Assembly (NCBI GenBank): GCA_003635315.1
Contig: PYJD01000050.1
Span: 46,603-110,602 of the forward strand
From: Candidatus Poribacteria bacterium
Lineage (GTDB): Bacteria; Poribacteria; WGA-4E; WGA-3G
DNA length: 64,000 nt
Reading direction: 5' to 3'
Part shown: one piece after another, positions 1 through 64,000 of the stretch
How positions within the stretch are numbered: position 1 is the first letter of the stretch
Layout of the letters: the number at the start of each line of letters is the position of its first letter
Program-made: the position numbers and the translations under genes
Notes under the pieces: model-generated
What the model was told of the DNA's origin: nothing
The model's input: only the letters and a program-made list of their open reading frames with translations
Database searches by the model: none

Positions 1-257
1 ACCGAGGAAATAAAAAATACATCCTTAATATACTAATTGGATCAACAAAAGATCACTTAGAGCAAGCAAAAACATTATATCTTCAGGCAATTGAACTAAA
101 ATCCACCTATGCAGCCCCATATCGTAATCTGGGTTCACTCTATGTTAAAATCGGATTGACTGAAAACGCAATCAATTATTTGGCAGAAGCCTACAAACGC
201 GATCCATCCGACACTGAACTGGGGGATTATCTACATCAACAAAAACTCAATTATTAA
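1..257 (+). CDS. C-terminal end of a TPR-repeat protein (5' truncated by window)
   Basis: Open frame from base 3, ...DHLEQAKTLYLQAIELKSTYAAPYRNLGSLYVKIGLTENAINYLAEAYKRDPSDTELGDYLHQQKLNY*, TPR-like helices, TAA at 255-257. Confidence 0.75.
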   Translation, partial: RGNKKYILNILIGSTKDHLEQAKTLYLQAIELKSTYAAPYRNLGSLYVKIGLTENAINYLAEAYKRDPSDTELGDYLHQQKLNY

Positions 258-399
258 TTGAACACCTACCCCAGAGACACGCCACATTTCAAATTAAATA
301 CCTCCTCCATTTTCTACAGTAAATCCCATAAATACAATCGTTCCTTACGAGATAATAATACCATTTCTGAAAAATATAAATTCATTATACATTTTTCTA

Positions 400-975
400 C
401 AAAATTAAAAATAAAATGAATAAAATATCTATATCTAACATCTAACATTACCAAAAGCTACTTTTTAACACAAACTGGAAATCCCTGCTACAGAATATTG
501 GCTAATTATCAGCATATTTCATTAAAGACAACGTCTATGAATAAAAACTTATAGGTAACAAATTAGGTTAACATTCCTAATCATAACCTTTATGAGAAAA
601 ATATTAATAGAGAATTAATGATGAATATCTATAAAAACGTCCTAAATACAAAAAATTCTTTATATCAAAAAATCAACTATAATATACAGGTTGAAATTGT
701 CAAAATCCGTAAGAACAACAAAAACACAAAATCACACTTTTGAGAAATTCTATAATTCTAATTTAAAGTGGAGTAAAGTCAGTCTATGACAGTGGTTAGA
801 GGGGTAATTTACACCAATTTCAATGACACACAATGTGTCAAAAAGTGTAACTTTTTTCCCCTTTTCGACACATGGAGAAAATCAACATTTTCACGATTTG
901 TCCTCTGGGAATTTAGGATTAAAGGTCTGTTTTTGCACCTTATTAATTTGTCTTGATATTAGGATTAAAGTCCAA
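400..975. repeat. Noncoding duplicated element, copy A (homologous to about 32320-32855)
   Basis: Shared segments incl. AAAATAAAATGAA..ACATTACCAAAAGCTACTTTT, AAATCCGTAAG.ACAACAAAAACACAAAAT, AAAGTGGAGTAAAGTCAGTCTATGACAGTGGTTAGAGGGGTAATTTACACCAATTTCAAT, GGGAATTTAGGATTAAAGGTCTGTT. Confidence 0.85.
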
Positions 976-1127
976 TTTTAATTGACAATCGTAATGTAAA
1001 TCTATCAATAGAAAATGGTATAATATCCTTCTCGATGATGAAGAAATTATTATAATTCAGATTTTTTTAGAATGAAACCACACTGAATACTTGTAATGTT
1101 TATTGTTAATCAATTATAATACAAGGT

Positions 1128-4100
1128 ATGAATAGCCAACTTCAAAAACAGTGTCCCAAATGTGGGTTCTTAAATCCAAATTACAAATATTGTGGTGATT
1201 GTGGAAACGTTCTTGATGAGACTGATATACCATTCAGTAGTCAGTCTGCAAGTAATGCTGAGAGAAGACAACTCTCAGTGTTGTTTTGTGATGTAATTGA
1301 TTCTACAGCTTTAACTGAACAATTGGATCCTGAAGACCTACGTCAAGTCCTTGATGCCTATCGTGCAAGTGTCGGTGAAGTGGTTATAGAATATGATGGT
1401 CATATAGCACGGTATTTTGGGGACGGAATATTAGTATATTTCGGTTATCCAATTGCACATGAGGACGCAACACGACGCGCTGTGCAAGCAGGAATAGGTA
1501 TTGTTAATAGTTTAGATGAATTGAATTCGCGTCTAATAGAATCCTTCGGTATTCAAATACAGCTTAGATTAAGTATTGATACTGGATTGGTAGTTGTGTG
1601 GGAAGTCGGGGCACCTATAGGCAATTCTCAGCAGGATTTGTCTTCTCTTCAACGATATCATGGGGATGCAATTGATATTGTTGGTAAAACGCCTAATATC
1701 GCCGCAAGAATGCAACAAGTTGCACCGCCAAACGGAATTGTAGTCGGGGAAACCACACTTCGTCTGATTGAACGTTTCTTTGAATATCAAGATTTGGGTA
1801 CAATTACCTTAAAAGGTATATCTCAACCCGTTCCAATCTATCAGATCCTCCGTGAACACCCAGACAGTATACTTCCAACCTTTAGAAGAGAACTTACAAC
1901 CACACCACACCAGAGTTTTCTAACCCCATTAATTGGTAGAACGCGTCAAGTTGCTGTGCTAAAAGAGCGATGGAAATCGGTGTGTGAATCTCTCGGACAG
2001 GCTGTTTTGCTTGAGGGTGAAGCGGGGATAGGTAAATCACGTATCGTTGCTGTAATTGCAGAGCATGTCAATGAAAGAGAAACACAGATATTAGAATGCC
2101 GAGGATCACCAGACACACAAAACAGTCCTTTATATCCTATCTTAACTCTATTAAAGCAACAACTGCTCAGGTTTGGGGATATGGATTCGGATGATGTACG
2201 TTTTAATAAACTTGAAGAATTCCTTATTTTCCATAATCTTTCACAGAATCTTACCCCTTTACTTGCAGAACTATTAGAAATTGATGGTAATTACCAATCT
2301 GTCGAATTAAAACCCGCACAACTGAGAAGACGCACTTTACAATCCCTCGTACAACTTTTCCTAAAAACTGCTGAGGTTAGACCCCTCTTATTTATAACCG
2401 AAGATCTACATTGGGTTGATCCCTCAACACTGGATTTCCTTCATCTGTTGATTTCTCGAATTCAAAATTCACCTATTCTTGTTATTCTAACTTCTCGTAT
2501 CGAAAGTGATGTATATAAGGAATCCACCCAAGCAGAGGGTAGAGCACGACTCAGAACACTAACCGATTTAGATTGGGTAACCCATATTACATTGAATCGT
2601 CTAAATCGTAAGCAAGTTGCCCAGATGATTCTTGAAGTTGCAGGTGATAAAACTATTCCTGTAGATGTTTCTAAGCAAATAGCATCAAAAACTGAAGGGG
2701 TACCACTTTTTGTAGAAGAACTAACCCGGATGGCTCTTGAATCTGATTTACAGGATATTGATGTTACTACCGAGATTCCAGCGACATTACAAGCATCACT
2801 AACTGCCAGACTTGATCAACTCGGAACACGCAAAGAACTGGTTCAGCTTGGAGCAACACTCGGTAGGGAATGGACTGCAGAACTCCTGTATAAAGTTATT
2901 GTTAGTCTAACAGAAGAACCAGAAGTATCAAACTTTCCTACTACATCAGAGCAATTAACTCCGTTCCATACATTTCCAATACAGAAAGATAATTATTCAG
3001 ATCTTAAACAGGAATTACAGGCACTTGTATCAGAAGAAGTATTGAGATGTCGCAAGACACATGATGATAAAGAGATATATTCCTTCAAACACCCTCTAAT
3101 TCGAGAAACAGCATATCAAGCCTTGTTAAGAAGCACAAGACAGACCTATCATAGAAGAATTGCAACAGTATTAAGAGAATCATTTCAAGATATCGTTCGC
3201 GTACAACCAGAATTGATAGCATATCACTACACCGAAGGAGAACTTCCTGAACGGGCAATTGAATTTTGGCAACAAGCAGGTCTTCGTGCCGTTGAACGAT
3301 CTGCTAATGTCGAAGGTGTAAGACACCTTACACACGGGTTAACGCTCATTGAAACCTTACCTGATTCCCCTGCTCGGGCAGCCCGTGAGTTGGTAATTCA
3401 GACAACATTAGGTCCAGCTCTGATTGCAACTAAAGGCTATGCTGCACTTGAAGTTGAACAAACATATACTCGTGCCAAGAAACTCTTAGAAGCTATGCCT
3501 AACAATGAACGAATGCTTTTACGTTTCCCAATTATGTTCGGGTTATGGCTTTCCGATCTTGTTAGGGCAAAATTACATAACGCACGGGAACTCGGTGAAC
3601 AGTGTTTGATTATGGCAAAACAACAAGAGAATGCTGTCTTAGAAGTTGAAGCACATCGCGCATTAGGTGCTACACTATACTACCTTGGTGAGTTAAAAAT
3701 GGCACGTGCCCATGTAGAGGCAGGTATATCTCTATATAATCCACGACAACATCCTGTTGACACTTTCTTTCACTATCTTGCTGATCCTGGGATGACACTC
3801 CATGCATACGCATCTCCACTCATCTGGTGTTTAGGATATCCTGAACAAGCCGAAGCACAACTACAAGCATCTCAACGCATGGGGGAAGAACGACCACATC
3901 CATTCAGTCAGGTTATTTCTTTACATTTCGGTGCTCTACTATACCAACAACGACGGGAATTAAAAAAGGTTAACTCGTATGCTACGGAATTGATTTCTAT
4001 TTGTCAAGAACACGATTTTACTGTGTGGGAACCTACTGGAAGAATTATGAAAGGATGGACAATGCAAATGAATTCTGATCATTCCGATGAAGAAGGGTTA

Positions 4101-4598
4101 AACCTTATGCGAGAAGGAATCGAAGGGTGGGAGTCTAACCGTTCACGGGTCTTACGTCCAGTATATCTCGGTATGTTAGCACAAGCCTATGGACAAGCAG
4201 GGAAAGTTGATGAAGGTCTACAAACCTTAGAAAAGGCTTTTGAGGCAATTGCTGAAAGCGGGGAACGCACAAATCAGGCTGAACTATACCGTCTAAAAGG
4301 TGAACTTTTATTACTTTCGCTCAACAAAAATCAAAGTGTTTGTTCACCAACTATTATAGGTGATGCAGAAACGTGTTTTTTGAAATCATTGACTATTGCC
4401 CAACAACAAGAAGCAAAATCATGGGAACTCCGAACTACTATCAGTTTATGTAAGCTTATGACAACACAAAATCGACAGAAAGAAGCGTATGACCTATTAT
4501 TACCGATCTATGAATGGTTCACTGAGGGGTATGACACTGTTGATTTGATTAAAGCACAAACCCTTCTGCAATCCTTACAGGAGAAAATTAAAACATGA
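1128..4598 (+). CDS. Zinc-ribbon / class III adenylate-guanylate cyclase / AAA ATPase / TPR multidomain signalling protein
   Basis: N-term CPKCG..YCGDCG ribbon; cyclase core RRQLSVLFCDVIDSTALTEQLDPEDL...DGHIARYFGDGILVYFGYP; Walker A GEAGIGKS; C-terminal TPR-like helices. Confidence 0.92.
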   Translation: MNSQLQKQCPKCGFLNPNYKYCGDCGNVLDETDIPFSSQSASNAERRQLSVLFCDVIDSTALTEQLDPEDLRQVLDAYRASVGEVVIEYDGHIARYFGDGILVYFGYPIAHEDATRRAVQAGIGIVNSLDELNSRLIESFGIQIQLRLSIDTGLVVVWEVGAPIGNSQQDLSSLQRYHGDAIDIVGKTPNIAARMQQVAPPNGIVVGETTLRLIERFFEYQDLGTITLKGISQPVPIYQILREHPDSILPTFRRELTTTPHQSFLTPLIGRTRQVAVLKERWKSVCESLGQAVLLEGEAGIGKSRIVAVIAEHVNERETQILECRGSPDTQNSPLYPILTLLKQQLLRFGDMDSDDVRFNKLEEFLIFHNLSQNLTPLLAELLEIDGNYQSVELKPAQLRRRTLQSLVQLFLKTAEVRPLLFITEDLHWVDPSTLDFLHLLISRIQNSPILVILTSRIESDVYKESTQAEGRARLRTLTDLDWVTHITLNRLNRKQVAQMILEVAGDKTIPVDVSKQIASKTEGVPLFVEELTRMALESDLQDIDVTTEIPATLQASLTARLDQLGTRKELVQLGATLGREWTAELLYKVIVSLTEEPEVSNFPTTSEQLTPFHTFPIQKDNYSDLKQELQALVSEEVLRCRKTHDDKEIYSFKHPLIRETAYQALLRSTRQTYHRRIATVLRESFQDIVRVQPELIAYHYTEGELPERAIEFWQQAGLRAVERSANVEGVRHLTHGLTLIETLPDSPARAARELVIQTTLGPALIATKGYAALEVEQTYTRAKKLLEAMPNNERMLLRFPIMFGLWLSDLVRAKLHNARELGEQCLIMAKQQENAVLEVEAHRALGATLYYLGELKMARAHVEAGISLYNPRQHPVDTFFHYLADPGMTLHAYASPLIWCLGYPEQAEAQLQASQRMGEERPHPFSQVISLHFGALLYQQRRELKKVNSYATELISICQEHDFTVWEPTGRIMKGWTMQMNSDHSDEEGLNLMREGIEGWESNRSRVLRPVYLGMLAQAYGQAGKVDEGLQTLEKAFEAIAESGERTNQAELYRLKGELLLLSLNKNQSVCSPTIIGDAETCFLKSLTIAQQQEAKSWELRTTISLCKLMTTQNRQKEAYDLLLPIYEWFTEGYDTVDLIKAQTLLQSLQEKIKT

Positions 4599-5455
4599 GA
4601 CTCGGTGTCGTTGGAATTTGTAGCGATTTTAGATCTCTCAATCAAGAGGAAATAGATGCAGTAAAGGAATTAGACTTTACAGGTGTAAGTTACCATTTTG
4701 CCAGTTCTATGATTCCTGATGTTTCATCAGATGAATGTGATAATTGTCGATTTCTCCTTGAAAAAGCACAACTTGATTTGGTACAATTTGGTATAACTTA
4801 TGATCAGTGTCTATTTGATCCGCAACTCTCAATACGTGAAGCTGCCATCGATGCAGTAAATTGTGGGATGCCTGTGGCAAAGAAACTCGGTGCTTTTCAT
4901 TATTTATTCAGACCGGGTAGTCTAAACCCAGATGGAGCTTGGACGTCACATAAGGACAATCATCTGCCAGAATCTATGGAACGGCTCATTGAAACGCTAA
5001 AACCGATCGCAGAAAATGCTGAGAAAACTGAGATGACACTTGTTATGGAAACCCATGCAGTTTCTATTATGGGGTCCCCTGAAATCTGTAAAGAAATTGT
5101 TGATAAGGTCGGATCTGAACGTCTCAGGATTGTTATGGACTTCGTAAATCATTTCCAATCTCTCAGACAAGTCTATGAAAGTGAAAAACGACTCAACCAT
5201 ATTTTTGATATCATGGGTCCTGTTGCACCAATGGCACACATAAAAGACATCTCTGTCCAAAATGGATTAGTTCTGCATCTCAATGAAGAGGTCCCCGGAG
5301 AAGGTGAATTAGAAATTGGAGTTGCATTACAACGTTTTAACGATCTATATCCAGACGGTTATGGGTTGATAGAACATCTACCAATTGAGAAAATCCCTCT
5401 CGCTGCCTCTAATGTACGCAGTATTGCTGCTGAAAACGGGATAAATATCTATTAA
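4595..5455 (+). CDS. Sugar phosphate isomerase/epimerase (AP-endonuclease 2-like TIM barrel)
   Basis: MRLGVVGICSDFRSLNQEEIDAVKELDFTGVSYHF ... MDFVNHFQ ... HIKDISV ... PGEGELEIG; ATG overlaps the preceding stop (ATGA), suggesting coupling. Confidence 0.82.
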   Translation: MRLGVVGICSDFRSLNQEEIDAVKELDFTGVSYHFASSMIPDVSSDECDNCRFLLEKAQLDLVQFGITYDQCLFDPQLSIREAAIDAVNCGMPVAKKLGAFHYLFRPGSLNPDGAWTSHKDNHLPESMERLIETLKPIAENAEKTEMTLVMETHAVSIMGSPEICKEIVDKVGSERLRIVMDFVNHFQSLRQVYESEKRLNHIFDIMGPVAPMAHIKDISVQNGLVLHLNEEVPGEGELEIGVALQRFNDLYPDGYGLIEHLPIEKIPLAASNVRSIAAENGINIY

Positions 5456-5471
5456 AGGAACTATATGCATC

Positions 5472-7865
5472 ATGTTCAATAAAAAACAGATTCTACTGCT
5501 TATTCTCATGATAGCAATGATCTTCGTTGCTTACTCAGCCATTGGACAGGAAGAAACTGTCGCTGAGGAGATACAAGATAGGGCAAAAGGTATATGGGAA
5601 AGTATCAAATGGCCCATTATTGCTGCCGTTTCGATGTTTATCTTGCAAGGTATACTATATATCATCGGTTTATTTAAGAAGGACCGATTACAAAAAACAA
5701 TACTCAATAAATATGTTGTTTTTCATATGAGGGATGGACATCGGTATCAAGGTACCATGCGTTTAGATAGCAGAGGGGCAGAAATTGTTTCTGAAGAATC
5801 TAGACAACGAGGGCATGCACCCAGTTATATATTTCGACAGAATGAATTAGATGACAGAATTGGAGCATATATACGCTATTTGGATACGATGAATGATCGG
5901 GAGAAGCAGGAACGGAAGTGGGAATATGACCGACTTATTAATCCCCCACTTTCACATAGAATGATACGTAAAACCAGGAATATGATAATTGAACTCAATG
6001 GTGCAGCAAAAAACGCAATTAGTATGGTTTGGGGTAGTATTAGACAAATGACAACTCCATTGCAATCCCAATTAGCACGCGTTAATACAGAAGTTCAATC
6101 TCTTGGTGGAGAAGCTGCATCATTAGATAGTGAAATTACCAATATGGAAAAAAGCAGCCAATCATTCCTACAAGAGGAGAGTTATGAAAGGATTATTGAA
6201 CGGCTTGTTGGAACACGGGTGAAAATTAGAATTGACAAAGTCGCACAAGCAAACGGCGAATATATGGCTATCTTCAAAGATTATAACAAAAAGCACATGT
6301 CCTTCATGAATGTTAGGGATAAAGATAACAATGGTTATAAAGATCAATGGGGATACGAGGTCGAATACAAAGGGAATATCGACAGTTTCAACCGTCGCGA
6401 TGATCGGGGACTTAGAAGTCGTATGGTAGAGAGGAATGGCAAATACTTTTTGGTGTTTGAAAACAATACATCTTATGCTATTCAAATCGGAAAGATACGA
6501 CTATTCGATCCAGGTAATTGGGAAAGAAACCTTGAGTTTAAGTGGCATGTTGAACCACTCAGTGTCAGGAGAATAGAGTTAAATCCTGTAATACAACATC
6601 GAGTGGGACCTTTTGAACGGGTTACCACACCAGAACGACTAACACCCAGACACTTCAAAAAAATAAGTCTGGAATTTAGATCATTTCGGGAAGCTGACGT
6701 CATTTTCCCGCGTAAAGATGTATGCACAATTATTGAAAGTGCTGAGAAACGACAACAGGAACTCTTTAGTATTTCCGCTTTGACTGACGCAATTCTGGAT
6801 CGTAGTGAAACTGAAGAAATTCCTCTCCAAGATTCTGAAGGCAAAGCAATTCATGGCATGAACTTGGTTCATGGGTATGTGACGAATGTAAATGAAGAGA
6901 GAATTGACCTGAAAACTATTGATTCAAGTTATAGCCGTCGCTGGGAAGTTGAAAGCGCATATTCCCATTTTGACAACTCCTTACGCCTTAAATTACCTAT
7001 CCATCGACGAACAATCCCATATTTCGCGAATCGTATAGCAGCACAGAATATATTGGTTGATCAAATTAGTGATAACCGTCTCCATAAAGAGACTTTCTCT
7101 CAGTTAACCCTTCCCACAAAGTCGAGGAATGGAAAACCACGAATACCGTTGAAGAAGATTTTACCTAAACCTGAGTTTAAATTACCTCTGAAAGTCATGG
7201 CATTAACTGGAAACAGTTCGAATCAAGAATTTCCAATACTGCAGCAGTTTGAGTACGTAAGCGAACATCATATGCTTTATGAATCTGTTAACAACTTACG
7301 CAACGACCGACTCGCAAAAATGGACATTTTATGGATCGGCAACGGTGAAATCTATAAATCAGGATACCGGCTTAATATTGATACAGAACATCGCATCAAA
7401 AATTTCGCCAGTCAAGGTGGGATCGTAATTGTATCAGGACAGGATATTAAAACAAACTCAAGACAGAGACGAGGTGCTGGATGGATTCCTGAACCATTAA
7501 CTGGAATTGAATACGAGGAAACAGATGAGTGTTTACCCACATCTAAAGGCAGAAGAAGTAAGGTCTTTCGGATACCGCATATCCTAAACACTACGCCAGA
7601 TACAAAAGAGATCCCAGGTATTCGTCTCGATGATATGTGGGTTGATCCCCTCGGCAAATGGAATTCACTCGCTGAATCCATAACTCATGATGCTTCAGCA
7701 TTACTCACACTGCCATTCCAACAAGGCTTATATATTGTTACAAGTCTAAAGAATGATACTGAAAACGATGTTAAGATAAATCACAAATTTATGGAAAACC
7801 TTCTCCATTTCTCTGTTCGATGGAAAGATAACCAAAGGTGGAGACAACGGTTTATACCTCGGTAA
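5472..7865 (+). CDS. Membrane-anchored hypothetical protein
   Basis: 797 aa ORF 17 bp after the preceding gene; N-terminal signal/TM segments (ILLLILMIAMIFVAYSAIG, WPIIAAVSMFILQGILYIIGLF); C-terminal ILWIGNGEIYKSGYRLNIDTEHRIKNFASQGGIVIVSGQD segment resembles a GATase-like fold. Confidence 0.75.
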   Translation: MFNKKQILLLILMIAMIFVAYSAIGQEETVAEEIQDRAKGIWESIKWPIIAAVSMFILQGILYIIGLFKKDRLQKTILNKYVVFHMRDGHRYQGTMRLDSRGAEIVSEESRQRGHAPSYIFRQNELDDRIGAYIRYLDTMNDREKQERKWEYDRLINPPLSHRMIRKTRNMIIELNGAAKNAISMVWGSIRQMTTPLQSQLARVNTEVQSLGGEAASLDSEITNMEKSSQSFLQEESYERIIERLVGTRVKIRIDKVAQANGEYMAIFKDYNKKHMSFMNVRDKDNNGYKDQWGYEVEYKGNIDSFNRRDDRGLRSRMVERNGKYFLVFENNTSYAIQIGKIRLFDPGNWERNLEFKWHVEPLSVRRIELNPVIQHRVGPFERVTTPERLTPRHFKKISLEFRSFREADVIFPRKDVCTIIESAEKRQQELFSISALTDAILDRSETEEIPLQDSEGKAIHGMNLVHGYVTNVNEERIDLKTIDSSYSRRWEVESAYSHFDNSLRLKLPIHRRTIPYFANRIAAQNILVDQISDNRLHKETFSQLTLPTKSRNGKPRIPLKKILPKPEFKLPLKVMALTGNSSNQEFPILQQFEYVSEHHMLYESVNNLRNDRLAKMDILWIGNGEIYKSGYRLNIDTEHRIKNFASQGGIVIVSGQDIKTNSRQRRGAGWIPEPLTGIEYEETDECLPTSKGRRSKVFRIPHILNTTPDTKEIPGIRLDDMWVDPLGKWNSLAESITHDASALLTLPFQQGLYIVTSLKNDTENDVKINHKFMENLLHFSVRWKDNQRWRQRFIPR

Positions 7866-7942
7866 TTCCCTACTATAACGGGAATATAGTAGAATAATCG
7901 TGTTGTATCCAAATGATTACTCGTAACCCACAATTATTCTTG

Positions 7943-8092
7943 TAATACCATTGCTAAATGAAAATGTCTCATTGTAGTAGCATAAACTTTTAGCTTGTGC
8001 CTTCCCGTTCATTCCTAATACCATTTCTGATATATCACGACTCTCTTTTGTAGCATAAACTTTTAGTTTGTGCCACACAACACTTCATTTAT
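7943..8092. repeat. Tandem duplicated ~75-bp repeat with GTAGCATAAACTTTTAG[T/C]TTGTGCC hairpin, each copy preceded by TAATACCATT
   Basis: TAATACCATTGCTAAATG...GTAGCATAAACTTTTAGCTTGTGCC and TAATACCATTTCTGATA...GTAGCATAAACTTTTAGTTTGTGCC. Confidence 0.75.
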
Positions 8093-8230
8093 ATCAATTG
8101 CTAATGGAACAGAAATTAATTGAATTGGTAATATCCAATCTTTGGATTGTATTAAATAAAAAACGCAAGTGCTGTAAAGTTTGATATCTTATCCAAAAAA
8201 CAACACCCGCATTCAATAATTTCTTACTTA

Positions 8231-11200
8231 TTACTGATTCTTTTTCTTGTTACCAGCTTTTGGCTGTGTCTTTTTAGCACCTCCATTTGTTACATTTCCA
8301 TTTTCTAATGCATTAGCAATTTCCTCAAGTGCTTTACCAGTGTCCTCATGGGATTGTAGGAGGGTTCGAATTTGATCTGCTAATGTAGGTGTCTCTCCAT
8401 TCGTATTTTCTACAGTAATTGCCGATTGCCGAATAAATACTTTTCTCAAGGCAGTATCGAATGATAGATCCGCAGCAATTCCATGTTCCGCACCCTCCTC
8501 AACCGCTGCCTTGACAACAATTGTCTTCAATGTTGGAAGATCTCGAATTGGATCTGTTAGAGAACTTTCTTGACCTCCATTCTGACCATTTTTCTGTTTA
8601 GGTTTGACGAAAATTGGCTTAATGTAAAATATACCCTCTTCAATCGGTATAACATGCATATTTCCAGGTATGATGTCATTGTTTACTCGTAAATCCCTAA
8701 AGAGTTTCGCCAGTTCTGAGTTCTTGTTAATATCATCTTCAACATGTTTGGGACCTTTTACATTCATATCAGAAAGTGTATACACAATCCGCTGTCCATA
8801 GTGTGGGGGGTCACACCGGGTAATCATCCAACCCTTCATGAAGTTATCTCTTTCTGTTGGGGTAAATGGAACCATACTAACAAATTCAACTGTGTCTTCA
8901 CCAGGCAATTTTAACATCGCATAATAAGGCATCATTTCGTGATTTGGGGTTTCTGAATAATAGGCTTCCATGGATATCTTCCATTGATTGCTATTGTCAA
9001 TAAATTTCCTTTCATCAGTTACATGGTAACTCCCATACATCTTCGCTTGTATTCTTGTTAAGTAATCTGGAAACCTACGGTGTGATTTCAATCCTTCTGG
9101 CATTTCACTTATATCTTTAAAAAGTTTTGGAAATATCTTCTTATAAATATCTGTATAAACTTCATTCTTTATATCTGTATAAAAATCTACTGTCCCGTTA
9201 TAAGCATTAACGACTGCTACACCAGAATTTCGAATATAATTGAACTTTTTAAATCTTTTAAACCGAGGTTCTGTATATAATTCAAGGTCGTTATCTTCAA
9301 TTGCAGCAGTATCATCTGAATAGAATTGTGCATTTGGAAACCGATTGCTTGTCACATAGAAATCCACCATCCACCACAATCGACCATCGTGAATAACAAT
9401 ATACGGATCAGGATCAAAATCGAGAAACGGAGCAATATGTGACAATCTATCTGTAACAAGTCGTTCATTGCGTCGCGTACCAATGTTACGCCAATACATG
9501 ACACGACTGTCCGGTGCCAAGTTCCGATTTCGTAAAATAAACACAGATGAGAATCGAACTGCAAAACAGAATCTTCTGAATAACCCTCCTAAACGCACAC
9601 CACCAAATCCCTCATAATGATAACCCACGCTATCATCAGTATCGGCAGTTTCAACATTATATTCAGCTTTCTCTGTATTTACAATGACGTAATCTTTCGT
9701 CATTTCTCCGTAATAGATTCGTGGCTGATCTATCTCAAATTCTGGATAATTCAATCCTTCTTTTTGTTCTAAGGGTACACCTTTCACCCATAAATCTGGG
9801 GAACTACCAGCACTTAACACCTCGTTCACTGGAGCAACACATACCCCATAGCCATGGGTAAACTTGAGCTTTAATTCACCCCACTCTCTTGGACCTGGAT
9901 CAGGATCTATTTCACGAGCAGCTATCAAGACCTGTCTATATTGTTCAGGGGCAGAAGTATCATTAACTACATTGTTATCTTCTTCAGAATTAGAATCATC
10001 AATACTTTCTCCATCCGCCTCTGTAGGTTCTGTATTAACGACAGATGTCGCATTTAATCGATATCTATCTACATCAGCATAAGGGTGAAAATCATGATGC
10101 CGTTTAATTTCTTGATTCCGAAGAATATGGTAAAATACTCGACGATCCCAAAATTGGATATTCTCTTTGATTTCTGGATTTCGTTGGATTGTATCAAGGG
10201 TTGTCAAACCCTTCTCAAATCGAACACTTGTGATATCTTCTAAATCGAAGGCTTTTCTCGTGGTTGCTATATGTTCCCTTAAAAAATCACTTTCTACGTC
10301 AATTGAATCCTGAGTAGATTTGGCTTCCCAAAAGTTCGCTGCCATTGGAAAAAAATAAATAAGAAGAAGATAACTTAATAATGATATACCTAAGGACGCA
10401 TACCAAAGAATACGTTTTCTCCAGAAGATATTAAATATTATTACTGTTCCTATACATAATAAAATAAGACAATATATACGGGTGGTCATAGCAAGAATAT
10501 TGTCCGCAAAAAAGAGTCCATGGAATTCCTCAAACCGATCTGAGAGGGATCGTGTGTAAACCTTATTCCATAGGTTCACATAACCGCGCCAGATACCTGT
10601 ACCCAGTAACATTAACCATAGATATGAACCATGCAATATAATATGTCTTTTCACAAGTCCCATTGAACGGGCATCACGACGATAGTAGAAATTATATAGT
10701 AATCCTACAACAATGCATGTAGACCATAACAATACCTCTATCCATAGACTTACAGATTTATGTATTGGGTAGGAAAATAGATAGAAATTCAGATCTCTTC
10801 CGAAGTGATATGGTTCCACCTTCTCTGAAGGTCGTTTAAGGAATCTAAGGAAATCCATATGTAGAGACATCATCGGTATCGCAAGTACTATAGCAAACAG
10901 AATAGTAATTCCGAAAACAGTACGATGAAAGGATACTGTCCGTTCATGTGTCCATCGGGCAAATTCCCTCGGTTCCGGGCAGAGACGGTTCGCTATTGCT
11001 GCATTTACATTCATGAATACTACAGCAAAAATAAAAAAACCGAAGAAAAGAATCCACTTGACCTTTCTAAGGGTCCAAAATGTCTCAAAGTAATTAACAC
11101 CTTCAAAGAACCATAAATATTCAAGATAAAAATAAGAAAAGGGTGAGATACTACTGAGAAGGGCTGCACCACCTATACCCCATAACAGATATGCTTGGAC

Positions 11201-11320
11201 TTTTAGTGCAAGTTTACGATACCATATACCACGGCGAAACCGGATTATACCCCAAATTAATGTGATAACAAATAAAACCACATTGAAGATTAACCAAGCA
11301 ATTGCAAGATCGGGGTTCAT
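8231..11320 (-). CDS. UPF0182 (COG1615) family large membrane protein
   Basis: Multiple N-terminal TM helices (..WIIRFRRGIWYRKLALKVQAYLLWGIGG..YLWFFEGVNYFETFWTLR) then a large extracytoplasmic domain with ..FTHGYGVCVAPVNEV.., IYYGEM, PYYAMLKLPGE and C-terminal Lys-rich tail. Confidence 0.88.
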   Translation of the reverse strand: MNPDLAIAWLIFNVVLFVITLIWGIIRFRRGIWYRKLALKVQAYLLWGIGGAALLSSISPFSYFYLEYLWFFEGVNYFETFWTLRKVKWILFFGFFIFAVVFMNVNAAIANRLCPEPREFARWTHERTVSFHRTVFGITILFAIVLAIPMMSLHMDFLRFLKRPSEKVEPYHFGRDLNFYLFSYPIHKSVSLWIEVLLWSTCIVVGLLYNFYYRRDARSMGLVKRHIILHGSYLWLMLLGTGIWRGYVNLWNKVYTRSLSDRFEEFHGLFFADNILAMTTRIYCLILLCIGTVIIFNIFWRKRILWYASLGISLLSYLLLIYFFPMAANFWEAKSTQDSIDVESDFLREHIATTRKAFDLEDITSVRFEKGLTTLDTIQRNPEIKENIQFWDRRVFYHILRNQEIKRHHDFHPYADVDRYRLNATSVVNTEPTEADGESIDDSNSEEDNNVVNDTSAPEQYRQVLIAAREIDPDPGPREWGELKLKFTHGYGVCVAPVNEVLSAGSSPDLWVKGVPLEQKEGLNYPEFEIDQPRIYYGEMTKDYVIVNTEKAEYNVETADTDDSVGYHYEGFGGVRLGGLFRRFCFAVRFSSVFILRNRNLAPDSRVMYWRNIGTRRNERLVTDRLSHIAPFLDFDPDPYIVIHDGRLWWMVDFYVTSNRFPNAQFYSDDTAAIEDNDLELYTEPRFKRFKKFNYIRNSGVAVVNAYNGTVDFYTDIKNEVYTDIYKKIFPKLFKDISEMPEGLKSHRRFPDYLTRIQAKMYGSYHVTDERKFIDNSNQWKISMEAYYSETPNHEMMPYYAMLKLPGEDTVEFVSMVPFTPTERDNFMKGWMITRCDPPHYGQRIVYTLSDMNVKGPKHVEDDINKNSELAKLFRDLRVNNDIIPGNMHVIPIEEGIFYIKPIFVKPKQKNGQNGGQESSLTDPIRDLPTLKTIVVKAAVEEGAEHGIAADLSFDTALRKVFIRQSAITVENTNGETPTLADQIRTLLQSHEDTGKALEEIANALENGNVTNGGAKKTQPKAGNKKKNQ

Positions 11321-11683
11321 AAGATATACCTCTTACGATACATAGGAGAGTGATGTAAAAACAGCGTTGTTACTAAAAATACACAACCAACGTTTTTATC
11401 TTCTAATTAGAATAACACCATTTTGCCACTTTGTCAAGACAATCAGATTCAAGGGTACAGCAATTTAGGTTTAACACATAGTAATTCAATATAACCTTGA
11501 TTCTTCACATGTAAATGTCTTCAAAATGAAAGCGCTTTATAAAGTATATTCTCAAGGAATTAATTCCCTATTTTTCTTACAGCAAACTCACGTTAAATAT
11601 ATGATGTGAATTTCTGAATAATTGAATACCACTTGTAGTATTTGTATACTTGGGGAAAACTTGTTTCTCATTTTTTCTATTTC

Positions 11684-11692
11684 TGCTATAAT
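11684..11692 (+). promoter_or_regulatory. Predicted extended -10 promoter (TGCTATAAT)
   Basis: TGNTATAAT 68 bp upstream of the DUF5069-like ATG; followed by palindromes GCAAGACGGTCTTGC (11704-11718) and ACCTATAAATAGGT (11733-11746). Confidence 0.45.
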
Positions 11693-11759
11693 GTGGATAA
11701 TCTGCAAGACGGTCTTGCAACTTACGACTTATACCTATAAATAGGTTAGGAGGCATGTA

Positions 11760-12215
11760 ATGTTTGGTAAAAAGAAAAAAGCTGCTTTGATTCCAACAAT
11801 TAGTTCAGGAGTGGCTGGTCCACTCGGTGTACTACATCTTCCACGTTTTTGGTCAAAAGTACTAATGGATGCAAAAGGTGTCTTACACGCGGATTACCCA
11901 GCATGTGGAGCAGGTTTTGACCAGATGGTGTTGGACGGTCTCGGACTTGATAAAGATGCTACACTGGCATATATCCGAGACAACTCACCCACATACCCGC
12001 AATTTGAAGCTTGGGTCTTAGAACAAAAAGGGGGTAGTCTTGATGCTGATGCTGTATCTGAGTTGAATGCTGCAATCACAGGTTACAACCACGATGACGA
12101 TACACGGACAAGTATCCTCGGAGCAAGCGCGGTGGATGATGATGGGTCAATTTTGGATGCTGTAAACCTTAACAACATTGATGATTGGTATGAATTTCAT
12201 GCAAATTTAGGTTAA
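11760..12215 (+). CDS. DUF5069-like small protein
   Basis: 151 aa, LPRFWSKVLMDAKGVLHADYPACGAGFDQMVLDGLGLDKDATLAYIRD; RBS TAGGAGG upstream. Confidence 0.75.
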   Translation: MFGKKKKAALIPTISSGVAGPLGVLHLPRFWSKVLMDAKGVLHADYPACGAGFDQMVLDGLGLDKDATLAYIRDNSPTYPQFEAWVLEQKGGSLDADAVSELNAAITGYNHDDDTRTSILGASAVDDDGSILDAVNLNNIDDWYEFHANLG

Positions 12216-12474
12216 TATTTTACATATTTCATGTAGGTGTGGTTAAACCTCGCCTACATGAAATATTCCTCTCTCCCTCCGATGTAAACCAATTTCTATC
12301 AACCAACCAAAGTTTGTAATGTTACCTGAGTTCCTAAAAATTTAGACTTCGTGACAGTTCCAAATCACACCAACCGGGTTGTAAAGACAGAATTATTGGA
12401 ATTAATCCCTGAATTCCTCTTACATCAAAATAACATTTATCTTACAACCCGAATACTTCCGAAAGGACACCATA

Positions 12475-13521
12475 ATGAAGGTACAATTTATTGTCATCTC
12501 TATTTTGTGTCTATTCCTTCTGCCATCTTCCTATGCAACCATACCTTCCAAATATGCGAAACAATCCGATGAATGGTTTCGAAGCAAAGAGGGTATGCAC
12601 ATTGCTGATAATGTCCTCACATGGCAAACCCCTTCAGGGAGTTGGCCAAAGAATAAAGACACTGCATCTAAACCGTTTGATGGTGATAGTAAGGATCTGC
12701 ACGGAACCTTTGACAACAGCGCAACTATTAACGAACTCCGATTCCTGGCTCGCGCATTTCGTCTTACAAATGTGACACGCTACCACCAAGCTTTTCTCAA
12801 AGGTATTTCCCATATCTTTGAAGCACAATACCCTAATGGGGGATGGCCTCAGTATTATCCGATAGGCAAAAGCTACCATCGTCATATCACATTCAATGAC
12901 AATGCTATGGTGCGAATTCTCGAACTTCTACAAGATGTCTCTGAATCATCCGATTATGATTTTTTAAAAATGGAGGAACGTACTAAGGCTAAGAATGCTG
13001 TCACCAAGGGAATAGACTGCATTTTGCGTACACAGATCAAACAGGACTGCAAACTCGTTGCATGGTGTGCGCAGCATGACGAAAAAACGCTCAAACCTAC
13101 CTGGGCACGTCCTTACGAACCACCCTCAATCTCTGGGGCTGAAAGTGTTGGAGTCATCCGATTCCTGATGTCTATTGAGGAGCCCACCCAGGAAATTATT
13201 GCTGCTATTGAGGGAGCTGTCGAATGGTTCAGAAGTGTTACAATACAGGGCATTCGCTTAGAAAAATTCACTAACACAGATGGTCAGGAAGATAGACGGG
13301 TCGTGAAAGATCCAAATGCTGCTCCAATTTGGGCACGTTTCTACGAGATTGACACCAACCGTCCAATCTTTCTTGACCGTGATTCTATAGTCCGTTATTC
13401 GTTCTCTGAGATAACTCAGGAACGCCGTACCGGCTACGCTTACTATGGTGGATGGGCAACGAGGTTAATCAAAGATGAATATCCACGTTGGAGAGAAAAA
13501 CACAAACTCCTGACGAAATAA
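12475..13521 (+). CDS. pelA: Secreted pectate lyase (polysaccharide lyase family 10-like)
   Basis: Signal peptide MKVQFIVISILCLFLLPSSYA; WQTPSGSWPKNKDTA..GTFDNSATINELRFLARAF..GWPQYYP..ITFNDNAMVRIL. Confidence 0.88.
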   Translation: MKVQFIVISILCLFLLPSSYATIPSKYAKQSDEWFRSKEGMHIADNVLTWQTPSGSWPKNKDTASKPFDGDSKDLHGTFDNSATINELRFLARAFRLTNVTRYHQAFLKGISHIFEAQYPNGGWPQYYPIGKSYHRHITFNDNAMVRILELLQDVSESSDYDFLKMEERTKAKNAVTKGIDCILRTQIKQDCKLVAWCAQHDEKTLKPTWARPYEPPSISGAESVGVIRFLMSIEEPTQEIIAAIEGAVEWFRSVTIQGIRLEKFTNTDGQEDRRVVKDPNAAPIWARFYEIDTNRPIFLDRDSIVRYSFSEITQERRTGYAYYGGWATRLIKDEYPRWREKHKLLTK

Positions 13522-13569
13522 CCAAGTGTCATACCTCCCAGTTTCACCTTGAAAATAATAACACAGAAT

Positions 13570-13687
13570 CCCTGTAGGAGCGATCTCCGAATCGCGATTT
13601 AACTCAGTGATAGTCGGGAATCGGCCAGAATCATGTTAACTGTCCTCCTACATCTCAAAATGTTCCATTAATTCAAAGTTTACTATA
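13570..13687. repeat. GTAG-type REP pair (REPIN-like), followed by a TIR-like end GTTTACTATA
   Basis: GTAGGAGCGATCTCCGAATCGCGAT ... AGTCGGGAATCGGCC...CTCCTAC ... AGTTTACTATAATT. Confidence 0.65.
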
Positions 13688-13704
13688 ATTTATGTAACTT
13701 CGAA

Positions 13705-14763
13705 CTACCTATCCGAATTTGTTCTAAGTTGAATAGCACTACCAGTTTCAGATGATTTTAGTCCAGCCAATAAAATCTCTGTCACATGCCGCGCCGTATA
13801 TACATTAGAGAGTGGAGGTTGCGTTCCTTCTCGAATATGTTCAGCAAAGTGGGCATGCATACCACTGGGTGCAGCATCGCTACAGTCAATTGCTTTTGTG
13901 TCAACAGGAGCACTCTCCCGTGTATAAGATGTCGGTGTCCACTGTGTCATAGCAGCACCATCTCTACCCGGCATAGTGAACTTTCCAGCAGTGCCATGTA
14001 TGCTCGATTCTCCTGTCCGGGCAGGGTCACACCAACTGGTTTCTGCAGTAACGATACCCCCTGATTCCATCTCAAGAACGAGGGTTGCCACATCTTCCAA
14101 TTCCGTTGGTTTATCAAAAGTAGACACAAAACCTGTAACACGTTTAAATGTACCTAACATTGCTACGAGACTGGAGACAGCATAGACCCCCATATCAAAT
14201 AACGCACCAACACTGGCTTGTTTCGCATCAAAAAACCACAAATCATCTCCACTCTCACCGAAAATATCTCGGATTTCAGCATAGTAAATTTCGGGTCCCC
14301 CATGACTAACTCGCATTCTGGCACCTGAAACACGTCCTATTGCCTCTTCCGCAATGAGTTGTCGTACCTTATAAGTAGCACTACTGAAATGTGGCAGACA
14401 CATGACTGTCTTACCACTCGCTTCACATGCCTCAACAAATTGATCCGCTTCATCCATATCACCACATAGAGGTTTCTGCATTAATACATGCTTTCCTGCT
14501 TCAAGTGCTTTCACTCCCCACGGAACATGTAATGGATGGGGTGTACCAACAAGAATAGCATCAAGTGAGTCGTCCGCAATAATCTCATTGTAGTCCTGAG
14601 TCCAGTGTGGAATATCGAACTCTTCACATTGGTGTTTAAGACGATGTTCACGTCTTCCGCCAATCACAGCCACATCAAAATCTTCACCGTTTTTCAAATC
14701 TGGAAGATGCATTCGGCAGACGATCCCACCTGCCCCAATTATTCCAAGTCTAAGTTTACTCAT
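13705..14763 (-). CDS. Gfo/Idh/MocA family oxidoreductase
   Basis: MSKLRLGIIGAGGIVCRMHLPDL..DDSLDAILVGTPHPLHVPWGVKALEAGKHVLMQKPLCGDMDEAD. Confidence 0.93.
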   Translation of the reverse strand: MSKLRLGIIGAGGIVCRMHLPDLKNGEDFDVAVIGGRREHRLKHQCEEFDIPHWTQDYNEIIADDSLDAILVGTPHPLHVPWGVKALEAGKHVLMQKPLCGDMDEADQFVEACEASGKTVMCLPHFSSATYKVRQLIAEEAIGRVSGARMRVSHGGPEIYYAEIRDIFGESGDDLWFFDAKQASVGALFDMGVYAVSSLVAMLGTFKRVTGFVSTFDKPTELEDVATLVLEMESGGIVTAETSWCDPARTGESSIHGTAGKFTMPGRDGAAMTQWTPTSYTRESAPVDTKAIDCSDAAPSGMHAHFAEHIREGTQPPLSNVYTARHVTEILLAGLKSSETGSAIQLRTNSDR

Positions 14764-14864
14764 AGTTCTAATATTTCCTTGTAGTCAAATCTATATTACA
14801 TATACAATAAAGGTGAGTCATTGTAAGAGTCTCTTAAATGTAATCAATATATACCATATCACTT

Positions 14865-15374
14865 ATGAAACAGTTACGAGATAAGACACTCAAAAACTTT
14901 TTAAGACAGTCCGGTGCACCAGCAGTAGATTTAGTTTTCGTTTTACAAGATGTTGAAGATCCTGTAAACGTCGGTGCAGCTTTCCGAATTGGTGATGCCT
15001 GCGGTGTATCTAATATAGTTTTAACAGGAATCAGTGCCCAACCACCCCATCCGACAATTGCTGGCATTGGTCGTGGTACACATCGTCGAGTTCCTTGGCA
15101 TACAACGAAATACGCTGCTGATGCTGTCAAAGAATTTAAAGATGACGGGTATATTGCCTATGCAGTAGAAGTCACATCGGAATCTGTTCCATATAATAGT
15201 ATTGAATACCCAAAAAAAGTTTGTTTAATTGTTGGCAACGAATATCGGGGTGTTTCAAAACGCACCCTTGAAGCTTGTGACAGATCTATATACCTTCCTA
15301 TGTATGGAAAAGTCGGTTCATTAAATGTACATGTTGCACTTGCAGTTGCCGCTTATCACATTCTGCACACCTGA
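14865..15374 (+). CDS. TrmH/SpoU family RNA 2'-O-methyltransferase
   Basis: VFVLQDVEDPVNVGAAFRIGDACGV..VCLIVGNEYRGVSKRTLEACDRSIYLPMYGKVGSLNVHVALAVAAYHIL, SPOUT motifs. Confidence 0.9.
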   Translation: MKQLRDKTLKNFLRQSGAPAVDLVFVLQDVEDPVNVGAAFRIGDACGVSNIVLTGISAQPPHPTIAGIGRGTHRRVPWHTTKYAADAVKEFKDDGYIAYAVEVTSESVPYNSIEYPKKVCLIVGNEYRGVSKRTLEACDRSIYLPMYGKVGSLNVHVALAVAAYHILHT

Positions 15375-15392
15375 TACATAATATTCATTAAC

Positions 15393-15511
15393 AGGACTTA
15401 CACATTTTGCCCGTTTTCAGATGTTACAACGTTCGTAGTAGGGCAATTCATTGCCCGTTCTTTGTGAAATACGTTCAATTTATCGTGAAATCAGATTTTT
15501 GCGTAAGTCCT
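15393..15511. mobile_element. MITE-like element with AGGACTTAC[A/G]CA terminal inverted repeats, containing GTAGTAGGGCAATTCATTGCCCG palindrome
   Basis: Left AGGACTTACACATTTT, right ATTTTTGCGTAAGTCCT. Confidence 0.75.
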
Positions 15512-15524
15512 GATTAATAAAACA

Positions 15525-16184
15525 TTATCCACCAATTGGTGTCAAATGGACATTTCGGTATGCAACTGGACCGTGATCACCTTGCAATAGTATTGGTCCC
15601 GTTGATGCTTCCTCTGGTAACATGGCACCACGGGTACAACCCACCACTTCAACATTTTCATGCACGATTTCACCGTTCCAAATAACTTCTACAAATGTTG
15701 CATTAGCAATTTTATTGTTGTTAGCATCGAATTTTGGAGCATGGAAGGTTATGTCATACGTTTGCCATTCTCCTGGAGGTTTACTTGCATTAACACGTGG
15801 TGGTACACCATCCACTGGTTTATTGTCAATCCAACGACAATAGACACCTCCACATGATCCGTATTTCAGTTCAGTTTCTCCCCAACTATCTAAGATCTGT
15901 ATTTCATATCTACCCAAAACGTATACTCCAGAATTCGAACCTTGCGGAACCATGAATTCTACATGAATTTCACAATCACCGTGTTCGTATTCTGTGTAAA
16001 GGTCTTTTGTACGTCCTGTAGGACCATTATAGAATATATCCTCACCAGGAGTGGTTGTAAGTAATTTGTTATCTTCTATGTTCAGACCAACGTCACCGAT
16101 TACTGACCATTCATGTTCTGTACCCCCACCACGGGGTAACCAACCACTCATATCTTTACCATTAAAGAGATTCACCTGAGACAA
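15525..16184 (-). CDS. DUF1080 / 3-keto-disaccharide hydrolase-like protein
   Basis: VNLFNGKDMSGWLPRGGG..NSGVYVLGRYEIQILDSWG..PPGEWQTYDITFHAPKFD..GPILLQGDHGPVAYRNVHLTPI. Confidence 0.92.
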   Translation of the reverse strand: MSQVNLFNGKDMSGWLPRGGGTEHEWSVIGDVGLNIEDNKLLTTTPGEDIFYNGPTGRTKDLYTEYEHGDCEIHVEFMVPQGSNSGVYVLGRYEIQILDSWGETELKYGSCGGVYCRWIDNKPVDGVPPRVNASKPPGEWQTYDITFHAPKFDANNNKIANATFVEVIWNGEIVHENVEVVGCTRGAMLPEEASTGPILLQGDHGPVAYRNVHLTPIGG

Positions 16185-16348
16185 ATGGATTCCTCCTATT
16201 GGATTTATACCACTGCTGAAAGATCCTTCTGCAGTTAAGTTTTTGTTGACATATTTTGTTAATTGACATATCTTATTGACTAAGAGAATACTATAAAACG
16301 AAATACTGAAAATGAATCTAATGGAGATTTAAGGATTCTGAAACAACT

Positions 16349-17245
16349 ATGAAAAAAGCGTTATTACTTCTATTTCTATCCATACTCATGGGTTCATTTG
16401 TAATAATAAAAATAACTACCCTCCAAGCTGAAAACACACCTACAGAGGACTCCCCTAAAGAAAGTACAAATTCCCCTTTCGCTGAAGGTTGTAATAAGTG
16501 CCACGGAGAGGAAGCTGCCTATAAAGAATGGACTCAGGCTGGACATTCACATGCTCTGGTAAACCTACTTGAAGGTCCTTATGAAGTTAAAACCTCATGT
16601 TTAAGTTGCCATTCTTCAGGATATACAATGTTTGCCGAAGGAGCAATTCATGGACACCCTTATACTGAGAAAACCGCAGTAAATGCTGTTGCTTGTTCTT
16701 CTTGCCATTCTCATGCAAGTAAAGAAGAGAGTTTACTGGTAATTCCTGCCAAGAAACTTTGTGTTACCTGCCACAAAATGGATTGTGGTTGTGCTGGCGC
16801 GGGTATTATTCACCAATCACAGTCAGAGATGTTCTTAGGTCGCGAAGGGGCAGGTGTTAGACGTATGCCTTCACCGCATGTCCGAGCAATGAAAAAACGA
16901 TGTGTCCATTGCCACATGGCAAAAGAGGATCCTGAGATTATCGCAAAACATGGGGGACATACATTTAAGGCTGATTTTAATATTTGCAGCTCTTCTGGCT
17001 GTCATGATAGTGCTGATAATGATATGGCAAAAAGACTTCCACTGTATAAAGTGGAAATAGAGACAAAAATGAAGGAAGTCAAAGCAACCTTAGACAATGC
17101 TACTGACAAGACTTCGCAAGCCTATTTAGACGCAAAATTGAACTATGATATGGTTAAAGGAGACAGCGGATACGGTCTACACAATATCCCCTATGCACGT
17201 GCTTTATTAGAACACAGTTTATCTCTCAAAGCAGAAATAAAATAG
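16349..17245 (+). CDS. Secreted multiheme c-type cytochrome
   Basis: Signal peptide; heme motifs CNKCH, CLSCH, CSSCH, CVTCH, CVHCH plus CSSSGCH. Confidence 0.88.
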   Translation: MKKALLLLFLSILMGSFVIIKITTLQAENTPTEDSPKESTNSPFAEGCNKCHGEEAAYKEWTQAGHSHALVNLLEGPYEVKTSCLSCHSSGYTMFAEGAIHGHPYTEKTAVNAVACSSCHSHASKEESLLVIPAKKLCVTCHKMDCGCAGAGIIHQSQSEMFLGREGAGVRRMPSPHVRAMKKRCVHCHMAKEDPEIIAKHGGHTFKADFNICSSSGCHDSADNDMAKRLPLYKVEIETKMKEVKATLDNATDKTSQAYLDAKLNYDMVKGDSGYGLHNIPYARALLEHSLSLKAEIK

Positions 17246-17312
17246 AACTTATAAAAGCATTCCTTAAGGTATTTGTTGATAAAATCGCTACAAAACTAAA
17301 CAGATATCAGAA

Positions 17313-18146
17313 TTAACTGCCATTCATGATATTCTTTAGGGGTACATCCTTCTCTTCAGGTATATAAAAACTCATTGCATCGTCAACAACACCCAGAAGT
17401 TGCTTCTGCACGGGGTTACATCTTTCAACCAGTTCATCAGGCATCATAATGTAGTCCATCGGTTTAACCCAACGGTATGCATAACCCATAAATATAGTCT
17501 TTCTGGGTAAACCGGACCAGTTATGACCAATTCCGTGATAAGTCCGTTGTTCAAATAGGAAAGCATCACCAGCATTGACATTCATAGAAATTGCTCCTCG
17601 CGCCCAACCTGTTTCTGGATCACGCGCAGGCATACCGGTCAATCGATTGCTTCCTGGGACTAATACCGTGGCACCCGAGGCAGGATCTGATTGGTCACTG
17701 ATAGCATACGCAATTTTGAGTAATATCCGTGGATGGGGTTCTTGCATCTCACGATATGATGTTCCACCATCACGGTGAAGTCCTATCTTCGTCTTTACAT
17801 CTTCCGCTGGTTCCTCTTTTGACGGAAGCACAATCAGATGGGATGTAATCATTTGTATGTTCCAATTCAACACCCCACACGCATAAGGAAATGTCTTGTG
17901 CCAATCAAGCAGTTGAAGGAACGCATCATGATGTGTAATGCAATTGCGGAGATTAAGTTTACCATCTGGATCAAGATTACCTTCTTCCACCTGTTTCGCA
18001 TGCACTTCGTCTACTGCTGCATTAATCTCTGACAGCACATCTGGAGGTATCGCATCCTTAATTAATAAATATCCGTTGTTATCAACAAACTGTTTTTGCT
18101 CAGCCGTAAGGGATACTGCATCAGACAATTCGTTAATCGTTTCCAT
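17313..18146 (-). CDS. Phytanoyl-CoA dioxygenase family protein (Fe(II)/2OG)
   Basis: QFVDNNGYLLIKDAIPPDVLSEINAAVDE..KIGLHRDGGTSYREMQ..NVNAGDAFLFEQRTYHGIGHNWS. Confidence 0.9.
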   Translation of the reverse strand: METINELSDAVSLTAEQKQFVDNNGYLLIKDAIPPDVLSEINAAVDEVHAKQVEEGNLDPDGKLNLRNCITHHDAFLQLLDWHKTFPYACGVLNWNIQMITSHLIVLPSKEEPAEDVKTKIGLHRDGGTSYREMQEPHPRILLKIAYAISDQSDPASGATVLVPGSNRLTGMPARDPETGWARGAISMNVNAGDAFLFEQRTYHGIGHNWSGLPRKTIFMGYAYRWVKPMDYIMMPDELVERCNPVQKQLLGVVDDAMSFYIPEEKDVPLKNIMNGS

Positions 18147-18341
18147 TATTTCACCTTATTACAAGTATTATAGAGTTCATACAATTGATGTTAAGTTGTT
18201 TAAAAGTATACAAGGATTGACGGAATATCTCAAGAAAAAATAAGCAGATTGCCTAAACTACAATACGCCTAAAATGCATTATGATTATGAACCAATATTT
18301 GCATCATTCCGTGTAAATTTAACCCATTACCCAAACAGTGT

Positions 18342-18489
18342 AGGTTCGGTTTGATGAAAGTTAATTATTAAAATCAGTAATTTCTCAATGGGTTATAAAA
18401 CATTCTACTACGAACCAAGCCGTTTGTAGTAGGGCAATTCATTGCCCGTTAATTACCCATAGTATAATTTAATCTTCATCAACCGAACC
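18342..18489. mobile_element. MITE-like element with GGTTCGGTTTGATGAA / TTCATCAACCGAACC inverted ends and internal GTAGTAGGGCAATTCATTGCCCG palindrome
   Basis: TAGGTTCGGTTTGATGAAAGTTAATTAT ... ATAATTTAATCTTCATCAACCGAACCA. Confidence 0.75.
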
Positions 18490-18525
18490 AAAAATGTAAA
18501 TTCAATGATAATTTAGGTTATTCAA

Positions 18526-20427
18526 ATGGCACAAACAACAAACAAAAAACCACAAGATATACACAATACACCTATAACTAATGAACCTAAAAGTATCAAC
18601 CGTAGAACATTCATTAAAGAACTTAGCTTAGTCAGTGCCAGTACATTAACTCTATTTGGATCAGACACAGTAGCACAAAATGCCCCAGCTATAGACCAAA
18701 ATGTAAGACCGAATATACTCCTTCTAATGACTGACCAGCAGCGGTGGGATGCAATGAGTAGCAGTGGAAACTGGGTGCAGACACCGAACATGGATCGCAT
18801 TGCCAGTGAAGGTGTCCGATTTACAAATTCTGTCACTACCTCCCCTGTCTGTGTGCCAGCACGACTTAGTTTAGCTTCTGGTTTATATCCGCACAACACT
18901 GGGGTATGGCAAAACCAAAATCACACCATGTCCGTAGATACACCAACCTGGATGCACGCATTACGTGATGCTGGATATCGGACAAGTCTGTTTGGTAAAA
19001 CACACTATTATAAACACAGTGAAGGCATTGATATGCGTAAACGAGAATACTTGCTCCACGCTTATGGATTAGACGATGTTGATGAAACCCCCGGTCCCAG
19101 AGCAAGTCGACGTGTCTTATCCCATATGACAGCAATGTGGCAAGAAAAAGGTCTATGGGCTGAATATAGAGCAGATATTGAAAACCGCCTTAATAATAAA
19201 CCGTATGTTGTTCGTCCCACTATCCTCGGTCTCGAAAATGATGCCGATGTCTACGTCGGACAGAAGGCAAAGCAATACCTTAAAGAATATAACCGTACGG
19301 AACCATGGTTCTGTTGGGTCAGTTTTGGCGGACCTCATGAACCTTGGGATGCACCTGAACCCTACGCAAGTATGTATAATCCAAACGCAATGCCACAACC
19401 AATACCCCGACAACCAATAGGAAACCGTCCACGCGGTGAATTAGATACACTCATGGGAGTGAAACGTAGAAATCCTCAATTTCTTGCAGGTGAAGTCGGA
19501 AAGATCCGGGCAGACTATGCAGGCAATGTAACTCTCATTGATGATCAAATCGGTGAAATTCTTGATACAATTCACCAACGCGGTGAACTTGATAATACTG
19601 TCATTGTCTTCTGTTCTGATCATGGTGAAATGAACGGGGACTATGGAATGATCTACAAGAGTAACTTCATGAATGGTTCCGTCCGAATTCCATTCTTGGT
19701 ACGCACCCCTGAAACTTTAAATAACCGCACCATAAATCGTATCAATGAAAGTCCAGTTGAATGGATGGATATCGGTCCAACCCTGGTTGAATTGGCAGGT
19801 GGTAAGATCACACATCAGCAATTCGGAAAATCGTTATGTCCTGTGCTATCAGACGCCACAGCAACACACCGTGAATTTGCCATCTCTGAAATATACCATG
19901 AAACAATGCTTCTAAATCAAGATTGGAAGATGGCATTAAATAAGAGTAATCAACCTTATCTCTTATTCGATGTTAAAAACGATCCACATGAAACGAATAA
20001 TCTCGCAGGAACCCCAAGAATGGAACTGGTGGAAAGAGAATTACGTTCACAAATCTTAGATCGCATCTCTGATACCCAACTGCAAATGGATGTAAATCCT
20101 AAACGAAAAAAATTAGTTTCACTCGGACAGATTAAACGTAATGAACTACTACAAAATTTCCCCAACCCTTTCAATCCTGAAACATGGATTCCATTTCGGC
20201 TTCTCGACGACGTTAATGTAACAGTTCGCATTCATGCTGCTACTGGTAAGTTAGTGAGAACATTCTCTCTTGGGAAAATACCTGCAGGAGATTATACCTC
20301 ACAATCTCAAGCCATTCATTGGGATGGGTGTAATCAAGAAGGAGAATCGGTTAGCAGCGGCGTTTATTTTTACACCATTAAAGCTGGTTCTTTTTCTGCA
20401 ACTCGTAAAATGTTAATACGGAAATAG
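18526..20427 (+). CDS. Sulfatase with Tat-type signal and C-terminal FlgD/T9SS-like domain
   Basis: NRRTFIKELSLVSASTLTLFG; RPNILLLMTDQQRWDAM; Cys-type sulfatase motif CVPAR; C-term NELLQNFPNPFNPETWIPFRL..VRIHAATGKLVRTFSLG..SGVYFYTIKAGSFSATRKMLIRK. Confidence 0.92.
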   Translation: MAQTTNKKPQDIHNTPITNEPKSINRRTFIKELSLVSASTLTLFGSDTVAQNAPAIDQNVRPNILLLMTDQQRWDAMSSSGNWVQTPNMDRIASEGVRFTNSVTTSPVCVPARLSLASGLYPHNTGVWQNQNHTMSVDTPTWMHALRDAGYRTSLFGKTHYYKHSEGIDMRKREYLLHAYGLDDVDETPGPRASRRVLSHMTAMWQEKGLWAEYRADIENRLNNKPYVVRPTILGLENDADVYVGQKAKQYLKEYNRTEPWFCWVSFGGPHEPWDAPEPYASMYNPNAMPQPIPRQPIGNRPRGELDTLMGVKRRNPQFLAGEVGKIRADYAGNVTLIDDQIGEILDTIHQRGELDNTVIVFCSDHGEMNGDYGMIYKSNFMNGSVRIPFLVRTPETLNNRTINRINESPVEWMDIGPTLVELAGGKITHQQFGKSLCPVLSDATATHREFAISEIYHETMLLNQDWKMALNKSNQPYLLFDVKNDPHETNNLAGTPRMELVERELRSQILDRISDTQLQMDVNPKRKKLVSLGQIKRNELLQNFPNPFNPETWIPFRLLDDVNVTVRIHAATGKLVRTFSLGKIPAGDYTSQSQAIHWDGCNQEGESVSSGVYFYTIKAGSFSATRKMLIRK

Positions 20428-20558
20428 TCTCTGACATTTGAATGAGTTTGGCTATCGTATTCTGTAATCGTTGTGTCAAATACATCTACTTTGTAGATTT
20501 TAGATAACACTAACACTTTGGAAATCGTGACTACAGCGCGGAAAGTTCGTAACCACAA

Positions 20559-22511
20559 TTGAGACCTAATACCTCACATCAATCAGGAAGCAGAGATGTT
20601 ACCGGACATCATAGTGCAAAAACACAAAAAGCTTCCCGCATAGGTGCAACATGGCGTGCCATCCTAATTGGTACCGTTCTAACCATACCCAACGTCTATT
20701 GGATTTTAGATTCAGCTGGACAAGGGTATCCTACCACCATATCCCTCTATTTTAATGTTATATTCTGCATTTTTATCCTTACGGGGGCAAATTTAGCCTT
20801 AAGACATATTACACCAAGTATTGCCTTTAGCCAAGGTGAGTTGTTAACCATCTATGTTATGCTCGCAATCGCATCATCTCTGGCAGGACACGATGTCCTA
20901 CGCGTATTAATTCCTATGATTCCATACGCTTTTTGGCACGCAACACCTGAAAATGATTGGACACACCTATTCCATCGGTATATTCCTGATTGGATAGCCG
21001 TAAAAGATAAAAGATTTCTAACAGAGTATTACAGAGGTGAAACCTCCTTATATCAATGGGAAATAATTGAAGGATGGATTACAACCACACTTACATGGGG
21101 TGGATTCCTATGTGCCCTTGTCCTCGCTATGGTTTTCATCAATGCTCTTGTTCGAAAACAGTGGACTGAACACGAAAAACTCAGCTATCCAATTATTCAA
21201 CTGCCTCTGGAAATGACGAACTTCGGTAGATCAAATCTCCTGACAAACAAAGTCATGTGGTTAGGTTTCGGTATTGCAGGAACTATTGATATCCTCAATG
21301 GACTACACCATCTATACCCTACCGTCCCCAGTTTAGGGGGTCGTCTATACGATTTACGACCTTTTTTCACACAAAAACCGTGGAGTGCAATTGGATGGAC
21401 GCCTATGGCAGTTTTCCCGTTTGCTGTTGGAATGGCTTTTTTTATCCCATTAGATCTCTCATTTTCATGCTGGTTCTTCTATCTGTTCTGGAAGGTTGAG
21501 AGGATCTTTGGTGATGCATTAGGCATCAGAGGTATGCCGAATTTTCCTTTCACTGATGAACAATCGTTTGGTGCATATATCGGGTTATTTGTGATTGCTA
21601 TAGTAGCAACTCGGAAACACCTTGCCTATGTGATACAACACATCTTTAAACCGAAGCAAACTAACGATGCGGATGAACCAATGTCATATAGGGGAATGTT
21701 GATCTGTCTAATCCTGTGTCTCATCTTTCTTACCATATTCTGCAATGCCGCGGGAATGTCAATTTGGGCAATCTTGATATTCTTCGGAATCTATTATGCC
21801 ATATCTACTGCAGTAACACGTATGCGTGCGGAACTTGGATCACCAGTTCATGACTTACACTTTATCGGTCCGGATGAGATGATGCCGCGGATTTTTGGAA
21901 CCCGTTTTCTCGGTCCTCAAAACCTAACAATGCTGGCATATCTCTTTTGTATCAATCGTGCTTATCGTGGACATCCAATGCCACATATCTTAGAAGGATT
22001 CAAACTTGCTGAACGAACACGGTTCTCTAACCGCTGGCTACTTGTCGCAATGTGCATCGCTGTTGTTATTGGCACTTACGGGTCATTTTGGGCATTCTAC
22101 CATATCTCATACATTGAAGGCGCACGCGATTGGTTCGCTGGTAGACCCTTTAACCGACTCCAAAGTTGGCTTACATCTCCAAGAGCTCCTGATGTCCCAG
22201 CAATTATAGCAATGATCGTCGGATTATTGATAACAGGCTTCTTAATGTTAATGCGTATAAAACTATTTTGGTGGCCCTTTCATCCTGCTGGATTTGCTAT
22301 TTCCAGCAGTTGGTCAATGAATGTGTTCTGGTTCTCAATCTTCGTTAGTTCTGTCATTAAGTGGTTAATTCTAAAACAGGGTGGTATAAATTTGCATCGT
22401 AAACTCATACCATTTTTCCTTGGCTTGATCCTCGGAGAATTTATCATCGGCAGTGGTTGGAGTCTAATTGGAATTACACTAAATAAACCCATGTACCGAT
22501 TCCTGTTTTAA
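20559..22511 (+). CDS. Multi-pass membrane protein, DUF6785/DUF6784-like (TTG start)
   Basis: 650 aa with about 12 hydrophobic segments; EHEKLSYPIIQLPLEMT, RMRAELGSPVHDLHFIGPDEMM, LTMLAYLFCINRAYRGHPMPHILEGFKLAE. Confidence 0.8.
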   Translation: MRPNTSHQSGSRDVTGHHSAKTQKASRIGATWRAILIGTVLTIPNVYWILDSAGQGYPTTISLYFNVIFCIFILTGANLALRHITPSIAFSQGELLTIYVMLAIASSLAGHDVLRVLIPMIPYAFWHATPENDWTHLFHRYIPDWIAVKDKRFLTEYYRGETSLYQWEIIEGWITTTLTWGGFLCALVLAMVFINALVRKQWTEHEKLSYPIIQLPLEMTNFGRSNLLTNKVMWLGFGIAGTIDILNGLHHLYPTVPSLGGRLYDLRPFFTQKPWSAIGWTPMAVFPFAVGMAFFIPLDLSFSCWFFYLFWKVERIFGDALGIRGMPNFPFTDEQSFGAYIGLFVIAIVATRKHLAYVIQHIFKPKQTNDADEPMSYRGMLICLILCLIFLTIFCNAAGMSIWAILIFFGIYYAISTAVTRMRAELGSPVHDLHFIGPDEMMPRIFGTRFLGPQNLTMLAYLFCINRAYRGHPMPHILEGFKLAERTRFSNRWLLVAMCIAVVIGTYGSFWAFYHISYIEGARDWFAGRPFNRLQSWLTSPRAPDVPAIIAMIVGLLITGFLMLMRIKLFWWPFHPAGFAISSSWSMNVFWFSIFVSSVIKWLILKQGGINLHRKLIPFFLGLILGEFIIGSGWSLIGITLNKPMYRFLF

Positions 22512-22574
22512 TGGATTCAACGTATGATACTGTTTATCCTACATTCCGCACTTTAAATTTGCAATTTTTGATAT

Positions 22575-22878
22575 TATAGTGAACAATAAAATTAATACAA
22601 CATTTTCTATTGGCACAACATATGTTCGCATCCCACAACTCTTCTGTAGGAGCAACTCCAGGTCGCGACAAGGAGGACATTTTCTATTGGATCAACATAT
22701 GTTCGCATCCCACAACTCTTCTGTAGGAGCGAACTCCAGGTCGCGACAAAGAGGACATTTTCTATTGACACAACTTATGTTCGCATCCCACAACTCTTCT
22801 GTAGGAGCGAACTCCAGGTCGCGACAAAGAGGACACTCCTACAAGTAAAGTGTCTAATTAAATCTAATGTTTACTATA
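22575..22878. mobile_element. MITE-like element (TIR TATAGTGAAC / GTTTACTATA) carrying three tandem ~78-bp GTAG-REP units
   Basis: Three copies of TTCGCATCCCACAACTCTTCTGTAGGAGC(G)AACTCCAGGTCGCGACAA.GAGGACATTTTCTATTG. Confidence 0.8.
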
Positions 22879-22960
22879 ATTGGACGTCTTTTCTGATGTT
22901 TCAATTGTTAGGATTATTTTGTAATTGTCTCTAACTTATTCAACCAACAAGAAGAATATT

Positions 22961-25129
22961 ATGCTTACAGAAGACTTAACATACCTCAAAAATAGCAATT
23001 CAATTGTCCGCGTAGAGACAAAGCGCATCGCTTCTTATGGTTTAGCGGGGGCATGTAGTGGGTTTTTTGTTGAACCCGATAAGGTTGTCACCAACATCCA
23101 TGGCATAATAAATCGAAAGCCGATTTTAATAAGATCGGTTGACAGAAAAACAACTTGGAAAGTGAAAGGCGTTGTTGCGTTCGACGTCAATAAAGATCTC
23201 GTTATTCTACAAATTACAGGTGAAGGTACACCACTGCCACTCGGCAACAGTGATGTTGTCCAGAAGGGTGACCCTATTACCGTGGTAGGATTTCCATACG
23301 CAAAATATAAGGTTACAAAGGGGTGTGTCCAGAATCAAATAAATAGTGAAGATCGGATTCGATTGAAGGTTAATATATCTTATGGAAACAGTGGGAGTCC
23401 TGTACTAAACGAAAAAAGACAAGTGATAGGAATTGTCAATTCTTATTCAGACAATTCTTACAGTAGGGCTATACCATCAAATCTGCTCAAGACACTACTT
23501 AATCAGTTGGGACCAGCACAACCTTTAAGAACGTGGCACAAGCGAAAAATTATCCGTTCCTATACAAAATACTATCAAGGTGGACAGAACAGTAGGAAGA
23601 AACGTTATCGTAAGGCAATATTTGACTATGATAAAGCACTCAAACTAAATCCCATGCTTATTGATGTCTACGAAGATAGAGGTATAGCAAAGGCTGAACT
23701 CGGTGATTATGATGGTGCAATCGCAGATTTTGATTACGCTATAAAAATAAATCCCAAGGACACAAGTGCATATAACAATCGGGGAAATGCAAAATGTGAA
23801 CTCAATGATCTGAATGGGGCAATTGATGACTATGATCACGCTATCCGACTTGATCCAGAAGATGTTCACGCATACAATAATCGAGGTACCACAAAGGCTA
23901 AACTCGGTGACTATGATGGAGAAATAGCTGACTATGAAAAAGCTATAACACTCAATCCTAATTATGCAACCTCATTCTACAATAGAGGTAATGCAAAGGC
24001 GGATCAAGGCAATTATGAAGAAGCAATTGCAGATTATGACAATGCCATAAAAATAAAACCTAAGAAGACTCGTTTTTACAATCGTAGAGGGGTTGCAAAG
24101 TCTAAAATCGGAGATATTGAAGGGGCAATAGCAGATTATGATAAAATCATTAAACTAAAACCGAAGGATACTGGTGCTTACAATAATCGGGGACTCGCAA
24201 AGGCTAAACTCGGAGACAAAAAAGGTGCAATAACTGACTATGACAAAGCCATAAAAATAAAACCACGGGAGGCAGGTTCTTACAATAATCGTGGTATTGC
24301 AAAGGTGGATCTTAGAAATTATAAAGAGGCTATAGACGATTATGACAAAGCCGTAAAAATAAAACCAAAGGAGGCAGGCTATTATAATAACCGGGGTGTC
24401 GCGAAGTCATGGCTCGGTGATGTTCAAGGGGCAATTGACGATTACGAGAAAGCTATAAAACTAAGACCTAAGTACACTTCATCATACATAAATCGTGTTG
24501 TGTTACGCCGCAATCTCGGAAGCACAGAAGCCACCAAAGGAAATGTAGATAAAGCAGAAAACCTGTTTCAAGCAGCAATTGAAGACTGTACTTCTGCTAT
24601 CAAAATTGAACCTGAGAATGTTGAAAACTACTACAGCAGAGGGAATGTCCAATCCCAGATGGGTACTCTCAAAGAAAAACAAGGTAATACAACAGATGCA
24701 CAGCAACTATTTGAGAAGTCAATTGATGACTATTCACATATCATCAAACGAGACCCAGAGCATAGTAGTGCCTATAACAATCGTGCCTGGGTGAAGCATT
24801 TATTAGGAAAATCTAACGCCGCAGCAGGAAATACAGAAGCATCGCAGACGATATATCACACAGCGATTACTGACAGCGACGAAGCCATAAAACTCGACCC
24901 TGAGGAGTCTGCTTTCTATCACACCCGCGGCACTGTGAAAGCAGCTATGGGAAATACTATTGAAGCGATTAAAGATTTTGATATTACCATCGAGTATAAC
25001 CCTCAAGATGCCAAAGCCTACTTCGACCGGGCACTTGCAAATGTAGAACTTGGAAAACAGGATGCAGCAAACGCTGACTTTGAGAAGGCGAAGGAATTAG
25101 ACCCAGACGTTGAAAAAAGCAGACTATAA
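22961..25129 (+). CDS. Trypsin-like serine protease (S1C-like) fused to about 12 TPR repeats (ORF track start 22925; first ATG at 22961)
   Basis: Triad-like H in VVTNIHGII, D in FDVNKDLVIL, S in YGNSGSPV; then repeated AYNNRGxAKxxLGDxxGAIxDYDKAIKIxP TPRs. Confidence 0.9.
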   Translation: MLTEDLTYLKNSNSIVRVETKRIASYGLAGACSGFFVEPDKVVTNIHGIINRKPILIRSVDRKTTWKVKGVVAFDVNKDLVILQITGEGTPLPLGNSDVVQKGDPITVVGFPYAKYKVTKGCVQNQINSEDRIRLKVNISYGNSGSPVLNEKRQVIGIVNSYSDNSYSRAIPSNLLKTLLNQLGPAQPLRTWHKRKIIRSYTKYYQGGQNSRKKRYRKAIFDYDKALKLNPMLIDVYEDRGIAKAELGDYDGAIADFDYAIKINPKDTSAYNNRGNAKCELNDLNGAIDDYDHAIRLDPEDVHAYNNRGTTKAKLGDYDGEIADYEKAITLNPNYATSFYNRGNAKADQGNYEEAIADYDNAIKIKPKKTRFYNRRGVAKSKIGDIEGAIADYDKIIKLKPKDTGAYNNRGLAKAKLGDKKGAITDYDKAIKIKPREAGSYNNRGIAKVDLRNYKEAIDDYDKAVKIKPKEAGYYNNRGVAKSWLGDVQGAIDDYEKAIKLRPKYTSSYINRVVLRRNLGSTEATKGNVDKAENLFQAAIEDCTSAIKIEPENVENYYSRGNVQSQMGTLKEKQGNTTDAQQLFEKSIDDYSHIIKRDPEHSSAYNNRAWVKHLLGKSNAAAGNTEASQTIYHTAITDSDEAIKLDPEESAFYHTRGTVKAAMGNTIEAIKDFDITIEYNPQDAKAYFDRALANVELGKQDAANADFEKAKELDPDVEKSRL

Positions 25130-25193
25130 ATGAGATTGTACATACAGAAAATGTGTCTATTTCGTATCAACGTTCAACATATATCGGTAAAAT

Positions 25194-26627
25194 ATGAATA
25201 AATCTAATCAAGAATATATCCAAATTCCTGATCCAATTTTAGCAAAAATTATTAAATGGAAACTCGAATTGGGATTGGAGGTAGATAAACCTATACCAAT
25301 TCAGAACCTGACAAGTATAGATATACTGAATGCAGAATGCCTTCTTATTAAAGATCTATCAGGAATAGAACATTTGACTCAGTTGAAGCAGTTAAATCTA
25401 TATAGTAATCATAAAATTCAGAATATCAAACCTTTAGCGAAATTGAAACAATTGAGGCACTTGACACTTAGTGAGAATAAAATCAAGGACATAACGCCAC
25501 TCTCAGGTTTAACACAACTGAAGCTCCTATGGTTAGATCACAACGAAATCAGTGATTTCACGCCAATCGAAAAAATGACGCAATTAAAGACTTTATGGCT
25601 CGGTGGAAATCCTATACAAGATTTATCACACATTTATAGTTTACTCAAGCGATTCCCATTACTGATTTCATTGTCAATGAATCGACTTCAGATTAGCAGT
25701 GTTGAACCTTTAGCTGAATTCAAAAAACTCACTAACTTAGTGATTGCAAAAAACCGAATCTGTGACATCACTACCCTTGCAGAATTGAGACAACTGAAGC
25801 ATCTATACCTATCAGAAAACCGAGTAAGTGACATCAAACCCCTCGCCAATTTATCCAATCTTGAATCTCTAATGCTCGGTAACAATGAAGTTAATGATAT
25901 ATCACCATTAAAAGGATTAACAAAGTGCTGGGATTTAAGTATTATGAACAATCAGGTAAGTGATATCACACCACTTGCAGAATTGAAACAGCTTACACAT
26001 TTAAACCTTGGTAAGAACTATATTAAAGACATCACTCCACTCTCTAATCTGTCTCAACTTACCCGTTTAACGCTTGTAAACAATCAAATCAACGACATCA
26101 AACCACTCGCAAAATGTTCACAACTTACACACTTATTTCTTGATAACAATCAGATCAAGGACATTTCACCACTAAAAGTTTTAACACTTCTCAATGAGTT
26201 ACGAGTTAAAGGTTTACATATCACGGACATCTCAATATTGCATAACTTCTCAAAGCTAAAAATCTTGTCTCTTGACTACAATCCTATTATTGACATCACC
26301 CCCCTATTTGAGTTAACGGAACTTTGGAATCTATTTCTCAATGGCATAGAGGTTAACGACCTGAGTCAACTATCAGAATTTACACAACTCACTAAGTTAA
26401 GTATTGAAGGGTGTAATATCAGTGACATAACACCTCTTACCAGTTTGGTAAAGCTGAGAGAATTACGCATTGCAGACAACAACATCAAAGATGTAAACAT
26501 TATTCAGAACTTGCCGCGTTTGACCTCCTTGTCTATCAAGGGGAACCCAATTCAGGATATGACACCAATTCACAAACTCAGTAAACAGAATCAGCATTTT
26601 AAACTGGACATTGATATACAGGATTAA
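25194..26627 (+). CDS. Leucine-rich repeat protein (internalin/SDS22-like), no obvious signal peptide
   Basis: Repeats of L..L..L.L..N.I.DITPLA.L. Confidence 0.9.
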   Translation: MNKSNQEYIQIPDPILAKIIKWKLELGLEVDKPIPIQNLTSIDILNAECLLIKDLSGIEHLTQLKQLNLYSNHKIQNIKPLAKLKQLRHLTLSENKIKDITPLSGLTQLKLLWLDHNEISDFTPIEKMTQLKTLWLGGNPIQDLSHIYSLLKRFPLLISLSMNRLQISSVEPLAEFKKLTNLVIAKNRICDITTLAELRQLKHLYLSENRVSDIKPLANLSNLESLMLGNNEVNDISPLKGLTKCWDLSIMNNQVSDITPLAELKQLTHLNLGKNYIKDITPLSNLSQLTRLTLVNNQINDIKPLAKCSQLTHLFLDNNQIKDISPLKVLTLLNELRVKGLHITDISILHNFSKLKILSLDYNPIIDITPLFELTELWNLFLNGIEVNDLSQLSEFTQLTKLSIEGCNISDITPLTSLVKLRELRIADNNIKDVNIIQNLPRLTSLSIKGNPIQDMTPIHKLSKQNQHFKLDIDIQD

Positions 26628-26852
26628 CTCATTTTGTGTGGCATTAAAACCATTTCAGCTGTTATTTTATAGTAATACCATTTCTAAGAAATATTATGAC
26701 ATATCAACACTATCCACCCAACCCGGTAGGAGCGGTTTGCAACCACTCCATAGGTGTCAATTTAGCACCTTTCCAAACATGGTAGGTTCGGTTTGGAACC
26801 GAACAATAGGTGTCAACTTAGTGGTTTATAGTTGTCTGATATTGACGTCTTT

Positions 26853-27079
26853 AGTCCCATAGGGACGGAATGTTTATAGCAAAGGTGATACCCCTATATT
26901 GAGTCCCATAGGGACGGAATGTTTATAGCAAGCCATTATCCTGACCTATCTTTAGTCCCATAGGGACGGAATGTTTATAGCAAAGGTGATACCCCTATAT
27001 TGAGTCCCGTAGGGACGGAATGTTTATAGCAAGCCATTATCCTGACCTATCTTTAGTCCCGTAGGGACGGAATGTTTAT
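26853..27079. repeat. Array of five GTCCC[A/G]TAGGGAC GGAATGTTTATAG hairpin units; 49/52-bp alternating period (101-bp dimer)
   Basis: Units begin at 26853, 26902, 26954, 27003, 27055; intervening segments AAGGTGATACCCCTATATTG x2 and GCCATTATCCTGACCTATCTTT x2; an inverted unit lies at 27176-27202. Confidence 0.92.
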
Positions 27080-27106
27080 AATTGGGTTGTGGTATACACA
27101 TTCCGT

Positions 27107-27345
27107 TCCCGACGAATTCCAAATGCGGATTCGGCGTTGATTCACGGAACTCAAAAGGTTGTATTGACATTTTCTCTATAAACATTTTGTCCCTACAGGA
27201 CTGAGGAGACTTTCTGCATTTGAAAATTCCTTAAGTTGACACCTATGGGGTTGAGGAACGAAACCCACCGAATGCCATACGCGCATTCGGTGTTGATTTG
27301 GACGAATTCCATACGCGGATTCGGCGTTGATTTGGACATGAGACG
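27107..27345. repeat. Cluster of CGAATTCCATACGCGGATTCGGCGTTGATTTGGA modules, incl. two in tandem (about 27274-27338)
   Basis: GACGAATTCCAAATGCGGATTCGGCGTTGATT; CGAATGCCATACGCGCATTCGGTGTTGATTTGGACGAATTCCATACGCGGATTCGGCGTTGATTTGGAC. Confidence 0.8.
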
Positions 27346-27442
27346 CTTATATATACAGGAAATGTTTGTTTTCCCTACGATTTAACCCGCAGCATGCTGC
27401 ATTAATTGCTACCTTAGGTTAGAAAATAAAAGAAATTAACAC

Positions 27443-29489
27443 ATGAAAACCAAAAATCTGCTTTTTATTTTATTTCCATTATTAGTAGTAATACTCCCAA
27501 ACGGATTTTGCCAAAACAACACAGATAGGTCTACCCGAAGGTGCAATCGCACGCCTCGGAAAAGGCGGAATTACTGTAATGAAATTCTCACCAGATGGCA
27601 CACGTCTGGCTGTAGGTACATCAATTGGCGTATGGCTATACGATGTGAAAACAGGTAATGCAAATGCATTAATCCCTAAAATAACAAGACAAGTAGATAA
27701 GAAAATCAAGAATATATCTGGTGAACATCATTGGATGGCAAATTCAGTCTCTTCTGTGAACTGTATAGCATTTTCTCCAGATAATCGCATGTTGGCAGTA
27801 GGAGAAATAGATAACTTTTTGGTTCAATTATGGGATCTTGAGACTCGAATGGAGAAATTAACACTACCATCAACCAATCCACACAATACAGGTTACGCTA
27901 TAGTATTTTCTAAGGACAGTAAAACCTTAATTACACCACATTACTTTGGAGACATTATCCATTGGGAAGTCTCAACAGGTAACATAAGCTCTTTCAAGAA
28001 TACTACCTTATCTCATTCTTCTAATAGATTAGCATTTACTGAAGATAGTAAAACCTTTGTCAGCGGGGACCCACAGGATGGAAAAATCCGATTATGGGAT
28101 GCATATACAGGTCGACAACTTACTCTTTTTAAAGCGAAAACTCCGTTTTCCGGTATCTCACAACATGAACCCAAACCAAAAAAAGGGGTGAATGTGCTTG
28201 CTCTGTCAACTGATAGTAAAACAGTTGCAAGCACTCATGATGACAATACTGTCCGTTTATGGGATATCGCATCCAGCACTGAAACAGTTACGTTTTCTGG
28301 ACATACAGAACGAGTTAACTCAATTGTGTTCTCGCCAGACAATAAAGTGCTTGTAAGTTGCAGTAATGATGAGACGATCATTTTTTGGGATGTGGATAAA
28401 GAACAGAAAATTACAACACTTACCGGACATGATGGTAGTGTTCAAGCGGTTACGTTTTCACCGAATGGAGAAATCATTGCCAGTGGCAGTACGGATGGTA
28501 CTATTCGATTTTGGGATGTGAAAACAAAACAGGAGAAGTCAATCTTTGCATCTGGACATACGACAGGTATTATATCGTTGTCATTTACTGAGGATGATGA
28601 ATTATTGACTACTGTTGCTGAAAATGGATCAGTTGAAATATGGGAGTTAAAGACCAGAACGTTACTACCAAAACCATCAATCGAATATCACGATAAAACA
28701 TTAGCAGCGGCATTATCACTGGATGCCAGAATATTCGTCAGCCACGGTGCCGATACGACTGTACGTTCAGATGGAGGAGGTACCAGGATATACGGGTCAC
28801 CAAAGCGTGAAACGCGAATATACGTCCTTCCAACAGGTGTTGAACTTCTGTCACTTCAAGAAAATGCTGGATCTTATGCATTCTCTCCTGATAATAAATT
28901 ACTTGCAAGCTATATTGATGATGCTCCTAATCCAATAGGTATTCGGACCTTGGAAACAGCCACATGGAAGGAATTATTTTTTATTAGTGATATTAACCCG
29001 TATGATGCTTATTTGCTTTTCTCACCTAACAGCATGCTACTTGCCTCCCACGGCATTCATACCAAAACAAGGGTGTGGGATGTTACAACACAGACAGAAA
29101 TCACTCCACCAGAAATCAAGGGAACATCTGGTTTGGCATTTTCCCCCGATAGCACAACCATTGCCATCGGTGATCTTGAAGGTATCGTTTTATGGAACGT
29201 AACACCCACAGGTATTCAAAAACGTGGTAGAATTAATGATAAATATAGAGGTTTTCATAATTTCTTGATATTCTCACCCGATGGAAGAATCCTACTTGAT
29301 GCGAAAGAATCTGAATTCAGGATATTGGATACAAACGGTAAAGACTTTGGAACTCTATCTGGACATACGGAGACAATAACGACTTTGGTGTTTTCACATG
29401 ATGGCAAGACGCTTGCAAGTGGCTCTAAAGACGGCACAATCCTTCTGTGGGACTGGGAGAAAATCATCACGAAAAGAAAATCAAGGTAA
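27443..29489 (+). pseudogene. Secreted WD40-repeat protein with an apparent frameshift after the signal peptide (body ORF 27579-29489)
   Basis: MKTKNLLFILFPLLVVILPNGFCQNNTD encoded in frame from 27443; GLPEGAIARLGKGGITVMKFSPDGTRLAVG continues +1 from 27528; paralog at 29497 is uninterrupted over the same segment. Confidence 0.7.
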
Positions 29490-29496
29490 TTAACCA

Positions 29497-31539
29497 ATGC
29501 AAATGAAACACCTATTATTCATCACTTCGTTGTGTATTGCTGCGGCGTTTTCAACCAGCCTCGCACAAGACAACACACAAGATGGCTTACCTGAAGGTGC
29601 AATCGCACGTCTTGGAAAAGGCGGTATCAACATCATGCAATTTTCACCGGATGGCACGCGCCTTGCCGTAGGAACAGATATCGGCGTATGGCTATACGAT
29701 CTACCCGATGGAAAAGAGACCGCACTATTCACAGAACGAACCGGACAAGTAAATACGTTAGAGTTCTCTCAAGATGGGAAAACCCTCGCAAGTGGCGGAT
29801 TTAACAGTCCCGATATTCACCTGTGGGATCTGAATACAAATAACAGACACACCAGTTTCAGTTCAAAAGGATCACTTGTCACAATCGCATTCTCCCAAAA
29901 TAACACAACGCTCACCAGTCTTGACTTTATGAATATTATCCGTTGGAATGTGCACACCGGCAAGAAAATGTCAGAATCTCCTCTTTGGGATGGGGACATC
30001 AGCAGCAACGTCCGTACTACAGAATCTTATGAGACTGCGGTCCTATCTCAAGACGGTAGCAGTCTTGCCACAGGAACTCGTGAAGGGAGAATCCGCCTAT
30101 GGGATACAGCAACCGCTATGCGACACAAAGACCTTAAAGGGCATGCAGTAGATAGTCTATCAGAAAAAGTGGATAGGAGTATTCTGGCATTGTCGTTTTC
30201 GCCAGATGGAAAAATCATCGCAAGTGGCTGTATAGACAACACAGTGCAGCTGTGGGACACAGAGAAAAGTATCAAACTCACAACACTTTTAGGTCATAAA
30301 GGGTGGGTTACTGCCCTCGCATTCTCAGCAGATGGAAAAATGCTTGCCAGTGGTGATGCTAATAAAGCCATAAAACTTTGGGATGTAGATACACATAAAG
30401 AACGCGCCACCCTTTTAGGACATAAAAACACAATCAACGTTTTAGCATTTGCTCCTAAGGGAACATCACCCTATAGGGGATGCCTTGCAAGTGCCAGCTC
30501 CGATGGCACAATACGATTCTGGGACCAACACAATGGAAAAGAACTCCTTACCTTTACAAGCGGACATACAGAATCCGTGAAATCCGTTGCATTTTCTGAA
30601 GATGGAAAAAAACTTACAACGGTTGCCTTTAACGGTATTCTTGATGTATGGAATCTAAAAGCGATGCATGAATTCGTCACCTTTACCGATGCTCACTGTG
30701 ACGCTACTGCTGGTGCAGCAATTTCATCAGATGCATCCTTATTTGCAAGAAAAGGTGGAAAAGGTTTTATTGCGTTCAGGACACACGATCAGGGCAAAAG
30801 CACTTTCATTGGGACCACCCCTCTTCAATTATGGAAAATCACCACTGGTGAAGAAATATCTGGTCCCTGGCAGTATACTCAATACACGAATGCACTCACA
30901 TTCTCACCCCATAACAATATTTTCGTTGCCAGCATTGGTAATCGAAGTGGAAGTATTATTGGGTGGCATAAAGACACAGGTGTAGAATTATTCCGCTTCA
31001 ACACAGGATCACCACACTCAGTGAAATTAACCTTCTCACCTAATGGAAAACTTCTTGCTACTAACGGGATACACGTGAAAACTCATGTATGGGATATTAC
31101 GATACCTCGCGAACTCACGCCACCTAACATGAAGAAGCATCGTGCATTGGCATTCTCACCCGACAATACTATTCTTGCACTCACCATCGGTAAAGAGATC
31201 GTTTTATACAACATAACATCTACAGGTATCCAAGAACAGGATAGAATTATTCATAAGAATCTGGGTTATAGCGAGTTATTGATATTTTCTCCTGATGGTA
31301 AAATCCTACTAAACACGCAAATGCAACTATCTGATGACGCGCAAGCAATGGGTTATGTAATTAAGTTATGGGATACAAACGGCAATGACTTGCAAACCCT
31401 CACTGGACATACGAACAATATCACTACCTTGGTATTTTCTCCTGATGGTAAAACACTTGCCAGTAGCAGCGGCGATGGTACGGTGCTGCTATGGGATTGG
31501 GTAAAGGTTACAGTAAAGAGTAAGACAGAACAGAATTGA
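29497..31539 (+). CDS. Secreted WD40-repeat beta-propeller protein (tandem paralog)
   Basis: Signal peptide MQMKHLLFITSLCIAAAFSTSLAQ; multiple FSPDGKxLASGxxDxTIxLWD blades. Confidence 0.92.
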   Translation: MQMKHLLFITSLCIAAAFSTSLAQDNTQDGLPEGAIARLGKGGINIMQFSPDGTRLAVGTDIGVWLYDLPDGKETALFTERTGQVNTLEFSQDGKTLASGGFNSPDIHLWDLNTNNRHTSFSSKGSLVTIAFSQNNTTLTSLDFMNIIRWNVHTGKKMSESPLWDGDISSNVRTTESYETAVLSQDGSSLATGTREGRIRLWDTATAMRHKDLKGHAVDSLSEKVDRSILALSFSPDGKIIASGCIDNTVQLWDTEKSIKLTTLLGHKGWVTALAFSADGKMLASGDANKAIKLWDVDTHKERATLLGHKNTINVLAFAPKGTSPYRGCLASASSDGTIRFWDQHNGKELLTFTSGHTESVKSVAFSEDGKKLTTVAFNGILDVWNLKAMHEFVTFTDAHCDATAGAAISSDASLFARKGGKGFIAFRTHDQGKSTFIGTTPLQLWKITTGEEISGPWQYTQYTNALTFSPHNNIFVASIGNRSGSIIGWHKDTGVELFRFNTGSPHSVKLTFSPNGKLLATNGIHVKTHVWDITIPRELTPPNMKKHRALAFSPDNTILALTIGKEIVLYNITSTGIQEQDRIIHKNLGYSELLIFSPDGKILLNTQMQLSDDAQAMGYVIKLWDTNGNDLQTLTGHTNNITTLVFSPDGKTLASSSGDGTVLLWDWVKVTVKSKTEQN

Positions 31540-31906
31540 TATGGAAAACCAATGGAGGAGGTAACAAGTTAATAAACGTGATTGTCCTTATCGCGCCCAA
31601 TGTTGTCTTCTATATACTAATGGACACATCTTGTAGGTCGGGTAGAGGTACGAAACCCGACATGAGACGCTTTTATATACTGGAAATGTTCGCTTTTACC
31701 TACGATTCAATCCCGCGCATGCCATATGCACCTTCTGCCCTTTAGTCCTTTATATAAAAACCCATTGATTCAGCAAATTCGCTGAATCTTCTATATCACG
31801 CTAAAAAATGTAAAATCAATTCAAAAACCACAAAAACCAATATAGATAGCACACAAAATTAATTGAAGAAATTTTAAAGATCAAATATCACATATATGTA
31901 AAACTA

Positions 31907-31935
31907 TTGACATTAGTGAAAACATACGCTACAAT
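31907..31935 (+). promoter_or_regulatory. Consensus-like sigma70 promoter TTGACA-N17-TACAAT
   Basis: TTGACA 31907-31912, 17-nt spacer, TACAAT 31930-31935; reads toward a 1.2-kb mostly noncoding region. Confidence 0.55.
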
Positions 31936-32319
31936 AACAGATAGAGAATAATTACAATACTTATACTAATAACTAAGCTATGAATAAAGAATTTATATAC
32001 AAAGTTATAAAAATATCAATATTTTCTCACATCTTAATAGGGAATTCAAGGTTATGGAATCCATCAAAAACTCTTTTTTATTTTTTCAAAAATCTGTTTT
32101 TGATATTCTTCAAAATAGGTGAAGTAAGAGACAAAAAAGCACAAATCCAATTTTTTAAAATTGTGAAAAAACATCCTTGAACAAAGACTGTGACAGAGCG
32201 GACAGCGGTTTTACCAATGACACAAAATGTGTCAAAAAGTGTAACATTTTAAACATATAAGAATTATTTATATTACTATTGTTAACTGCAAAAATAACGT
32301 TGATTACACACTTTTTCAA

Positions 32320-32855
32320 TAGAATTGAAAATAAAATGAAGAAAATAACTATATCTAATAACTAACATTACCAAAAGCTACTTTTAAGGTAGGGAAGGAT
32401 GGAATCCACCATCCACTGTTTCACACTTCCAATTCCGTACTTTTATGGGTAGAATATAATTAGAGAATAAATGATGACTATCTACAAAAATGATCCTAAA
32501 TACAAAAACTATCTTTATGTCGAGACAACTGCTTTAATATGCAGTTTGAAAAATACAAAATCCGTAAGGACAACAAAAACACAAAATAACACTTTTGGGA
32601 AATTCTTATAAAGTCAATTCAAAGTGGAGTAAAGTCAGTCTATGACAGTGGTTAGAGGGGTAATTTACACCAATTTCAATCCTACAGAATGTAGGAAAAA
32701 GTGTAACTTTTTCCCGTTTTCGTCACTTCTCAACACATGGAGAATATCAACATTTTCACGATTTATCATCAGGGAATTTAGGATTAAAGGTCTGTTCTTG
32801 CACCCTAATTGTTTGTCTGGATATTAGGATTAAATGTTAAATTTACGACTATGAA
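32320..32855. repeat. Noncoding duplicated element, copy B (homologous to about 400-975)
   Basis: Long shared blocks with 400-975; inner hairpin arms differ but stay complementary. Confidence 0.85.
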
Positions 32856-32949
32856 TTCTAATCTTAATTCTAAATGAAAATGTCTCTTTTTTATCGCATA
32901 ACCTTGACAATTCAATCCATCTATTGAATAATGGGAAAAGATTAAAAAC

Positions 32950-33136
32950 TATAGTGAACAACAAAATAAATACTACATTTTCTATTAGTTCAACTTACTT
33001 TCGCGTCCCACACCTCTTTTGTAGGAGCGACCTTCTGGTCGCGAACTCTTTGTTCTTTGTAGGAGCGACCTCCTGGTCGCGATAGACAGGTTACTCCCAA
33101 AAGTACAGTGTCTAATTAAATCAAAAGTTTACTATA
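32950..33136. mobile_element. MITE-like element (TIR TATAGTGAAC / GTTTACTATA) with two GTAG-REP units, same family as 22575-22878
   Basis: TATAGTGAACAACAAAATAAATACTACATTTTCTATTAG ... AGTGTCTAATTAAATCAAAAGTTTACTATA; two GTAGGAGCGACCTYCTGGTCGCGA. Confidence 0.8.
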
Positions 33137-33158
33137 AAAAATAAAACATAACACAAAT

Positions 33159-36100
33159 ATGAGATATAATTCTATGACACACTCAAAATTGTCAATCTTC
33201 TTAATCATCCTTCCTTTAATCACTACGGTTACTTTCGTGGCAGGTGTTAAGGCACAAGACACAGAAAATAATAATACACCATTACAGGAATTCATTAATA
33301 AAGCAAAAGAGTTAATGGATAGTAACCAATTAGAGGAAGCAATAGAAATCTACGAACGAATTGTGATTGCAGCACCTGATGACGATGAATTACGTTTAAA
33401 ACTTGCAACCTTATACACACGGATAAATCAACACGAAAAAGCTGCACAGATCTACAGCCAACTGCTTGAAGATGACCCTGATAACATTAAATATCAAGAT
33501 GAACGCTTTAAAAGTCTACAAGCTGCTGGGAAACACAACGAAGCACTTGAAATCGTTCAGGTATATATTCAGATGTATCCAGAAGCCGGTGTCCATTACG
33601 CACAACTCGCAAGACTTTATGATGCAGAAGGCAATGATACCTCAGCTATTGAGAATTATAAAAAAGCAACTGTATTCGAATATGGTGACAAAGAAATCTA
33701 TCTCAGACTCGCAGAATACTATTTTCTCAATGAGGACATAGCCGCAGCTGAAGAGGCATTGAAAAATGCCATCTCATACGCCACTGAATGGGATAAAGAA
33801 GTGATTGAACGCCAACTGTTAAACCTTTATCGTTATCAGGGAAATTTTGAAGAGATGTTACAGAAGTTTGAAACGGAAGGCACACTCACACTTGAGATGC
33901 AAACACAACGTGCTCGATACTTTCAAAATGCTGGTTATTTGGAAAAAGCTGCTGTCCACTTTAAGAAAGCTATAGAAATGACAAACAGTTCTTATGAACG
34001 AAATGATATTTCTAATGAATTACTCAATTTATACTCCAAACAAGGTAGAGAAGACTTGGCATTAGCTTTCTACGAGGCAGAAGCTGAAAGGAATAACATA
34101 TCAAAGGATATATCCAGGACTTATAGTTCTTCCGGTATTACAATCCAATTCGGTGATGATGACATACGTAGAACTTTGATAAATGTCTATAAAAATCAAG
34201 AAAAGATTAATGTATTGGAAACCCTTTTCGAAGGTAAACTTGAAAAAGATGTTGATAATCCTACTGTACTTGAAATGCTCGCTGAGATTTACTGGGAGTC
34301 AAACAATTATCAGAAAGCAGCAGAAGCTTATCACACTCTTGGCAATACAAAATCAATGGGACGTAGAAACATTCGTAGTTATTTTCACGCTGCTGCTGCC
34401 TTCCATAAAAATAACCAACCTGATATGGTGAAAACTGTCCTGAACCAAGCCAACACCGCACTTTCATCCACAAACTATAAACAGGACGCCTCATTCCTCG
34501 GCGCGCTTGCTACCATCTGTCTTAATAATAAAATGTACGATCAAGCACTTGAACTTGCTGAAGACGCTGTTTCTCAAGCCAAGGATTGGAAAGAATACCT
34601 CTATGAGATTCTGGCGAAGAGTTACCTCGGAGAAAAACGTTATGAGGACGCTTTTGAAGCATATCAACAGATGGCAATGACTGACCGAAGTTACCATAAA
34701 GACAGAGCAGAAAGGGGTATGAACGATGCAGCAAAAGCCGGAAATCTTTATGAAAAATGGATACCTGAACAACTGAAAAAAGTTCAGGAGAATCCCTACG
34801 ATCCTAAATACGTTCTGGAACTGGCAAAAAGTTACGAAGCAACTGATAATACCAAGGAAGCGGTTGCACAATATGAGAGACTCACAGAACTTGAAGAAGA
34901 AAAAGCACAATGGTACAGAAAACTTGGAACTCTTTATCAAAATCTACCACAGGAGAATAGTAATACAGACACTGTATCTGAAGAATCAAACACAGAACAT
35001 TCGAAAAAATCAATTAATGCCTATGAAAAAGCAATCGAATTGGAACCCACTTCATACCAACTCTACGACCTATTGGCTCAAACCTATATAAAAACCACAC
35101 AGACTCCACAAGCAGAAGCAACCTATCGTAGCGCATTAAACGCACCTCTCACACAAAGTAATTATGATGCCGCCATCCGTGCAATTCTCCAACTATACGC
35201 TGACGATGGACAAGAAGATAAACGCATTTCTATCCTTGAAGAGCTAAAACCGAAAATGGATAAAAGTGCCGTCTTACTTGAACTCTTAGGGGATCTCTAC
35301 AAAAAAGTCGGGGATTCCAAAAAAGCGGAACTCAATTACTCCCAGTGGCTGCAAATTCGACAGAAAGAACTAAATAGTACAAAGAGCATATCATATTATC
35401 GTAGTTTTGCTGATAAACTTCTTGATAAAGGATTATTCCCAGAAACTGCACTTTTTTACGCAAAACGTGCTTTCATTAAAAACACCTATTCTGGATACGA
35501 CTATCTCACAACACTTGGAGGGGCATGTGTTGCAAATGGTCTATACGATGAAGCACTAAGACATTTCAAAAATGCATTAAGTCTCATACTCGATGAGTAT
35601 TATACGGATATGTTATGGAAGGAGATCGCTGAAACTATCAAGTATGTTAATGACAAGGAACGTTACATACAGATGCTGGAGACGCTGATAGATTCTATGC
35701 CTTCGCATAGAACAAATGCGCGCGCAAACATTTATCATGTTATTGCCGATTTCTATGCGGAAAACGAAACTCCCGAATACGTTGAAAATTACCTTATAAA
35801 TACCGGTTTTATACCAGAAACTGCATGGATAACATTAGGTCCATTTGACAATAAGGACAGTGTAGGCTTATTAACTGCTTACATTCCAGAGGAAACCACA
35901 CAAATTGACACAACTGCAATGTACTATGGAAAAGATAAACCCATTCGTTGGAAAAAACCGGACGATGGTAAAAGAAATGGAATGATTTGGCTCGGTAGCG
36001 ACATAGACTGGACAGCTTCTTATGCATGGACAATTGTCTCTTCACCTGATGAACGCGATATAACTATCCGATTTGACAGTGATGACCAAGGGATAATCTG

Positions 36101-36926
36101 GTTAAATGGAAGTAAGGTCTTTAGCCATAATAGAATGGGTGGGGCACAAATTGACCGCTATACCGTTCCTATTACACTGAAGCAAGGAGACAACACCATT
36201 CTCGTCAAGGTTTGCAATGCAACAATACATACCTGCTTTTTTATGCGACTTACGGACATACATGGTACTCCGTTCAAAGATCTAAAATTCATCAAAGCCG
36301 ATGAATTGCTAAACACACCGGCTCCCAAACAAACCTTCCACGTAAATGTCAACCTCGGCTTAGCTGAATACTATCATAAAAACAACATGTACGATAAGGC
36401 TATGGAACAGATGCAGCAAACCGGTACGCTCCACGAAAACTTATGGATGACTCTTGGACCATTTGATAACATCGCAGGAATCGGATATAACACTGAGTAC
36501 ATTCCCGATGACACAACACAGATTGACCCTATCGCAAAATATGACGGTATAGACGAAAAGATTAGTTGGAAAAAATTTACGGATACTGCCTTTGACGGGT
36601 TCATTGATTTCGGTGAAGATATCAATTGGCGGGTTGCTTATGCTTGGACAACCATATCCTCCCCTGATGAGCGAGAAGTATTATTCCGATTTGGCAGTGA
36701 TGACCAATCAAAAATATGGCTAAACAGCACAGAAGTATTTGCAGATACACGCGCACAAACAGCATTACTTGACAAGAACACTATTCCCGTAACCCTTAAA
36801 AAAGGGGAAAATACCATCCTCGTCAAGGTTTGTAATGAAGAAATGTCATGGGGATTTTATCTGCGGATTACAGATACTGATGGGAATCCATTCAAAGATT
36901 TGATATTCAACGATACACAAGACTAA
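33159..36926 (+). CDS. Large secreted TPR protein with two homologous C-terminal beta-sandwich-like domains
   Basis: Signal-like N-term; TPRs; duplicated W[I/M]TLGPFDN..YIPE[E/D]TTQID..W..VSSPDER[D/E]..RF.SDDQ..IWLN..[V]T LK[Q/K]G[D/E]NTILVKVCN modules near residues 890-1050 and 1090-1250. Confidence 0.88.
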   Translation: MRYNSMTHSKLSIFLIILPLITTVTFVAGVKAQDTENNNTPLQEFINKAKELMDSNQLEEAIEIYERIVIAAPDDDELRLKLATLYTRINQHEKAAQIYSQLLEDDPDNIKYQDERFKSLQAAGKHNEALEIVQVYIQMYPEAGVHYAQLARLYDAEGNDTSAIENYKKATVFEYGDKEIYLRLAEYYFLNEDIAAAEEALKNAISYATEWDKEVIERQLLNLYRYQGNFEEMLQKFETEGTLTLEMQTQRARYFQNAGYLEKAAVHFKKAIEMTNSSYERNDISNELLNLYSKQGREDLALAFYEAEAERNNISKDISRTYSSSGITIQFGDDDIRRTLINVYKNQEKINVLETLFEGKLEKDVDNPTVLEMLAEIYWESNNYQKAAEAYHTLGNTKSMGRRNIRSYFHAAAAFHKNNQPDMVKTVLNQANTALSSTNYKQDASFLGALATICLNNKMYDQALELAEDAVSQAKDWKEYLYEILAKSYLGEKRYEDAFEAYQQMAMTDRSYHKDRAERGMNDAAKAGNLYEKWIPEQLKKVQENPYDPKYVLELAKSYEATDNTKEAVAQYERLTELEEEKAQWYRKLGTLYQNLPQENSNTDTVSEESNTEHSKKSINAYEKAIELEPTSYQLYDLLAQTYIKTTQTPQAEATYRSALNAPLTQSNYDAAIRAILQLYADDGQEDKRISILEELKPKMDKSAVLLELLGDLYKKVGDSKKAELNYSQWLQIRQKELNSTKSISYYRSFADKLLDKGLFPETALFYAKRAFIKNTYSGYDYLTTLGGACVANGLYDEALRHFKNALSLILDEYYTDMLWKEIAETIKYVNDKERYIQMLETLIDSMPSHRTNARANIYHVIADFYAENETPEYVENYLINTGFIPETAWITLGPFDNKDSVGLLTAYIPEETTQIDTTAMYYGKDKPIRWKKPDDGKRNGMIWLGSDIDWTASYAWTIVSSPDERDITIRFDSDDQGIIWLNGSKVFSHNRMGGAQIDRYTVPITLKQGDNTILVKVCNATIHTCFFMRLTDIHGTPFKDLKFIKADELLNTPAPKQTFHVNVNLGLAEYYHKNNMYDKAMEQMQQTGTLHENLWMTLGPFDNIAGIGYNTEYIPDDTTQIDPIAKYDGIDEKISWKKFTDTAFDGFIDFGEDINWRVAYAWTTISSPDEREVLFRFGSDDQSKIWLNSTEVFADTRAQTALLDKNTIPVTLKKGENTILVKVCNEEMSWGFYLRITDTDGNPFKDLIFNDTQD

Positions 36927-37108
36927 TTAGTCGTATATATGCTCATCAGTCCCAGGAGGTAATGTCCAACACTCTGATAACATCGTATATATCAAGGAAT
37001 GGTCTATGATTTCAACCCGTTTTCAAAGACCCCTGCATTTGACAATTACTCCATTTCATGTTATAATAATCGGCAACCAGAATCCCTGAATTTATATGGA
37101 GAAATGTC

Positions 37109-37891
37109 TTGTCGACTCCTGAGAGTCAACGATTTAATGTCAGTTCTGATACTGCTGCAGGTGATAACTCTACCACTGGCAAACCACGACAAAGTTCTCC
37201 AGTGAATACAATCCGCATCGCACCTTCGGTGATGTGTGCAGACCTTTGTAATTTACAAGCGGACATACGGGAATTGGAAATATCTGGGATTGAGATGCTC
37301 CATTTTGATTTAATGGATGCACACTTCGTTCCAAATATGCCAATCGGGTTGGCACTCATACAACAAATAAGACTGAAAACAGATCTTGCCTTTGATATAC
37401 ACCTAATGGTTGAAGATAACGATTTCTTCGTTGCTGAGACTGCAAAAATTGGTGTGCAACAAATTGCGATTCATGCTGAATCTGCCACCCATCTGGACAG
37501 AACTTTAACGCTAATTAAAGATCATGGAATTAAGGCGGGTGTCGCTTTAAACCCAGCGACCCCGCTTTTCGCGTTAGATTATGTGCTTGATCGACTTGAC
37601 TTTGTCCTGATTATGACTGTTAATCCTGGCTACGCAGGACAAAAATTGGTACCAGCCACACTACGGAAAATATCTGATTGCAAAAGGTATTTGAAACAAC
37701 ATAAAATTAATATCCCAATAGAAGTCGATGGAAATGTAAGTTTTGAAAACATACCTAAAATGGTCGCTGCTGGTTCTGATATTTTAGTGGGTGGAACCAG
37801 CAGTGTTTTCCACAAATCTGGAACAAGAACAGAAAACATACAACAAATACATCAAGCAATCTCACTTGGATTGGAGCAGAGAGAAAACTGA
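37109..37891 (+). CDS. rpe: Ribulose-phosphate 3-epimerase family protein (TTG start in ORF track; true start may be internal)
   Basis: RIAPSVMCADLCNLQADI..MLHFDLMDAHFVPNMPIG..FDIHLMVEDND..ALNPATPL..VLIMTVNPGYAGQKLV..IEVDGNVSFENIPKMVAAGSDILVGGTSSVF. Confidence 0.9.
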   Translation: MSTPESQRFNVSSDTAAGDNSTTGKPRQSSPVNTIRIAPSVMCADLCNLQADIRELEISGIEMLHFDLMDAHFVPNMPIGLALIQQIRLKTDLAFDIHLMVEDNDFFVAETAKIGVQQIAIHAESATHLDRTLTLIKDHGIKAGVALNPATPLFALDYVLDRLDFVLIMTVNPGYAGQKLVPATLRKISDCKRYLKQHKINIPIEVDGNVSFENIPKMVAAGSDILVGGTSSVFHKSGTRTENIQQIHQAISLGLEQREN

Positions 37892-38955
37892 TGCAGAACG
37901 GTTTGATGGAAGCATTAGTGCTACACGGTATTGGGGATTTACGACTTGCACAAATGCCTATTCCTACCGTCGCTGATGGACAAGTACGGGTCCGAATTGG
38001 GTTTTGTGGGGTATGTGGTTCCGATATTCCACGGATTTTTTCTAAAGGAACTTACAGTTTTCCTACTGTCTGTGGACATGAATTTGCTGGTACAATAGAC
38101 GAATGTGGTCCTGGGGTTGATGGTTACGAATATGGTGATGCAGTCGTTGTATTCCCACTCATATGGTGCGGTAAATGTGATGCCTGTGAAAGTGGAAAAT
38201 ATGTACAGTGCAACGATTATGACTACCTCGGTTCAAGGAGTGACGGGGCATTCGCAGAATACGTTGTAGCACCAAAAGAAAACATTATACGAATACCAAA
38301 AGGTGTCTCATTAGAAGAAGCGGCATTAACCGAACCTGCTGCTGTTGCAATCCATGCACTCCGTCGAATTAAGGAGTCTCAAGTTGGGAAAATTGTCGCA
38401 ATATTCGGTATAGGTCCAATAGGACTCATGGTAGCACAATGGGCAAGGATACTTGGCGCTGAAAAGATTCTACTGTTTGACATTCTTAATGAAAAACTGG
38501 AATTAGCTAAAAAATTAGGTTTTCATAACGTCTACAATACATCCATAGAAAAGGTAGTAGATGTTGTTAACGCAGAGACGAATGGAAAAGGGGCACATTC
38601 TTGTATTGAAGCAGCAGGAGCACCACAAACTTACCTCTATACGTTCGGCAGTGTTCGAAGAGGTGGGAGTGTAGTACTTCTTGGCAATCCGGATGCAGAT
38701 GTTACGCTACCTGCATCGCTGATATCACAAGTCATGCGGCGCGAAGTCACTATCTTGGGAACTTGGAACTCAGATTACAGTATATCTGGCAACGATGATG
38801 ATTGGCGAACTGTCCTACAAGCTATGGCAACTCGTAAGTTAAATCTAACCTCTTTGATTACACATAAGGTGCCATTGACAAATGGAACACAGACATTACA
38901 AATGATGAACGCAAAAAATGAATTCTACGCAAAAGTACTTATCCACCCATCATAA
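37891..38955 (+). CDS. Zinc-dependent alcohol/polyol dehydrogenase (galactitol-1-P dehydrogenase-like)
   Basis: CGVCGSDIPRIFSKGTYSFPTVCGHEFAGTI..CGKCDACESGKYVQC..ATG overlaps preceding TGA. Confidence 0.9.
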   Translation: MQNGLMEALVLHGIGDLRLAQMPIPTVADGQVRVRIGFCGVCGSDIPRIFSKGTYSFPTVCGHEFAGTIDECGPGVDGYEYGDAVVVFPLIWCGKCDACESGKYVQCNDYDYLGSRSDGAFAEYVVAPKENIIRIPKGVSLEEAALTEPAAVAIHALRRIKESQVGKIVAIFGIGPIGLMVAQWARILGAEKILLFDILNEKLELAKKLGFHNVYNTSIEKVVDVVNAETNGKGAHSCIEAAGAPQTYLYTFGSVRRGGSVVLLGNPDADVTLPASLISQVMRREVTILGTWNSDYSISGNDDDWRTVLQAMATRKLNLTSLITHKVPLTNGTQTLQMMNAKNEFYAKVLIHPS

Positions 38956-38990
38956 ACATCAAACATAATAACATAGGTAATTAGCACAAT

Positions 38991-40040
38991 ATGAAAGCGG
39001 CAATACTTGAAAGTCTTGACAATATTTCAGTTCAGGATGTACCAGATCCAGAAATCGATGATGATTCTGCTCTGATGCGGGTCGAATCTGTAAGTATATG
39101 CGGTTCTGATGTACGGATCCTACATCATGGAAATCCGCGTGTTAAACCCCCAACTATAATTGGACACGAGAACTCTGGGGTGATCGTCAAAACGGGTAAA
39201 AACGTCACACGTGTAAAAGAAGGTGATCGGGTTTCTATTGGGGCTGATGTACCTTGTGGTCAGTGCCATTGGTGTAGAAATGGACTCGGAAACAATTGCG
39301 ATATCAACTATGCTATTGGATACCAAATTCCAGGTGCTTTTGCACAATATATGAAACTCCCTCGCTTAGTCTTGGAAGAGGGTCCAGTTACGCCATTTGA
39401 CACATCTCTTAGTTTTGACGATGCTGCCCTTGCCGAACCCCTTGCATGTGCTATCAACGGTCTCGAATTAGTTAATATGTCTCTCGGGAAAACAGTTGTG
39501 ATTATCGGATTGGGACCTATTGGATGTATGATGATTGATCTGGTTCGCGTGATGGGCGCAACAAAGGTTATTGGCATTCAAAGAAGTAAGCTCCGGATGG
39601 AGATTGCAAAGTACTATGAAGCAGATGTCTACATTGCATCTGAGGAAGAAGATGTGGTCGAACGTTGTCGTGAAGAAACCGATGGACAAGGTCCTGATAT
39701 TGTTGTTACCACTTGTGGTTCCGTAGAAGCACATGAACAAGCTGTAGAAATGGTCGCTCACAGGGGTTATGTCAACCTTTTTGGAGGTCTGCCCAAAACA
39801 ATGCGACCAATGAGTATTCTATCAAATATTATCCATTATAAGGAATGTTTTGTCACAGGTTCTCATGGGTGTGTGCCACGTCATCACGAATTAGCAGTTC
39901 GTCTCCTTGAAAAAGGTATGGTTCGCGTTGAGCCATTAATTACACATCATTTTCCCCTGATGGAAATTAATAACGCATTTGAAGCGATGGAATCTCGGAA
40001 AGGGATGAAGATAATGATACATCCTCATGCCGAATCATAA
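38991..40040 (+). CDS. Zinc-dependent alcohol dehydrogenase (MDR superfamily)
   Basis: CGSDVRILHHGNPRVKPPTIIGHENSGVI..CGQCHWCRNGLGNNC..VVIIGLGPIGCMMIDLVRVMGA. Confidence 0.9.
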   Translation: MKAAILESLDNISVQDVPDPEIDDDSALMRVESVSICGSDVRILHHGNPRVKPPTIIGHENSGVIVKTGKNVTRVKEGDRVSIGADVPCGQCHWCRNGLGNNCDINYAIGYQIPGAFAQYMKLPRLVLEEGPVTPFDTSLSFDDAALAEPLACAINGLELVNMSLGKTVVIIGLGPIGCMMIDLVRVMGATKVIGIQRSKLRMEIAKYYEADVYIASEEEDVVERCREETDGQGPDIVVTTCGSVEAHEQAVEMVAHRGYVNLFGGLPKTMRPMSILSNIIHYKECFVTGSHGCVPRHHELAVRLLEKGMVRVEPLITHHFPLMEINNAFEAMESRKGMKIMIHPHAES

Positions 40041-40190
40041 TGTATGTGATAGTCAGTTTTCAAGCACTAATCAAAAACACGACCTATTGAAAATATAATA
40101 TAACGAGTTGTGCTAAATGACTAATTGCAGAAAAATTTTTCACATAAACAGAAGGTTTTGAGCGTTTTCCTTTTTCTTTGAACCCTCTTG

Positions 40191-40538
40191 AGTCCCGACA
40201 AATGCCACACGCGTATTTGGCGTTGATTTGGTAGGGACGAGATGTTTATAGAAAAACGTCACATAAACCTCTTGAGTCATGTAGGGACGGAATGTTTATA
40301 GCACAAGTGTATACACCGTAATGAGTCCCGTAGGGACGGAATGTTTATAGAAAAACGTCACATAAACCTCTTGAGTCATGTAGGGACGGAATGTTTATAG
40401 CAAGCCGTTATCCTGACCTTTCTTGAGTCATGTAGGGACGGAATGTTTATAGCAAGTCGTTATCCTGACCTTTCTTGAGTCCCGACAAATGCCACACGCG
40501 CATTTGGCGTTGATTTGGTAGGGACGAAATGTTTATAT
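40191..40538. repeat. Second array of GTC[CC]GTAGGGACGGAATGTTTATAG hairpin units (six units; first and last carry a nested hairpin insert)
   Basis: Units start 40191, 40275, 40324, 40374, 40426, 40478; recurring segments AAAAACGTCACATAAACCTCTTG x2, CAAG[C/T]CGTTATCCTGACCTTTCTTG x2. Confidence 0.92.
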
Positions 40539-40648
40539 GTTAAATGCAGCATGTGTGAATTTAAAACAAACAATTCTTTAACTGGCACAAGTCGTATAGT
40601 AAGTAAATAATAGAATCCACATTTATGTTATCTAAATCGTAAGTACTT

Positions 40649-41164
40649 ATGAACGATTTTACAAATTACATACGAGATATACCAAATTTTCCCATACAAG
40701 GGATTACTTTTAAAGATATTACGCCGCTTTTAGGAAATGGCACCGCGTTTAATGCAGCAATCGAAGTATTTGCAGACAAGTATAAATCTGAATCAATAGA
40801 TGTAATAATTGGAATTGACGCCCGGGGTTTTATAGTGGCGGCAGCCTTGGCGCAAAGGCTTGGTATAGGTTTTGTTCCTATTCGGAAAAGTGGTAAGCTC
40901 CCTTTTGAGTGTTATGAAGTAACGTATGACCTTGAATATGGACGGGACACACTGGCTATACATAAAGATGCTTTTCCAGAAGGCAGTCGTGTCCTTATAT
41001 GTGATGATGTATTAGCCACAGGGGGTACACTTGCCGCATCTATTGAACTTGTGGAAAAACTTGGCGGGAAAATCATCGGTATCGCACTCTTAATTGAACT
41101 CAAAGAACTTGAGGGTAGGAAAAAGATAGAAAATCAACCGATCTTTTCTCTCGTTGAATTCTGA
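40649..41164 (+). CDS. apt: Adenine phosphoribosyltransferase
   Basis: IRDIPNFPIQGITFKDITPLLG..VIIGIDARGFIVAAALAQRLGIGFVPIRKSGKLP..VLICDDVLATGGTLAA. Confidence 0.96.
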   Translation: MNDFTNYIRDIPNFPIQGITFKDITPLLGNGTAFNAAIEVFADKYKSESIDVIIGIDARGFIVAAALAQRLGIGFVPIRKSGKLPFECYEVTYDLEYGRDTLAIHKDAFPEGSRVLICDDVLATGGTLAASIELVEKLGGKIIGIALLIELKELEGRKKIENQPIFSLVEF

Positions 41165-41238
41165 ATTATACTATGTTATAATTTTCTGTTGCGTTTTCAA
41201 GAATTCAGAGTCTACTATACGAGGGTATGAGTGTCAAC

Positions 41239-41314
41239 GCGCCTGTAGCTCAGGGGATAGAGCAGGGGCTTCCTAAGCCTCGTGTCGGGGGTTCGATTCC
41301 TCCCAGGCGCACCA
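41239..41314 (+). tRNA. tRNA-Arg (anticodon CCU), CCA encoded
   Basis: GCGCCTG TA GCTC AGGGGATA GAGC A GGGGC TTCCTAA GCCTC GTGTC GGGGG TTCGATT CCTCC CAGGCGC ACCA folds as full cloverleaf. Confidence 0.96.
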
Positions 41315-41637
41315 ATTAGCAACAAAATAACGTTGAACCACGCTATAAATCGTAATGCAGACAATTGACATAGTCTTACGGATGTAGATGTAAACAGAAC
41401 TTCAATCAACTTAAAGCCAGTAGATTTTCTAAGATCTTCAGGAGAAAAAGATATAGGATCGTGAATTCGATGTAATTAACTTTCTGCTTCGGTTGAAAAC
41501 TGTCATACCGTATCTGCTAAAGCAGAATCTAAAGATTTAAATTTTCTTTTCCTTACATTGAGCGCATATTATTCAGCAAATAAACTTTAGCTATTTCTCG
41601 CATCCGTAAATTTAGTAATAGAATACAGGAGCATTTG

Positions 41638-43584
41638 ATGTACAGATTCAATATCTGGAGAATTGTTTTAATTTTAGGTATTTTACTATTATCTGTATTA
41701 TACCTTATCCCTACACTGGACAAATTATACCTGCCGTTGTACGGAAATATACCACGAGTGTTGCAGGAAAAACTACCTCAGTTTGAAATCACTGAAGATA
41801 ATACTTTCAGGCTTGATTTGTCATCGGTTGATCTACCTGAGGGAACTAATTTCCAAGAAGCTACCGAAGAACTACAGGATGTCTTCAATGTACAATTAAA
41901 TAAACTCGGATTAGAAGAAACAACAGACTATCTGTTTGATACAACTGAAGACAAAGAGTTTTTCGTAAATTTAATTTCCGATAAAGCTAAAGAAAATCCT
42001 GCTGGAACGTTGGAGAATTTACATCTTTACGGAAGTTTACCGATGAGTCTAAGAAGTATACTCCCTGAAAATCGATTAAAGTTAGGATTAGACTTGAAGG
42101 GCGGGGTGCACCTTGTTCTCGAGATCAATCTCGAAGAATCCAAAAAAGCACTACTCAAAGAAAACGCTTTCTCTATTCCAGAGAGTCTAAGAGCTGAACA
42201 GGTCTTGTGTCGACAGGCTGAACAAGTCCCCAACGAAGATGCCTTAATCGTACTCATCGAAATTCCATCCCGACTTCGGTCAGATGAAGAAGAAAAGAAA
42301 AAATACCTTGATAAAGCCGTCGAACTGTTAAATGATGTGAACTTTTTCGATAATCCAGAGGTATTAGCAGAAAAGACCACACAAACCTCTTATCGTCTGC
42401 GTCTCAGTGATAGAGGGATGAAAGAATATAGCGACCAAGCCATAGAACAGGTATTGATAGTCTTACGAAATCGTGTTGACGCTTTTGGTGTTTCTGAACC
42501 TTCAATACGTCAGGAAGCAAATAGACCTCGAATCATCGTTGAACTTCCAGGAGCAAAAGATTCCTCAAAACCACTCCGGATTGTACAAACAATGGGACGG
42601 TTAGAGTTTAAAATTGTAAAGAAATCACCAGCAGGTGGAAGTAGATGGTCCGGTTCAGCGGATACCGCTCCTCCAGACGACCTACCTGAAAACAGTGAAA
42701 TTCGCTATCATCACGAAACAGGGGACTGGTATGTGCTCGAAAGTCCTGTCCTATTATCAGGACATCATATTACTAAAGCACGACCCAGTTCAGGACGAAC
42801 CAGTTTTGAGATTGTTGTTCTCATTGATTTTGATGGTGAGGGTGCACGTAAATTTGCACAAATTACTGGCAACCATATCGGTGAACACTTAGCTATACTC
42901 CTTGATGACAGAGTACAGTCAGCACCAGTAATTAATTCGCAAATATTCAATACGGCTATGATTGAAGGTAATTTCAGTTTTGAAGAGGCAAACTATCTTT
43001 CTAATATCCTAAAAGCTGGTGCCTTCCCTGTCGGTGTTCAAGTCGGTGAGGAACGAGCTGTCGGTCCTACATTAGGTAAAAATTCTATTGATAATGGCGT
43101 CAAGGCTGCAATCATCGGTTTAGCCGGTGTTTTAGTTTTTATGGTTATCTATTATAGATTATCCGGTTTAATTGCTATCGTCGCTCTCGTCTTTAATATG
43201 ATAATTATCCTCGGGGCATTGGCAGGTTTCGGCGCAGCGCTAACACTCCCCGGTATAGCAGGTCTTGTACTCACTATTGGGATGTCAGTTGACGCAAATG
43301 TTCTGATTTTCGAACGAATACGTGAGGAATTGCGGACAGGCAAACCTGTATGGCAAGCGATCACAAGCGGATACCAACGCGCTTTTGTAACTATCTTAGA
43401 TGCCAACCTAACAACCTTTTTTACTGCCCTTGTCCTCTATCAGTTCGGAACAGGTCCAATTAAAGGGTTTGCAGTAACACTCGGCATTGGTATTCTCGCC
43501 AGTATGTTCACAGCAATTGTTGTCACCCGGGAAATATACGGTCTAACTATCGGAAATCGGGATGTGCAAAAACTGAGCATCTAA
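41638..43584 (+). CDS. secD: Protein translocase subunit SecD
   Basis: LKLGLDLKGGVHLVLEI; VLRNRVDAFGVSEPSIR; RIIVELPGAKD; LKAGAFPVGVQVGEERAVGPTLGKNSIDNGVKA; GMSVDANVLIFERIREELR. Confidence 0.97.
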   Translation: MYRFNIWRIVLILGILLLSVLYLIPTLDKLYLPLYGNIPRVLQEKLPQFEITEDNTFRLDLSSVDLPEGTNFQEATEELQDVFNVQLNKLGLEETTDYLFDTTEDKEFFVNLISDKAKENPAGTLENLHLYGSLPMSLRSILPENRLKLGLDLKGGVHLVLEINLEESKKALLKENAFSIPESLRAEQVLCRQAEQVPNEDALIVLIEIPSRLRSDEEEKKKYLDKAVELLNDVNFFDNPEVLAEKTTQTSYRLRLSDRGMKEYSDQAIEQVLIVLRNRVDAFGVSEPSIRQEANRPRIIVELPGAKDSSKPLRIVQTMGRLEFKIVKKSPAGGSRWSGSADTAPPDDLPENSEIRYHHETGDWYVLESPVLLSGHHITKARPSSGRTSFEIVVLIDFDGEGARKFAQITGNHIGEHLAILLDDRVQSAPVINSQIFNTAMIEGNFSFEEANYLSNILKAGAFPVGVQVGEERAVGPTLGKNSIDNGVKAAIIGLAGVLVFMVIYYRLSGLIAIVALVFNMIIILGALAGFGAALTLPGIAGLVLTIGMSVDANVLIFERIREELRTGKPVWQAITSGYQRAFVTILDANLTTFFTALVLYQFGTGPIKGFAVTLGIGILASMFTAIVVTREIYGLTIGNRDVQKLSI

Positions 43585-43673
43585 TTACAGAAGACAATTT
43601 CCATCACAGTAGGTTCTATCATACAGAATAGATTTTTCACTACGAAGTGCAGGAAGATTGAGAGGATTTAAAA

Positions 43674-44840
43674 TTGCAACTATTAAGAGATACAAAATTT
43701 GATTTTATCAACAAATACCGTTCTGGGTTTACTTTCTCTGCCATATTAATCTTAATCGGAATTGTGTTCCTCACAATTCATGGCGGTCCTAATTTTGGAA
43801 TAGACTTTCGTGGCGGCGTTAAGATTGAAGCAATATTCAGTAAATCTATTACAGAAACAGAATTGAAATCCAAGTTATCGGAATTGGGGTATGGTGATGC
43901 CAAAATACAAATTGATCCCAACGAGAATAAAGCATTCATATCTATGGGATACCGCCCCGAATTTCAGAAGCAGTCGTTCAACATTCCCATCCAAGGTGAT
44001 CCAGGAGATGCTACTGCCACAAAACTAAAAGTCAGCAGTACAGATCCACAAATACATCTATTATCAGTTAATGATACCGTTGAATTGATTGATGGTAATG
44101 AACGACGAGTCAACGAAATTATTGCCCTTCAACCAATCGCTGATGAGGGGATGATAGAAATTACATTTGCAAATGCCTTTGAAATGGATTTATCTGAAAA
44201 TGCGACTATTCAAATTCAAGCAAGCATTGGAAGAATACTTACCGACGCACTTCTTGAAGGTGGCGAGGGATGGACAGCAATTTCAGATAGTGTCAATGTT
44301 ACTGAAGTTGGACCAAGTGTTGGAAAAGACCTAAAATGGTCTGCATTGTGGTCTGTCCTCGCATCAATTGCAATCTTATTGGTGTATATTTCGTGGCGTT
44401 TTGAATTCCGTTTTGCTATCGGGGCTATTGCAGCGCTTGTCCACGATGTGCTTATCACACTGGGTCTATTTGCCGTTCTCACAAAAGAGATCAATCTACC
44501 AACTGTGGCTGCATTTCTTACTATTATTGGTTATTCACTCAATGATACAATTGTTGTATTTGACAGAATACGCGAAAATGGCATATCTTTGCGTGGTACT
44601 GAATACATAGATGTCGTAAATCGTAGCATCAATCAGTCGCTCAGTAGAACAGTGATTACATCCATAACAACCTTATTTGTGGTAATCGTTATTTTTGTAC
44701 TCTCCAGTGCTGGTGAAGAAATTAATACATTTGCCTTAGCGTTGATTGTCGGTGTGCTTATCGGAACATATTCCTCTATCTTCATAGCAAGTCCTATTCT
44801 ATACTTATGGCAACGTAGAGAACATAACCAGGAGGCATAG
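43674..44840 (+). CDS. secF: Protein translocase subunit SecF (TTG start)
   Basis: GPNFGIDFRGGVKIEA; VGPSVGKDLKWSALWSVLASI; TIIGYSLNDTIVVFDRIREN. Confidence 0.96.
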   Translation: MQLLRDTKFDFINKYRSGFTFSAILILIGIVFLTIHGGPNFGIDFRGGVKIEAIFSKSITETELKSKLSELGYGDAKIQIDPNENKAFISMGYRPEFQKQSFNIPIQGDPGDATATKLKVSSTDPQIHLLSVNDTVELIDGNERRVNEIIALQPIADEGMIEITFANAFEMDLSENATIQIQASIGRILTDALLEGGEGWTAISDSVNVTEVGPSVGKDLKWSALWSVLASIAILLVYISWRFEFRFAIGAIAALVHDVLITLGLFAVLTKEINLPTVAAFLTIIGYSLNDTIVVFDRIRENGISLRGTEYIDVVNRSINQSLSRTVITSITTLFVVIVIFVLSSAGEEINTFALALIVGVLIGTYSSIFIASPILYLWQRREHNQEA

Positions 44841-44843
44841 TTC

Positions 44844-45581
44844 GTGAAGGCATTGGTTTTTAATTCTTACACAACAGGACAAAAGCATAAAATCGATAAT
44901 CCACTTAATGCTGAAGATTGTAACTCACCAGATCAGTTAAAATTGAGAATTAAAGAACTGTGCGGTTTTAACGAAGAAGGTTGGCACAATAAGGAAAGGG
45001 ATTATCGGTTACCTGCAAAGGAAATGTTCACTGGACCTCTTTATGTAGAGTTGCGTAAAGGGTTAGATCAGATCCGAGCACACAAGAATTATGGAAAGCA
45101 TTCTATAGATCTATATTTTCCATGGTATCATTGTCGGGTTGATGGTAAGATGGATCCGGTCAACGAAGAGGATATCATCGTTCCGTTTGATACTTCTCCA
45201 CTCCATGAATTGGATATTTTAGAATTAGATGATACCGGTGTACCTGAACGAACAGTCGCTCTACTTGAAGGTTATGACCTTGTATTCTCATTATTAAGGC
45301 CTGATGATATAGAATCATTGCAACGTGTATTTGAACTGGAACGTTCCGTTCCTATCATATTTTTACTTCCAAAAAGCCAGAAAAAGGCAGTAGATGAGAA
45401 TCTACCGAATGTTCATGTCGTTGAAACTGGAAGTGCACTACAGAAAAGCTTACGCACCACAAACTGGGCACTCAAAGGTGTCGTTATGAGAAAATTGTGT
45501 GAAGCTGCATGTGAACAAGGATTTGAGGTATTTGAGCAGGTCAAAGAAAACCCTGAAGTGTTACTTGATATTATCCAGTAA
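44844..45581 (+). CDS. Conserved hypothetical protein (GTG start), possibly DUF6884-like
   Basis: 245 aa ORF immediately after secF with AGGAGG-like RBS; LPAKEMFTGPLYVELRKGLDQIRAHKNYGKHSIDLYFPWY. Confidence 0.75.
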   Translation: MKALVFNSYTTGQKHKIDNPLNAEDCNSPDQLKLRIKELCGFNEEGWHNKERDYRLPAKEMFTGPLYVELRKGLDQIRAHKNYGKHSIDLYFPWYHCRVDGKMDPVNEEDIIVPFDTSPLHELDILELDDTGVPERTVALLEGYDLVFSLLRPDDIESLQRVFELERSVPIIFLLPKSQKKAVDENLPNVHVVETGSALQKSLRTTNWALKGVVMRKLCEAACEQGFEVFEQVKENPEVLLDIIQ

Positions 45582-45623
45582 GTTTGTTGTATATTCTTCC
45601 AACGGGTCTATAGGGAGAGATAA

Positions 45624-47006
45624 ATGAATCTTCCAACACCCCTTTCCAATCCACCATCATACCCTATAATTGGGGAATCCGAACAGATACAATCTGTATG
45701 GCGTAAAGTTGCGAAAGTTGCACCAACAGATGCTACTGTCCTTATCACTGGGGAAACTGGTGTTGGGAAAGAGGTTATCGCAGAAACCATACACGAAAAC
45801 AGTCAACGGAAAAGCAAAGTCTTTAAAGCCGTCAACTGTGGTGTATTCTATCAAGACCTTCTTCAGAGTGAACTCTTTGGTCATGAAAAAGGTTCATTTA
45901 CAGGGGCAACCGGACAGCGACGTGGTGTGTTTGAACTGGCTGATGGTGGCACACTATTTCTTGATGAAATAGGTGAAATGTCTCCCGAAGTGCAAGTAAA
46001 ATTTCTACGCGTATTAGAAACACAGGAATTTACTCGACTTGGAGGTGAAAAGAATGTAAAGGTAGACGTCCGAATTATTGCTGCCACAAACGTCGATCTT
46101 GGACATTCCGTTCAATCAGAAAAATTCCGAGAAGATCTCTATTACCGTTTAAACCTATTCCATATTCGAATACCACCGTTAAGAGAAAGACGTGAAGATA
46201 TTCCACTCTTCGTGGACGCCTTTATCTCGGAATTAAGTGAAAAACACAATAAACAGGTTAAGGGAATAAATCCAGAAGCACTGAACTATCTCCAAAATGC
46301 CGCATGGTATGGAAACGTCCGGCAGCTCAAAAACGCCATTGAATCTGCTATTATCCTAACAGCCTCTGATAAGATTGAATTAAAAGACATTCCAACAGAT
46401 ATAGAATCCCAACATACAAAATATCCAATACAAATTCTTGATGAGTCAGGGACATCCATAAAAGTCGTTAATCCTGATCCTCAATTAATCGCAACAGAAA
46501 GCGAAGCAGTTTACAAAACGATTCTTGGACTCATTCTTTCTGCTGTCCGTTTACTGGAACCCCATGCAAATGATACCACTGAGATGCCATCACTTATTCC
46601 TGATGATGATACCAGTTGGTTACAGGTCACAGAAACTGAAGATACCGCATCAATTCTCAGAAAAACTTTAGACGTACTTTCAACCATTGCTAAAGCAGTT
46701 GAACAAAAAACTGAAGAAGGATTAATCCCATTACCAATACCAGAAAACGGACGAAGTGGCATACAAACCCCTGTTGGCACTCATGGTGGAGTTGAAGAAG
46801 ATTCAATCGGACGGGTCGGTATGACAATGGAAGAAATTGAACGAGAAGCGATTGAAAAAACCTTGGCAGAGACCAAAAATAATAAAACCGAAGCAGCAAG
46901 AATACTAAATATCGGGGTACGTACTTTACATAGAAAACTTGATGTCTATAAACAGGATGATGAATCGGATAGTGATATATTGATTCCAGAAGAAACTGAT
47001 GAATAA
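45624..47006 (+). CDS. Sigma-54-type AAA+ transcriptional activator with Fis-type HTH, lacking an N-terminal receiver domain
   Basis: Walker A GETGVGKE; GSFTGATGQRRGVFELADGGTLFLDEIGEM; C-term NNKTEAARILNIGVRTLHRKLDVY. Confidence 0.93.
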   Translation: MNLPTPLSNPPSYPIIGESEQIQSVWRKVAKVAPTDATVLITGETGVGKEVIAETIHENSQRKSKVFKAVNCGVFYQDLLQSELFGHEKGSFTGATGQRRGVFELADGGTLFLDEIGEMSPEVQVKFLRVLETQEFTRLGGEKNVKVDVRIIAATNVDLGHSVQSEKFREDLYYRLNLFHIRIPPLRERREDIPLFVDAFISELSEKHNKQVKGINPEALNYLQNAAWYGNVRQLKNAIESAIILTASDKIELKDIPTDIESQHTKYPIQILDESGTSIKVVNPDPQLIATESEAVYKTILGLILSAVRLLEPHANDTTEMPSLIPDDDTSWLQVTETEDTASILRKTLDVLSTIAKAVEQKTEEGLIPLPIPENGRSGIQTPVGTHGGVEEDSIGRVGMTMEEIEREAIEKTLAETKNNKTEAARILNIGVRTLHRKLDVYKQDDESDSDILIPEETDE

Positions 47007-47113
47007 TCACTAAGACTACACGTTATACAAAAGATCCTCCACACGACAAGGTCAGATAAGAATCTAAAGCATTTTCCTTTTGTATAGAATTTGTACATTT
47101 TTTGCTCCTTCAT

Positions 47114-47902
47114 TCAATGTAAGTTTAGGAATTGATACGGATCAATTCCTGTAGAATCTAATTCCATTATACGGAGGTGAACAGGAGGTGTATTGGACAA
47201 AAGATCTTCGTACTCGTATTCAACATCAGGACTTGACAAGTAACTGGTAACGTACCTCCTATATGTCCCATCAGGCATTTCTTGTTGTGCATAACGAACA
47301 TAAACAGTATTATGGTAGTAAGGATAAACTTTACCATTATCAGTACATCCACCCCGGAAGTTTTTGTCTCCTTCAATCCATAACTTAACAAGAACCCGAT
47401 CTATCAGTTCAATACCTTTCAGCGCGTGGTCAGGAAGATTCTCTTTAGCTCCAGGATTATTCCAAATGACGTTAGTCGGATAATCAGAAGGTACTTCTGG
47501 ATACTGTCCGAACCCATATGGTGAGACACGAACGGCTTCTGCAGTTTCCTGTGTCTGTTCCGGCTGTTTTTCGCGAGAATCACTAAGTCTGGTATATTCA
47601 GCCTTAATAGTTGTTTCGGTTATAGATTTCTCAGCGTTTGGTGTTGTGCTTTCTGCAGAGGTTATATCAGCTGCTTCTCCCACTACGCTGCTCATCTTTC
47701 TTTCTTTTATTTTTTGATGAGAAAGTTCCGATTTCCGTAGTAGTTCTTTAGCATCGAGTGCAGCTTTTCTCTCATCTGCTATATCGTACTGATACCACAA
47801 CACACACGCAACGGAGAACACTATCAGATAACCGATACCGCCAAGAGCCCATTTGTTCGTAAAAAAATCGCGTAGCATCTGATACATCCTTTTGTTAGGC
47901 AT
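47114..47902 (-). CDS. Hypothetical protein with one N-terminal TM helix
   Basis: 262 aa, WALGGIGYLIVFSVACVLWYQY TM. Confidence 0.7.
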   Translation of the reverse strand: MPNKRMYQMLRDFFTNKWALGGIGYLIVFSVACVLWYQYDIADERKAALDAKELLRKSELSHQKIKERKMSSVVGEAADITSAESTTPNAEKSITETTIKAEYTRLSDSREKQPEQTQETAEAVRVSPYGFGQYPEVPSDYPTNVIWNNPGAKENLPDHALKGIELIDRVLVKLWIEGDKNFRGGCTDNGKVYPYYHNTVYVRYAQQEMPDGTYRRYVTSYLSSPDVEYEYEDLLSNTPPVHLRIMELDSTGIDPYQFLNLH

Positions 47903-48004
47903 ACCACTTTTGAGACAATTAATAAAACTGGTCTCAAATTAATAAAAATTGCCTTAGCAGCGTAATGCTTAGTGACAAAAACTTTACACCCGTATTATTT
48001 TAAT

Positions 48005-48138
48005 CTTGTACCATTTCTGGTAATTAAAGTCTCATTAATAAAACCTCTTTAATGTAGCACAAACTTTCAGTTTGTGTAGTATTTCAAGACATGAATAGCA
48101 CCTAATCATGAGAAAACCATTTATAGAAATGGTATTAT
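48005..48138. mobile_element. MITE-like element, TAATACCATTTCTA-type TIR, internal GTAGCACAAACTTTCAGTTTGTG hairpin
   Basis: Left TTGTACCATTTCTGGTAATT, right TTATAGAAATGGTATTATTA. Confidence 0.75.
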
Positions 48139-48140
48139 TA

Positions 48141-50783
48141 TTAATTAGAATCCACTGCACTATAGTAAATCGCATTGAAGAGCAACTTAAAGGTCCCGTG
48201 GGACTGTCCTCGTTGTTGAGGTTTGAAACCAAAAAGAATCACACGACCCTCCCCTAATTCTACATCCATTAACGCCGATTTTTCCTGTATTCGTTTCTCA
48301 CCCTCTATCCAACCACTCATCAATGGATTAAACTCTGGATAGGTGGCAATTGGTTTGGCACCGCTTCGTGATCCTTCAAAAGCTGGACTGAATTTAAACA
48401 TGATTGCCATCTCTTTATCTAAACCATAACCAATCGGATGTTCGGTATCAATCCATACTCGTAATAGAGACCCGGGACAAAAGAACTCTGGTTCTCCGGA
48501 CTTCTTTGCCTGTTTTACGACATTAATAATACCTTTCTCTTCTAAGCCAAAATATTCTAACGGGAGTTGCGTGGCAGCATTCAAACATATCAGACTTCCA
48601 CCCTCTTCTACAAACCTGCGTAAATTAGCCAATCCTTCATTACCTATGCCACCAACATACTCAAGTGGTAACTTCCCTAATGGATGTCCATTCAGAATCC
48701 TTGATGCACCAATATCGGGAAGGATTATAGCATCATAACGTTCAGTCAAATTACCAGCACGTATTTCAGCATTCGTTAGACTCTTATAAGCAAACTTATG
48801 AGAATCCAGAACCCAACGTGTCCAACCTTCATCCATACTTGCTAACCACGGTTTATATAATCCAAGCCGTGGTGAAGAAATAGGAAAGAATGCTTTTTCA
48901 AGTGTATCCTCATCAATCGAATCATCTGCGTAAATCTGAATCCCATATGTTTCTGCAATGTCCTGTATTTCTTCATCTAATGTTGTTCCTGTTCCCATTT
49001 TTCTGATAAGAATCGTACCACGTGGAAAAGTCTTATCCCCACTTTCGATTTCTTTACTTGAAGTATAGAGTTTGAAACTATTATCTTCTATAACCCTTTC
49101 GAATAGATGGTTCAGAACTATAGCATCAACATTTGTCTGATTCTTAAAAAGAAATCTTGTCGCTTCAGGAATGGATTTTAAATTTCCTTCTACCATAGGA
49201 ATAGTGTCAACCAAGTCCAACTCGGCTTCAAAAGGATGCACAACGGTTACCGTTCTAACACCCATCTGTAGAGGGAGTGTCCATCCAGCCACATCATAAG
49301 GTCGTTCTGGTGATGATTCTGGTGAGGGACGCCGTTCTGGATAGTGTTGTACTTCAAGTAGATCTTTGGCATGTGCTCGGAAAGGTTGTGCCATCAACAC
49401 AACATAAGTCCCTTCCGGGTATTCCACGCCATCTGCAATGAAAATATCCCTTGACTGATGTATTTCCACACCACCCCGTTTTAAAATATCTAACATCTTT
49501 AACGTCGTGTGTATGTCTCTTTGTTGTTCTGGTATTAGAAATGCACGCGGTGGTTCATTCTGTCCCTTCTCAATAGCATCAAGTCCCATTCTATAGAAAT
49601 TACGCTTGAGCATCACCTTATTGTCAGCAGCAAAAGTGAGTATGGAATTTGCTGCTATCTTTTCATAATCTACAATGTTACGCAAACGCCACCATCCACC
49701 TGGCCAAGGTTCAGGAAAATTCGTGCGGAGCGTATATTTATCCAGTCCTCTTCGATACCCTCTTAAGGTTTCTCTGGGTTGAAAAATTGGGGTTGCTATC
49801 TCAACACGCGCCGCTTCCGTCAATATCCCAACCATATTATGACGGTATGGGACTGTCCGAAAACCACCATGCCACCAGGAATCATAAACTGCATTCGAAA
49901 GTACACCTGTAAAACCGTTATCCGTAAAGTCGTATGCCAACTGAGCACCGATTAACGAAAGTGTCCTCTGTAGAATGGGTGGAATGTTGGGATTCATCGG
50001 TTCAAAGTAAGGCGGAATCACGAATCGTGGTCCACGATAACTCATTTCATGAACATCGTATACTACCTCTGGAAACCACTCTTCATACAGAACACGAGTG
50101 AGTATCTGTGTTTCAACCTGTGTCAACATAAACCAATCTCGATTGTTGTCATGTCCTGTATATTTATGATATAACCACGGTAGTTCTGCCCCTTCATAAG
50201 GTGTGCGGACTGTTCGATTGTACCAATCCACTACGATGTCTAAACCATCAGGATTCGCGGATGGAACCAAAAGAATAATGACATTATCAAGTATTTTATT
50301 TATCTCTGGCGTATCTTGAGTAGCGAATTCATAGGCAAATTCCATCGACATCTGGGAGGATGCGATTTCAGTCGAGTGAAGGTTACAATTAATTAGAACA
50401 ACTGCTTTTCCATCTTGACAGATAGTATCCAGTTCAGGCACAATTCCATCTTTTGGATAAGCCAACTTACGTTGATTTTCCTTGTAAAAGTCTACTTTAT
50501 CCAAATTCTCTGGTGCTGAGATGAGTAGAAGTAAGAAATCCTTTCCATCCGTAGTCTTACCTAATTCCTGTACAACAATCCGATCAGAATTATCTGCTAA
50601 TTGCCGCAAATATCCTGATACTGTTTCCCAACCTGCTACCTTGTAATCACTTCCAACCTGATAACCTAACACCTCTTCAGGTGTCATTATCTGTGCCTGG
50701 GTATGTGAAATAGCAAATAATAGGAAACAGGATAATATCGCAATAAATGTGCGTTGAATACAATCCTGATGAATCAATCTCAT
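48141..50783 (-). CDS. M14 family zinc carboxypeptidase-like protein, secreted
   Basis: Signal peptide; NCNLHSTEIASSQMSMEFAYE..LLVPSANPDGLDIVVDWYNRTV..GHDNNRDWFMLTQVETQ..YDVHEMS. Confidence 0.88.
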   Translation of the reverse strand: MRLIHQDCIQRTFIAILSCFLLFAISHTQAQIMTPEEVLGYQVGSDYKVAGWETVSGYLRQLADNSDRIVVQELGKTTDGKDFLLLLISAPENLDKVDFYKENQRKLAYPKDGIVPELDTICQDGKAVVLINCNLHSTEIASSQMSMEFAYEFATQDTPEINKILDNVIILLVPSANPDGLDIVVDWYNRTVRTPYEGAELPWLYHKYTGHDNNRDWFMLTQVETQILTRVLYEEWFPEVVYDVHEMSYRGPRFVIPPYFEPMNPNIPPILQRTLSLIGAQLAYDFTDNGFTGVLSNAVYDSWWHGGFRTVPYRHNMVGILTEAARVEIATPIFQPRETLRGYRRGLDKYTLRTNFPEPWPGGWWRLRNIVDYEKIAANSILTFAADNKVMLKRNFYRMGLDAIEKGQNEPPRAFLIPEQQRDIHTTLKMLDILKRGGVEIHQSRDIFIADGVEYPEGTYVVLMAQPFRAHAKDLLEVQHYPERRPSPESSPERPYDVAGWTLPLQMGVRTVTVVHPFEAELDLVDTIPMVEGNLKSIPEATRFLFKNQTNVDAIVLNHLFERVIEDNSFKLYTSSKEIESGDKTFPRGTILIRKMGTGTTLDEEIQDIAETYGIQIYADDSIDEDTLEKAFFPISSPRLGLYKPWLASMDEGWTRWVLDSHKFAYKSLTNAEIRAGNLTERYDAIILPDIGASRILNGHPLGKLPLEYVGGIGNEGLANLRRFVEEGGSLICLNAATQLPLEYFGLEEKGIINVVKQAKKSGEPEFFCPGSLLRVWIDTEHPIGYGLDKEMAIMFKFSPAFEGSRSGAKPIATYPEFNPLMSGWIEGEKRIQEKSALMDVELGEGRVILFGFKPQQRGQSHGTFKLLFNAIYYSAVDSN

Positions 50784-50846
50784 GTTTTCTTATCTTATTA
50801 TTCTTATGTAACTGTCTGACCCGCTACAGCAATATAACTTACTATC

Positions 50847-51803
50847 CTATTCTCCTTCATCCTTGAAGGGTATTATTTGTATAGTTGTAACGGGATTAGC
50901 TGATGGTTTATAATTTCCATCAGGTGCTTTTGTAGGAAACTTATACTTCGGATCTGTCAGAAGTTCATATACTGAATTATCTACAGTTTTAACTTTCTCT
51001 CTTGTATTCAGTTCCCATTCAACTTCAAGTGCCTCATCCCTACCGGGAAAGTCTTGTGTACCCAAAATCGATGTTAATGCCCAATAGATGTATTCTGTCA
51101 TCATGCATCCATAATCGCATGTCTCATCAGTATAGTGAAACCAAGATTCTATCGGATAACCACTTTTTGGTCCATCTTTTGGAACATTCTCAAAATATCC
51201 ACCACGAGCAGTATCCAAACACTTTGATAACAAAGATCCACGTCTTAGACCAAATACATTTGGATAAGCATTTGCATAACCATGATGTGTAATGGGATGC
51301 AAGATTTCCTCTAAGGCACCATCGTAATAATCACCATCAGGAGCATTGATTTTTCCATCAATTATAAAATCTGGTTTTGTCTCTTCGCCATAAAGGTCTT
51401 GACCATAATGAAATCCTGCCTCCTCCACAACATGCAGATCCAATCTATCCATCTCCGATTCTGTACCCGGCATTATGATAAAGACATCTCGACTTATCAA
51501 ATGACTTAGAACTAATGTGTTATCAGGGATACCATCCTCGTCGTTATCTATATATTGTGCCAATATTCCGGCGGCATGGGAGAGTTTGTTTTCAGGAGTA
51601 TTAGGAGTTGCAAAAATGTGAATACCAAAAACGTTAACATATCTATCACAACCGATCTGTTTGAATACAGATAATTTGTTTGGAATTTCAACAATTTCTA
51701 TTTTCGGAGTTACTTCAACATTACCTATCATAATATCATCAACAACCTGGAACGAGGCAATAGCAAATAAAACAAATACCATTTCTAATTGACAAATTGT
51801 CAT
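50847..51803 (-). CDS. Hypothetical secreted protein (ORF track start 51869; plausible start at 51803 or 51782 inside a MITE end)
   Basis: MTICQLEMVFVLFAIASFQVVDDIM...; AAGILAQYIDNDEDGIPDN..GYPIESWFHYTDETCDYGCMMTEYIYWALTSILG. Confidence 0.7.
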   Translation of the reverse strand: MTICQLEMVFVLFAIASFQVVDDIMIGNVEVTPKIEIVEIPNKLSVFKQIGCDRYVNVFGIHIFATPNTPENKLSHAAGILAQYIDNDEDGIPDNTLVLSHLISRDVFIIMPGTESEMDRLDLHVVEEAGFHYGQDLYGEETKPDFIIDGKINAPDGDYYDGALEEILHPITHHGYANAYPNVFGLRRGSLLSKCLDTARGGYFENVPKDGPKSGYPIESWFHYTDETCDYGCMMTEYIYWALTSILGTQDFPGRDEALEVEWELNTREKVKTVDNSVYELLTDPKYKFPTKAPDGNYKPSANPVTTIQIIPFKDEGE

Positions 51804-51923
51804 AACATATTGTAGGTCGGGTTGAGGAACGAAACCCGACATGACACAATTAAAAGTCGGATATCGCAAGCGCTTCTACCCGACCAACGAAATAATGTTA
51901 TATTTTCATATAGAAATGGTATA
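51775..51923. mobile_element. MITE-like element, ATACCATTTCTAAT / ATAGAAATGGTATA TIRs, internal GTAGGTCGGGTTGAGGAACGAAACCCGAC
   Basis: AAATACCATTTCTAATTGAC ... TTCATATAGAAATGGTATAA. Confidence 0.8.
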
Positions 51924-52030
51924 ACATAACGCCAACAATCATTACATCCATTCCACAAATCAGTACACATCCGGTACGAACTGTTATTTCTGTTTGAAAA
52001 AATATTTACATTGGAATTGGCAAGTCAGGA

Positions 52031-53044
52031 TTAATTTGATCCTGGGGGTTCCACCTCATCCAGCAGACGCGTGATAATGTCCAAACTGGTTATACCATCC
52101 GCCTCTGCATTAAAGTTGGTGAGGATTCTATGACGAAGGACAGGTTTTGCCACAGCTTTTATATCCTCATAGCTAACATGATAACGTCCATGCATGATTG
52201 CCCGCGCCTTAGCACCCAACACGAGATATTGAGATGCTCTCGGTCCTGCCCCCCAATCAACCCAGTCTTTTATAAAATCTGGAGCATCATCATTTGTTGG
52301 ACGGGTATTCAAACTCAGTTCAACTGCGTAATCAACCATCGCTTCAGCTATTGGAACTTTCCGAACAATCTGTTGTAACTGTAATACTTCATCTCCAGTA
52401 AGTACAGGTTCAATCTCAGGATCATAAGCAGAGGTGGTTGTCAGAACAATCTCTTTCTCTTCTGATTTTTCCGGATAATCTATATAGATATTAAACATAA
52501 ATCTATCAAGTTGTGCTTCTGGGAGGGGATACGTTCCTTCTTGTTCGATTGGATTCTGTGTAGCTAAAACAAAGAAAGGGAGTTCTAAGGCATAGGTATT
52601 TCCACCGGCAGTTACTTTATATTCCTGCATAGCTTGTAGTAAAGCTGCTTGTGTCTTTGGAGGTGTTCGGTTAATTTCATCAGCAAGAACAATATTTGCA
52701 AATACAGGTCCTTTAATAAAACGAAAAGCACGTTTACCCGTATTCATCTCCTCTTCAATTATATCAGTCCCAATAATATCTGATGGCATTAGGTCTGGAG
52801 TGAATTGAATACGATTGTATGGAAGTTCAAGTATTTGAGCAAAAGTACTTATGAGTAGTGTCTTGGCTAACCCCGGTACACCGACAAGTAAACAATGACC
52901 TTGAGAAAAAAGTGCGATAAGTAGTTGATCGACTACTTCGGTTTGACCAATGATCTGTTTCTTTAATTCGGTAATGATTCTTTCGCGTGCATCTCGTAAA
53001 AATTCTGCTGCTGCCAAATCAGTATCGAATTGAGTATTTTCCAT
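52031..53044 (-). CDS. MoxR family AAA+ ATPase
   Basis: [89 protein letters not shown]. Confidence 0.95.
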
Positions 53045-53136
53045 GAAGTTTCCTTCCGAGTGTTTTAGAAATAATTGAATAAAAAGAAGAAATTATTTGT
53101 CGTATTGATATGACCGATTACATATATGTATGTTAT

Positions 53137-54189
53137 CTAATCAGCTTTCCAGATTTGAAGTCCATCAAAATCAAAATTGAAGTCTATGACTCTTGTACCC
53201 GCATCTTCAAGTTTTTGCCGGACACTATGTTCACGAGTAGGATGGCAATAAAAAAGGAGACACCCACCACCACCTGCACCACATGCTTTACCACCAATTG
53301 CTCCATTTTCATTAGCAACTTTAAATAATTTCTCAATCCGATCATTTGTTACAGATGGATGTAGTTTCTTCTGATTCTCCCAGTTTTCAGTCAGGAGTTC
53401 ACCAAATTCGGCTAAACGTCCACGCATAAGGGCATTTTTTGTGAACTCAGCAATCTCTTTTAATTTGTCTAAAGCATTTCTCACACCCGGCTCTTCACTT
53501 TGATATGCTTGCGTGACATTCTGATGGATATTTCCTGATAATCGTGATTGACCGGTATAGCATAATACTAAGTTTTTCTCTAATTCATATCGGATGTCTG
53601 CAGGTAAAGTTAGAGTGGATGTCTTTACTTCTTCATCTTGAAATTCCATGAAACTAATCCCACCTATCGCGCTGGCATAATGATCCTGTTTTCCACCCAG
53701 AATACCGAGTTCATGCCGTTCAATACTACTCGCGAGTTCCGCATATTGATACGGAACATAGGTCACATCCTTAATTGCTCCAAGTACACCAATCAAGGTA
53801 ACTCCCATTGCAGCAGATGTTCCCAGACCGCTTCCTGGAGGAGCATTTGATTGTGTTATTAGATCAAACCCACCAAACTGTATTGACATTTGTCGGACTG
53901 CTGCTTTTATCAGATCAATGTTACCGTCATATTCAAGCTGTCGTACGTCCTCTGCTTCGACAAATGTATCGAAATCTGCTGAATAGATCCGTATACTCTT
54001 ATCTATGACCCGTTGGAGTTCAACTGAATCTGGAAATTCGGTACCCCCTTCAAAAGCCAGTGTGGCATAAGCATATCGATTGATTGCTCCATTCACAACT
54101 AAACCCTTGGATTCTTCAGTAAATAGGGCAACATCAGTCCAACCACCAGCAAAATCAATACGTACTGGTGCCCTCGTTCTAATCAACAT
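53137..54189 (-). CDS. GHMP kinase (D-glycero-D-manno-heptose 7-phosphate kinase-like)
   Basis: MLIRTRAPVRIDFAGGWTDV..NAPPGSGLGTSAAMGVTLIG..ENGAIGGKACGAGGGGCLLFYC. Confidence 0.92.
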   Translation of the reverse strand: MLIRTRAPVRIDFAGGWTDVALFTEESKGLVVNGAINRYAYATLAFEGGTEFPDSVELQRVIDKSIRIYSADFDTFVEAEDVRQLEYDGNIDLIKAAVRQMSIQFGGFDLITQSNAPPGSGLGTSAAMGVTLIGVLGAIKDVTYVPYQYAELASSIERHELGILGGKQDHYASAIGGISFMEFQDEEVKTSTLTLPADIRYELEKNLVLCYTGQSRLSGNIHQNVTQAYQSEEPGVRNALDKLKEIAEFTKNALMRGRLAEFGELLTENWENQKKLHPSVTNDRIEKLFKVANENGAIGGKACGAGGGGCLLFYCHPTREHSVRQKLEDAGTRVIDFNFDFDGLQIWKAD

Positions 54190-54574
54190 GAAAAAACTCC
54201 TGAAACCGTACATTCCAACATGAAATCATCCTACTTGTTCCACATATAATCATAAAAGCAAGCAGGATATATACCCTCTATAATAGCACAGAGAATGACT
54301 TATTACAATGAAATTCGGAGTACATCCTAATGATCATCGGGGAGTTAATCTGTAGGTAAAACAACTAACTTTTCGGTACGGGGTGGGAAAAATCAAAGCA
54401 ATTTTCGAAGGGAATATTTCATATATAGAATGAAATATTATATCTCAATACTGTATTGTTGAATTAGTCAATTTAGGTGAAAAACCAATTGCATTTTAAA
54501 TAAAAAAGCCGAAGTAGGCATCAAATCAGGGATAAAATGCCATACCACGACTTTTCTACAAGCAAGGCAAACTC

Positions 54575-54859
54575 TTAGGAGACAGCGTCTTTAAGTTTTT
54601 TACCGGCTTTAAATGCGGGGACCTTTTTCTTAGGGATTTTAAGGGCTGCGCCTGTTTGAGGGTTACGTCCTTCACGAGCAGCACGAGTTCTGACTTCAAA
54701 AGTTCCAAAGCCGATAAGACCAATTGAATCACCTTTTTTCAAGGCATCCTGCACTGTAGAGGTGAACGCTTCAACAGCAGCACCAGCATCTTTTTTACTC
54801 AAGCCAGTTTTGTCAACAACGCTGTTGATAATGTCATCCTTCATCAATTTCTTAGCCAT
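54575..54859 (-). CDS. HU-family DNA-binding protein
   Basis: [94 protein letters not shown]. Confidence 0.97.
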
Positions 54860-55240
54860 GATTAAACTTCCTTTTATTATTAAGTTTTTCAGTCAAAACA
54901 TCCAAAAGGAACATGAGAACCTATTTGTAAGTAAATACTGTGACTGAAATATAAATTCGATGAAACCTTACTACTATGGATTAATTTACTATATACATTA
55001 ATTCAAGTAAAATAACATAATGTGGTCCCGTCTGTTATTCAGAATTTCGCCGCTGTCAAGGTGCGACTAAATTCTGAGAGCATTCAACACACAGGCAACC
55101 TCGCAAAGCGCTGTATTACCGTATGTTTCCTATATATACGTTTCATTAAATCAATCGGTTACTGAATTCATATAGTTTTTCTTCAAAGAAACCCTATATT
55201 AGTAAGGATTCACACCCATATTTTTTAGAAATCAGTTGAT

Positions 55241-55380
55241 ATATGGTAGAATATACAATTTATTCTACATACTGACTTGTAGGAGGGAATTCCGATTCCC
55301 GATTACCAAAGGGTGTGATCGCGATTCGGAGATCGCTCCTACAAGTAATGTGTGTAATTATGTCAATATTTCACCATAAT
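55241..55380. mobile_element. MITE-like element (TATGGTRRAATAT TIR) with two opposing GTAG-REPs (REPIN arrangement)
   Basis: ATATGGTAGAATATACAATT..GTAGGAGGGAATTCCGATTCCCGAT..ATCGCGATTCGGAGATCGCTCCTAC..AATATTTCACCATAAT. Confidence 0.8.
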
Positions 55381-55394
55381 AGGCTTTATTGCAT

Positions 55395-55834
55395 TACTAT
55401 AGTTTGGACAGTTTTAAGAATTAAACAAAGACTTGAAAGTCCATTCTTGATGTTTAGACACATCCCACACTGCTGGTGCTTGGGATTTATTGTAATACCA
55501 TTTCTATTTGATTATATGCCATTATATGACACTCGCCTCTGTAGGAGGGAACTCCGATTCCCGATCTTCTTTACAACGGTTAATGGAAAAACGATTATTA
55601 GAAATGGTATTAGATACATTCACCAGACTGTGGTTTAATGAGAACTTATTAATTGATGAATTAAACCACAACCTGAAACTTGCACAAAACTATTACTAAT
55701 GACCAAATCGGTAGCACCAGCGGTGCGGAAGGTGTGTAGAAACGTAAATGCCACAAGTAAACGAGCACCAGCGGTGCGAAAGGTGTATGTATACAGTTGT
55801 TAATGAAATTACGAAAATTGTCCAAACTATAGTA
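55395..55834. mobile_element. Element with 21-bp near-perfect TIR (TACTATAGTTTGGACARTTTT) enclosing another MITE at 55493-55612
   Basis: TACTATAGTTTGGACAGTTTT (55395-55415) and AAAATTGTCCAAACTATAGTA (55814-55834). Confidence 0.75.
55493..55612. mobile_element. 120-bp MITE, TAATACCATTTCTA / TTAGAAATGGTATTA TIRs, internal GTAGGAGGGAACTCCGATTCCCGAT
   Basis: TIR and internal palindrome read directly. Confidence 0.82.
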
Positions 55835-55857
55835 CATATACTCATTTATGAATATAT

Positions 55858-56634
55858 TTAAGAATCATTCCTATCGTTACGGTAGATCGTGACATTTATA
55901 AAGGTGTCAAGCAACGAAAAATTGGGTTCAGCATTCCCATTCTTCGATAACAACCTTCTTGCAATTGGGATACCCATTCCAAACCGTTGCACAAAACCCA
56001 AAGTACGCATGGCTTCTGCTAAATTTGGATTACGATAATCAGTTGCCCCTGGATCACCAAAATTATCTTTTGTCACTCCACCGAACACCCCTCCTGGACT
56101 TAGAATCTCAATTCTATTGTTGAACCAATTTACGCGAACAGGCGCGTGTGTACCTTCATATGTTCTGTGCATTATAGCATTACGGGTTATCTGCTGGAGT
56201 GCTTCTAAAGGATAATCAGCTGTTCGCTTTTCAATCGGTCCAGAAGTGATATCAACCGCAACTCGGTTATGTCCCATCAGTTTCTCATCTAATCGACGAA
56301 TCTGGTCTGAAATTGCCCCCCGTATTTCCTCACTGTCAAAGATCTCATCTGTTAGTTCATTTCCATCAATTCTTAGAAATTGGATATATGCTCCGTGGAG
56401 AAAATCTTGTGGACGCTTACCAATTGTCAGAATTCCAAGAACTGTAGGTATAGGTTCATCCACGGATGCTATCATCTTCGTTGCTGCTAATTGCTCATTT
56501 ACAGTCCTTTCATTCTGTTCTAAAATTTCTTGAGAAACAGCCTGAGGAAGATATTCGTAAATAAATAATGCTAAATTTAGATCGGATATGTTAGAAGATG
56601 GAATCGGACATAAGTCAAAATGTTGCATTTTCAT
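55858..56634 (-). CDS. RecG-C-terminal-like/COG2865 ATP-binding protein, possibly lacking its N-terminal AlbA_2 domain
   Basis: PTVLGILTIGKRPQDFLHGAYIQFLRIDG..YPLEALQQITRNAIMHRTYEGTHAPVRVNWFNNRIEILSPGGVFGGVT..NPNLAEAMRTLGFVQRFGMGIPIARR. Confidence 0.82.
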   Translation of the reverse strand: MKMQHFDLCPIPSSNISDLNLALFIYEYLPQAVSQEILEQNERTVNEQLAATKMIASVDEPIPTVLGILTIGKRPQDFLHGAYIQFLRIDGNELTDEIFDSEEIRGAISDQIRRLDEKLMGHNRVAVDITSGPIEKRTADYPLEALQQITRNAIMHRTYEGTHAPVRVNWFNNRIEILSPGGVFGGVTKDNFGDPGATDYRNPNLAEAMRTLGFVQRFGMGIPIARRLLSKNGNAEPNFSLLDTFINVTIYRNDRNDS

Positions 56635-56644
56635 TCCAATTAAT

Positions 56645-56917
56645 ATTATGGTGAAATATTGACATAATTATACACATTACTTGTAGGCGGGGAATGCCCA
56701 ATAAGGCATTCATACCGTTGATGCGATCTCCGAATCGCGATCACACCCTTTATACACATTACTTGTAGGAGCGATCTCCGAATCGCGATCACACCCTTTA
56801 TACACATTACCTGTAGGAGCGATCTCCGAATCGCGATCACACCCTTTGATAGTCGGGAAATGGAATTTCCTCCTACAAGTCAGTATGTAGAAAAAATTGT
56901 ATACTCTACCATACTAC
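56645..56917. mobile_element. Expanded inverted copy of the 55241-55380 element with three tandem GTAG-REP units
   Basis: ATTATGGTGAAATATTGACATAATTATACACATTACTTGTAGG ... CCTCCTACAAGTCAGTATGTAGAAAAAATTGTATACTCTACCATA; 50-bp period TATACACATTAC[T/C]TGTAGGAGCGATCTCCGAATCGCGATCACACCCTT. Confidence 0.82.
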
Positions 56918-57145
56918 AATTTTTATGTGGATATACAGAATTCCTCAAGAACACTTACTACAAACATGACAAGTATACTTTTTGAAAAAACTTCTGTCAA
57001 TACTAACCATATCCCCAACAAAGACATTCAATTATTGAATATAACTACACGCTGATACATGTTTCTTTGTAAATACAATCTCCGAATCACGAATAATAAT
57101 ACCAATGGTTGGTAATCGAAGTTCTCTCCTAAAAATGTATCACAA

Positions 57146-58795
57146 TTAATACAACAGATGGACTTGATTCTTACCAAGTAGTGTATCATCTGGTAATGAA
57201 ATCGGCATTTCTACTATGGCAATCACCATACCATCAGCACTAATAGCAAGTGTATCATACGGTAGTTGTCCTTCAGTACGATATGTAAAGAGATATTTTG
57301 ATAAACCATTTCCTTCTACGTTCAGATCAAAAACAGACACCCCGTGTAGACTTTCCATCGGGTTTTTGCTACGTTTTGAGACACCCAATACAGCATAACG
57401 ACTTTTCTCGTCAATCCGCAATCCTTGCGGCATATTCTCAAGTTTCCATTGCCACTTTTTTTCTCCACGCCACGAAAACGCAAATAAAGTCATCCCATTA
57501 GGATGCATTGTAGAAGGACGTTCTGCTCCTTTCTGAAGGTGATAAGGAATATAGGAGTCTCCTGTTACAAAGAGTGCGTAAGAATCCGTTGATCCAATTG
57601 TCCCAGTTGTAGCGATAATGGGAACACCACTTACCTTTAACGGCGATGCTAATTCTTCCTTCCAAATAGGTTCTGATTTATCTACATCAAAAATGAAGGC
57701 GCGACCATCATCTGTTGTTACATTGATAAACTTTCCATTAGGGGATATACTAACACCACGCCAAAAAGTTACGCCCTTAAAATAGGGTGTCAATGGTTCA
57801 ATTTCTGTAGACCATTTTTCAGTGCCTGTATCAACATCGAAAACAGATAACATACCGTTCCCATTACCACTGTCATCCGTAAGAAGTGCAAGTGTTTTTC
57901 CATCCTCACTCACATCGAACCAACGATATATCTTTTCTATCGGTCCTTCACTTGGATATTTCCACTTCACTTGACCAGTCTGCGAATCAAACCTATAGAG
58001 TATGGATCGTTTCTCAGCTTTTTCTTCGCTTGTCCAAGAATGCACTCCCGACACTAAGAGATCCCCGTTAGGTAACGACTTCATACATGATTGACCGGGA
58101 TAGCTGACCCACGCATATACACTATCCGGATCATTGGGTGTAGATGTCTCAATTTCATCTGCTGTGCGGTATTTCCAACGAAGTTTCGGTGGATCACTTG
58201 CCAACTCATAACAGTAGACAAAACCGTCGGTTGCCTGTTCTCCCACATATAATAGTGAATCATCTGCACAAAATGTAATCTGTCTAACATACCCTTCAGA
58301 GATACGCGTTTTCCATATAGTTTCTCCAGTAATAGCACTTAGAATTGCAATATGTCCTCTATCTGTGGCAATAGCCATTTTCAAGTTTTCCATACTACTG
58401 CCGAATGCTATCGCAGTAGGTTTAGCGGGTTGTCGCAAGTTTTCCAATAAAGATAATAATCCATCTAACGCTATCGTACGGATGAGATAGGGTTGCGGTT
58501 TTAGTGGTGATGTCGCCGTAATTGTATTCTCACCTACGCGGATCACATAGGCTTTACCTGCTTGCCATGTTGACTGTACTAAGATGCGTTTATCATCCAG
58601 TTTTATAGAATTAACGGCTTTTAGATTATCATCTTGTCCAACTTCAATCCTTACATTCGTTTCAAAACTATATTTCGTCTCTGATTCGAGGACAATGCCT
58701 GATCGAACCCAAACCAAGTTAATTTCAGCCATTAATATGCTGATTGGTAATAGAAGTAGTAATAATATCAAACTGAGTATGCTGATTTGTTTCAT
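57146..58795 (-). CDS. Secreted PQQ/WD40-like beta-propeller protein (true start 58795; the ORF-track extension to 59122 reads through a MITE)
   Basis: MKQISILSLILLLLLLPISILMAEINLVW signal; GHIAILSAITGETIWKTRI.., RFDSQTGQVKWKYPSEGP.., VFDVDTGTEKWSTEI blades. Confidence 0.85.
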   Translation of the reverse strand: MKQISILSLILLLLLLPISILMAEINLVWVRSGIVLESETKYSFETNVRIEVGQDDNLKAVNSIKLDDKRILVQSTWQAGKAYVIRVGENTITATSPLKPQPYLIRTIALDGLLSLLENLRQPAKPTAIAFGSSMENLKMAIATDRGHIAILSAITGETIWKTRISEGYVRQITFCADDSLLYVGEQATDGFVYCYELASDPPKLRWKYRTADEIETSTPNDPDSVYAWVSYPGQSCMKSLPNGDLLVSGVHSWTSEEKAEKRSILYRFDSQTGQVKWKYPSEGPIEKIYRWFDVSEDGKTLALLTDDSGNGNGMLSVFDVDTGTEKWSTEIEPLTPYFKGVTFWRGVSISPNGKFINVTTDDGRAFIFDVDKSEPIWKEELASPLKVSGVPIIATTGTIGSTDSYALFVTGDSYIPYHLQKGAERPSTMHPNGMTLFAFSWRGEKKWQWKLENMPQGLRIDEKSRYAVLGVSKRSKNPMESLHGVSVFDLNVEGNGLSKYLFTYRTEGQLPYDTLAISADGMVIAIVEMPISLPDDTLLGKNQVHLLY

Positions 58796-58827
58796 TATCG
58801 TTTCCTTATGATTCTTAATTTCAATTT

Positions 58828-58976
58828 TAATACAATTTCTATTTATTTTTTTCCATTCTTCGTAGGTCGGGTAGAGGAACGAAACCCGACGAATTCCATA
58901 CGCGGATTCGGCGTTGATTTGGACAATTGATTTGGAACTACCGAATAATGTCACATAATCGTTTAGAAATGGTACA
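58828..58976. mobile_element. MITE-like element, TAATACAATTTCTA / TTAGAAATGGTACA TIRs, internal GTAGGTCGGG..CCCGAC plus GAATTCCATACGCGGATTCGGCGTTGATTTGG module
   Basis: TIRs and internal modules read directly. Confidence 0.78.
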
Positions 58977-59111
58977 ATATGCATTGTATATATGGTGAAT
59001 AAAGCGAGGATTTCGGAAAATGCAAACCACACTTCCACACTTCCAATCTTCCGATTCAACAGGAAACGAAGGGATTTTGCGAAAGTCCTATTGTGCATCA
59101 TAATTTCACCT

Positions 59112-61022
59112 CTAATCCGCAACCTTCCATAGACCCTTACCCAATTTTGCCCCTAATAATACGCCGATGAATGTATAAGCAAAACCTTCAATGAATATGC
59201 GAAGAACAATATACCAATCTGCAAAAAACAGCCGGTAAAACAGAATTGAAAGTTGAAAATCTACATATACTGCAATCGCATCACATATACCAAGAACAAT
59301 TCCCCATAGAAGTAAACCACGTCTCCTTACAAGGAAAAAACCCATTTCTAACAAGATAACACTTGTTCCAGTGTAGATAAACGTCATCGGTGTAAATAGA
59401 CCGAATGTAATACCACCGAGTAGTAGTCTTACTGCTGAAACAAGAAGGATAACCCCTCCCTTGTTAGAGGCTTGCACATTTTCTTCTGACTTATCATTAG
59501 GAGAACCGTAAATGTAAATTAACAATGCCGTAAGTAAGGCATAGTAGAGTGTCTCATTGATTATTCCAGTAACCAGAACAGAAATAGGTCCAAGAAAAAC
59601 TGTGATAAGATTCAGAAAGAGTGTTGATGGCACAACAACTGCTACAAAAATCGTAGTACCGAACAGAGCAATGACAATAAGCTGCTTTGTTGAAAAACGG
59701 GTGAAAAACTGTCTATGAAATCTTAGTAAAACAACAAGACCAATCGTACTCGAAAGAATTGCCAATCCACAAACGAATAACGCATGTCGGTTTGGTACAA
59801 TAATGTGTAACGGTCTCTTTTCACTCAGAACTGTTGTATCACTTCCCCAGATTTTGACCGTTATCTCACGTTCATATTCACCCGCCTTCGCTGATAAAGC
59901 ATGAAAATAGATCGGGAGGGGAATTGGGGTCAGTTCACCTGCTGGGAGACTTGCAAAACTAACACTCCGATCTGTCCCTGCATTTACCTCATCTGGTGGA
60001 GCAAGAAAACGAACTGGTTCACCTGTTGACATATCCCGATTGATGGATGCTACAACGACATGGATTGTCTCATCACTCTTATTACGGATATGGACTGTTT
60101 GATAGACTGTTGGGGTATATTTATCATTCTGTGGTGATGATAACCAACCAAAGAGTGGACGTGGATAGAAGATAGAATCTTCTCGTTGTCTTGGATCCGC
60201 TATACCTGCTGCATCTGTCGGCATTTTTACCGATTCAATGGATAAATATTCAGAGATTTCTGGTACAGTTGCTATACTGAATTGGACAATTCTCCGCTGC
60301 TCCCATTCCCTTCCATCTACTGAGTTAAACCGAACAATAGCAGATATATCTTGATTTTCCAATTTGTCCATTTCAACCATAGAAAGTTCTGGGATCTTCA
60401 CAACTAAATCACGGTGCCATACCTCTGACGCAACAGAAAGTGAATCGGTTATTGAATAACAAGTTAGATCCTCTGTTGTTTCCACCTTCCATCTTTCTGG
60501 AACACGGATTACTTTCAATGTTCTTGGCAAACATAATTCAAGGTCGAATGTAGCAGGGGTATTTCCATTTTTAACGATGACTGTGGCTGTCATCTCACTA
60601 CCTTGCAAAAGGAGTGCCCTCTGATTGTTCTCTGCAGAGGATTGCTGTGTAGAGACATTTCTTGTTCCGTAAGGAATAGCTATTTCTAAATCACCACGAG
60701 AAAAGTCGCGTGGGGCTGACACTGTTTTCACGATAACCTGATCTGTAAACAAGGTTGCTTCAAATCTATAACTTTCCCCCTCCTTCCATTCAAAATAGAG
60801 AGACTCTATTTGTCGTGGATGGGTTGGAAAACGAATCTGAGCAACCATCGTCCCATCAGAATTATAGGTAGACACCTTCTTAATCGGAGCATTTTCAGTA
60901 AATTGTAGTTTTGCCCCGAGTGGTAAGAAGGTTATCTGCCATAAGTCTGCTTCGTTTAGGGGTTCGGTTGAACATCCAACGAATAGTAATGGTAGGAATA
61001 GCAAAAATTCCCATTTTCTCAT
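59112..61022 (-). CDS. Lipoprotein-type N-terminus plus extracytoplasmic domain fused to a C-terminal ~6-TM domain resembling ECF transporter S components (true start 61022; ORF-track 5' extension is repeat-derived)
   Basis: MRKWEFLLFLPLLFVGCSTEP lipobox; C-term RFSTKQLIVIALFGTTIFVAVVVPSTLFLNLITVFLGPISVLVTGIINETLYYALLTALLIYIYG..LLLGGITFGLFTPMTFIYTGTSVILLEMGFFLVRRRG. Confidence 0.78.
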   Translation of the reverse strand: MRKWEFLLFLPLLFVGCSTEPLNEADLWQITFLPLGAKLQFTENAPIKKVSTYNSDGTMVAQIRFPTHPRQIESLYFEWKEGESYRFEATLFTDQVIVKTVSAPRDFSRGDLEIAIPYGTRNVSTQQSSAENNQRALLLQGSEMTATVIVKNGNTPATFDLELCLPRTLKVIRVPERWKVETTEDLTCYSITDSLSVASEVWHRDLVVKIPELSMVEMDKLENQDISAIVRFNSVDGREWEQRRIVQFSIATVPEISEYLSIESVKMPTDAAGIADPRQREDSIFYPRPLFGWLSSPQNDKYTPTVYQTVHIRNKSDETIHVVVASINRDMSTGEPVRFLAPPDEVNAGTDRSVSFASLPAGELTPIPLPIYFHALSAKAGEYEREITVKIWGSDTTVLSEKRPLHIIVPNRHALFVCGLAILSSTIGLVVLLRFHRQFFTRFSTKQLIVIALFGTTIFVAVVVPSTLFLNLITVFLGPISVLVTGIINETLYYALLTALLIYIYGSPNDKSEENVQASNKGGVILLVSAVRLLLGGITFGLFTPMTFIYTGTSVILLEMGFFLVRRRGLLLWGIVLGICDAIAVYVDFQLSILFYRLFFADWYIVLRIFIEGFAYTFIGVLLGAKLGKGLWKVAD

Positions 61023-61053
61023 AACAGAAACCTTTATTTTCCCGGCATCCCCT

Positions 61054-61235
61054 GTAGGAGGGAACTCCGATTCCCGATCTCCGCTGTAGCAGGGAACTCC
61101 GATTCCCGATCTCCCCTGTAGCAGGGAACTCCGTTCACGATCTCCCCTGTAGCAGGGAACTCCGTTCACGATCTCCCCTGTAGCAGGAAACTCCGTTCAC
61201 GATCTCCCCTGTAGGAGGGAACTCCGATTCCCGAC
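61054..61235. repeat. Tandem array of six 31-32-bp GTAG[G/C]AGGGAACTCCG(A)TTC[C/A]CGATCTCCCCT units
   Basis: GTAG starts at 61054, 61086, 61118, 61149, 61180, 61211. Confidence 0.9.
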
Positions 61236-61261
61236 ATCCTCTACCCATGAAACTGAAATGT

Positions 61262-62560
61262 TTAGAAATGCTGAGCCACCAAAACTAAATCTAAGATATT
61301 AACCTCACCATCCATGTTAACATCACCCTCTAAAGCAGGACCTCGTTGTCCAAAAGACTGACCGACAATTACCAGATCCTTGATGTCTACGAAACCATCG
61401 TCGTTTACATCTTCATTTCGAGGTATAATCTGTGCCAATACAACCTTATCAGTCCCATGTCCAAGTTCATAAGTCTTAAGGAGTGTCTCATCCGGTCCCA
61501 TAACCAGCATGGTAGACAAACCACCACCTGTCCAGTCAGGTTTAGTAATATAGAGTTTACCATCTGGACCAAATGTCATCCCTGATCCACCCCCAAACTC
61601 TTCAAGTCTATCATTCTTATCTCGAATCCACTTTTGGCTTGGTACATCGTAGACAAGTAAACCTCGAGTCGGCCATCCACCTTGTAGATATATCTGCTTC
61701 TGTGAATTAATAGCGAATGAACCGGGTGTCATTTTCAGGTCAATCGTCTTGATGATTTCATCAGTCGTGGCATCAATTAACACAAGATTCCCAGAAATAT
61801 CACTATAATTGCCTGTTGTCTTTACAATTACAGTAGAATCTCCATCATTGAGAATACCTCCAGCATTTATAGGCATCGGTATAGATTTAATGACTGAATC
61901 TGTCTGTGTATCAATTACTGTAACGCTACTTTGATGATATACAGATTTTCCAACATTTGCATCCCATTCCCAAGCAGGATTGGTAACATACGCTTTTCCA
62001 TTAAGAATTGTTAGACCTTTGGTCTTATTAAAGGATGAGTCTGTAATAACCTTGGTCACGCTACGTGAACCAATATTTACCACATGCACCTCGTGAGAAT
62101 TATCACAGGTTACATACATCTTATTGGAATTAACAAGGGCAAGGCTCTGGGGGTATGAACCTGAGGCAATAGGTATAACACCTATTATCTCTCTGTGTTC
62201 CAAATTGATAATCAGAATATTATCGCTGAACATCCCAGATAACCAATCGAACCGTGATACATAGGCGATATGTCCTTGAATAAGTATGCTGGTGGGAACA
62301 TCACCTATGGAAATAGCCTCTTTTTCAATCCCGCGTTTCAGATCCGGGGTATCAAGGTCAATAATTGAGAGAGAAGAGGTAACCATCCAATCGTCTCTAT
62401 CCAATGCATTTACGACGATTGCTAAATTTTGAACATCTGACTGGGCAAAAGCGGAACTAACGAGGAATGTTAATAAAATTGCTCCAAGGATTAGGAGCGA
62501 ATGTAATTTATGGTTAGTGTTGTAAAAACAGTGTCGCCTAAATAGAAAACCAATTTTCAT
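61262..62560 (-). CDS. Secreted YncE-like beta-propeller protein with C-terminal dockerin-like EF-hand repeats; downstream of cobalamin riboswitch
   Basis: SVTVIDTQTDSVIKSIPMPINAGG, NLVLIDATTDEIIKTIDLKMTPGSFAINSQKQIYLQGG blades; EDVNDDGFVDIKDLVIVGQSFGQRGPALEGDVNMDGEVNILDLVLVAQHF tail; GGAGG RBS at 62566-62570. Confidence 0.88.
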   Translation of the reverse strand: MKIGFLFRRHCFYNTNHKLHSLLILGAILLTFLVSSAFAQSDVQNLAIVVNALDRDDWMVTSSLSIIDLDTPDLKRGIEKEAISIGDVPTSILIQGHIAYVSRFDWLSGMFSDNILIINLEHREIIGVIPIASGSYPQSLALVNSNKMYVTCDNSHEVHVVNIGSRSVTKVITDSSFNKTKGLTILNGKAYVTNPAWEWDANVGKSVYHQSSVTVIDTQTDSVIKSIPMPINAGGILNDGDSTVIVKTTGNYSDISGNLVLIDATTDEIIKTIDLKMTPGSFAINSQKQIYLQGGWPTRGLLVYDVPSQKWIRDKNDRLEEFGGGSGMTFGPDGKLYITKPDWTGGGLSTMLVMGPDETLLKTYELGHGTDKVVLAQIIPRNEDVNDDGFVDIKDLVIVGQSFGQRGPALEGDVNMDGEVNILDLVLVAQHF

Positions 62561-62574
62561 TAAAACCTCCGTAA

Positions 62575-62613
62575 TGAAAAAAAGAAACCCCTGCTTTCAC
62601 TGAAAGACAGGGG
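62575..62613 (-). terminator. Intrinsic terminator (expression platform of the riboswitch)
   Basis: Minus strand CCCCTGtctttcagtgaaagCAGGGGTTTCTTTTTTT between the aptamer and the RBS. Confidence 0.8.
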
Positions 62614-62741
62614 ACAAAGGCGACAATCTGTTTTATTTGAATCCGGAAATTCTGAATATGCTTGTATTCTTTATTTGCCAGGAGACTGATGTGCTTCTGT
62701 TCCACCGCTTTCCCGCGAAAGCAGATTCGTGAAACTGGATC

Positions 62742-62910
62742 CAGGCAGGTCTCCTGACTTACGATCTTTCCGCTGTACCTTCCCATCAATCCTTGACAGT
62801 GGCATATTCAGTGGAATTACCTGACATAGGTAATAATCGTTCACAGTGGCGGGGCCGTGGCGGATTCTCACCGCGCTTCCCTATTCTCCGTACTTCGGCA
62901 CCTGAACCGT
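62742..62910 (-). ncRNA. Cobalamin (B12) riboswitch aptamer
   Basis: Minus strand GGTTCAGGTGCCGAAGTACGG..GGGAAGCGCGGTGAGAATCCGCCACGGCCCCGCCACTGTGA..GCCACTGTC..GGGAAGG..AAGTCAGGAGACCTGCCTGG, classic cobalamin-box features. Confidence 0.95.
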
Positions 62911-63123
62911 ATATATTTTGTTGTAACGCTAATATTATACTTCAGACCACTACTTTAAGCAAATTATAGTTTTGGAATCAAAAGATATGGATATCTATTT
63001 GCCCCAATGGCGTTCCTATCGGGATGAACTCAACAGAGCACCCCTGGCACATGAAAACTGGCGATATTGATACAGTATAGCGAATTTGAAGATTCAGAAC
63101 TTACGCAAAAAGCGAATATTCTT

Positions 63124-64000
63124 ACAGCGTATCTCATAAATATCAATTGTTTTAAAATTATTTTTATTATAGAATCATCTCTGTTAAACTATATATTTCT
63201 ACTATGAGTAAGGAGATGATTAGAATGGAATTGAGTGATAAGGAATGGGAAGTTATCGAACAACTAATACCAGAACCCCCTTCGAATAAACCAGGGAGAC
63301 CTTGGCGTGGTAATAGAGAAGTGTTAGATGGTATACTCTGGGTGTTGCGAACAGGTGCGCCCTGGCGGGATTTACCAAAAGAGTATCCCCCCTATCAAAC
63401 CTGTCATCGTCGTTTTCAGCAATGGTCTTCGGATGGAACACTTGAAAATGTCCAAATGGCACTCACAGAAATGCTTGAAAAACGAAAAAAAAATAAATGT
63501 GAGTGAGTGTTGTATTGATGCGAAGTTTGTTCCTGCCAAGAAAGGTGGCACTTGTGTTGGTAAAACGAAGTGTGGTAAGGGGACAAAACTGGTAGCGATT
63601 ACAGAGAAGAGTGGGAGACCTGTGAGTGTATTGATTACAGATGCTTCTTGTCATGAAGTGCGTTTAGTTGAACCGGCATTGGATGCCTGTTGGACATCGG
63701 AATACCCCGCAGTGTTGATAGGGGACAAAGCCTATGACTCTGATCCTTTAGATGCGTCTTTGAGGAGTCGTGGTGTTGAAATGGTAGCACCGCATAAAAA
63801 GAATCGTAAAAGACAGGCGACACAGGATGGTCGGCGTTTACGTCGGTATAAGCATCGTTTCAAAGTAGAAAGATTTTTCAGTTGGTTAGAGGATTTTCGT
63901 CGTTTAGTTGTTCGTTGGGAACATTATGCCGAAAATTATTTAGGTTTTGTACTTCTTGCTTGCATACGAATGTCATTGAAGTATTTATGAGATACGCTGT
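63124..64000 (+). mobile_element. Apparently complete IS5-like insertion sequence, 877 bp
   Basis: Perfect 19-bp IRs ACAGCGTATCTCATAAATA (63124-63142) and TATTTATGAGATACGCTGT (63982-64000) bracketing a two-frame transposase. Confidence 0.92.
63204..63990 (+). CDS. IS5-like transposase in two overlapping frames (ORF A 63204-63506, ORF B frame through 63990), probable frameshift at an A9 run
   Basis: ORF A LSDKEWEVIEQLIPEPPSNKPGRPWRGNREVLDGILWVLRTGAPWRDLP; ORF B CCIDAKFVPAKKGG..LIGDKAYDSDPLDASLR..RYKHRFKVERFFSWLEDFRRLVVRWE (DDE); poly-A 63485-63493. Confidence 0.9.

Follow-up and report, generated by a model that had tools for sequence, protein, structure and literature searches.

The window analysed here is the whole 64,000-nt stretch of contig PYJD01000050.1 from Candidatus Poribacteria bacterium, the host genome being 4.33 Mb in 50 contigs. 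Three copies of an intergenic element (A, B and C) lie in the window on the + strand, copy A upstream of a gene for an adenylate/guanylate cyclase - AAA - TPR protein and copies C and B upstream of a gene for a large TPR protein. The features are as follows.

580..980, +: copy A, a family I element, delimited by the family consensus and by repeat coverage, which rises to ~25 copies across it (1.26 Mb of the host genome)
809..814, +: copy A, 5' arm of the possible outer stem P1, TTACAC, which pairs with 845-850
824..840, +: copy A, inner stem P2, TGACACA-CAA-TGTGTCA, GAC class (position check, pair counts)
840..857, +: fixed 3' motif of copy A, AAAAAGTGTAAC and then a T tract, unchanged throughout 50 family I copies
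1091..1120, +: the downstream gene's own promoter, TTGTAA-N18-TATAAT, kept in the sister species
1128..4598, +: adenylate/guanylate cyclase - AAA - TPR protein gene
31907..31935, +: sigma-70-like promoter TTGACA-N17-TACAAT
32140..32285, +: copy C, a family II element, missed in the preliminary description of this DNA
32218..32234, +: GAC-class inner stem of copy C, TGACACA-AAA-TGTGTCA, with AAAAAGTGTAAC continuing to 32245
32440..32860, +: copy B, a family I element (repeat coverage, family consensus)
32680..32696, +: CCT-class inner stem of copy B, TCCTACA-GAA-TGTAGGA (pair counts)
32696..32712, +: fixed 3' motif of copy B, AAAAAGTGTAAC and then a T tract
33159..36926, +: large TPR protein gene

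The left end of copy A may lie in a weaker related stretch at ~395-470. The preliminary description had presented copies A and B as a duplicated element with nested stems. A position check located the arms of both copies exactly where they had been placed, and the three inner base pairs do differ between the copies on both arms. The statement that the two copies share their outer stems is correct for TTACAC/GTGTAA but not for AGGGG/CCCCT, which is private to copy A; at that site CCCG stands in copy B and TTTTTTCACTTTTT in most copies of the family. Nor is the element simply duplicated: the combined pattern, which gave 0 matches in shuffled windows, found the third copy at 32215-32245, and 145 core matches were present genome-wide when no more than three mismatches were allowed (0 for a reversed control pattern). 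BLAST recovered 40 copies of the family of copy A across the genome.

Many copies were also found in a sister species of the same genus, Candidatus Poribacteria bacterium SB0202. The shared core comprises AAT, a 7-bp stem with a triloop, AAAAAGTGTAAC and WTTTT. At least four families (I-IV) were distinguished, with ~35 nt common to all and flanks that are mostly unalignable by BLASTN; farther upstream, a multiple alignment points to distant homology, families I and III being parted from II and IV by a 10-nt indel. Element length is roughly 150-600 nt and nesting with other repeats is frequent. A covariance model trained on 55 copies and used to search 58 genomes of the bacterial family returned at least 77 matches in the host genome, 73 in SB0202 and 2 in G007, a third species. 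Other genome-wide statistics given here rest on 1.26 Mb of the host genome together with selected loci.

The bare 15-mer RAAAGTGTAACWTTT occurs in 44 of the 85 genomes of the phylum, with up to 40 copies outside the host and SB0202. In other Poribacteria it mostly follows an A tract (AAAAAAAATAATTTGG) without this hairpin, and the nearest gene usually lies on the opposite side, i.e. the orientation is reversed; an AAACCC/GGGUUU stem proposed in those genomes was rejected for want of covariation. At locus L364 of genome G028, from another Poribacteria genus, two inverted AAAGTGTAACATTT motifs stand 107 nt apart with AACCCAGT...AAGGG between them, and this pair is a related but different element. 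Searches of the openly available literature found no description of an element like this from Poribacteria, a weak sign that it may be new.

Lineage-specific positions and bursts suggest that the element is mobile. A viral origin was rejected, the exact core being absent from IMG/VR contigs, as was a diversity-generating retroelement with adenine-directed mutagenesis, the flank substitution spectrum being general. The short ORFs in families I and II show frameshifts from copy to copy and stop close to the core, and thus encode no conserved protein; a coding element was rejected accordingly. Separately, family II copies of the host carry a perfect palindrome, AAAAAGTTACGATTTCGTAACTTTTT, at about -370 from the core, and this palindrome has no gene polarity (8:7).

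The core is conserved far above its surroundings. Among 23 family I copies the flanks differ by 18-22%, whereas AAT, ACA, ATGT and AAAAAGTGTAAC show no differences; the low-difference zone breaks off at +35, and the difference just beyond it is 23%. A tree of 50 family I copies built from flanks only has a star shape and terminal branches with a median length of 0.1, and 0 of 1,100 core positions in these copies had changed, against ~110 expected without constraint by our own estimate. When 1.26 Mb was searched by BLAST with flanks only, 24 family I copies were recovered, every one with an intact core. Core conservation in family I is therefore not an artefact of the search pattern. In 1.2 Mb of tiles from the host genome, the covariance model detected 47 copies, none scoring less than 65.7 bits, and no decayed relics under that score down to E 0.05. 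The core looks like a maintained control site rather than junk.

The inner stem was paired in 97% of cells in an alignment of 55 diverse copies from two species. Stems of the classes GAC/GTC, CCT/AGG and GTC/GAC were seen, the latter two being those of SB0202, and one G007 copy possesses an A7/T7 stem within the same flanks. The CCT and GAC classes are each represented in families I, II and III. Pair 65/77 was A-U in 23 of the 55 copies, U-A in 13, C-G in 9 and unpaired in 9, and pairs 64/78 and 66/76 change in concert. Both-sided changes occupied 52 cells, compared with 18.3 in shuffles (0 of 500 shuffles as high; two stems tested), and sliding the pairing partner abolished the excess. The middle stem position admits A/A and T/T combinations. 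On the flank tree the CCT class is scattered, requiring 11 changes for 12 copies, and a single CCT clade was rejected (p-AU 0.0023). Selection on the paired inner stem, as put forward in the preliminary description, is supported by the extent of pairing, the double changes, the decoupling of stem class from flank phylogeny and the invariance of the core; additional copies without covariation, which that description had named as evidence to the contrary, did not appear among the 55 examined. The outer stem P1, for which 0 double-sided changes were found, was rejected as a supported helix, its 5' arm in copy A lying within a conserved stretch (2.6% difference). Pairing of a further helix, HP1 (CAGUN-NNN-NACUG), was weak at 71%.

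The element has a fixed polarity. In the host genome 44 of 47 copies share the strand of the next gene, the contexts being tandem (24:3), divergent (20) and convergent (0), and in SB0202 63 of 68 copies face the next gene (two p16x65 loci, from another isolate, were left out). Two control repeats of the same genome gave 57:37 and 31:22, and a third (27:6) follows the upstream gene instead. The host repeat GGTAGGTGCGGTTTGTAACCGCA trails the 3' end of the upstream gene, on that gene's strand in 40 of 53 cases, the opposite of this element. Replication-strand bias was rejected as an explanation, because copies occur on both strands within one contig with gene polarity retained. Paralogous genes carrying the repeat along were likewise rejected, since the downstream genes are mostly unrelated and include housekeeping genes, among them what we take, on reading the sequence, to be ileS, hslV, metH, dus, cydA and lnt.

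Comparison with the sister species placed the element relative to native promoters. Five intergenic regions measure 782-1533 nt in the host genome versus 73-372 nt in SB0202, and the gap at hslV is short in relatives but long and filled with repeats in the host. Two SB0202 inserts are absent from the host genome, and copy positions were not common to the two species at the few loci compared. Where the gene promoter is recognisable, homology to the sister species resumes at or just before the -35 box; at these loci the element has therefore been inserted, and its core sits, upstream of the gene's native promoter, the distance between core and promoter being ~165-490 nt. TTGACA-N17-TACAAT faces the core from 320-590 nt before it in about twelve copies of families I and II, the promoter at 31907-31935 of the window among them, and most family III copies have a near-consensus promoter ~56 nt past the core. 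No promoter common to all copies was found.

Adjacent cores point the same way, and most are separated by 412-1014 nt. Same-strand cores within ~1 kb belonged to different stem classes in 8/8 pairs of the host genome and 4/4 of SB0202, a pattern noticed post hoc, after inspection of the data; perhaps ~10 of these 12 pairs are independent, because some are copies of one composite. The CCT class makes up 20/88 cores in the host and 76/94 in SB0202, so that random pairs would differ in ~35% and ~31% of cases, respectively. A looser pair, at 1213 nt, consists of two sub-variants of the GAC type.

We tentatively favour, with slightly less than even confidence, a mobile intergenic element that carries a cis-acting dyad site for a putative DNA-binding protein. 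A small, non-coding, lineage-amplified element would then provide, through its core, a cis-acting control site wherever it landed. The site would consist of a 17-bp inverted repeat around a triloop-sized centre and then the fixed AAAAAGTGTAAC-WTTTT. Its two half-sites would most likely be recognised by a putative dimeric protein on double-stranded DNA, with action on the DNA rather than on RNA and altered transcription of the next gene as the presumed outcome. The two half-site classes, TGWCACA and TCCTACA, might correspond to two protein specificities, and the fixed sequence would give direction, such that the site persists only where it faces a promoter from upstream. A dimeric DNA-binding protein is favoured because it would account for the symmetry of the half-site changes, the location ahead of promoters, the polarity and the tolerance of the middle position, A/A and T/T combinations being as expected of a degenerate half-site.

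The palindromic operators of a global regulator offer a likeness: a 17-bp dyad with symmetric half-site changes, situated upstream of sigma-70-like promoters of many unrelated genes. They differ in that the dyad here lies inside a long repeat, is joined to an asymmetric fixed 12-mer and stands at a variable distance from the promoter. Such variable spacing would be unusual for a bacterial activator site and the fixed 12-nt part is longer than a dyad needs; the lack of shared positions with the sister species (few loci compared) and the oppositely oriented, hairpin-free RAAAGTGTAACWTTT of other Poribacteria also argue against a DNA site. A bolder version of the DNA site, which we consider doubtful, holds that this is a mobile directional cis-control element whose exchangeable recognition stems serve as separate addresses. 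Near copies would then have to differ in class, more than 100 unrelated genes would have had their upstream regions rewired in a lineage-specific manner, and each copy would subsequently have come under selection.

The same covariation as from an RNA would be expected from a DNA dyad bound by a protein or from a hairpin used in transposition. A structured RNA, the reading of the preliminary description, which we judge somewhat unlikely, would on our account be transcribed on the + strand from a promoter inside the element, P2 with its A-rich 3' strand and U tract acting as a weak terminator, attenuator or small RNA, and P1 (UUACAC/GUGUAA) alternating with a hairpin AAAAAGU-GUA-ACUUUUU. The covariation of P2 survives from that proposal and is consistent with it, as are the strict polarity, the promoter facing the core in about a dozen copies, the A7/T7 hairpin of the third species and an excess of wobble-type over A-C departures at P2 on this strand. 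Conversely, the outer stem does not covary, the copies share no promoter, that of family III comes after the core and the gene's own promoter lies downstream of it, and folding z-scores are modest and equal for the two strands (-2.08 and -2.12). The covarying stem followed by a T tract recalls the cis-regulatory and small structured RNAs of Rfam, yet no Rfam family matched the element and only one short helix, P2, is supported. A simple terminator was rejected: a consensus scan found none at copy A and, at copy B, one match with 3 G-C pairs.

Alternatively, the hairpin and its fixed flanking letters could be a mobility signal recognised in single-stranded form by a Y1 transposase (IS200/IS605 or REP-associated), with the covariation reflecting recognition of shape; we regard this as unlikely. 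Compensatory changes between arms have been reported for REPIN hairpins (PMC3116915). REP/REPIN sequences with their RAYT (TnpA-REP) transposases resemble the present element as high-copy, lineage-amplified intergenic hairpins with such changes, and the bursts, the lineage-specific positions, the sharing of only ~35 nt among several families and the presence of Y1 transposase genes in the genome all fit a mobility signal. The constant difference in stem class between neighbours is what transposition immunity might give. However, dead copies should decay at the rate of the flanks, and the core does not; the orientation to the next gene is fixed. The GTAG/GGAG-type foot tag of REP/REPIN is replaced by AAT and AAAAAGTGTAAC in the copies read, and neighbours are direct where REPINs form inverted doublets. 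The link to a Y1 (RAYT) gene is also lacking: PF01797 occurs in 16 of 18 genomes of the genus and the core in only 2-3, and no core was found near the Y1 genes in the sampled DNA (the C43 genes). Gene conversion that homogenises the core and swaps the stem, with no function, could account for the scatter of stem classes over the flank tree but is very improbable: the low-difference zone ends abruptly at +35, conversion would make neighbours alike when they always differ, and no arm-mixed hairpin (GAC with AGG) was present among the copies read.

REP-like, GTAG-tagged palindromes of the form TGTAGGAGCGA...TCGCGA occur separately in the window, at 13571-13597, 22654-22830, 33018-33082, 55319-55354, 55538-55564, 56762-56836 and 61008-61257. 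These may serve as substrate for the Y1/RAYT transposases that the genome itself encodes (four PF01797 matches).

MITEs, ERIC, NEMIS, Correia, BOX and RUP sequences are small, non-autonomous, non-coding intergenic repeats of many copies that can alter neighbouring expression. The element is alike in being small, non-coding, intergenic and present in many copies. It departs from them in its strict co-orientation with the downstream gene and in the conservation of the core, and no terminal inverted repeat or target duplication was found, its edges being mosaic and the insertion points, placed by comparison with SB0202, inexact.

Short intergenic repeats are commonly interpreted as selfish DNA in decay. 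In the present case selection seems to maintain the core of each copy, the orientation of the core follows the next gene, and its stem is altered only on both arms together. Should the core indeed be a control site, many housekeeping genes would have received a regulatory signal from a mobile element, a clear instance of this in bacteria and one from an uncultured phylum of sponge symbionts whose regulation is almost unknown. The two stem classes and the heterotypic neighbours furnish directly testable predictions.

Other repeats and signals were recorded in passing. Tandem units TGAGTCCCGTAGGGACGGAATGTTTATAGC recur with ~50-nt spacing at 26809-27113 and 40231-40484 of the window, and a tandem array of a 29-bp unit, CAATCTAACAGAATGTGCTACAACATGTA, lies at L085, around C23:220535. 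A long inverted repeat (55242-55357/56798-56913; 116 nt, 92%) surrounds a 258-aa ORF at 55858-56634 on the - strand and is a possible IS. A cobalamin riboswitch is present at 62727-62920 on the - strand, with a score of 102 bits.
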